This document shows, in pieces, positions 1-35,500 of a stretch of 35,500 nt of DNA. Origin of the DNA: an uncultured bacterium (lineage in GTDB: Bacteria; Verrucomicrobiota; Kiritimatiellia; RFP12; UBA1067); the NCBI GenBank assembly GCA_902770045.1, contig CACXRO010000025.1, positions 1-35,500 of the forward strand, in the 5' to 3' direction. Made by a program: the position numbers and the translations under genes. The notes under the pieces are model-generated. The model saw nothing but the letters and a program-made list of their open reading frames with translations, was not told the origin of the DNA and made no database searches. Positions within the stretch are counted from its first letter, which is position 1, and each line of letters starts with the position of its first letter.

Positions 1-1
1 G

Positions 2-460
2 GACGAGGCGATCATGTCCTACGTCAAGCGCGTCTACAACCTGCTGATCGGCGAGCGCACGGCCGAGAGGGTGAAGATTGAGATCGGCAGCGCCGCGCCA
101 GTCGGCGAGGAGTCCTCGATGGACATCCGCGGCCGCGACATCGTGGCGGGGCTGCCGAAGACGCTCACGATTACCTCCGCGGAGATCCGCGAGGCGCTGA
201 AGGACACGGTGGAGCTCATCGTCCTCGCGGTGAGGACGACGCTTGAGCGCTGCGAGCCCGAGCTTGCGTCCGACCTGATGGACCGCGGCATCGTCCTTTC
301 CGGCGGCAGCGCCCAGCTCCGCGGCCTCGACAAGCTGCTTTCCCAGCAGACCGGCCTCCCGGTGGTGTTGGCGGACGATCCGCTTTCCGCCGTCGCGGAA
401 GGCACCGGCGCCGTCCTCAACCACATCGACATCCTCGCGCGGAACAAGCGCGCACAGTGA
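2..460 (+). CDS. mreB: MreB, rod-shape-determining actin homologue (C-terminal part)
   Basis: This is the last 152 codons of MreB, the bacterial actin that positions the lateral cell-wall synthesis machinery under the inner membrane. The reading frame is open from base 2, so the gene begins upstream of the window and the internal ATG at 14 is not the start. Visible signatures are the NLLIGERTAE segment with the following KIEIGSA strand, and the late nucleotide-site element IVLSGGSAQLRGLDKLL. MreB proteins are usually about 340 residues, so a little under half is present. The TGA stop overlaps the GTG start of mreC (GTGA), as expected for a translationally coupled mre operon. The family call is very secure. 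Confidence 0.96.
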   Translation, partial: DEAIMSYVKRVYNLLIGERTAERVKIEIGSAAPVGEESSMDIRGRDIVAGLPKTLTITSAEIREALKDTVELIVLAVRTTLERCEPELASDLMDRGIVLSGGSAQLRGLDKLLSQQTGLPVVLADDPLSAVAEGTGAVLNHIDILARNKRAQ

Positions 461-1218
461 ACAAGGGCAGGACCGTCACCGTCGCCGTGATCGCCTCCGC
501 TGCGGTTCTGGCGGCGGTTCCGGTGTTTTTCCCTTCGGTCGCGGTCGAGGCGGTGTATCCGGTCGAGCGCGCCTGGCGCACGGTCTCGCGCGCCGTCTCC
601 GTCCGCGTCGCCGGCGCGGTGCGCGGCGCCGAGGCACGCGCCGAGAACGTGCGGCTCCGCCGCGAGCTCGCGGCGCTGGCGGTGGAGCGCGAGGAGCTTG
701 CCCGCCTCGAAGCGGAGAACGCGCGTCTCCGTCGCGCGCTCGGATACGTCGAGCGCGATCCCGTGCGCTGGATCGCCGCCGCGGTCACCTCGTCCGGCGG
801 GGCCGCCGCGGCCTGGCGGCCGGTCCTGCGCGTCGACAAGGGCTCGCTCGCCGGCGTCGAGGAGGGTGCGGTGGTGCTTGCGGCCGAGGGACTGGTTGGC
901 GTGGTCGCCTCGGTCACCCCGCACACGGCGGAGATTGTCACCGTCGCCGACCGCTCGGTGCACGTCGACTGCGAGGTGGAGGGCGGCGGGCGCGAAGTCC
1001 TCAGGGGGATTTCCTACGGCGGCGACGACGGGGCGATCGTGCTCCGGCACCTGACCGGCGCGGCGGGCGCGCCGCCGCGCTCCCGCGTCGTCGCCTCGGG
1101 CGCGGGCGGGGTGTTCCCGCGCGGCGTCGAGGTCGGGGTGTGGCTCGGCGGCGGACTGGTCCAGCCGTCCGTCCCGCTTTCTTCGGTAGAGGACGTGTTC
1201 ATCCGCCGTGCTCAATAA
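457..1218 (+). CDS. mreC: MreC, rod-shape-determining protein
   Basis: A 253-residue periplasmic scaffold of the elongasome that links MreB to PBP2. An N-terminal membrane anchor lies at about residues 7-30. It is followed by an Arg/Glu/Leu-rich coiled coil at about 45-92 (ENVRLRRELAALAVERE) and then the two-part beta domain (ITSSGG-like segment, VDKGSLAGVEEGAVV, GLVGVV, VTPHTAEIVTVAD), the classic MreC order. It starts at GTG overlapping the mreB stop and overlaps mreD by 11 bases. The sequence is very Ala/Arg rich, in line with the high-GC neighbourhood. The identification rests on the domain pattern plus operon position and is secure. Confidence 0.93.
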   Translation: MNKGRTVTVAVIASAAVLAAVPVFFPSVAVEAVYPVERAWRTVSRAVSVRVAGAVRGAEARAENVRLRRELAALAVEREELARLEAENARLRRALGYVERDPVRWIAAAVTSSGGAAAAWRPVLRVDKGSLAGVEEGAVVLAAEGLVGVVASVTPHTAEIVTVADRSVHVDCEVEGGGREVLRGISYGGDDGAIVLRHLTGAAGAPPRSRVVASGAGGVFPRGVEVGVWLGGGLVQPSVPLSSVEDVFIRRAQ

Positions 1219-1666
1219 GCGCATCCAGCTGGCGATCGCCGTCCTCGCGCTCGTCTTCGCCGCGGCGGGCGAGGAGCTGCTGCCGCCGTGCCTCGGGGTG
1301 GGGTTCCCGCTGCTGCTCGCCGCCGCAGTGGCGATGGCGCGGCGGCGTCCCGCCGTGACCGCGGTGTTCTTCGCCGTCGCCGCCGGCGCGTTCGAGGACG
1401 CCCTGTCGTCCCTACCGCCGCTCACGAGCGTGGGCTTCTTCCTCTTCGCCGCGATCGCGGCGCGGAGCAGCCTCACGCCCGCGCCGGCGCTGTTCGCGGC
1501 GTACCCGCTCTACCAGCTCTGGCTCACGGTGTGGATCGCGGAGTCCGGCGGCGGCGTCTTCTGGCGCACGCTGGCCGCGCTGCCGGTCGGCGCGGCGGCG
1601 CTTGTCGCCGTCGCCGCGCTGCTCTTCTGGGTCGACGGAAAGGCGGGCGTCAATGAGCGGGGATGA
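1208..1666 (+). CDS. mreD: MreD-like rod-shape membrane protein
   Basis: A 152-residue, very hydrophobic protein with about five predicted membrane spans: IQLAIAVLALVFAAAG, GFPLLLAAAVAM, VTAVFFAVAAGAFEDAL, PALFAAYPLYQLWLTVW and VGAAALVAVAALLFW. The Phe-Glu-Asp in the third span corresponds to the G-x(2-4)-[ED]-D element common in MreD. Sequence conservation in MreD is low, so the call leans on size, topology and its place between mreC and mrdA. It starts at GTG inside the end of mreC, and its stop lies 14 bases into mrdA. Its role would be to stabilise the MreC-PBP2 elongasome complex in the inner membrane. Confidence 0.85.
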   Translation: MLNKRIQLAIAVLALVFAAAGEELLPPCLGVGFPLLLAAAVAMARRRPAVTAVFFAVAAGAFEDALSSLPPLTSVGFFLFAAIAARSSLTPAPALFAAYPLYQLWLTVWIAESGGGVFWRTLAALPVGAAALVAVAALLFWVDGKAGVNERG

Positions 1667-3458
1667 GCGCTCTTCGGTGGTGAGCGACTTCGCCTGCGCG
1701 GCGGTCGCCGCGGCGATCCTGCTCGGGCTCGTGTTCATCGCCGTGCGCCTGAAGGCGCTGCAGGTCGACTCCGCCGCCGACTACGGCTACGCCGAGGCGC
1801 GGCAGTCGATCCGCCGGGTGCAGACCGACGGACTCCGCGGGCGCATCCTCGACCGCCGCGGCGTCGTCCTCGCCGGCAACCGCGTCTCCTGCGACATCGT
1901 CTGCGACGTCGCGCGCTTCCGCCGCGGCAGCCTCGCGCGGACGGTGGAGGAGGTCATGCGCGCGATCGCCGAGGTCGAGAAGGCGGTCGGGTCGCCGCCG
2001 CGCGCGACCGAGGAGCGCATCCGCCGCCACCTGCGCGCGGAGCTCGCGCGCCCGCTCGTCTGCTGGCGCGACGTGGACCACGCCTCGCTCGCCCGCTTCC
2101 TCGAGCGCTCGCGCCAGTTCCCGGGCTTCTCCTGCCGCGAGTCGGCCGAGCGCGTCTATCCGCAGGGACGGGCGGCCGCGCACCTCGTCGGCTACGTCGG
2201 GCGCGACCGCGGCGACGCGGTGGCCGGCGACGAGAAGTTCAACTACTTCGAGCCCGAGCTCGTCGGCCGCGCCGGCGTGGAGCGCTACTACAACGGCTTC
2301 CTGCGCGGCGTGCCCGGCGAGGTGAAGGTCAGGGTCGACGCGCTCGGCTACGCGATCGACGAGCAGACGGCGGTGGAGGCGACTCCGGGGCCGGACCTCG
2401 CGCTCACCCTCGACATGCGCGTCCAGTGCGCCGCCGAGCGCGTCCTCGAGGGCTGCCGCGGAGCCTGCGTGGTGATCGACCCGCGCGGCGGCGACGTGCT
2501 CGCGATGGCGAGCGCGCCCGGCTTCGACCCCAACGACTTCGTGCCGCGCCTCGGCGAGGAGCGCTACGCCGCCCTCCGCGACGACCCCGCGAAGCCGCTC
2601 CTCAACCGCGCCGCCGGCGGCTCCTACGCGCCCGGCTCCACCTTCAAGCCGGTCGTCGCGCTCGCGGCGCTTTCGCTCGGCGTGCCGCCGGACGCCATCT
2701 ACGAATGCACAGGGGCCTTCACCCTCGGCGACATGCGCCTCAGGTGCGCGAGCCGCTGGGGACACGGCGCCCTCGACATGCGCCACGCCATGATGAAGAG
2801 CTGCAACCCGTATTTCTGCAACCTCGGCATGGAGGCCGGCACCAACGCGGTCATCGCCGCCGCGCGCGAGTTCGGCCTCGGCGCGAAGACCGGCATCGAC
2901 TTCGGCGTAGACGACGCCGGCGTGGTGCCGGACGCGGAGCGGAAGCTGCGCTCGAGCGGCGAGCGCTGGTATCCCGGCGACCTCGCGCAGATGTCGATAG
3001 GCCAGGGCATGCTGCTCGCCACCCCGCTCCAGATGGCGCGCGTCGCCGGCGCAATCGCGACCGGCAGGCTGGTGACGCCGCGCCTCAAGCTCGACTCGCC
3101 GGTGGAGAGCCGTCCCCTCGCCTTCGCGAAGGAGCACCTCGACGTCGTCCGCGAGGGGATGCGCATGGTGGTCGAGGGCGACGGCACGTCGTCCGGCACC
3201 GGCCGCCGCGCCGGCGAGGGCGTCGCGGTCGCCGTCTCGGGCAAGACCGGCACCGCGGAGATCGGCGTCGGCGAGCGCCGCCGCAAGAACGCGTGGTTCA
3301 TCGCCTACGCGCCGTCGGAGAACCCGACCGCCGCGCTGGCGATCGTCGTCGAGAACGGCGAGGGCGGCGGCGTCACCGCCGCGCCGAAGGCGGCGGAGGT
3401 GCTGAAGGCGATTTTCGGAGAGAAGCAGACACCGGAAAACGAAGGGAGGGAAAGATGA
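1653..3458 (+). CDS. mrdA: PBP2, elongasome peptidoglycan transpeptidase
   Basis: A class B penicillin-binding protein of 601 residues, the D,D-transpeptidase that cross-links lateral wall. The start is set at ATG 1653 (MSGDERSS), because upstream codons in the frame lie deep inside mreD. One membrane anchor at about residues 10-32 is followed by the pedestal domain (GLRGRILDRRGVVLA, AAHLVGYVGR, GRAGVERYYN). The catalytic triad of motifs is intact: STFK with nucleophile Ser329, SCN at 383-385 and KTGT at 531-534. E. coli PBP2 has its serine at 330, so the spacing is canonical. The TGA overlaps the next ATG. No rodA follows, so its glycosyltransferase partner must be encoded elsewhere. Confidence 0.95.
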   Translation: MSGDERSSVVSDFACAAVAAAILLGLVFIAVRLKALQVDSAADYGYAEARQSIRRVQTDGLRGRILDRRGVVLAGNRVSCDIVCDVARFRRGSLARTVEEVMRAIAEVEKAVGSPPRATEERIRRHLRAELARPLVCWRDVDHASLARFLERSRQFPGFSCRESAERVYPQGRAAAHLVGYVGRDRGDAVAGDEKFNYFEPELVGRAGVERYYNGFLRGVPGEVKVRVDALGYAIDEQTAVEATPGPDLALTLDMRVQCAAERVLEGCRGACVVIDPRGGDVLAMASAPGFDPNDFVPRLGEERYAALRDDPAKPLLNRAAGGSYAPGSTFKPVVALAALSLGVPPDAIYECTGAFTLGDMRLRCASRWGHGALDMRHAMMKSCNPYFCNLGMEAGTNAVIAAAREFGLGAKTGIDFGVDDAGVVPDAERKLRSSGERWYPGDLAQMSIGQGMLLATPLQMARVAGAIATGRLVTPRLKLDSPVESRPLAFAKEHLDVVREGMRMVVEGDGTSSGTGRRAGEGVAVAVSGKTGTAEIGVGERRRKNAWFIAYAPSENPTAALAIVVENGEGGGVTAAPKAAEVLKAIFGEKQTPENEGRER

Positions 3459-4174
3459 AGCGCATCGTCGCTGACATCGGCAGGATCGTGGAGTGGCTCG
3501 ACCGCACGCTGGAGACGAAGCGGTTCGACGACGTCTCCAACAACGGCGTGCAGGTCGCCAGCTCCGGCGGCGAGGCGCGGACGGTCGCCTTCGCGGTCGA
3601 CGCGAGCGTGCGCGCGGTGGAGGAGGCCGCCGCCGCCGGCGCGCGCCTGCTCGTAGTCCACCACGGCATCTCCTGGGGCGGCGGCATCCGCCGCATCGAA
3701 GGCGGCGTCTACCGCGTCGTCAAGGCGGCGATGGACGCCGACCTCGCCGTCTATGCCTGCCACCTGCCGCTCGACGCGCATCCGAAGCTCGGCAACAACG
3801 CGCAGCTCGCGAAGCGGCTGAAGCTCTCCGCGGCGAAGCCGGCGTTCGTCTACCACGGCGAGACCATCGGGCTCGTCGGCCGCGCCACCCGCGCCACCGC
3901 CGCGGCGCTTGCCGAGGTCGCGTCCGGCGACCTGGTGGGCGTCTGCAGCGGCGGCGCCGGCGAGTTCGCCGAGGAGGCGCAGCGGCTCGGCTGCCGCGTC
4001 TACGTGACCGGCGAGGCGAACTGGGGCGAGGTCGTCGCCGCCGCGAACTGCGGCATGCGGATGGTCTGCCTCGGCCACTACGAGACCGAGGTCTGGGGCG
4101 TGCGCGCGGTCGCCAAGGCGATGGCGTCCGCGCTCGGGGTGAAGGCGGTCGACCTTACGGAGGTGCTGAAATGA
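3455..4174 (+). CDS. Nif3-like dinuclear metal-centre protein (YbgI/DUF34 family)
   Basis: A 239-residue Nif3/YbgI-family protein starting at ATG overlapping the mrdA stop, with the ribosome site GGGAGGGA just upstream. Family landmarks in order are FDDVSNNGVQV (usually WDNVGLQVG), VVHHGISWG (metal-binding His pair), CHLPLDAHPKLGNNAQLA, YVTGEANW and LGHYETEVWGVRAV. In many relatives the TGE segment is followed by a His-bearing stretch, which here reads NWGEV. The length matches the short E. coli YbgI type without the inserted PII-like domain. The family binds two metals in a hexameric ring. The label GTP cyclohydrolase I type 2 is often applied, but the physiological role is unsettled. Its link to the mre operon may only be shared expression. 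Confidence 0.88.
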   Translation: MKRIVADIGRIVEWLDRTLETKRFDDVSNNGVQVASSGGEARTVAFAVDASVRAVEEAAAAGARLLVVHHGISWGGGIRRIEGGVYRVVKAAMDADLAVYACHLPLDAHPKLGNNAQLAKRLKLSAAKPAFVYHGETIGLVGRATRATAAALAEVASGDLVGVCSGGAGEFAEEAQRLGCRVYVTGEANWGEVVAAANCGMRMVCLGHYETEVWGVRAVAKAMASALGVKAVDLTEVLK

Positions 4175-4983
4175 AGTCCAATGCCGAGATGCGGAAGGAG
4201 TCGCACGCAGTCGTGCGCAGCCGGTGGTTCTGGATCATCTTCGGGGTGACCCTGCTGCTGCAGGGGATCTGCCAGGGCGCGGGGTGGCTGCTCGGGTCGC
4301 TCCACGCCTCGATGGGCATCGTCTCGCCGGCGGACTTCTTTTCCAAGAAGCTCTCCATGCTGCGGCAGGGGCTGGACTACACGCTGCCGACGGCCGAGGC
4401 ATACCGGCAGATGGCGTATGCCGGCACCCTGGAGATGCTGGTCGCCTACGTCCTCGGCGCGGTGGCGCTCTTCGGCATCACCGCGGTGCTGCTGAAGGCG
4501 GTCGCCGACGACCGGAAGGACGTCCTCGGCGCGGCGTTCGGCGGCTTTGGCCGTCCGCTCGGGGTCACCTGGCTTTTGATGGTGATGAACTTCTTCGTCG
4601 GGCTCTGGATGCTGCTCCTGATTGTTCCCGGCATCGTCGCCATCTACCGCTACCGTGCGGCGTGGTACCTGAAGAGCGAGCATCCTGACTGGGGCGCGCT
4701 CAAGTGCCTCGGCGAGTCGAAGCGGATCATGCGCGGGCGGAAGTTCCAGGCGTTCCTGCAAGACGTGTGGTTCGTCGTCATGGCGATGCTGGCGCTCTTC
4801 GCGGCGCTCGTCCCGACGTCGCTCGCGGGTCTGCTCGGCGGCGCAGTCGCGGCGATGGCGACGTCGCTGTGCATCGCGCTGCTGGTGGCGGCCATGGTGT
4901 ACCTGGGGGTCTGGTGCATCGTCGCCCGCACCGTCTTCTACCGCGAAGCGAGGGATTCCGCGCCGTGTCCTGCCGAATCGTGA
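4171..4983 (+). CDS. DUF975-family polytopic membrane protein
   Basis: A 270-residue inner-membrane protein with about six hydrophobic segments, from WFWIIFGVTLLLQGICQGAG to LCIALLVAAMVYLGVW. The segment LLIVPGIVAIYRYRAAWYL followed by a charged loop (SEHPDWGALKCLGESKRIMRGRK) resembles the DUF975 signature IPGIIaxYrY...edP...eaxxxSkxlMkGhK. The ATG overlaps the Nif3-like gene stop (ATGA), so it is translationally coupled. No function is established for the family. Position in a cell-envelope operon suggests an envelope role, but this is inference. Confidence 0.7.
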   Translation: MKSNAEMRKESHAVVRSRWFWIIFGVTLLLQGICQGAGWLLGSLHASMGIVSPADFFSKKLSMLRQGLDYTLPTAEAYRQMAYAGTLEMLVAYVLGAVALFGITAVLLKAVADDRKDVLGAAFGGFGRPLGVTWLLMVMNFFVGLWMLLLIVPGIVAIYRYRAAWYLKSEHPDWGALKCLGESKRIMRGRKFQAFLQDVWFVVMAMLALFAALVPTSLAGLLGGAVAAMATSLCIALLVAAMVYLGVWCIVARTVFYREARDSAPCPAES

Positions 4984-5414
4984 TCGAAGGGCGGCTGCCG
5001 CGCGGCATCGGCGTGGACCGCGCCGCGCTCCGCCGCGCGGCGGCGCATTTCGCGGCGAAGGCCGCGGCGCGCGGTCGCGTCCCGTTCCGCGAGGTGGCGG
5101 TGGTGCTGCAGGACGACGCCTTCTCCGCCGTGACCCACGCGGCGATCAACGGCGCCGAGGGTCCGACCGACGTCACCACCCAGCGCTACGACGCGATGCC
5201 GGGCGAGGCGGACGGCGTCTACGGCGAGCTCTACGTCAACGCCGAGCGCGCGCTCGCCGCCGCGCCGCGCCGCCGCGGCTGGAGCGCGGCGAAGGAGCTG
5301 CTCCTCTACGTCGCCCACGGGATGGACCACCTCTCCGGCGCGGACGACCTAACCCCGCGCGGCTACGCCGCCATGCGCCGCCGCGAGCTCGCCTGGCTGC
5401 GTTCGTGTCCGTAG
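4965..5414 (+). CDS. ybeY: YbeY-like endoribonuclease, divergent zinc site
   Basis: A 149-residue protein of YbeY type, the single-strand-specific endoribonuclease of 16S 3' maturation and ribosome quality control. GTG 4965 is chosen as start because it gives a normal-length protein overlapping the previous gene by 19 bases. Family elements are TDVTTQRYD (standard TDVLSFPyd), GELYVNAE (GDIvIs) and the zinc motif HGMDHLSGADD, with His118, His122 and Asp128. The textbook motif is HGxLHLxGYDH, so the third histidine is Asp here. Bacteroidetes YbeY proteins are recalled to show a similar Asp. Arg-Arg-Glu near the C-terminus fits the conserved M-x-x-x-E tail. It is the last gene of the mre operon. 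Confidence 0.8.
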   Translation: MSCRIVIEGRLPRGIGVDRAALRRAAAHFAAKAAARGRVPFREVAVVLQDDAFSAVTHAAINGAEGPTDVTTQRYDAMPGEADGVYGELYVNAERALAAAPRRRGWSAAKELLLYVAHGMDHLSGADDLTPRGYAAMRRRELAWLRSCP

Positions 5415-5426
5415 TGCTGCGCTTTT

Positions 5427-5435
5427 TGGTATAAT
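5427..5435 (+). promoter_or_regulatory. Extended -10 promoter for the glycan block
   Basis: TGGTATAAT, a perfect TATAAT with an upstream TGn extension, lies only 12 bases before the ATG at 5448. No good -35 hexamer is visible at the usual distance (TGTCCG at 5406-5411). A start point about 7 bases after the -10 would leave a leader of about 6 nt, so no Shine-Dalgarno site can be present. The promoter is inferred from sequence only. Confidence 0.6.
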
Positions 5436-5447
5436 ACGGCAACAGCG

Positions 5448-6527
5448 ATGTTTGCGCTCTACACCAATACCGTCTCAGCCCACCAGCTGCCGCTCGCGCG
5501 GGAGCTCGCGGTGCGTCTTGGCGCGGAGAACTTCCGCTACGTCTACGAGACGGAGCCGGCCGGCGGCAACCAGGAGACGCGCGAGCGCGAGCCGTGGACG
5601 ATGCGCGCGGACGAGTCCGGCGCGGCGGAGCTGCTCGAAAGCTGCGAGGTCCTGCTCGCCGGCGGCCTCAGGCCGACCGGGCTCTTCGAGCGCCGCGTCG
5701 CGCGCGGGCTTAAGACGCTCTACCAGACCGAGCGCTGGTTCAAGCCGCTGGGATATCTCGGCTCTTCCCCGGTGCCGGGGAGCCTCCGGCTGCTCCATCC
5801 CGGCTACCGGCGGATGGCGCGGCGCTTTGCGCGGCTGATGGAAAGTCCGTCTTTCCAGGTGCTGCCGATCGGTCCCTGGGCGGAGCGCGACATGAAGGAG
5901 GTGTTCCGCCGGTTTCACGCCGGAGCCGAGTTTGCGCGCGCGCTCGTCCCCTGGGGGTATTTTGTCGCCCCGGGAGCGGCCGCCGCGCGGCGGGTGCCGT
6001 CGGACGGTGAGCTGAAGGTGTTGTGGGTCGGACGGCTGCTGGACTGGAAGCGTGTCGATACGGTGATTGACGCAGTCGCCATGCTGCGCGCCGGCGGCGA
6101 CGGCCCCGTTTCGCTAACTATCGTTGGCGACGGGCCGGAGAAGGCGGCGCTCGTCCGCCGCGCGGCGCGGCGTTGCGGCGCGGCGGTGAAGTTTACTTCG
6201 GGGGTGGATATCAGCAGGGTGCGCGAACTGATGCGCGAACACGACGTATACGTGCTTGCGTCAAATGCAGTGGAGGGATGGGGGGCGGCGCTTTCGGAGG
6301 CGATGGAGGAGGGAATGGTCGCGTTCGGCACCGAAGAGGCGGGGGCATCCGCCGCGCTGTTGCCGGAGCCGCGGCGGTTCCGCAGCGGCGATGTTGCGGC
6401 GCTGGCGCGGCTCATCGCCGGCGCGAGGGGGATGGCGCCGTCGCCGATGCCGCCGGACTTCACCGTCGCCGGCGCGGCTGCGCGTCTGTTGGCGGCGGTC
6501 GGGCGCATGCGGAGGGAGGTGCGATGA
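5448..6527 (+). CDS. GT4-family glycosyltransferase
   Basis: A 359-residue GT-B glycosyltransferase of the GT4 group. The C-terminal half shows LKVLWVGRLLDWKRVDTVIDAVAML (start of the donor-binding Rossmann domain), LTIVGDGPEKAAL, and the E-x7-E type motif EGWGAALSEAMEEGM preceded by HDVYVLASN. The N-terminal acceptor domain (SAHQLPLARELAVRLG) begins directly at the ATG. It would transfer an activated sugar to a lipid-linked or surface glycan at the cytoplasmic face. The start codon lies 12 bases downstream of a -10 box, so translation is probably leaderless. The gene ends with ATGA overlap into the polymerase-like gene, which ties it to surface polysaccharide synthesis. Donor and acceptor cannot be read from sequence. 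Confidence 0.87.
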   Translation: MFALYTNTVSAHQLPLARELAVRLGAENFRYVYETEPAGGNQETREREPWTMRADESGAAELLESCEVLLAGGLRPTGLFERRVARGLKTLYQTERWFKPLGYLGSSPVPGSLRLLHPGYRRMARRFARLMESPSFQVLPIGPWAERDMKEVFRRFHAGAEFARALVPWGYFVAPGAAAARRVPSDGELKVLWVGRLLDWKRVDTVIDAVAMLRAGGDGPVSLTIVGDGPEKAALVRRAARRCGAAVKFTSGVDISRVRELMREHDVYVLASNAVEGWGAALSEAMEEGMVAFGTEEAGASAALLPEPRRFRSGDVAALARLIAGARGMAPSPMPPDFTVAGAAARLLAAVGRMRREVR

Positions 6528-8011
6528 AGCCGATCGACCGCGAGCTGCTGCTCAACGCGATGCGGTCGGCGGCGATGATCTTCCTCGCCATCATCGCCTG
6601 CCGTCTCACCAAGGGGGCGTTCGCCTGGTTCCTCGCCCTGCTGGGGCTTAACTGGGCGATGAACAACCAGCTCGGCAAGGCGGTGAGCTGCTATATGCTT
6701 TTCCCGTTCTTCGTCATCATGAACCCGATGATCCTGCCGAAGAACACCCTCTGCGCGCTGGCGCTGAGGCTGGGTCCGGCGCTGATGACGGCGGGGCTGT
6801 TCCTCTCCGCGAGCCGGCGGCCGGGGAGGCATGTGCTGCCGCTGGGGGCGATGTCGCTCTACATGGTGGTGGCGGTCGTGTCTTCGGCGAACGGATACGC
6901 GCCGGTGATCAGCTACCTCAAGATCGTCAACTTCGTGATTCTCCTGATGGGGCTGTGGATCGGACTCAAGAACCTGGACCGGCACCCCGACGACGTGATG
7001 GACATGCGCTGCTTCATGCTCGGCATCGCGATTGTGCTCGTCTTCGGCAGCGCGCTTACGCTGCTCGTGCCGTCGGTCGGCTACCTCAACATGACCAATA
7101 TGCTGGCCCGCGACAACCCCGACATGAGCATGGAGGAGATCAACTTCATCGTCGCCAACATGCAGGGCGTGAAGCTCTTCGCCGGGGTGACCAACCAGAG
7201 CCAGTGCCTGGCCGTCCTGCTGCCGTGTGCGCTTGCGTGGATCACCTGCGACATGCTCTTCATCGAGCGCCGCGTCTCCGTGCTCCATTTGTCGCTGATC
7301 CTGTGTTCGCTGCCGCTCATCTACATGACCCGCTCGAGGATCTCGTTCCTCGCCACTGCGTCGTCGGCGGTCATCATCTACTTCTGGTGTATCCAGATGG
7401 TGCGCATCCGCGCGCGGCTCAAGGCCGCCTTCAGGACCGGCATGGCGGTGGCGCTGCTCGTGGGCGCGGCGTACGGCGCGTATTCCGAGGTGCGGCACGA
7501 CACCATCTCCAGGTGGCTGCGCAAGACCGAGGACGTCTCCGGCGACCAGCGGTCGCTTGTCGAGGCTATGACCAGCAGCCGTCTTTCCCTGGTCGACCAG
7601 AGCATGCGCGACTTCCACCGGAACCCGCTCTTCGGCAAGGGCTTCCAGGTGATGGAGTACATGCAGGGCATGAGCGGCTTCCGCCTGACGGCGGCGATCG
7701 AGAAGGGGGTGCTGCCGATCATGATCCTCGGCGAGACCGGCGTCGTGGGCATGGTCGCTTTCGTTTTCTTCCTCGTCGCGTTCTACGGCGGCTGTATGCA
7801 AAAGCGACTATACGTGACGATGGCGCTCTTCACGGTGATGGTGGCGTGCAACTTCGGCGAGGCCAATTTCTTTTCTCCCGGTGGACCGGGGGGCATGCTG
7901 TGGGTGATCTGCGTCGGCGGCGGGTTCCTCATCGACACCCTGCTGCTGCACCGCCGCCGGATCGAGCGGATGATGCAGGCGGCGGCGCCTCCTCCTCCAA
8001 GGGCATGGTGA
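6524..8011 (+). CDS. O-antigen polymerase/ligase-like membrane protein
   Basis: A 495-residue polytopic inner-membrane protein with about eleven hydrophobic spans. It starts at ATG 6524 behind GGAGGGAGGT and overlaps the GT gene by four bases. The large periplasmic region before the last spans carries the landmark FHRNPLFGKGFQVMEYMQ, equivalent to the HPxxGxG element of Wzy/WaaL-type proteins, followed by LGETGVVGMVAFVFFLV. These families polymerise undecaprenyl-linked repeat units or ligate glycans in the periplasm. Sequence alone does not separate polymerase from ligase. It sits between two GT4 genes, so a role in one glycan pathway is likely. A second protein of this class lies at 14650-16011. 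Confidence 0.78.
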   Translation: MKPIDRELLLNAMRSAAMIFLAIIACRLTKGAFAWFLALLGLNWAMNNQLGKAVSCYMLFPFFVIMNPMILPKNTLCALALRLGPALMTAGLFLSASRRPGRHVLPLGAMSLYMVVAVVSSANGYAPVISYLKIVNFVILLMGLWIGLKNLDRHPDDVMDMRCFMLGIAIVLVFGSALTLLVPSVGYLNMTNMLARDNPDMSMEEINFIVANMQGVKLFAGVTNQSQCLAVLLPCALAWITCDMLFIERRVSVLHLSLILCSLPLIYMTRSRISFLATASSAVIIYFWCIQMVRIRARLKAAFRTGMAVALLVGAAYGAYSEVRHDTISRWLRKTEDVSGDQRSLVEAMTSSRLSLVDQSMRDFHRNPLFGKGFQVMEYMQGMSGFRLTAAIEKGVLPIMILGETGVVGMVAFVFFLVAFYGGCMQKRLYVTMALFTVMVACNFGEANFFSPGGPGGMLWVICVGGGFLIDTLLLHRRRIERMMQAAAPPPPRAW

Positions 8012-9090
8012 TGGCGGAGCTGTCGAGAGTAGTCCACGTGGTGAAGGGGCTGGAGGCGAACTCCGGGGTGGCGGTGTTCGTCTCGGAGCTCGCCCGCGAG
8101 CAGGCGGCGGCGGGGACGGATGTCACAGTTCTGTGCGACTACCGTCCCGAGCTCGCGCCGCCGCCGCCGGTGCGGCTTGCCGTTGGGCGTCCGCTTTCGT
8201 CCGCCGACGCGGGGCGCGGCGACTGGGTGCACGTCCACGCGCTCTGGTCGCTCTTCTGCCTCCGCGCGCTTCTTTTCTGCAGGCTACGCGGCGTCCGGTA
8301 CGTCGTCTCGCCGCACGGATCGCTGATGCCGAGGGTGTTTTCGCGCGGACGGATCAAGAAGGCGCTCGTCTGGCGGCTCCTGCTGCGTCCGCTCGTCCGC
8401 CGCGCCGCGCTTGTCCACTGCACGAGCGAGGCCGAGGCCGACGCCTGCCGCGCGCTCGGAATCGAAGGCCCGTTCGTGGTGGCGCCGCTCGGGGTGCGGC
8501 TGCCGGAGCGGATCGATCCTCCGGAGGCGGAGGGGAAGTCCCGAGTGGCGCTCTTCCTCGGGCGGCTCGGCGAGGAGAAGGGGCTCTTCACGCTGATGGA
8601 TGCGTGGGAGCGGGTGCGTCCGGCGGGCTGGCGGCTCAAGCTGGCGGGACCGGACTGGGACGGCTTCGCGGCGAAGCTCAGGCGCCGCGCGGCGGCGTTC
8701 TCCGATTCGGTGGAGTTCGTCGGCGAGGCGGGACCGGAGGAGAAGGACCGCCTCTACCGCGAGGCTGACCTTTTTGTGCTGCCGAGCCCGATGGAGAACT
8801 TCTCGGCGGTGGTCCTGGAGGCGCTTGCCTACGCGACTCCGGTCATCTGTACCACGGGGACGCCCTGGCAGGCCGTGGAGGAGCGTCGCTGCGGCTGGCG
8901 GGTCGAGCCCGACTCCGCCGAAGCGCTCGCCTCGGCGCTCGCCGCGGCGACCTCCCTCTCCGACGCCGAGCGCGCCGAGATGGGTGCCCGCGGCCGCGAG
9001 CTCGCGGCGGAGCGGTTCTCCTGGCAGGGCGTCGAAAGGCAGATTTCCGCGGCGCTGCAGGTTGCGCTTGCGGGCGCAGGTATGGTATAA
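8011..9090 (+). CDS. GT4-family glycosyltransferase
   Basis: A GT-B glycosyltransferase of about 359 residues. Three start codons lie close together (ATG 8005, GTG 8008, ATG 8011). ATG 8011 is preferred because it shares the A of the previous stop (TGATG). Visible elements are VVHVVKGLEANSGVAVFVSELARE (N-terminal acceptor domain), VSPHGSLMPR, VALFLGRLGEEKGLFTLMDAW (donor domain start), LKLAGPDWDGF, and the E-x7-E motif in PMENFSAVVLEALAYATPVI. The PHG-L and GRL-EKG pattern is typical of GT4 enzymes in exopolysaccharide clusters. The TAA stop lies inside the TATAAT box of the next promoter. Sugar specificity is not readable. Confidence 0.88.
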   Translation: MAELSRVVHVVKGLEANSGVAVFVSELAREQAAAGTDVTVLCDYRPELAPPPPVRLAVGRPLSSADAGRGDWVHVHALWSLFCLRALLFCRLRGVRYVVSPHGSLMPRVFSRGRIKKALVWRLLLRPLVRRAALVHCTSEAEADACRALGIEGPFVVAPLGVRLPERIDPPEAEGKSRVALFLGRLGEEKGLFTLMDAWERVRPAGWRLKLAGPDWDGFAAKLRRRAAAFSDSVEFVGEAGPEEKDRLYREADLFVLPSPMENFSAVVLEALAYATPVICTTGTPWQAVEERRCGWRVEPDSAEALASALAAATSLSDAERAEMGARGRELAAERFSWQGVERQISAALQVALAGAGMV

Positions 9091-9091
9091 T
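9062..9091 (+). promoter_or_regulatory. Sigma70-type promoter overlapping a stop codon
   Basis: TTGCGC (9062-9067), an 18-base spacer ending in TGG, and TATAAT (9086-9091) form a good promoter with an extended -10. The TAA within the -10 is the stop codon of the preceding glycosyltransferase gene. The ATG of the ACT-domain gene begins 10 bases after the -10, so the transcript should be leaderless or carry a leader of only a few bases. Confidence 0.7.
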
Positions 9092-9101
9092 TCCACCTAA
9101 T

Positions 9102-9374
9102 ATGAAAAAGGTAATCATAACCGTAGTCGGCAAGGACACCGTCGGCATCATCGCCCGCGTCAGCGCCTACCTCGCGAAGAACGGGGTGAACATCCTCGAC
9201 ATCGCCCAGACCGTGGTCGGCGGCTACTTCAACATGATGATGGTGGCGGACGCTTCGAAGTACGCGAAGTCGTTCGAGCGCCTCGGCGCCGCCCTCGACC
9301 GGATCGGCGCGGAGATGGGCCTCAAGATCCGCTGCCAGAAGTCCGAGATATTCGAGAAGATGCACCGCGTGTGA
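9102..9374 (+). CDS. ACT-domain regulatory protein (UPF0237)
   Basis: A 90-residue stand-alone ACT-domain protein. The fold is seen in [33 protein letters not shown] (first strand, the GxDxxGIIAxVs turn and helix), the YFNMMMVAD strand, and a second helix with the [13 protein letters not shown] strand. This matches UPF0237, related to the GcvR group. It lies 10 bases upstream of a UPF0210 gene, and this pairing is widespread in bacteria and archaea. ACT domains normally bind amino acids or other small ligands and control a partner protein, so a regulatory role for UPF0210 is a fair inference. The start is the only ATG and lies close behind the -10 box. Confidence 0.9.
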
Positions 9375-9384
9375 GGGCAGGGCG

Positions 9385-10752
9385 ATGATCAACCTCAGCG
9401 AAGTCATCGAGACCAACCGGATGATCCTCGAGGAGAACCTCGACGTGAGGACCATCACGATGGGGATCTCGCTCCTCGACTGCGCCGGCTCCTCGCTCGC
9501 GAAGACGTGCGCGGCGATCGAGGCGAAGCTCATGCGCCTGGCGGGCAGGCTGGTGCGCACCGGCGACGACATCGGCCGCGAGTTCGGCGTCCCCGTGGTC
9601 AACAAGCGCATTTCGGTGACGCCGGCGGCGATCGTCGGCTCGGCGTGCTGCCGCCGGCCGGCCGACTTCGTGAAGATCGCGAAGACTCTCGACCGCGCCG
9701 CGCGGCGGCTCGGGGTGAACTTCGTCGGCGGCTTCTCGGCGATCGTCTCGAAGGGGATGACGCCGGCGGACGAGATGCTCATCCGCTCCATCCCCGAGGC
9801 GCTCGCCTCCACCGAGCGCGTCTGCTCCTCGGTGAACGTCGGCTCCACCAAGACCGGGCTCGACATGGACGCGGTGCGGCTGATGGGCGAGATCGTCAAG
9901 GCGACGGCGGAGCGCACGCGCAAGCGCGGCTCGATCGGCTGCGCCAAGCTGGTCGTCCTCTGCAACGCGCCGGACGACAACCCGTTCATGGCCGGCGCCT
10001 TCCACGGCGTCACCGAGGGCGACGCCGTGCTGCATGTCGGCGTCTCCGGCCCCGGCGTGGTGCACCGCGTCCTCGCCGGCTCCTGCCGCGGCGTGGACTT
10101 CGAGACCCTCTGCGAGACCGTCAAGCGCACCGCCTTCAAGATCACCCGCGTCGGCCAGATCGTCGCGCAGGAGGCGGCGAAGCGCCTGGGCGTGCCGTTC
10201 GGCATCGTCGACCTCTCGCTCGCGCCGACGCCGGCGGTGGGCGACTCCGTCGCCGACATCCTGAAGGAGATCGGCGTCGAGCATCCCGGCGCGCCGGGCA
10301 CCACCGCCGCGCTCGCGCTCCTCAACGACCAGGTCAAGAAGGGCGGCGTGATGGCGTCGAGCTACGTCGGCGGTCTCTCCGGCGCGTTCATCCCCGTCTC
10401 CGAGGACCAGGGCATGATCGACGCGGTGCGCGCCGGCGCGCTTTCGATCGAGAAGCTCGAGGCGATGACCTGCGTCTGCTCGGTGGGGCTCGACATGATC
10501 GCCGTCCCCGGCTCGACCTCCGCGAGCACGATAGCCGGCGTCATCGCCGACGAGGCGGCGATCGGCATGGTCAACCAGAAGACGACGGCGGTGCGCATCA
10601 TCCCCGTGGCCGGCAGGAAGGTCGGCGACTTCGTGGAGTTCGGCGGGCTCCTCGGCGGCGCGCCGGTGATGAAGGTGTCGCCGTTCTCCTGCGAACGGTT
10701 CGTCGCGCGGCGCGGCCGCATCCCCGCGCCCATACACTCGTTCAGGAATTGA
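9385..10752 (+). CDS. UPF0210/DUF711 family protein (PFL-like fold)
   Basis: A 455-residue UPF0210 protein, often labelled PFL family. Typical stretches are [31 protein letters not shown] at the N-terminus, [18 protein letters not shown]-type segments, [47 protein letters not shown] and [18 protein letters not shown]. Length and order agree with full-length family members. The fold is recalled to be related to pyruvate formate-lyase, but the C-terminal glycyl-radical motif of true PFL enzymes is not evident, and the catalytic role is not known. It lies directly downstream of its usual ACT-domain partner and overlaps the following metalloenzyme gene (TTGA). Confidence 0.92.
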
Positions 10753-11603
10753 AGGCGGTCTTCCTATTCATCGACGGGCTCGGCATCCGCGAGCCTGCCG
10801 CGGACAACCCGGTCAACCCCGAGGTCTGCCCCGCGCTGTGGCGGCTCATCGACCGCCACTCGCGGCCCATCGACGCCTGCCTCGGCGTGGAGGGGCTGCC
10901 GCAGTCCGCCACCGGTCAGGCGACGATGTTCACCGGCCGCAACTGCGCCGAGGCGATGGGCAAGCACTGCGAGGGCTTCCCCGGCCCCGCCCTCCGCAAG
11001 ATCATCGAGGACGGCAACCTCTTCCTCGAGCTCAAGCGCCGCGGGCTTTCGGTGCGCTTCGCCGACGCGTACCTGGTGGACGGAGCGGACGAGCTCGCGC
11101 TGCGGCGGTTCAAGTCCGTCACCACCGTGATGGCGCTCACCGTGCCGGAGACGGTGTCTACCGTCGACGACCTGGTGCGCGACGAGGCGCTGATGCAGGA
11201 CATCACCCGCGAGACGATCCAGGACCGGTACCCCGACATCCCGGTCATCCCGCCGCAGCGCGCCGCCGAGCACCTTTTCCGCATCGCGCGCGAGCACGAC
11301 TTCACGCTCTTCGAGTTCTTCCAGACCGACGTCTCCGGCCATTCGATGGACTACCGTCGCGCCTGCGCGGTGCTGCGGGTCTACGACCGCTTCCTCGCCG
11401 CGCTGGTGCGCTACGTCGAGGCCGCGGGGCTCACGCTCGTCATCACCTCCGACCACGGCAACATCGAGTCGGTCGGCGACCACGGCCACACCCGCAACCC
11501 GGTGCCGTTCGTCGCCTACGGCCCCAGGGAGGAGTTTCTGCGCGAGCGCGTCTCCTCGCTCGCCGACGTCACGCCGGCGATCCTCGCCGCCTACGATAAA
11601 TGA
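10749..11603 (+). CDS. Alkaline-phosphatase-superfamily metalloenzyme (iPGM-like)
   Basis: A 284-residue enzyme of the superfamily that includes cofactor-independent phosphoglycerate mutase. The start is inferred as TTG 10749, overlapping the UPF0210 stop, because the frame then begins [12 protein letters not shown], the family N-terminal metal-binding strand with the Asp ligand. Other hallmarks are [14 protein letters not shown] (nucleophile loop with a candidate Thr), [11 protein letters not shown], and the C-terminal metal cluster TSDHGNIE with [12 protein letters not shown]. It lacks the large inserted domain of true iPGM and is much shorter than the usual 500 or so residues, so a phosphatase or phosphotransfer role is more likely than glycolysis. 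The substrate is unknown. Confidence 0.85.
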
Positions 11604-11605
11604 CC

Positions 11606-11623
11606 GTCACCCAATCGGGTGAC
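11606..11623 (+). terminator. Short hairpin after the metalloenzyme gene
   Basis: GTCACCC and GGGTGAC pair perfectly around AATC three bases after the stop codon. Only AAAGTTT follows, so as an intrinsic terminator it is weak. It could also be an operator or RNA-stability hairpin upstream of the next promoter (-35 at 11641). Confidence 0.4.
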
Positions 11624-11640
11624 AAAGTTTCTGGGTGCCC

Positions 11641-11670
11641 TTGACTGTCAGGCGTCATTTTTGCTATAAT
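11641..11670 (+). promoter_or_regulatory. Strong promoter of the exopolysaccharide operon
   Basis: TTGACT (11641-11646), an 18-base spacer ending in TGC, and a perfect TATAAT (11665-11670) make this the best consensus match in the window. The ATG of the Wza-like gene comes 8 bases after the -10, so the first gene is probably read from a leaderless message. It is the likely driver of the operon to 22985. Confidence 0.8.
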
Positions 11671-11678
11671 TCACACCG

Positions 11679-12356
11679 ATGTTCAGATTAGCGAGAAAGC
11701 CGCTCCTGGCGGTTGTTCCGCTGTGCATGTGCGCAGTCGGCTGCACCAGCGTTTGCGATGCCGTCTCCCGCTTGTTTTCCGACGAGGAGACCGTCGACAC
11801 GCAGGTGGTCGCGCAGTGGTGGGACGGACCCCGCATCCGCCCTGGTATCGCGCTGATAATCCAGGTCGGCACCCCGGCTGCGCCGCCGACCACGATGAAC
11901 GTCCTGGTCGACCCGAACGGCGAGATCACGATGCCGCTGCTGCTGCAGGAGCCGGTGGCGTGCGACGGGCTCACCCTCGAGGCGCTGAAGAAGAAGCTCG
12001 TGAAGGAGTATTCCCGCTACTACCGCCAGCCGCAGGTGACGGTTACTTTCGCGCCCTACGACGGCCACGGCGTGAGTCCCTGGGGAACGGTGACGGTGCT
12101 CGGCGAGGTCGGCTCGCCGGGGCCGGTGAACATTCCCTCGACGATGGACCTGCCGGTCACCAAGGTGCTGCAGATGGCGGGCGGGCTCAAGCCGTATGCC
12201 GACCGCTCGAAGATCTGCGTCACGCGCTGCGACCGCGACGGTCGCCAGAACCGCACCTACGTGGACCTGAAGGAAATCGGCAAGGACGGCCGGCCCGACA
12301 AGGACATGCTCCTCAGGGCGGGCGACGTTGTCTGGGTGCCGGAGACTTGGTACTGA
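11679..12356 (+). CDS. Wza-like polysaccharide export lipoprotein
   Basis: A 225-residue lipoprotein with a Lys/Arg start, hydrophobic segment and lipobox AVGC (Cys22). A Poly_export domain follows (IRPGIALIIQVG, VDPNGEITMPLL, LEALKKKLVKEYSRYYRQPQVTVTF), then one SLBB-type domain (GTVTVLGEVGSPGPVNIPSTMDLPVTKVLQMAGGLKPYADRSKICVTR). E. coli Wza is about 380 residues with more SLBB repeats and a C-terminal membrane helix. This one is short and ends soon after the SLBB, so it probably forms the periplasmic ring while another protein spans the outer membrane. The beta-barrel gene two places downstream is a candidate partner, which is inference. Confidence 0.88.
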   Translation: MFRLARKPLLAVVPLCMCAVGCTSVCDAVSRLFSDEETVDTQVVAQWWDGPRIRPGIALIIQVGTPAAPPTTMNVLVDPNGEITMPLLLQEPVACDGLTLEALKKKLVKEYSRYYRQPQVTVTFAPYDGHGVSPWGTVTVLGEVGSPGPVNIPSTMDLPVTKVLQMAGGLKPYADRSKICVTRCDRDGRQNRTYVDLKEIGKDGRPDKDMLLRAGDVVWVPETWY

Positions 12357-12392
12357 CTTGAAACAACTAAGGAAGCTAAGGAGGACAAGGAC

Positions 12393-13337
12393 ATGGAAAT
12401 GAGCAGAACGAAGATTTGCCTCGCTGCGCTGGCGGCGGTGTCGATGTGCGTTGCCTTTGCCGCGGACGGCGGCAAGACCGCCTCACTCGCCGAGGCGCGC
12501 GGCGCGATTGGGGAGGCGATCTCCAGCCCAGCGGCGATGGAGTCCGCGATGAAATCGCTCTCCGCGGCCGACCAGGTGGCCTTTCTCGGCGAGGTCAACG
12601 CGGCAATAGCGAAGCGCCAGGCCTCGAAGGAGGAGAAGGCGGCGATGTTCCTCAAGGCCAACTCGGCCGCGCTCAAGGCGGCGAAGGGCGGCAAGGGCGA
12701 CATGAAGGCCCTGCTTGCCGAGGTCTACGCCTCCGCCTCGGTGCTCTCGCTCACGGCGATCAACGAGAAGTTCGCCGAAGACCTCTTCAACCGCGCGGCT
12801 GATCCCGGCAAGACCTACACCGACGACCAGTACACCGACATCGCCGTCGAGGCCCTCAAGGCGATCGTCCGCCGCTGCGACTCGGCCGACAGCTCCTCGG
12901 TGCGCGACGCGTTCGGCCTCTTGATGCTGGTGCGCGCCTCCAACGGTACGCCCGACACGCTCACCGACCGGCTGCTGCAGGAGCTGCCGGAGGAGGACCG
13001 CAAGGCGGCGCAGGAGGAGTGGATCCCGGCGGCGCTCGGGCGCGACGGCCGCGAGAAGTCCTACGAGCCGATGCTTTCCGCGGCCGAGGCGGAGGCTGAG
13101 CCCAACCTCGAGGTCATCATCAAGATCTACGGGCAGCAGCAGATCGATTCGCTCCTCGGCGACATCGTCGAGGGCACCCCGACGCTGAAGCCGCATATCG
13201 AGGAGCCGACGATGCAGACTCCGATCGACGCGAGCTCCGGCACCGGCGGCGACGGTCAGGGCGTGCCGACCCCGACCCCGACCCCGACCCCCAAGCCGAC
13301 TCCGCCAACCCCGCCCTACCAGTCGCAGGTTCCGTGA
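12393..13337 (+). CDS. Secreted protein of unknown function with Pro-Thr tail
   Basis: 314 residues; family not recognised. A signal peptide with probable cleavage after AFA is visible (MEMSRTKICLAALAAVSMCVAFA). An alpha-helical, Ala/Glu/Lys-rich body follows (residues about 30-265, with SLAEARGAIGEAI and DDQYTDIAVEALKAIVRRC). The tail is low-complexity, with alternating Pro and Thr (PTPTPTPTPKPTPPTPP) ending QSQVP. The ribosome site AAGGAGGACAAGG precedes the ATG; a second in-frame ATG two codons later is an alternative start. It sits between the Wza-like and beta-barrel genes, so it is plausibly a periplasmic accessory of export. A Pro-rich tail of this kind could span peptidoglycan. No catalytic motif was seen. 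Confidence 0.7.
   Translation: MEMSRTKICLAALAAVSMCVAFAADGGKTASLAEARGAIGEAISSPAAMESAMKSLSAADQVAFLGEVNAAIAKRQASKEEKAAMFLKANSAALKAAKGGKGDMKALLAEVYASASVLSLTAINEKFAEDLFNRAADPGKTYTDDQYTDIAVEALKAIVRRCDSADSSSVRDAFGLLMLVRASNGTPDTLTDRLLQELPEEDRKAAQEEWIPAALGRDGREKSYEPMLSAAEAEAEPNLEVIIKIYGQQQIDSLLGDIVEGTPTLKPHIEEPTMQTPIDASSGTGGDGQGVPTPTPTPTPKPTPPTPPYQSQVP
13266..13289 (+). repeat. CCGACC hexanucleotide tandem repeat (4 units)
   Basis: Four perfect CCGACC units encode the Pro-Thr alternation in the tail of the unknown secreted protein. Each unit adds one Pro-Thr pair without shifting frame, so slippage would only change tail length. Confidence 0.8.
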
Positions 13338-13382
13338 TCGGCGCAAGGTCTTTTGTAACCACAAGATATAGGTTAAAGCAAT

Positions 13383-14648
13383 ATGAACATCAGCACAAAG
13401 CATGGAATGGCGCTCGTCGCCGCCCTCGCCGCGGCCATGTCCGCGCAGGCCGAGTTGATGGACCGTCCCCAGGGCATCAAGATCGGGCAGCGGCTCACCC
13501 TCAAGCCGTACGTTGCGTTCTCCGCCACCTACGACAGCAACGTCGGCGGCAACAAGGACGCGGAAGATGACGTTATCTGGACGGTCAACCCTGGCTTCAC
13601 GCTTGATTACACGGCCGAGAGCTGGTACTTGAAGGGAACCGGCAACTACTCCTACAACGGCTACTTCCGCGGCGGCCACGCCAACGAGTACAGCTACCAC
13701 AACTACGGCGAGTCGGTCCTCTTCGGGTGGAACTCGGCGCCGAAGAGCGAGAAGGGGTGGTCGCTCATGCTCAATCAGAGCTTCATCCTGATGAACTCGC
13801 TCAACGACGTCACCCTGAGCGACGGCAGCAGCTACGGACGCGATACGCGCGACTTCAGGTTCGGCGGCTCGCTCGAGCACCGCTTCACCGAGCGCCTCCA
13901 CGCCGACGTCAGCGCCAGCTACTACTGGCTCGACTACGACAACTCCAACCAGAAGAACTCGCTCTATGGCTGGTCTCGCTGGCTGGTTGGCGGCGAAATC
14001 GGCTACGCGGCGTCGAAGTGGTTCGACATCCTCGTCAGCGCCAACTACTCCAACTACAGGCAGGACAACACGTCCAACGGCTACTACGACCTCAGCGGCT
14101 ACGGCAGCAACCTTTCCAACGACTCCGAGAGCTGGTCGCTTATGGCCGGCTTCGGCTCGTTTGCCACCGATCGCATCTCCTACCGCCTGCTCGTTGGCTG
14201 GAACCACTTCGAGTACGCCGGCCGCGAGAGCAAGACCGACGCGATGACATACTCCGCCTCTGGCCGCTGGCTGATCGGCGAGACCTGGAACATGATGCTC
14301 CTCGCGACCTGCCACTACCAGCCGTCCGAGCGCGAGTACGGCAGCTCCCAACGCACCGACTCGCTGAGCTGGGGCATCGCGAAGTCGCTCGTCCGCGGCA
14401 AGGTGAACGCAACCTTCGACATCTGCTACCGCCACGAGGGCCACGACTACTCGATGCTCAACACCCAGAACTACAACCTCGACACGCTCACCTTCCGTCT
14501 GGGGCTGAACTACACCTTAAACCGCTACCTGGCGCTCTTCGGCCGCGCCGAATACCGGCGGTCGTTCGACGACGGGAAGGACAAGTCGTCCGCCGACTAC
14601 GACTACGACCGCTTCCGCGCCTCGCTCGGTGTCCGCCTGACGTACTGA
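13383..14648 (+). CDS. Outer-membrane beta-barrel protein (BBP2-like)
   Basis: 421 residues with a signal peptide (MNISTKHGMALVAALAAAMSAQA) and a mature part of alternating aromatic/polar strands typical of a barrel: YVAFSATYDSNVGG, WYLKGTGNYSYNGYF, SLMLNQSFILMNSL, LHADVSASYYWLDYDN, WFDILVSANYSNYRQDN and so on, ending FRASLGVRLTY with a terminal aromatic. The LKPYVAFSATYDSNV opening is typical of putative beta-barrel porin 2 and related proteins found in exopolysaccharide clusters. Its position in the export operon, next to a short Wza-like protein lacking a membrane-spanning end, suggests it provides the outer-membrane passage or an export accessory. Exact family membership is not certain. 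Confidence 0.8.
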   Translation: MNISTKHGMALVAALAAAMSAQAELMDRPQGIKIGQRLTLKPYVAFSATYDSNVGGNKDAEDDVIWTVNPGFTLDYTAESWYLKGTGNYSYNGYFRGGHANEYSYHNYGESVLFGWNSAPKSEKGWSLMLNQSFILMNSLNDVTLSDGSSYGRDTRDFRFGGSLEHRFTERLHADVSASYYWLDYDNSNQKNSLYGWSRWLVGGEIGYAASKWFDILVSANYSNYRQDNTSNGYYDLSGYGSNLSNDSESWSLMAGFGSFATDRISYRLLVGWNHFEYAGRESKTDAMTYSASGRWLIGETWNMMLLATCHYQPSEREYGSSQRTDSLSWGIAKSLVRGKVNATFDICYRHEGHDYSMLNTQNYNLDTLTFRLGLNYTLNRYLALFGRAEYRRSFDDGKDKSSADYDYDRFRASLGVRLTY

Positions 14649-14649
14649 C

Positions 14650-16011
14650 GTGCAGAAACTGATAGCCAAGTATGGGCTTGCGGCGCATCTGGCCCTTTTG
14701 GCCGTCGCGCCGCAGTTCTTTTCGCTGTCCGCCGCGGTCTGGCTTGCGGCGCTGACCGCGTGCTGGCTCTTCCTGGAGCCGTCCCGGCTGGGGCAGGAGA
14801 GCCTTTCCGCCGCGCGCCAGCGGGTGTTCCGCTCGGTGCTGTCCGACCCGCTGTTCTGGATAATGCTGCTGCTGACGCTGGTGGCGGCGGTCCGGATGGC
14901 GAACGGCGGCGTCGGCCAGTGGTACGACGCCGAGAGCGGGGAGTGGGTCATGCGCGGGGCCGCCGTGGGTTCGCTGCCCGGCAGCGTGGATGGCGGCGGG
15001 CGCATGGAGTTCGCAGCCTGTCTGGTAGTCCTGGTGGTGCTCCAGGGCTGCCGCCACGCCCTTGGTCGTGGCGCGAGGTGCGCGTTCCTGCTTGGGTTCT
15101 CCGCCATCTCCGGCGTCGCCGCGGCGGTTGAATGCATCAGGGCCAGCATGGGCGACCGGGCGGTCCTTGCGGCGATGGACTGCTCCTTCTCAAACCCGTC
15201 CTATTCCGGGGTGTACTACGGCATCGCGCTGCTTGCCGGCATTTCCGCCTTCTCCGCCGGCCTGCAGCGCGGGTGGTACCGCAGCCTCTTCCTCTTCGTC
15301 TTCGCCGTCGCGGGCAACGCCGCCGGGCTCTTTGCGTTCTCGCCGGCGGTGGTGACGCTGGTATTCGTCTCCGCCGCCTTCCTGCTGGTGGTATACTCGG
15401 CGGCGTGGAACTACGTGACCAGCAACTCCGGCGAGGCGCTCGTCTTCCTGATAGGCGTCGTCGGGTTCCTGGTGGCGGCCGCAGGTCTCGTGATGGCCGC
15501 GGTCCCGTCCGGCGGCATCGCGGCGAAGCTGGCTCCTTTCTTCGGCGAGGCGGGTTTCCTGCCCAAGGACTTCTTCCCGGTCCACGACCTCCTCTCGCGC
15601 CTTTCGCTGGACATGTGGAGCGCGCATCCGTGGCTGGGCGCGGGGCTCGGTTCGTTTGCCGACGGCGTGCGCTTCATCGCCTCCTCCGAGGACCTGGCGG
15701 CGATCCCCGCCCAGCAGAGCGCGCCTTTCGGGCTCCACTGGCTGGTGCTGGCGGAGCGCGGCTCGATCGGCGCGTTCCTCGTCCTCGCGCCGATCGCGGT
15801 GCTGGCGGCGTCGTACGTCCGCCGCGCGGTCTCCGGCGTTGCGGCCGGTTTCCCGCCGCCTTCGTGCTTTGCGGGGTTCCTGGTCCTGCCGGTGGCGGTG
15901 CTTGAGTCTCTCGCCGGCGTGTCGCTGCTCGCCCCCGGCGCGATGACTGCGTTCATGCTGCTCTTCTCGGTCGCCGCAAGTTCGTTCGCAAAGGTGAAGC
16001 CCAATGTCTGA
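14650..16011 (+). CDS. O-antigen polymerase/ligase family protein
   Basis: A 453-residue polytopic membrane protein starting at GTG 14650, a few bases after the barrel gene. About ten to twelve spans are visible. Before the final spans is the extracytoplasmic signature SAHPWLGAGLGSFADGV, a very clear match to the HPxxGxGxGxF motif of the Wzy_C/O-antigen ligase family, followed by LVLAERGSIGAFLVLAPIAVLA. In an operon with Wza-like and Wzc-like genes it most likely acts as the polymerase for the exported polysaccharide. It ends with an 8-base overlap into the Wzc-like gene. Confidence 0.86.
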   Translation: MQKLIAKYGLAAHLALLAVAPQFFSLSAAVWLAALTACWLFLEPSRLGQESLSAARQRVFRSVLSDPLFWIMLLLTLVAAVRMANGGVGQWYDAESGEWVMRGAAVGSLPGSVDGGGRMEFAACLVVLVVLQGCRHALGRGARCAFLLGFSAISGVAAAVECIRASMGDRAVLAAMDCSFSNPSYSGVYYGIALLAGISAFSAGLQRGWYRSLFLFVFAVAGNAAGLFAFSPAVVTLVFVSAAFLLVVYSAAWNYVTSNSGEALVFLIGVVGFLVAAAGLVMAAVPSGGIAAKLAPFFGEAGFLPKDFFPVHDLLSRLSLDMWSAHPWLGAGLGSFADGVRFIASSEDLAAIPAQQSAPFGLHWLVLAERGSIGAFLVLAPIAVLAASYVRRAVSGVAAGFPPPSCFAGFLVLPVAVLESLAGVSLLAPGAMTAFMLLFSVAASSFAKVKPNV

Positions 16012-18403
16012 CAAGATACTCTACTACGGGAACTCCGGCTCGTCGCCGCTTTACTACGGGTCTTCCGGGTCGGGCCCGATGGGCGGCGGATCCCCCGTCT
16101 ACTACCACTCAGGGTCCTACGGCTCCTACGGCGCATACGGCTCCTACGGCGCATACGGCTCCTACGGAGCGAACGGCGGGGTGGACGGGGAAGAAGGCTC
16201 GATCATCGGCTCGCTTTCGCTCGGGCGCATGCTCCGCGTCGTGTCGCAGCGCTGGCTCTCGGTGTTCGTGTTCATCCTCGTCGGCGCGATCATCGCCTTC
16301 GCCGTCTACCGCATATCGCCCACCGTCTACGAGGCGAGGAGCGAGTTCTCCATCGACCTGCGGCGCACCTCCGGGCGCACCGGCACCGCGCTCGACCAGG
16401 CGTCGCCGGACTACGGCAGCAGCTACGAGGAGATCTTCAACACCCGCCTTCCGGACTGGCGCTCCGGCCGGATCGTCTCGATGATCCTCAAGCAGTACCG
16501 CGCCGACAACCCGTCCTCCACCGTGACGGACGAGGAGCTGATGTCCACCCTCGGCTCCACCCGCATCGACATCGTTCGGCGCTCGCGACTCATCACCATA
16601 ACCATCCGCGCCGGGTCGCCCCGCCTCTGCGCCGCGCTCGCCAACGCCTACGCCAAGTCGATCGACAAGTTCACCGAGGAGGAGAACAAGGTCCGCTGCG
16701 ACAAGGCCGTATCGCAGATCCATCAGAACGTCGAGAAGCAGCGGCGGATGGTGGACAAGATCGCCAAGGACCTCCTGGACTTCCGCACCGCGAACAAGGT
16801 CGACAACCTGCGCTCCACCCGCGACACGGTGCAGCAGTCGCTGCAGAAGGCGACGAGCGACATCCTCACCCTCGAGACCGAGAAGACCCAGCTCACCGAA
16901 TGGGAGAAGATGCTCGCGCAGGTGCAGAAGGACCCCACCACCTACGGCAGCCTGGCGGTCAACGTCCCGCGCGCGCAGGAGATTGCCACCGAGTTCAAGG
17001 GCTACCAGGACGCGGAGAACGACTACCAGAAGCTCCTCTTCGCCTACACCGAGAACCATCCAGAGGTGCTGGAGAAGAAGAAGGCCGCCGAGCTCGCCCG
17101 CCAGCGCTTTCTCGACGCAGCCGCTCGTGCGCTGCTGACCGGCCGCTCGACCCTCCAGGTGGTAAAGAACCAGCTCGCCAACCTTTCGGTGCGGCAGGAC
17201 GAGCTCCGCAACGAGCTTGCCAACATCGAGCAGCGCATCGTGTTGGCGGAGTCCGGCCTCGGCCAGCTGGAGGCCGACTTCGGGGTCCAGAACCGCCTCC
17301 TCGAGGGGCTGCTGCTCGACGAGAACAAGGCCCGCATCGAGGCGGAGTCCAACAACGAGATCGTGCGCGTTGGAAGCCCAGCCTCCGAGCCTTCCAGACC
17401 GATTCTCCCCGACCCGGTGATCATCTTCGGCGCCGGCGCGTTTCTCTCGGTCACGCTCGGCCTTCTCTTCGTGCTGGTCATGGACAACCTCGAGGACACG
17501 GTCATCAACCTCTCGGACATCGAGGGCCGCCTCGCGCTCAAGGTGCTCGCGGTTCTTCCGCATGTCCGCCGCAAGAAACGCGAGGAGGTGGCAAGGTTCC
17601 TGATCGAGGACCGATACTCCCAGTTCTCGGAGTCCGTCGCCGGCCTCAGGAACCTCCTAGACTCGCCGCGCTACGAGGCGCTCTCGCACTGCATGCTCGT
17701 GATTTCCACCCAGCCCGGCGAGGGCAAGACCATCACCTCCACATCGATTGCAATCGCCTATGCCCAGGCCGGCCGGCGCACGCTGCACGTCGACTTCGAC
17801 ATGCGCCGCCCGCGGCTTGCGCACGTGTGGGGCCTCGAGCTCGACGAGTCCAACAGCTTCTCCCACGTGCTCCAGCGCTCTGAGAACACGATGCCGGACT
17901 TCGCCTCGATCGTGCACAAGACCGACGTCAAGAACCTCGACGTCATCGCCTCGGCGCCGCCGAACGGCATCTCGCCGGCGACGATCTTCGGCTCCTCGGT
18001 CATCGCCAAGTTCTTCGACTGGGCGCGCGAGAACTACGACCGCGTGATCGTCGACTCCCCGCCATACGGGCTCGTCGGCGACGTAGTCTCGCTCGCGGTG
18101 ATGGTCGACTCCGTCGTCATCATGTGCTGCCCCGACCGCACCCACTTCAAGCCGATCCAGTACTGCGCGCGCGGCCTCACCGAGGCCGGCGCCAACATTC
18201 TCGGCGTGGTGGTGAACGACGTGGAGGTGGCCGCCGCCGCCGCGTTCACCCCCGGCGGCAAGCACCGCAGCCGCTACGGCTATGGCTACGGCGGATACGG
18301 CTATGGCTACGGCTATGGCTACGGATACGGCCGCCACGAGAAGCCCGAGGACGGATCGGCGGAGAACGAGGGAGAGACCAGTGAGTTCAACGACGAGGAG
18401 TAG
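16004..18403 (+). CDS. Wzc-type chain-length determinant and BY tyrosine kinase
   Basis: 799 residues combining a Wzz domain and a bacterial tyrosine kinase. Residues about 3-60 are an unusual Tyr/Gly/Ser-rich repeat ([13 protein letters not shown]). TM1 is at about 84-104 ([19 protein letters not shown]), a long periplasmic coiled-coil region follows, and TM2 is at about 471-495. The kinase has Walker [13 protein letters not shown] (Lys575), Walker A' [12 protein letters not shown] and Walker [10 protein letters not shown]. The C-terminus has a Tyr cluster ([20 protein letters not shown], about 757-777) as in Wzc. Both ends lie in the cytoplasm, so both tyrosine tracts could be phosphorylated. 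It controls chain length and export with the Wza-like protein. No cognate phosphatase gene (wzb) is in the window. Confidence 0.93.
16121..16174 (+). repeat. 18-bp tandem repeat encoding Tyr-Gly units
   Basis: The 18-bp unit GGCTCCTACGGCGCATAC occurs twice perfectly (16121-16138, 16139-16156) and once degenerated (16157-16174). It encodes the N-terminal Tyr-Gly-Ser/Ala repeat of the kinase. A comparable TACGGCTATGGC-type tract lies at about 18274-18330 in the C-terminal coding part. Confidence 0.85.
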
Positions 18404-19430
18404 GCGCTGCATCGTCACCGGCGGATGCGGCTTCATCGGCTCGGCGCTGGTGCGCCACCTCTGCCGCGAGGGACGCGAGGTGCTGGTGGTGGACAAGCTC
18501 ACCTACGCCGGCTGCGTCGATTCGCTCCGCGAGGCGGAAGGGCGCTACACCCTGCTCGTGAAGGACATCTGCGACGAGCGGGCGATGGCCGCGGCGTTCC
18601 GCGAATTCAGGCCCGACACCGTCTTCCACCTCGCCGCCGAGAGCCACGTCGACCGCTCTATCGACGGCCCCGGCGAGTTCGTGCGCACCAACGTCCTCGG
18701 CACCGCGACGCTCCTCCAGGCCGCGCTCGGCTGGTGGAGGGAGCACCCGTCGTTCGTCTTCCAGCACATCTCCACCGACGAGGTCTACGGCTCGCTCGGC
18801 GCGGAGGGGTTCTTCTCCGAGTCGACCCCCTACTCGCCGCACTCGCCATACTCCGCCTCGAAGGCCGCGAGCGACCACATGGTGCGCGCCTGGCACGACA
18901 CCTACGGGCTCCCGGTGCGCATCACCAACTGCTCCAACAACTACGGCCCCTACCACTTCCCCGAGAAGCTGGTGCCGCTCGTCATCCTCAACTGCCTCGA
19001 GGGGAAGCCCGTGCCAGTCTACGGCTCCGGCGCCAACGTGCGCGACTGGCTCTACGTGGACGACCACGTCAAGGCCCTCTGCCTCGTGAACGAGCGCGGG
19101 CGGGACGGCGAGACCTACAACGTCGGCGGCCACAACGAACGCACCAACCTCCAGGTTGTGGAGGCCATCTGCGCGATCCTCGACGAACTCCGCCCCCGCG
19201 CCGACGGCAGCTCCTACTCCTCGCTCATCACCCACGTCGCCGACCGCCCCGGGCACGACCTCCGCTACGCGATCGACCCGTCGAAGCTGATGAACGAGCT
19301 CGGCTGGCGCCCCGAGGAGCGCTTCGACTCCGGCATCCGCCGGACCGTCGAGTGGTACCTCGCCAACGACTGGTGGTGGCGTCCGCTCCGCGAAGGCCGC
19401 TACGGCGGCGAGCGCCTTGGACGGGCATAG
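18381..19430 (+). CDS. rfbB: dTDP-glucose 4,6-dehydratase-type NAD-dependent epimerase/dehydratase
   Basis: A 349-residue extended short-chain dehydrogenase. Start GTG 18381 is preferred: it follows GAGGGAGAG, overlaps the kinase gene by 23 bases, and puts the NAD-binding motif [14 protein letters not shown] near the N-terminus. Further signatures are [28 protein letters not shown] (catalytic Thr-Asp-Glu), [10 protein letters not shown] (Tyr-x3-Lys), [15 protein letters not shown], and [15 protein letters not shown], all typical of RfbB. It converts dTDP-glucose to the 4-keto-6-deoxy sugar, the precursor of deoxysugars such as rhamnose. No rfbA, C or D genes are in the window, so a related nucleotide-sugar dehydratase cannot be fully excluded. 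Confidence 0.88.
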
Positions 19431-19460
19431 GCGTATTTCAAAAACAAAAAGGAGAATCCA

Positions 19461-22013
19461 ATGAAACTGAATACGCTTGTCGCCGCGACGATGTCGCTGG
19501 CGGCGCTTGTCTCGTGTACCACGGCCCCCGACGCGCAGCAGAAGGCCGCCGCGTCCGCCGCACCCGCCGCCGCCGCAAAGGTGGTCAGGATCGACCCCTC
19601 GTGGAAGGCGATCCGCGACATCTCGGCCTCCACCTGCTCGCCGTTCGTGGGCTACGCCGGCTCGCTCGAAGGCGACGACTGCAAGACGTACTTCGAGACC
19701 GACCGCGAGGCGACGGCCCGCGCCTTCCGCCTTGCCGGCGCGAGGTTCGTCCGCCAGTGGAGCGCAGTCGGCCACTGGCAGCTCGGTGCCGGCGCCCAGG
19801 CGTGGCGCGCGGTCCCGAAGGTGAAGGACGGCCGCTGGAAGCTCGCCTGCGTCGGGGATTCCACCGACATGAAGAACGTATTCTCCTTCTACAAGGAGTA
19901 CGGGATCAAGGTGATGCTGACCCTGGAGAACTATTCGGTGTACACCAACGCCTACGCGCTCGGCGACATCGACTTCAAGTCCTACACGCGCATGGCGGAC
20001 AAGTCCGAGGTGTTCGGGAAGTCGAGCGACATCAAGTGGGTGAAGAAGGTGATCTGCGACTACGTGCGCTGGATCGTCGAGAACGGCTTCACCGGCGTCG
20101 TGGCCGGGCTCGAGCTCGGCAACGAGCCGTACGGGCAGCCCGTCAACAACGCGCCGGTCTACGCCGAGCGCTGGACGCCGATCGTCAATGAGATCAGGGA
20201 GATATGGCCAAAGGCGCCGATTGGCATCGCGATCGGCGAGTACTTCGAGAACGACCCCGACGTCAAGGCCATCCGCGACCGCGCGCTGGGGTCCACCCCG
20301 CTTAGGCGCACGACCTACTTCTCGGCCAGCGAATTCAACCGCTGGAGCGCGCGCTACATCGTGGCGATGTCCAACTGCCTCCACAACATCGACCACGTGA
20401 TCTACCACACCTACGGCGCCGAGCGCCCGTTCTCCGCCACCTACGACGGGCTGGTGCGCTACCGCAACTTCAACCGCGCCTTCCCCGAGCTCGCGGGCAA
20501 GAAGATGTGGATCACCGAGTGGCGCGACCGGTCGGACGAGGACAACTGGTCGCACCAGCGCTTCCGCGAGACCCTGAACAAGACCGGCTACATGATGATG
20601 ATGGCCGCGCAGCCGGACATCGACGGAATGAACCTCCACCAGTTCACCTCGCTTTCCGGCGCCTTCCACGCGGCGATCAAGGGCAGGCCCAACGGCGACG
20701 GCACCTGGGGCGACGGCACCTGGGCCTGCCACTGGGACGGCGCCTGCAGCTGGCGGACGAACTTCGACGACATCCACAAGACCTATCTCGAGCCCGGCAT
20801 GATGGGCCCGGCGATGCGCCTGATGGCCGAGTCGTTCCGGCGCGAACCGCTCGTCATCGACTTCGGCAGCGAGAAGTACGGCGCGTATTCGGAAGGATGC
20901 TCCAACGCGGTCTACTCCTGCTCCGACTACTACGGCGATTTCGCCCTGCGCTTCCGCCGCGAGCTCAGGAGCGGCAGGCGCTGGGACGAGATCAAGCCCG
21001 CCGGCGACGACTGCGAGTACATCGTCACCGTCAACGCAAAGCGCTCCTACATGACCTTCCTCGCCGTCAACTACAAGAACGCGGAAACCCGCTTCGAGCT
21101 GCGCCTGCCGCCGGGCTGGAGGGTGTATCCCTACGAATACCGCGTCTACGACTGCCCGGAGCGCTTCCTCGACCTGCACGAGGTGCCCGGCGAGCCGCCG
21201 TTCACCCGCCGCTACGGCTACCAGACCTTCAATCCCTACTTCGACGGGCGGGTTGTCGCCGGACCGGTCGTCCTCGAGATCCCCGCCAACTCGGTGACCG
21301 CGGTGCACATCCCGATCGGCAAGAGCTGGCTCAACAACGCGATGAAGGACGAGATTGCCCGCGAGAACTTCCTCGGCCACGGCGTCGGCGCCCAGGCCGC
21401 CGCGTTCAAACAGGACCGCAGCGTCCTCGATGCCTTCGCCGGTCCCCAAATGAAGAAGGACGCCGTCTTCCCGCTGGGCGAGGCCGCGCGGCAGTTCTAC
21501 GCCGCCGCCGCCATGCGCGCCATTGAGAAGGGCAGGCTCGACAAGGTCGACCCCAAGGCCTCCGCCAAGGAACTGTCCGCGGCGGTCGCGAAGGCGTTCG
21601 GCAAGCCGGTCGGCGAGGTGCTGCTCGAGGAAGTGCTGCTGCCCGCCGGCGTCACCAACTGCGTTTCATATTCCGACGCCGATGGCGAGATTCAGTCCTC
21701 CGCCGCCGGGGTTGCACTCTTCAACAGCCGGCTCTTCGGTTTCAAGCCCGGCAAGAAGGCGGTGTCGGCGCTCGTCAGCCCCGAGACGCTCGAGAAGGGG
21801 ATTGCCGACGGACTGGTGTCCGTCGAGGGCGAGGTCGGCGACGTCGCCTGGGCCTGCGACCGCGGAAGCCGCACCTCGTTCGCGTTCGTAGCCAAGGCAG
21901 GCGACGCGGCGTCGCGCCGGCATCTCCTTGAATACGCGCTGCAGCTCTGCGGAGCAAAGCCCACGTTCGCCCCTAAGAGCGAGTTCGAGGACCTGCCGGC
22001 GTCGCGCCGGTAG
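19461..22013 (+). CDS. Putative clan GH-A glycoside hydrolase lipoprotein
   Basis: 850 residues. A signal peptide with lipobox LVSC marks a lipoprotein, followed by an Ala-rich linker. The body at about 45-470 reads like a (beta/alpha)8 barrel: FRLAGARFVRQWSA, YGIKVMLTLENYSVYTNAY, TGVVAGLELGNEPYGQP with candidate acid/base Glu222 in the Asn-Glu-Pro motif, HVIYHTYGAERPF, and MWITEWRDRSDEDNW with candidate nucleophile Glu353. A beta-rich region follows (about 470-630: ITVNAKRSYMTFLAVNYKNAE, then WRVYPYEYRVYD). The C-terminal third is not recognised. No specific GH family can be assigned by eye. AAAAAGGAGAA precedes the ATG. Its place in the operon suggests trimming or release of the exported polysaccharide. 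Confidence 0.75.
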   Translation: MKLNTLVAATMSLAALVSCTTAPDAQQKAAASAAPAAAAKVVRIDPSWKAIRDISASTCSPFVGYAGSLEGDDCKTYFETDREATARAFRLAGARFVRQWSAVGHWQLGAGAQAWRAVPKVKDGRWKLACVGDSTDMKNVFSFYKEYGIKVMLTLENYSVYTNAYALGDIDFKSYTRMADKSEVFGKSSDIKWVKKVICDYVRWIVENGFTGVVAGLELGNEPYGQPVNNAPVYAERWTPIVNEIREIWPKAPIGIAIGEYFENDPDVKAIRDRALGSTPLRRTTYFSASEFNRWSARYIVAMSNCLHNIDHVIYHTYGAERPFSATYDGLVRYRNFNRAFPELAGKKMWITEWRDRSDEDNWSHQRFRETLNKTGYMMMMAAQPDIDGMNLHQFTSLSGAFHAAIKGRPNGDGTWGDGTWACHWDGACSWRTNFDDIHKTYLEPGMMGPAMRLMAESFRREPLVIDFGSEKYGAYSEGCSNAVYSCSDYYGDFALRFRRELRSGRRWDEIKPAGDDCEYIVTVNAKRSYMTFLAVNYKNAETRFELRLPPGWRVYPYEYRVYDCPERFLDLHEVPGEPPFTRRYGYQTFNPYFDGRVVAGPVVLEIPANSVTAVHIPIGKSWLNNAMKDEIARENFLGHGVGAQAAAFKQDRSVLDAFAGPQMKKDAVFPLGEAARQFYAAAAMRAIEKGRLDKVDPKASAKELSAAVAKAFGKPVGEVLLEEVLLPAGVTNCVSYSDADGEIQSSAAGVALFNSRLFGFKPGKKAVSALVSPETLEKGIADGLVSVEGEVGDVAWACDRGSRTSFAFVAKAGDAASRRHLLEYALQLCGAKPTFAPKSEFEDLPASRR

Positions 22014-22028
22014 CCGGGAGGCTTCCAG

Positions 22029-22985
22029 ATGCTCCTTGCCGTCATCGCGCTTCTCGCCCTCACCCGCGCCGAACTGGTGGCGCGGATGAAGGCGCCGGTG
22101 CTGACGATGACCGAGGGCCTGGTGAAGGTCTACGCGGACTGCCCCGAGGACATGCGCCGCGACTACCAGATGCCGGTCGCGCGCTTCGCCGCCGACGTCT
22201 GCGAGACGCTCTACCGCGGCGCCGGGGAGCGCCCGCGCCGCTTCGCGGACCCCGGCATCGTCATCCACATCGGCTCGGTGCGCACCAACCTGACCGAGGT
22301 GACGGCGCGGGTGGAGACGAACGCGGAGCGGGTGGTCACGCGGATCTACGCGAAGAGCCCGGAATACGTCGACCAGGAGCGGCTCCGGCTCGAGATAACC
22401 AAGGCGTTCGGCCGCGCTGTGCTCGGACGCGAACTGTCCGACCGCGATGCCGTCGAGGCGCTCGTCGCCGCCGACCCGAAGGTGCGCGTCAGGGAGCGCC
22501 GCCGCGAGCTCGAGGAGTGGCTGCGCGGCGAGGGCGGACACGACGACGAGGAGGCGCTCGCGCTGATGCGCAAGGTACTGGAGCCGGGCGTCGCCAGCGA
22601 GCGCGACGTCCTCGTCTTCGCCTCGCGGCTCCAGCTCTACCCCGAGACGCTTGACCGTCCGTTCGTCGGCGGCCGCACCTCGCTCTCGTTCCGCGAGGCG
22701 ATCGATGCGGCGGGCAAGGACCCGCGGGTGCGGCTCGTGGCCTACCTCAAGTCGAACGAGCTCGCGGTCTTCGGCGGCGGCCGCGGCGAGGACCTCGCCC
22801 GCGCTGCCGAGGCCTACACGCTCTTCCTGCGCGAACTGGTCCGCGGCAAGATGCCCAAGTCCGACCTCTCGGTCATGCTCGACCGCGCCGAGGGACTCCT
22901 CCGCGGCGTCGCGCCCGGCTCCGGCGGCAAGCCGCTTGCGTTGCCAACGACAGTGAAAGGGGATGAAGATGAAGTCAGGGAATAA
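22029..22985 (+). CDS. Secreted or anchored protein of unknown function
   Basis: 318 residues; not recognised. A short hydrophobic N-terminus (MLLAVIALLALTRAE) looks like a signal peptide. The rest is rich in Arg and Glu: a strand-helix region (MTEGLVKVYADCPEDMRRD, PGIVIHIGSVRTNL, VVTRIYAKSPEYVDQERLRLEITKAFGRAVLGRELSD) and helical segments (VRERRRELEEWLRGEGGHDDEEALALMRK). The C-terminal KGDEDEVRE is very acidic. The ATG follows GGGAGGCTTCCAG and lies 16 bases after the glycosidase gene, so they are probably co-transcribed. The layout is reminiscent of small proteins with degenerate peptidase-like folds, but no metal or catalytic motif can be defended. It is the last gene of the operon before the accessory island. 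Confidence 0.6.
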   Translation: MLLAVIALLALTRAELVARMKAPVLTMTEGLVKVYADCPEDMRRDYQMPVARFAADVCETLYRGAGERPRRFADPGIVIHIGSVRTNLTEVTARVETNAERVVTRIYAKSPEYVDQERLRLEITKAFGRAVLGRELSDRDAVEALVAADPKVRVRERRRELEEWLRGEGGHDDEEALALMRKVLEPGVASERDVLVFASRLQLYPETLDRPFVGGRTSLSFREAIDAAGKDPRVRLVAYLKSNELAVFGGGRGEDLARAAEAYTLFLRELVRGKMPKSDLSVMLDRAEGLLRGVAPGSGGKPLALPTTVKGDEDEVRE

Positions 22986-23037
22986 TGGGTTGAATTGCAC
23001 GGCATTGCCATGGAGAACTACAGGGGATTCTCACGCA

Positions 23038-23046
23038 TGGTATAAG
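23038..23046 (+). promoter_or_regulatory. Possible orphan extended -10 in the 22986-23140 spacer
   Basis: TGGTATAAG resembles the extended -10 boxes used elsewhere in the window. No plausible gene starts close behind it, and the next gene is on the opposite strand and convergent. The 155-base spacer otherwise holds only a small GGGG-TT-CCCC hairpin at about 23083-23092. It may be the relic of a promoter cut off by the island, or the start of a small RNA. Confidence 0.3.
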
Positions 23047-23140
23047 TACACGGACGCCGCTCACTAGCGTTCGCGTAGGTATGGGGTTCCCCGAAATCGC
23101 CGAGCGTAATAGAGGCGTGTCTGTGCTGGTCTGTGGTTCA

Positions 23141-24472
23141 TTACAGCGTTTCGAGCGAGTGGGGGTCGAGGAGGAAGTCGACAAGGCCGATGTACGCGAT
23201 GCCGCTGTCGTCGTAGGTCCGGGTCTGGAAGGGGTCGTTGGTTATCACCACCTTTTTGAAGGAATCGCCGGTGTGGCGAAGCGAGAAGGTCTCCTGTTCT
23301 CGCTTCTCGGCGGTGGGGATGGAGTATGCGGACTGAATGTATATCTGCCTCGGACCGCGATTGACGACGAAATCGATTTCGTATTGTCGTATCGTGTGCT
23401 TCCCGGCGGAGTAGTCGTGGCGTTGCACAATGCCGACGTCAATGGAATATCCACGCCGGATGAGTTCGTTGTAGATGGCGTTTTCCATGAGGTGCGTGAA
23501 TTCCGACTGGCGGAAGTTGATGCGCGCGTTCCTAAGTCCGGTATCGGTGGCGTAGTATTTCACCGGGTAGTCGAGGTGGCGGCGCCCCTTGACGTCAAAG
23601 CGCTCTGCCTTGCTGATAAGAAAGGCGTCGGCGAGGTGGTCAAGGTATTGGACGACGGTGTTTCTGCTTGCATTGATTCCGGCAACGGTTTTTGCGGCGT
23701 TGGCGAGTTTGGTCGGGTTTGTGAGCGTGGCGGTGTCGCTCATCACGATGTCGATTACCTTCTCAAGGAGCAGATCGTTCCTGACGTGGTATCTTTCCAC
23801 GATGTCGCGGAGATAAATGGTTGCGTAAAGATCTTTAAGGTACGCCTCTTTTGCCGCAGGCGATTGGGCGAGGACGCAATCGGGGAGACCCCCGTAGAGA
23901 AGATATTCTTCGATTACCTTGAAGGGATTCCGTTCGGAATTGCGAAGAGGCATGAACTCGGCAAAGGACAGTGGCGCAACCTGTATCACGTGCCCTCTGC
24001 CTCTGAACTCCGTCGCGACGTCGGAGGCGAGCAGCCTGGAATTGGAGCCAGTCACATATACATCGACATTTTGGGTGGTTCGCAAACCGTTCAAAACACG
24101 ATAGAAGTCCACAAACATCCTCTCGCGGTCGTCAGGGTGGATCCTGGAAAGGTCAATCCCTTCCGGAAGGGCCTTGCCGCAGTATTGAATCTCGTCAATG
24201 AGCACATAGTTCATCTTCCCGTCGTGAGCAAGCTTGGAGCGAATGTAGCGGTCAAGTTTGATTGGATTGACAAGATCGGCGGTTACGGGATGTTCAAGAT
24301 CTATTTCAATGATGTGGTCGGGCTGTACTCCATCTTCCAGAAGATGGGTCTTGAATATATTGAAAAGAAGATAGCTTTTGCCACAACGCCGTATGCCGGT
24401 AAGAACCTTGACGAAGCCGTTGTGCTTAGCCTCGACGAGGCGATTCAGGAGGTCATTCCTTTGGATCGTCAT
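23141..24472 (-). CDS. AAA_14/DUF4143 ATPase
   Basis: A 443-residue ATPase of the AAA_14 plus DUF4143 type. Walker A is GIRRCGKS (Lys32) and Walker B is YVLIDEIQ (Asp93-Glu94). A sensor-like VTGSNSRLL and the family stretches GRGHVIQVAPLSFAEF, YLLYGGLPDCVL, YLKDLYATIYLRDIVERY, TVVQYLDHLADAFLI and YYATDTGLRNARI are in the usual order. The C-terminal part holds the degenerate nuclease-like segment YEIDFVV...IYIQSAYSI. The start ATG has GGAG 10 bases upstream. The family is very common in Bacteroidetes and PVC genomes, is often mobile or multi-copy, and lacks a settled function. Composition is clearly less GC-rich than the operons around it, and it is the only intact gene on the minus strand, which suggests acquisition. 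Confidence 0.92.
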   Translation of the reverse strand: MTIQRNDLLNRLVEAKHNGFVKVLTGIRRCGKSYLLFNIFKTHLLEDGVQPDHIIEIDLEHPVTADLVNPIKLDRYIRSKLAHDGKMNYVLIDEIQYCGKALPEGIDLSRIHPDDRERMFVDFYRVLNGLRTTQNVDVYVTGSNSRLLASDVATEFRGRGHVIQVAPLSFAEFMPLRNSERNPFKVIEEYLLYGGLPDCVLAQSPAAKEAYLKDLYATIYLRDIVERYHVRNDLLLEKVIDIVMSDTATLTNPTKLANAAKTVAGINASRNTVVQYLDHLADAFLISKAERFDVKGRRHLDYPVKYYATDTGLRNARINFRQSEFTHLMENAIYNELIRRGYSIDVGIVQRHDYSAGKHTIRQYEIDFVVNRGPRQIYIQSAYSIPTAEKREQETFSLRHTGDSFKKVVITNDPFQTRTYDDSGIAYIGLVDFLLDPHSLETL

Positions 24473-24488
24473 TTCAGATGCTCCGTTT

Positions 24489-24602
24489 ACATGTTTATGG
24501 TTTTTTTCATAAAGATGTCAGTAGTGTATCATAGAACGTGCCCTTCGTCAAGGGGTGCGGCGGCGTTATTTGACAGTTTGTTGAAAACCATCATAAACAT
24601 GT
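24489..24602. repeat. 32-bp imperfect inverted repeat around the ATPase promoter
   Basis: Arms 24489-24520 and the complement of 24571-24602 match at 25 of 32 positions without gaps. The first 11 (ACATGTTTATG) are identical and both end in TGTCA. The 50-base interior holds the minus-strand promoter. The layout fits paired operator sites for a regulator, or the terminal repeats of a 114-bp miniature element that brought a promoter. Confidence 0.75.
24523..24551 (-). promoter_or_regulatory. Minus-strand promoter of the DUF4143 ATPase gene
   Basis: Read on the minus strand: TTGACG (24551-24546), 17 bases, TACACT (24528-24523). It lies about 50 bases before the ATG at 24472 and sits exactly between the two arms of a 32-bp inverted repeat. 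Confidence 0.6.
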
Positions 24603-24702
24603 CAATATCTGGGGTTGGCTCTAACCTTGCGCCTTGCCGCACCTATCGCCGTGCTGCGTTTCGCCGCGTGGCGGGCGGGGCGCTGCCCGCGGTTCAGTCC
24701 GT

Positions 24703-24907
24703 TCATTCCACGGCGCCTTTCTTTCTGAGTATCGCGTTGTCTGCCTCGCGCCTGAAGTCCGGGCCCAGCAGGGACGGGTCAAGCGTCACGCAGTCGGCGT
24801 TTATCCTCCGGATGCCCAGCCGCTCCAGGAACTCGCGGCCCCTCTCCCCGTTCGTTGGCGATCGTGGACTCCGCTATGTTCAGCCGATGAAGGTCAGAAT
24901 CCTCCAT
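24703..24907 (-). pseudogene. Frameshifted remnant of a small unknown gene
   Basis: On the minus strand, ATG at 24907 opens MEDSDLHRLNIAESTIANER and then shifts frame at a GGGG run. Reading on in the next frame gives REFLERLGIRRINADC followed by VTLDPSLLGPDFRREADNAI and ends LRKKGAVE at TGA 24703-24705. Removing one G joins the two parts into about 68 residues. The result is coherent, protein-like and GC-rich, so it looks like the C-terminal piece of a decayed gene, or a gene broken by a homopolymer sequencing error. No ribosome site is visible. The rest of the 24473-25058 gap holds only the promoter signals listed separately. Confidence 0.45.
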
Positions 24908-24994
24908 TTGAAAAGGTAAACACTTCCAGGACTTGCGTTTACTCTTGCAATCGACATTATTTTCAACCCATTTACGCTATACTCGGCTGAAATA

Positions 24995-25003
24995 TGATAT
25001 AAT
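24995..25003 (+). promoter_or_regulatory. Extended -10 promoter for the transposase
   Basis: TGATATAAT lies immediately outside the left palindrome (which begins at 25006). No convincing -35 is seen at 17-18 bases; a second -10-like TATACT lies at 24978-24983. Transcripts would start at about 25010 and carry the palindrome as a hairpin in front of the ribosome site. Confidence 0.5.
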
Positions 25004-25005
25004 TC

Positions 25006-25044
25006 AAATATTGAAAATTAGGTCAGACCGAAATTTCAATATTT
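25006..25044. repeat. Left palindrome of the RAYT unit
   Basis: A 39-base palindrome in which 17 of 19 base pairs form. Its arms start AAATATTGAAA and its centre is GGTC-A-GACC. It lies between the -10 box and the ribosome site GGAGGGA of the transposase gene. Confidence 0.9.
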
Positions 25045-25058
25045 AAAATGGAGGGAAA

Positions 25059-26141
25059 ATGGCGAATTCTAACGGAAGAGTGAAGGAATGCGGCACGGTA
25101 CACCACCTTGTAAGCCGTATCGCGCATCGCGTATATTTCCTCAAGGACGAGGAACGAATGGACTTTCTCGAAATCGTCCGCCGCGCGGCGGAGTTTACCG
25201 GCATTCAACTGATTGGCTGGTGCGTCATGGGCAATCATTTCCACATCCTTGCCTTTCTTCCTGAATTCCAGGATGTCGCCGAGAATGAGGTCGTGCGGAG
25301 ATACGGAGTTCTCAGGGGATTGAGAGCGGCCGAAAGCATGACGGCGTTGCTCGGCAAGTGGAGAAGCGAGGGGGAGGCTGGCGAGCGGCGGGCCTCCGAA
25401 TGGCTTGACGGGCAGAGGCGGCGAATGCAAAGTGTCGGCAGTTTCATGAAGATCGCAAAACAGTGGTTCACAACGGAGTACAACCGACGCAATGGCCACA
25501 AGGGAACGCTGTGGGAGGCGGCATACTTCGACCGTGTCGTGCCGCGAAAAACGAAGGATATGGCGGAATGCCTTGGATACATCCACTTGAACCCGATTCG
25601 GGCGGCGGCAACAGACAGGTTGGACGGCTATGCGTGGAGCAGCTATTCGGCATTCCGCAAGGGTGAGCCGATCGCGACGGCGGGCATGCGGTTTGTGTAT
25701 GGCGGGGATGTGTCCGTGGAAGAAATGGTGGAAGCACATGAACGTTTGCTCTGCGCGCTACTCGAGAAGGAGAAGCAACGCAGGGCGGAGGAGATTGCAA
25801 GAAGGCGAGCAGACGGATACGAGGTGGCTCCGGATCCGCTGACGACGGAAGCGATGGTGGTGCAGACGGAAGCCCATCTTGCAGAAGTGCGGCAGTCGCT
25901 TCGGGAACTTCATGAGGCGGGAAATACGAAGCGTCGCGGGTGCAAAGCAAGCAGAGAAGGGAGGGAGAAGGAAATTGTCGCGCTGCTAAAAATAGACCCT
26001 CTCATGAGTGTCCCCGCGTTGGCAGAGCGCCTGGAAGTTGGCGTTGGAATGGCATACAACCTGCTGCGTTGCATGAAGAAGAGAGGAATTCTGGAACGAG
26101 ACCGCCGGAGTGGGATTTGGAATATTGAAAATGAGGTCTGA
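25059..26141 (+). CDS. REP-associated tyrosine transposase (Y1_Tnp/HUH)
   Basis: A 360-residue HUH single-strand nuclease of the RAYT (TnpA-REP) group. The HUH motif is His60-Phe61-His62 in GWCVMGNHFHILAF. The candidate catalytic tyrosine is Tyr141 in WFTTEYNRRNGHKGTLWEAAYFDRVV, and YIHLNPIRAAATDRLDGYAWSSYSAF is the usual RAYT helix with HLNPVRA. A charged helix follows at about 225-300. The C-terminus carries a winged-helix domain (EIVALLKIDPLMSVPALAERLEVGVGMAYNLLRCMKKRGILERDRRSGIW). The last six residues (NIENEV) are encoded by the right palindrome. The ribosome site TGGAGGGA precedes the ATG. RAYTs cut and join REP palindromes and are usually single-copy, domesticated relatives of IS200/IS605 transposases. 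Confidence 0.92.
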   Translation: MANSNGRVKECGTVHHLVSRIAHRVYFLKDEERMDFLEIVRRAAEFTGIQLIGWCVMGNHFHILAFLPEFQDVAENEVVRRYGVLRGLRAAESMTALLGKWRSEGEAGERRASEWLDGQRRRMQSVGSFMKIAKQWFTTEYNRRNGHKGTLWEAAYFDRVVPRKTKDMAECLGYIHLNPIRAAATDRLDGYAWSSYSAFRKGEPIATAGMRFVYGGDVSVEEMVEAHERLLCALLEKEKQRRAEEIARRRADGYEVAPDPLTTEAMVVQTEAHLAEVRQSLRELHEAGNTKRRGCKASREGREKEIVALLKIDPLMSVPALAERLEVGVGMAYNLLRCMKKRGILERDRRSGIWNIENEV

Positions 26142-26157
26142 CCTGATTTTCAATATT
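26121..26157. repeat. Right palindrome of the RAYT unit
   Basis: A 37-base palindrome with 17 of 18 pairs: arms AATATTGAAAAT and ATTTTCAATATT, centre GGTC-T-GACC. It is the same sequence family and orientation as the left palindrome. The transposase stop TGA lies at its centre. Confidence 0.9.
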
Positions 26158-26200
26158 CGATGATTTCGGCATAATGCCGATGACCGGTTTTGCGCCGGTG

Positions 26201-26225
26201 AAGCCCTTGCGATTTGCAGGGGCTT
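26201..26225 (+). terminator. Terminator-like hairpin before the giant gene
   Basis: AAGCCCTTGC and GCAGGGGCTT pair over ten positions (one G-T wobble) around GATTT and are followed by TGTGG; the T-run is short. It could end transposase transcripts. Two smaller hairpins precede it: TCGGCA-TAA-TGCCGA (26166-26180) and ACCGG/CCGGT (26183-26199). The -35 of the next promoter lies inside this hairpin. Confidence 0.55.
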
Positions 26226-26236
26226 TGTGGTATAAT
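26207..26236 (+). promoter_or_regulatory. Promoter of the giant surface-protein gene
   Basis: TTGCGA (26207-26212), 18 bases ending TGG, then TATAAT (26231-26236). The -35 is buried in the terminator-like hairpin. Transcription from about 26243 would give a leader of about 255 nt, in contrast to the near-leaderless genes elsewhere in the window. Confidence 0.7.
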
Positions 26237-26498
26237 TCGCGGCACATAGCCCGGATGTGGCGATTGGTGGCCTTGAATGGCCGACGCCGATTGCCATGTT
26301 TGGGAGGCGTCGGAGTAAAGCCTCGGAAACTTGACTCGTAGAGACGCATCGAAAAGGACACTGCCGTCCGTGCAGCTTCGCCTCCTTCGGTGTATCTCTA
26401 CAGGTTCATCCGAGGCGCTACTCCGATGCATCGGAGTAGGTGTTTCGTTTCCCGCACTGAATCTGATTGCAATAAGGAGGGGAAAAGAAGGACGAATC
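26237..26498 (+). ncRNA. Structured 5' leader of the giant gene (candidate cis-RNA)
   Basis: The leader has at least four possible helices. These are CACAT/ATGTG (26243-26259), CCGACGCC/GGCGTCGG (26281-26288 with 26306-26313, perfect), GTAGAGA/TCTCTAC (26338-26344 with 26395-26401), and a perfect 22-base palindrome at 26418-26439 (half-site CTACTCCGATG). AAGGAGG (26474-26480) and GAAGGA (26487-26492) precede the ATG at 26499. The reading frame of the giant gene stays open upstream to 26331 but shows no protein-like character there, so ATG 26499 with its signal peptide is preferred. It was not matched to any riboswitch class known to me. Confidence 0.5.
26418..26439. repeat. Perfect 22-bp palindrome in the leader
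   Basis: CTACTCCGATG followed at once by its exact complement CATCGGAGTAG, with no loop. It lies about 60 bases before the start codon. As DNA it could be an operator; as RNA it would be a tight hairpin. Confidence 0.8.
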
Positions 26499-29400
26499 AT
26501 GAAGAGCATCGGAGAAATTGGCCTGTGTGCGGTATTGGCGGCATTTGCAAACATGGTGGCATTAGCCGACACGGAGACTGTCGATGGCGTAACATGGACA
26601 TACACGGTATCAAATGGCGAGGTGTCGCTTGGTGGCGGTTCGTTTGATTGTACCGCCGTGCCAACATCCACATCAGGTGACATAACTATCCCGTCTTCAC
26701 TGGGGGGGTATCCAGTGACGAGCATCGGGGATAGCGCGTTCTACTGGTGTAGCTCGCTCGCAAGCGTGACGATACCCGACAGCGTGACGAGTATCGGTGT
26801 TTACGCGTTCTTTTCCTGTAGCGGGCTGACGGACTTGACGATTGGCAACAGCGTGACGAATATCGGGACGTGGGCATTTGCCTCTTGTGACAGTCTTGCG
26901 AGCGTGATAATACCCAATGGCGTTACGAGTATTGGTGATTGTCTGTTCTATGAATGCCGGGGACTCGTTAGTGTCACAATCCCGGACGGAGTAACTAGCA
27001 TAGGGTCTTACGCGTTCTGCAACTGTATCGGTCTTAATGGAATAACGATACCCGACGGTGTAGCAAGTATTGGTGATGGTGCATTCGTGGGGTGTATTGG
27101 GCTCGCAGACGAGGACGGCTTTTTCATTGTGCGCAATGTCATTTGCGCATATGGCGGAACGGGTGGAGACGTTGTGATTCCTGACGGCGTGACGGAAATC
27201 GGCTATGGGGCGTTTGCCTTTTGCAGCGAGCTTACGAACGTGACGATACCGAACAGCGTGACGAGCATCGGGGATGGCGCGTTCTACGAATGCAGTGGTT
27301 TGATAGGCGTGACGATCCCCAATAGCGTGAAGCGTATTGGTTTCCATGCGTTTTATGGTTGCGAAAGCATGATTAGTGTGACAATACCAGATGGCGTGAC
27401 GGAAATCGGCGATGAGGCGTTCGCCTTGTGCAGCGGGCTGACGAACGTGACGATACCAGACGGCGTGATGGAAATCTTGAATGGTACGTTCGTGGGTTGC
27501 AGCGGGCTTACGAGCGTGACGATACCGAGTAGCGTCACGAACATCGGGTATGCCGCGTTCCAAGGATGCAGTGGTTTGATAAGCGTGACGATACCGGACA
27601 GTGTAACGAGCATCGGGTACTATGCGTTCTCCGACTGCAGCGGGCTGACGAGCGTGACGATACCGAACAGCGTCACGAACATCGGGTACTATGCGTTCTC
27701 CGACTGCAGCGGACTTTTGAGTGTAAGGTTTGAGAATGTTGAAACGTTGTGGCGATTGAGAAGTGGCATTGATAAGTATCTGCCTATCGGCGTTCCTGTA
27801 ATCGTAGATAATTTGCCAGATGGAATCCAGGTGCATTGCGGCGCAATCTTGAATAATGAAATATGGAGTGGGGGCAAAGTGCATCTTGTTGTTGGCAATG
27901 TCGCGGTTGATGGCGGAGCTTCGTTGTTGATAGAGTCAGGAGCGGTGGTAAAGTTCATGCCCGACACTGGACTCTCGATCGATTCAAATGCCTGTTGTCA
28001 GGCGTCAGGGGCAATCTTCACGCACGTCAACGACGACACCATCGGCGGCGACACGCTGATGGACGGCGGTGCGACGGCTCCCGTTATGGATGACTACAAA
28101 GTGCCGAATATGCTGACGTGGGATGATACAATTGAATTTCGCTATCGTTCCGACCCCAACGTGACATTGTCCGGCACGATTTCTTCAGACGAGACGTGGC
28201 GAGGTCACAACGTCTATTGCGTTACGGGCAATTTGACTGTGGCATCTGGTGCAACGTTGACGATAATGTCTGGGTCGATTGTCAAATTCGCAGAGGGGTT
28301 GTCGTTAACGGTGAATGGGAATCTTGATGCGCGTGGAAGCCGTGCTGAGCCCATTGTATTTACATCCACCAAGGATGATGAATTCGGTGGTGACACCAAC
28401 GGCGATGGAGACAAAACGTATCCGTATGCGGGAGACTGGTCAAAGATCAGCATCAACGGCGGAACGGCGAATTTCAATTACGCGAAGATTCTCTATTCCA
28501 GCAAGAACGCCACCACGGGCGCGATAAACATGACAAGTAGCGGCGGTAGGGTTGTTTTCGCCAATGGAGAGATCGCCCATGCGGCGTACGACGCAATCGG
28601 CGTTGAGAGCGGAAATTGCCATGTCACTAACTCTGTGATACATGATTGCCTTCTGGCGTTCCGTCACTGGACGCGAGACCCAATCGTGAACTGTGTAATC
28701 TACGATTGCGGACGTCTCACGCAGGGCGGTGGACAGCATTTCTACAATTGTATTTTCTCGCACATCATTGAGACATGGGAGGCATTCGGTTTCCCGCAGA
28801 ATGGGACGACTTATCGTAACTGTTGCTTCTGGAACGAGAATGGCAGTGTCCTTACGGCAGAGGGAAGGCAGGATGCTAAAACCGTTTGCGGCAAGAATGG
28901 AAACATCTGGGCAAATCCTCGTTTCCTCGATCCTGAAAATGGCGATTTCCGCATTGCGGACAATTCACCATGCATCAACGCGGGTGATTCGAGTGTTGCG
29001 CCGGAGTTTGACTACTATGGTCAACCCCGCGATGGTGTGGCCGACATCGGCATTTACGAGGTGCTTGGTGCGTATACGACTGGGTACGACTTATCAGCGG
29101 TGGCGGTGAACGCGCAAGCTGCGCGCTCTACTATTGGGGAAACGTTTGCGATTTCATACGATATCGCCAACGTGGGGCGGTTGGCAGTGCCCGATCAGTG
29201 GCATGATGCGCTGTACCTTGTCTCCGTCTCTTCCGGTAAGATGTATGCCCTTGGCGAGCCGCTGAACCCAGGTGCGCTTGGCGCGGGCGATACGCGCACG
29301 TTCACTTTGCAGTTCAAGATGCCGGTCGTGCCTGTTGGGTCGTATCGCCTCCGCCTTGTCGTGAACAGTCGGCGCATGGACGTGCCCGAAGGTGCGGCGA

Positions 29401-32400
29401 CGGAGAATAACGTCGTTCTCTCCGATGCCGAAATCGAGGTTGTCGCAGACAGCATCGACGCCTCGGATGGCGCGAGTGGCAACGTGGCGGCGGGTGCGTC
29501 GTCCGTCTGTGCGTTTTCGATTCCTGAAGGTGCGGGCGATAAACTGTTGCGCATTAAGTCTGTTGCGGGTGGAACAACGCTTTCCGCGAGGTGTGGTCTT
29601 GTGTTCCTGCCTGTCGATGCGACAAGCGGGACAGCACTTTCCTTCTCTGGCGGCGAGGCGTGGCTTTCCGTTCCTGCGGGAACGGAGAAGGTCTGGCTTG
29701 TCCTTGACAATGACGGGGCCTCCGCCGCCTCATACGAGGTCGATTTCCATGACGGCTCGCTTGCGCTTCTCGGCGTGTCGCCGTCGAACATTCCATCGAG
29801 CGGAGATGTGACGCTCGAGATTTCCGGTGCCGGTTTTACGGACGGATGCGAAGTCTCATTCGTCGGCGCGGGAACCGTCGCGCCGCTTGCCGTCCGTCGC
29901 GTTTCGTCGGGACTCATTGTAGCCACGGTCAATGCGGCGTCCTTTGTCGCTGGCGGACAATACGCCGTGACGGTCACGAAGGAAAGCGAGGCGAAAACGC
30001 TTGAAAGTGCCTTGACCGTCGCGAAGGCGGCAGGCAAGCCCAAGTTCTGGGCGAAGCTCGACGTACCCGATTCGATGCGGCAGGGGCGGCTTGTGCAGAC
30101 GTGCTTCGTTGAATACGGCAACTCCGGTACGGCGGACATGCCTTCGCCCGTTCTTCAGGTTTCAATGACGGGCGACGGAACGCTTGGCTACATTGGTGGG
30201 CTTTCCGGCCTCAAGACGCTCCAGTTCGTTGCGGCTGGCGATGCTGGAAGCGCAGGCATCCTTCGTGCGGGTTCGTCGCATCGTATCCGCTTTGAGATAC
30301 GCGCTGGCGCCTCCAATAAGATTTCGCTCCACACGTCTGAAGGTTCGACCTACGCACCTGCTCCGTGGACTAACGCGGCGGACTATCTATCGGACCTCTC
30401 CACCGCTGCAACGCGCATCGGCCTTCGCGGTCAGGATGCTACGGACTATGTGATGGTGTTTGACCTTGCAAAAGCCGTGAAGAACGGTGAGCCGTCAAGC
30501 GCGATCTACGGTAGGGTCGTGGATGAGAATGGGGAGGGAATGTATGGCACAAAAGTGTCGCTTTATGACAGCAGTAGCAACTTGGTGAGTTGTGTTTCTG
30601 CGGATGCATCGGGGCGTTTTGTGTCGGATGCGATTGCGAGCGGTAGTTATTGGTTGGAAATGGTTGGAATACCTTTATCAGAAGTTGATTCCTCATTTGA
30701 TGTTCATGGTGGTGAGGATGTTATTGCTGGAGAATTGCATTGTACCTCGTCTCCATCTATTCGCGTAATCTTTGAAAATGTGTCGGCAGGAAAGAGGATT
30801 GATGTTGCATTAACTAGTTTTGATGGACTGGAGAGTATTCGTCCGTATTGGGAAAGCGATAATGTAGCACGATTTTATGGTGCAGATGGCAACACATGGA
30901 TGTTGTCGGGTAAAACGGATGACCTTGTGTGTTTTGCGACAGTAAGTCCTTCAGATGGAGAGACCGTAGAATTGTCATGCGTCATGGAGGTAGGTTGCGA
31001 AATCAATGGACGTGTTGACAGTGCTGCGACTACTGGTGCTACGGGCGTCATACTCGTTGGGGAAAACGGATTGTATCGATTCATGGGCATTGATGACAAT
31101 GGTTTGTTCGCCATAACCGATTTGCCTGCAGGCGAATATACAGTGGCTGTCCTTGGTGTTGCGGCTGGGGATTATGAAGTGGTTTCTGAATTGGTGTTGA
31201 CAGCGGGCGATACAGTCTCTTTAACATTTACTTCTCAAGCGATGAGGAGTACATCCGTCGCTTCGTCGAGTGTTAAATTGAGAGGTATTAAAGCTGTCAA
31301 GTTTGCGAAGTCGTGGACTTGGCCGTGGAATTTGCGTTCAACATTGCTTGATTACATTAGACAGATGGAGAGGCGCATTGAGGCGACCGAGATGTCGGTA
31401 GTAGAACCGGATCCTGATTGCGAACATAATCTTGCGAAATACAAACGCGATAAAGACGTGTTAGACAAGATGCGGACACAACTGTCCGCGATGAAAGCTC
31501 TGTACGACGAGACTGACAGGTCTTATTCTGAAGGGGTGTGGGATAATCTTGGTAAGTCAGCATTGAATCTAGGTTCTGTACTTGCGAAACTAAAATTGAT
31601 GAAGATGGGGAAACTAAATACATGGACTGATGAGGCGATAGATTTGTGTAATGACTACACGACGGAGCTTATAGACGGGAAGACTGTTTTTGCCGCATTA
31701 AAGGAAACAGCCATCAAGGAAATCCTTCCTGTAGATTTGTCAATTGACGCCCTTTTTAACCTTCCTGCTAGGGCAAAAAGTGTCTGGGATCGGCGTGATG
31801 TGTGGGCTGATCTTTTCATTGTATGGGAAGGTAATGGTGACGAGAAAATGGATAATATCATTAAATGGGAAGAAGATGTTGTTTCCATATTTGAGGATAT
31901 CGGAAAGGCACGTCAACTTCTAGACAGACTTGGATTAGCTATACTTGCCGATAATAATCCTGCGGCATTTCAGGCAGAACTTAAAAAACGAATATCAAAT
32001 TTAAAAACGCCAGTCAAAGAAATTGAAGTTTATCTGGGAATGGTTGTGCCTGTGTTGAAAACTCACGTTCACTTTTTGAAAGCAATCCGTAATGCTGAAA
32101 ATGGTGCAGCAGCACTTGGTGCAGCTCATGGTAAAATACGCGCGAATTTGGATTGGTACGAGCGTAATATGCCGATATTTGATGACCGTGCTAAATCATT
32201 CGGTGCATACCACAACCCTTGTCCCGGTGCTGAAGAACCGTCATTGGACACCCCCCCCGTTGACAATAAAAAGCCCTCCGTCCCCAAGTCGTGCGATCCG
32301 AATGAAATGGTGGGCGATGAGGGAGTCGGCGAGGCACGGTATGTGAAGCCCGGTGACTGGATGAACTACACCATCTACTTCGAGAACAAGGCGGGATTCG

Positions 32401-34892
32401 ACATCGCCGACGCACAGGAAGTCAAGGTGACGAACCCGTTGAACGAATGGTTGGACTGGAGCACGTTTGAGATGCGCGAGGTGGCGTTTAACAACCAGAA
32501 TGATGTCAAGCTCGACGGCCTTGCCAACGGAATGAGCGAAGTCCAGATGATTGGTACGAACAAGTATGTCCGCACTACCGTCGAGTGCGACGCCCAAAAC
32601 GGCGTTGCCACATGGTACATGCGCGTGTACGATCCGAACGGCGACACAGAGGGCTTCCCGAAGGACGGCAGTGGCTTCCTTCCGTCCAACGATGACACCC
32701 ATCGCGGCGAAGGCTACATCAAGTATCGTATCAAGGTGCGCGAGGACGCGCCGGCAAACGTGATCATCACCAACTCGGCAAGTATCGTCTTCGACTACAA
32801 CGACCCGATCGAGACCGACCCGGCATGGTGGAACACAGTGTCGCCCGTTGAGGCGAGGCTGGCGGCGGGGGAGTATTTCTACGCGACGCTGACCGAGCTT
32901 GGCTACGACGTTCCGACGGACGGTGCGCCGTACAGCGTGGTGGCGAAGGGACTGCCTGCCGGATTGAAGCTCAAGTACAACGCCGCTGTGAAGGACAAGA
33001 AGGGGAAAGTCGTCAAGAAGGCGAAGTCTGAATGGTGGATCGAGGGCGTGCCGACCGCAAAGCTCGACTTCTTCGAGAATCCGCCCTATCTCGTCATCAC
33101 CGTAGGCAGCCAGACGACGATGGCGCCGCTGCCGATCCAGGTCGCCGAGCAGGAGGTCGTCGAGCTTGGCGACCTGGAGCTTGGGCAGTCGATCAACACG
33201 AACGGCTGGCTCACTGGCGTCGGAGCGGGCTGGGCGGTGTCCGGCCTGCCGACGGGGCTGAAGTACGCCACGAAGAAGGTGACGAAGACGACTGGAAGCG
33301 GCAAGAAGAAGGTTACGACGACGGTCGCGGAGGCATACGCCGTCTACGGCAAGACCACCAAGGCCGGGCTCTTCACAATCATCGCGAAGAAGAAGGCGGG
33401 TGCGTTCTACGAGACCAAGAAGTTCCGCGTGCTGGTGAGACCGGCGGCGGTGAATGCGTCGCTGTTCGGCGAAGACCTCACCAACATCACCACGATGGCG
33501 TACGCGCCCATCAACTGGGATTTGACGGGAGGAGTCCAGTCCGTCCCGCCTGTCCCGTTCGTCCCGTCTTCGATTGGCGGCAACCTCGCCAAGGTGACCG
33601 GGCTGCCGACTGGGCTCACGTTTGCGGCGAAGGATGCGTATGCCTACACGAACGCCAAGAAGAAGGGCAAGTACCTGAAGCAAAAGGGCCAGACGATCGT
33701 CGGCACGCCGACGAAGACCGGCACCTACGTCGTCACCTTCACCAAGAACGTGAAGAGCGGCAAGAAGACCGTCGCCCGGACCGCGCAGATCCTCTGGGTG
33801 GTGACGCAGAACGACGCGGAGCTCTCGCTCGGCTTCAACAACATCGGCGGCGTCATCGAGAGCGGCGTGGTCGGCCTCAAGTACGCCGACATGATGGCGT
33901 TCGCCGCCACCAGCAACGCGACGGTTACCGCGAGCGGCCTCCCGGCCGGGATCAAGCTGGTGAAGCTGGATGACGGTCACGCGGGACGCGTGCCCCTACC
34001 GGGATTCGCGACGTGGGGCTTCCAGGGCTACACCGCCAAGGCGGGGACGTATCTCGTGACGGTCAAGGCCACGCTGAACGGCAAGACCATTACCCAGCGC
34101 GTCGCGCTGAAGGTCGACGCCCTGCCCGCGTGGGCGAAGGGCACCTTCAACGGCTACGTCGCCGGCGAGGACGGCGCGACCAACGGCCTCGCCACGGTCA
34201 CCGTGTCGGCGGCAGGCAAGGTCAGCGGCAAGTTCTACGACCGCGGCACCAACTGGACCTTCACCGCGGCGAGCTACACCGCGGCGGTCCCGGGCACGAG
34301 GGACGCGTGCCCCTACCAGGAATTCAGCTGCTCGAACGTCGTCGCCAAGTTCGCCTACAAGGTGACTGAGAAGGTGAAGGGGAAGAAGAAGACCGTCACG
34401 AAGTACGTGACCCGCAGCTTCACGCTGACGGTTGCGGAGTCGGGCACGCGGGACGCGTGCCCCTACCGCGGCGTGGCGACGCTGGAGGAGGTCGGCGGCG
34501 GCAGCACGGTGCGCGGCTGGCAGAACCTCTGGGGCTCGACCTACAAGGCGCTGGGCAAGAAGCTATTCAGCTCCAAGTCGGGCAAGAAGACGCTCGCCTA
34601 CAGGACCTTCGTGATCAAGTCGACCGACCCGGCCGGCGCGGAGATGGGGCTTACGGAGGCGATGACGCTGTCGCTCAAGGTGACGACCGCGGGCGCGGTG
34701 ACGGCGACGATGTCGTTTGACACCGGGAAGAAGTCGAAGGGCAAGGCGGTAATCTACAAGGCGACGTGCTCGACGGTGGTGATTCCGCTGACCGAGCCGA
34801 CCGCCACGGAGTTCAAGGGCTTCTCATGCCTCTACTTTGCACCGTCGATGAAGAACAACTTCCTCGGCTTTGCCGCCGCCGTGCCGTTCTAA
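26499..34892 (+). CDS. Giant secreted mosaic surface protein with BspA-type LRRs
   Basis: 2797 residues with a signal peptide (MKSIGEIGLCAVLAAFANMVALA). Modules in order: 14 BspA/LRR_5 repeats (about 70-415); beta-helix-like region with polar repeats ending DNSPCINAGDS and DIGIYE (about 550-855); CARDB-like domain (about 858-980); pre-peptidase C-terminal-like region; IPT/TIG (about 1088-1175); two carboxypeptidase-regulatory-like domains (AIYGRVVDENGEGMYGTKV, near 1335, and near 1505); a helical, coiled-coil-like stretch (about 1580-1900); a DUF11-like domain with SCDPNEMVG and IVFDYNDPI (about 1930-2110); Lys-rich Ig-like repeats; and a GTFNGYV...GKVSGKF C-terminal domain. The first two thirds are visibly poorer in G+C than the last third, so the gene looks assembled from different sources. 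A role in adhesion or binding is likely. No catalytic site or sortase motif was seen; it ends AAAVPF. Confidence 0.85.
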   Translation: MKSIGEIGLCAVLAAFANMVALADTETVDGVTWTYTVSNGEVSLGGGSFDCTAVPTSTSGDITIPSSLGGYPVTSIGDSAFYWCSSLASVTIPDSVTSIGVYAFFSCSGLTDLTIGNSVTNIGTWAFASCDSLASVIIPNGVTSIGDCLFYECRGLVSVTIPDGVTSIGSYAFCNCIGLNGITIPDGVASIGDGAFVGCIGLADEDGFFIVRNVICAYGGTGGDVVIPDGVTEIGYGAFAFCSELTNVTIPNSVTSIGDGAFYECSGLIGVTIPNSVKRIGFHAFYGCESMISVTIPDGVTEIGDEAFALCSGLTNVTIPDGVMEILNGTFVGCSGLTSVTIPSSVTNIGYAAFQGCSGLISVTIPDSVTSIGYYAFSDCSGLTSVTIPNSVTNIGYYAFSDCSGLLSVRFENVETLWRLRSGIDKYLPIGVPVIVDNLPDGIQVHCGAILNNEIWSGGKVHLVVGNVAVDGGASLLIESGAVVKFMPDTGLSIDSNACCQASGAIFTHVNDDTIGGDTLMDGGATAPVMDDYKVPNMLTWDDTIEFRYRSDPNVTLSGTISSDETWRGHNVYCVTGNLTVASGATLTIMSGSIVKFAEGLSLTVNGNLDARGSRAEPIVFTSTKDDEFGGDTNGDGDKTYPYAGDWSKISINGGTANFNYAKILYSSKNATTGAINMTSSGGRVVFANGEIAHAAYDAIGVESGNCHVTNSVIHDCLLAFRHWTRDPIVNCVIYDCGRLTQGGGQHFYNCIFSHIIETWEAFGFPQNGTTYRNCCFWNENGSVLTAEGRQDAKTVCGKNGNIWANPRFLDPENGDFRIADNSPCINAGDSSVAPEFDYYGQPRDGVADIGIYEVLGAYTTGYDLSAVAVNAQAARSTIGETFAISYDIANVGRLAVPDQWHDALYLVSVSSGKMYALGEPLNPGALGAGDTRTFTLQFKMPVVPVGSYRLRLVVNSRRMDVPEGAATENNVVLSDAEIEVVADSIDASDGASGNVAAGASSVCAFSIPEGAGDKLLRIKSVAGGTTLSARCGLVFLPVDATSGTALSFSGGEAWLSVPAGTEKVWLVLDNDGASAASYEVDFHDGSLALLGVSPSNIPSSGDVTLEISGAGFTDGCEVSFVGAGTVAPLAVRRVSSGLIVATVNAASFVAGGQYAVTVTKESEAKTLESALTVAKAAGKPKFWAKLDVPDSMRQGRLVQTCFVEYGNSGTADMPSPVLQVSMTGDGTLGYIGGLSGLKTLQFVAAGDAGSAGILRAGSSHRIRFEIRAGASNKISLHTSEGSTYAPAPWTNAADYLSDLSTAATRIGLRGQDATDYVMVFDLAKAVKNGEPSSAIYGRVVDENGEGMYGTKVSLYDSSSNLVSCVSADASGRFVSDAIASGSYWLEMVGIPLSEVDSSFDVHGGEDVIAGELHCTSSPSIRVIFENVSAGKRIDVALTSFDGLESIRPYWESDNVARFYGADGNTWMLSGKTDDLVCFATVSPSDGETVELSCVMEVGCEINGRVDSAATTGATGVILVGENGLYRFMGIDDNGLFAITDLPAGEYTVAVLGVAAGDYEVVSELVLTAGDTVSLTFTSQAMRSTSVASSSVKLRGIKAVKFAKSWTWPWNLRSTLLDYIRQMERRIEATEMSVVEPDPDCEHNLAKYKRDKDVLDKMRTQLSAMKALYDETDRSYSEGVWDNLGKSALNLGSVLAKLKLMKMGKLNTWTDEAIDLCNDYTTELIDGKTVFAALKETAIKEILPVDLSIDALFNLPARAKSVWDRRDVWADLFIVWEGNGDEKMDNIIKWEEDVVSIFEDIGKARQLLDRLGLAILADNNPAAFQAELKKRISNLKTPVKEIEVYLGMVVPVLKTHVHFLKAIRNAENGAAALGAAHGKIRANLDWYERNMPIFDDRAKSFGAYHNPCPGAEEPSLDTPPVDNKKPSVPKSCDPNEMVGDEGVGEARYVKPGDWMNYTIYFENKAGFDIADAQEVKVTNPLNEWLDWSTFEMREVAFNNQNDVKLDGLANGMSEVQMIGTNKYVRTTVECDAQNGVATWYMRVYDPNGDTEGFPKDGSGFLPSNDDTHRGEGYIKYRIKVREDAPANVIITNSASIVFDYNDPIETDPAWWNTVSPVEARLAAGEYFYATLTELGYDVPTDGAPYSVVAKGLPAGLKLKYNAAVKDKKGKVVKKAKSEWWIEGVPTAKLDFFENPPYLVITVGSQTTMAPLPIQVAEQEVVELGDLELGQSINTNGWLTGVGAGWAVSGLPTGLKYATKKVTKTTGSGKKKVTTTVAEAYAVYGKTTKAGLFTIIAKKKAGAFYETKKFRVLVRPAAVNASLFGEDLTNITTMAYAPINWDLTGGVQSVPPVPFVPSSIGGNLAKVTGLPTGLTFAAKDAYAYTNAKKKGKYLKQKGQTIVGTPTKTGTYVVTFTKNVKSGKKTVARTAQILWVVTQNDAELSLGFNNIGGVIESGVVGLKYADMMAFAATSNATVTASGLPAGIKLVKLDDGHAGRVPLPGFATWGFQGYTAKAGTYLVTVKATLNGKTITQRVALKVDALPAWAKGTFNGYVAGEDGATNGLATVTVSAAGKVSGKFYDRGTNWTFTAASYTAAVPGTRDACPYQEFSCSNVVAKFAYKVTEKVKGKKKTVTKYVTRSFTLTVAESGTRDACPYRGVATLEEVGGGSTVRGWQNLWGSTYKALGKKLFSSKSGKKTLAYRTFVIKSTDPAGAEMGLTEAMTLSLKVTTAGAVTATMSFDTGKKSKGKAVIYKATCSTVVIPLTEPTATEFKGFSCLYFAPSMKNNFLGFAAAVPF
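26707..27731 (+). repeat. 14 BspA-type leucine-rich repeats, about 69 bp each
   Basis: Repeats of about 23 residues with the pattern SVTIPDSVTSIG-x-x-AF-x-x-C-S-G-L. One is interrupted by a 20-odd residue insertion (DEDGFFIVRNVICAYGG). The last two units share an exact 33-base stretch (27611-27643 and 27680-27712), 69 bases apart. Confidence 0.9.
33539..33565 (+). repeat. 9-bp tandem repeat encoding Val-Pro units
   Basis: Three in-frame units of the form NNNGTCCCG encode SVPPVPFVP between two Ig-like repeats of the giant protein. It looks like a slipped short insertion in a loop. Confidence 0.6.
33975..34000. repeat. GC-rich palindromic element, copy 1
   Basis: A 26-bp element with arms CACGCG and CGCGTG around GGA, extended by GG and CC with one mismatch, then CCTACC. 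Here it is read as GHAGRVPLPG, a different frame from copies 2 and 3. Confidence 0.8.
34292..34317. repeat. GC-rich palindromic element, copy 2
   Basis: The same element with arms GGGCACGAG and CGCGTGCCC around GGA (one mismatch) and the trailing CTACC. It is read in frame as GTRDACPY. Confidence 0.85.
34442..34467. repeat. GC-rich palindromic element, copy 3
   Basis: The most perfect copy: nine-base arms GGGCACGCG and CGCGTGCCC around GGA, then CTACC. It is read as GTRDACPYR, exactly 150 bases after copy 2. Confidence 0.88.
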
Positions 34893-34948
34893 ATGCGCAG
34901 AGTGTTTTTGGACAGGATTTACAGGATTGGGAACGTTTGGGTGTTTAA

Positions 34949-35017
34949 CACACGGATTTGCTCAGGACTACGTCCTTCGCCATCAGTGAGCGACGTAGTC
35001 GCGAACAAATCTGTGTG
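34949..35017. repeat. 69-nt long hairpin in the spacer after the giant gene
   Basis: Outer arms CACACGGATTT (34949-34959) and AAATCTGTGTG (35007-35017) pair with one G-T wobble. Inner arms GACTACGTC (34966-34974) and GACGTAGTC (34992-35000) pair perfectly. Just upstream ACAGGATT occurs twice (34912-34919, 34921-34928). Similar fragments are familiar from intergenic repeats of other bacteria (recollection, not searched). Confidence 0.75.
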
Positions 35018-35053
35018 ATATTTATCCACGAACCGCAGACCACGATTTTTTTG

Positions 35054-35085
35054 AAACTACCCCCTTGCGCGCGAGGGGGTAGTTT
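35054..35085. terminator. Intrinsic terminator before the rRNA operon, possibly bidirectional
   Basis: A twelve-pair perfect stem, arms AAACTACCCCCT and AGGGGGTAGTTT (35054-35065 with 35074-35085), has a GC-rich loop and Ts on the 3' side. Seven Ts directly before it would serve as the A-run or U-run on the other strand. It would insulate the rRNA operon from the giant gene. Confidence 0.75.
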
Positions 35086-35094
35086 TGATATACT
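35065..35094 (+). promoter_or_regulatory. rRNA operon promoter
   Basis: TTGCGC (35065-35070), 18 bases ending TGA, then TATACT (35089-35094): the same hexamer class and spacing as at 9062. The -35 lies inside the terminator stem-loop. The start of the rRNA precursor would be near 35101, about 100 bases before mature 16S. Confidence 0.65.
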
Positions 35095-35105
35095 ACACAT
35101 TTGTT

Positions 35106-35138
35106 CGCCTTCAAAGGGCGGGCGTTGCTCTTTGATAA
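35106..35138 (+). promoter_or_regulatory. rRNA leader boxB hairpin and boxA antitermination site
   Basis: CGCC...GGCG forms a small hairpin (35106-35120), followed by TGCTCTTTGATAA (35126-35138), nearly identical to the bacterial boxA consensus TGCTCTTTAACAA bound by NusB/NusE. The boxB-boxA order matches rRNA leaders of other bacteria. Confidence 0.75.
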
Positions 35139-35201
35139 CCGGCGAGAGAGAAGACAGTAAATGTTTGTGCAAGGGGCCGATCAACAATAACTCAAGAATC
35201 T

Positions 35202-35500
35202 TTTTCTGAGAGTTTGATTCTGGCTCAGAACGAACGCTGGTAGCGTGGATTAGGCATGCAAGTCGAACGGGATCGGGGGGTTAGCAATAATCTCCCGTGA
35301 GAGTGGCGGATTGGGGAGGAACACGTGAGCAACCTGCCTTTGAGTCGGGGAAAACCGTTGGAAACGACGGCTAATACCGGATGTGGCGCCTGGGGACATC
35401 CCCGGAGCGCTAAAGGGGGCCGCAAGGCTCCCGCTCGTAGAGGGGCTCGCGCACCATCAGCTTGTTGGCGGGGTAACGGCCCACCAAGGCCTACGGTTAG
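35202..35500 (+). rRNA. 16S ribosomal RNA (5' part)
   Basis: AGAGTTTGATTCTGGCTCAG at 35209 is the universal 5' 16S sequence (E. coli position 8), which places the mature 5' end near 35202. It continues with GAACGAACGCTGG, GGCATGCAAGTCGAACGG, GGCGGATTGGGGAGGAACACG, TGGAAACGACGGCTAATACCGG and TTGTTGGCGGGGTAACGGCC, in the correct order for helices H3 to about H12, and runs off the window end. The sequence pattern fits the PVC superphylum, probably Kiritimatiellota. This is a judgement from memory, and a database alignment would settle it. Confidence 0.97.

Follow-up and report, generated by a model that had tools for sequence, protein, structure and literature searches.

TIRtrons are units in which TIRYT genes carry repeats at both ends, some of the repeats overlapping the gene, some self-complementary and some forming moderate families (Di Nocera et al. 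2013, PMC3733652). Many of these long terminal repeats (TIRs) have the motif GGGGWSAS (PMC3733652). TnpA-Y1 transposases of subclass 2.1 are largely equated with TIRYTs and have the motifs NH[YF]H, W[EQ] and Y[IV]HLNP, listed in Table 1 of Quentin et al. (2018, PMC6006769). That 2018 survey found no REP-like sequence near subclass 2.1 genes (PMC6006769).

A related element was analysed in a 35.5-kb stretch of DNA, here called the window, from an uncultured Kiritimatiellia bacterium (host genome G000, a 2.27-Mb assembly, 85% complete). Region 25006–26157 consists of one intact gene (25059–26141) and the window's two strongest palindromes. It is probably a TIRtron/REPtron-type unit, pairing a TIRYT-like Y1 HUH transposase, present once and maintained by selection, with cognate palindromes. 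Its features are as follows.

24995–25003, + strand: extended −10 box TGATATAAT, a consensus match only; the predicted transcription start lies inside the left palindrome.
25007–25043, no strand: left palindrome, arms AATATTGAAAATTA and GAAATTTCAATATT, centre GGTCAGACC at 25021–25029.
25050–25055, + strand: ribosome-binding site GGAGGG, outside the palindrome and starting 6 nt past the left one.
25059–26141, + strand: RAYT/TIRYT-type Y1 HUH transposase, 360 aa, assigned by Pfam Y1_Tnp, NCBIfam and fold.
25233–25244, + strand: NHFH (HUH) motif, residues 59–62, invariant in an 18-row alignment.
25578–25595, + strand: YIHLNP motif with the presumed catalytic tyrosine Y174, invariant in the same alignment; catalytic role by homology.
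25944–26108, + strand: C-terminal winged helix-turn-helix (wHTH), about residues 296–350, from weak HMM matches and fold.
26121–26157, no strand: right palindrome, centre GGTCTGACC at 26135–26143, coding for the last 6 residues and the stop codon TGA.

The protein scored 28.6 bits against Pfam Y1_Tnp (cut-off 23) and matched NCBIfam REP_Tyr_transpos at E=8.7e-16, below the family cut-off. W152-E153, the W-E motif, is likewise invariant in the 18-row alignment. The AlphaFold model has a mean pLDDT of 86.7, and its best solved fold match is 4er8, the E. coli RAYT on a REP hairpin (E=3.8e-5), followed by the IS608 and ISDra2 transposases. For the wHTH, PF09339 IclR HTH matched at E=7.8e-4, under cut-off, and MarR-type matches were weak; the model shows helices and a beta wing there at pLDDT about 82–90. 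The nearest named relatives are proteins of gut and rumen Kiritimatiellia, Lentisphaerae and Verrucomicrobia MAGs. The host genome encodes one related full copy (62% identity) plus a short weak match. Plasmids gave only weak 27% matches, and no relatives were found in the viral contigs and phages searched.

Both palindromes are 37 nt long with a 9-nt centre and AATATTGAAAAT arms. Arm matches of 17/18 and 16/18 rank them first and second among all centres in the window; 60 local-composition shuffles, the control for this ranking, gave a mean best arm match of 13.7 and a maximum of 16. Folded as + strand DNA hairpins, the left palindrome reaches −9.7 kcal/mol (z −6.9) and the right −13.5 kcal/mol (z −9.5). 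A sequence-only reading had proposed that the right copy supplies the end of the protein, and this holds: the right centre includes the stop TGA (26139–26141), and N-I-E-N-E-V is encoded by palindrome sequence. The same reading put both copies in the same orientation, a point left undecided by their register, with 24/32 arm positions matching when direct and 25/32 when inverted. Aligned as direct repeats the two are 86% identical; taken as inverted repeats they are 85% complementary across 46 nt. An Rfam search returned nothing.

Other repeats and blocks occur in the window. An 82-nt stretch at 24875–24956, just upstream of the RAYT promoter, has 92–94% identical copies near the contig ends of C21 and C66 in the same genome, and in G012. 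An AAA_14/DUF4143 ATPase gene with its upstream region (23141–24685) is 97% identical to a block of contig C46 in G428, a different species of this genus. The similarity ends sharply at 24685, and the block was probably transferred recently. About 170 nt at 26298–26468, ahead of a large leucine-rich-repeat-like gene, have 69–85% identical copies in many of the genus's genomes, often several in one genome; Rfam gave no match for this stretch, which is possibly a structured leader or repeat. The window's third-best palindrome, at 35070 (15/18 arm match, even centre), follows shortly after the end of that large gene (34892) and is probably a terminator.

The arrangement of a gene between two matched palindromes is real and recurs. 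Eighteen elements with both ends present were tabulated, the window's and 17 relatives from rumen and gut Kiritimatiellia genomes whose proteins are 44–65% identical to the window protein. A GGTCWGACC-centred palindrome is present on both sides in 18/18. The arms differ among elements in a short stretch, termed here the address, for example TATTG in the window, CATTAG in contigs G000:C43 and G033:C23, CACCGG in G033:C41, AGTGAT in G033:C6, TTGC in G006, SIG88 and RGIG9599a, and GTCAC in G016. Within elements, left and right arms agree at 0.848 over the −12 to −6 stretch, against 0.461 with elements shuffled (0/20,000 permutations). Pairs at −7, −9 and −10 take three or four Watson-Crick types yet are paired in all but a few copies; positions −2 to −4 are often mismatched. 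Because the arm pairs vary in type yet stay paired, palindrome symmetry is kept while the address switches in concert at both ends. Proteins more than about 85% identical have the same address, and the 65–69% pairs that were checked have different ones. Mantel tests of address distance against protein distance or domains were not significant once near-identical elements were removed.

The right end commonly terminates the gene. In 15/18 elements no more than 8 nt separate the stop codon from the right centre, and in ten of them it is supplied by the TGA of GGTCTGACC or the TAG of TAG|GTC. Across elements, left and right palindromes are neither consistently direct nor inverted. Insertion of elements at a palindrome centre, with outer arms matching outer and inner matching inner, was considered and fits Horse190 and G004:C44 and not the others. 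Of the more distant loci, a diverged relative in the same genus (L058, G032) has plain inverted TIRs with AAGGGTCAG, L057 has palindromes lacking the GGTC centre, and L059 has perfect CTTCTACAGAAGGGTCTGACCCTTCTGTAGAAG palindromes.

Palindromes of this type also occur away from the genes. Several of the genus's genomes contain AGGTCWGACCT in excess of its reversed control (31:0 in G033, 11:0 in G000, 7:0 in G012), and GGTCWGACC occurs 53 times in G033 against 14 for the reversed control; in other families of the order AGGTCWGACCT is not over-represented against that control. G033 encodes RAYTs with CATTAG, CACCGG and AGTGAT addresses and has gene-less palindromes of all three, and G016 likewise has dispersed cognate palindromes for the relative's address. 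G012 has CACCGG and AGTGAT palindromes without a close RAYT. Since gene-less palindromes of the same address are dispersed in relatives, they are REP-like repeats with a cognate RAYT. The proposal that the unit contrasts with a domesticated RAYT and its scattered REPs is not supported, as G033 has scattered copies for all three of its RAYTs. The suggested search for palindromes lacking the gene succeeded for relatives' addresses, but in the host genome (85% complete) the window's own address turned up beside its gene alone, with no gene-less copy.

In G012:C44 (L131, 1613) an AGTGAT palindrome lies in frame in a variable glycosyltransferase linker, and the G000 orthologue is degenerate there and 6 nt shorter. 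A 3.5-kb array in G033 (L157, 7908–11364) holds palindromes of three addresses, a HicA toxin, a RelB antitoxin and a RAYT, and is built up of internal duplications. Other repeats, about 290 bp long and with a TATACAGAAGGGTCTGACCC half-palindrome at the end, were seen at L078 (1066), L150 (3076), L156 and L063 (7541); they are multi-copy in G000 and G033 and lie at synteny breakpoints, and no cognate RAYT was identified for them.

The association of genes with palindromes could also mean that the palindromes are interchangeable, address-coded cassette ends, one transposase moving any gene that lies between two palindromes of its address. Suggestive of this is a chain in RGIG9599 (L092) that runs palindrome, RAYT, palindrome, DUF6429, palindrome. 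Both genes there are preceded by one shared 5′ leader (54 nt, 98%), and their stop codons fall in or next to the palindromes. In RUG10619 and G033, palindromes also enclose toxin-antitoxin genes. The model, which took in DUF6429, HicA, RelB, Phd-ParE and NERD genes between palindromes, was demoted since the DUF6429 genes found elsewhere in the phylum are not accompanied by palindromes of this type and since the same Phd-ParE pair occurs in G033:C6 with no palindrome nearby. We consider it very unlikely. At the loci themselves, the DUF6429 gene at L092 (5065–5455) is flanked by palindromes of the adjacent RAYT's address. The Phd-ParE pair beside the RAYT in RUG10619 (L095, 5350–5960) has REP-like pairs on both sides. 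In G030:C57 (L059, after 4117) a RAYT belonging to a different subgroup is followed, past its right palindrome, by the beginning of a very similar antitoxin.

Whether the gene-bearing unit itself moves was judged from its surroundings. At the protein level, flanking genes differ between nearly all contig pairs, with only the RAYT in common; the exceptions are the right neighbours in G006 and RGIG9599, and multi-copy genes. The flanks differ between species. A fixed syntenic locus, suspected from neighbours common to G000:C43, G033:C23, G016:C53 and G006:C3, was rejected on the same comparison. Units of one address that are 86–91% identical lie beside different flanks (G000:C43 and G033:C23; SIG88 and RUG12190). 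SIG88 has a partial, 96% identical gene copy, a tandem remnant, beside its element, and RUG12190 has flanking direct repeats. Together with a complete gene and paired ends, the 86–91% identical units in different surroundings and the partial copy at SIG88 speak for a self-mobilising insertion sequence, an IS200/IS605-like element with the palindromes as its ends, mobile as a whole through excision and insertion of a single strand. Such an element is nevertheless unlikely here. Each genome has one full gene copy per address, with no recent near-identical second full copies, and selection on the transposase genes is strongly purifying (dN/dS 0.09–0.18), as it is for low-copy RAYTs. The catalytic motif is Y-x-x-x-NP and not the Y-x-x-x-Q of IS200, and the palindromes keep no consistent direct or inverted arrangement. 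Flank searches of the window, G033:C6 and G033:C41 found no clean empty site. G000:C43 (10104) and G033:C23 (15590) resemble the filled and unfilled states of a solo-palindrome site, but the genes there are multi-copy. The self-mobilising unit first proposed is only partly supported: the flanks differ, but copy number, selection and the lack of a clean empty site count against it. At several palindromes the gene order of close genomes diverges, which may reflect ordinary repeat-mediated rearrangements. We judge the gene to be a low-mobility RAYT with its main activity on palindromes in trans.

The left palindrome invites a regulatory explanation. Its centre ends 28–30 nt before the start codon in 8/18 elements, and a TGNTAYAAT box, a consensus match only, lies 12–18 nt before the left centre in 6/18, the window included. 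These two regularities, the wHTH domain and the lack of strand bias among arm mismatches (22 G.T, 20 A.C) would suit an autoregulatory operator pair, in which the palindromes are double-stranded sites for the wHTH of a domesticated protein, the left repressing transcription and the right ending or insulating it. As an account of the whole element this is quite unlikely. The −10 box lies between palindrome and gene in G000:C43 and G033:C23, and six elements have no such box; palindromes of the same address lie far from any RAYT, one of them inside a gene; and a palindrome at the 3′ end is superfluous for an operator.

Translational control by the left hairpin, which the sequence-only reading had also raised, is scarcely credible. 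In the window about 6 nt separate the hairpin foot from the ribosome site GGAGGG, which is not part of the 37-nt palindrome; where other elements have the 28–30-nt spacing, foot and ribosome site are close together as well. In folded 5′ leaders with a recognisable ribosome site, the site is outside the main palindrome hairpin in nearly all. The mismatches show no G.U-type strand bias, and the distance from left centre to start codon ranges from 20 to 273 nt. Transcriptional autoregulation is the more plausible form of the left-hairpin idea on sequence grounds, because the extended −10 box abuts the left palindrome in 6/18 elements.

A unit of the TIRtron/REPtron type is the reading we prefer. 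During replication the Y1 domain would recognise the single-stranded hairpin formed by the palindrome, and would cut and rejoin it in the manner of the E. coli RAYT on REP hairpins. GGTCWGACC, the fixed centre, may be a class-wide recognition or cleavage element, and the arm stretch about 5–11 nt from the centre an element-specific address. Through this address each transposase would act on its own palindromes, both at the gene and at gene-less copies elsewhere. With a pair of palindromes at the gene, the unit itself might also be processed, rarely. Protein binding at the left palindrome may in addition limit expression, because this palindrome often overlaps the transcription start. For this transposase we infer binding, cleavage, mobilisation and autoregulation. 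Binding and cleavage of the palindromes by the Y1 domain appear most likely, judging from the structural model and from the E. coli analogue. Palindromic symmetry, which a dimeric protein binding double-stranded DNA would likewise require, and neutral mismatch types also fit double-stranded DNA binding by the C-terminal wHTH, so an operator role for the left copy is a live alternative or addition.

Compared with TIRYTs and subclass 2.1, the window protein has the same motifs by motif comparison (N59-HFH62, W152-E153 and Y174-IHLNP) and the same C-terminal HTH-like extension. As in TIRtrons, there are repeats on both sides of each gene, and GGGGTCAG, a sequence covered by GGGGWSAS, is similar to one half of the centre found here; the centre contains GGTCAG. 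In contrast to TIRtrons, the repeats are REP-like, with copies dispersed in relatives, and each end is a whole palindrome whose symmetric centre, GGTCWGACC, does not vary and whose arms are particular to one element. REPtrons, a RAYT (TnpA-REP) with GTAG-type REPs as in E. coli, are similar: their Y1 transposase is conserved and low in copy number, and its cognate hairpins occur both beside the gene and as dispersed gene-less copies, the latter found here in relatives. They differ in that a GT[AG]G foot, looked for as GTAG or GTGG, is absent from the window's arms and from most other elements. Here it is the centre, or hairpin tip, that is conserved and the stem that varies, and copies number few to tens, not hundreds. 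IS200/IS605 elements (IS608, ISDra2) share the catalytic-domain fold and hairpins at both ends, whereas the window's transposase has NP and not Q in its Y motif, is 360 aa long with a C-terminal wHTH and has no tnpB seen beside it, and there are no high-copy identical elements.

Among the literature matches listed for the centre sequence only unrelated sequences appeared, and the literature searched held nothing pairing Kiritimatiellia with a transposase and palindromes and describes no such system. The window-type repeats are REP-like palindromes with dispersed copies in relatives, and they add such repeats, in Kiritimatiellia, to a transposase subclass reported without any. More than 10 homologous transposases, mostly 45–70% identical, have distinct arm addresses round one constant centre, several of them in the same genome, and the system bears on the specificity of a RAYT for its own REP and on how this specificity changes. 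By its sequence the window element is a palindromic-end variant of the TIRtron kind. New relative to the known systems are its constant-centre, variable-arm code, concerted switching of the arms, and REP-like dispersal for a subclass reported without REPs.
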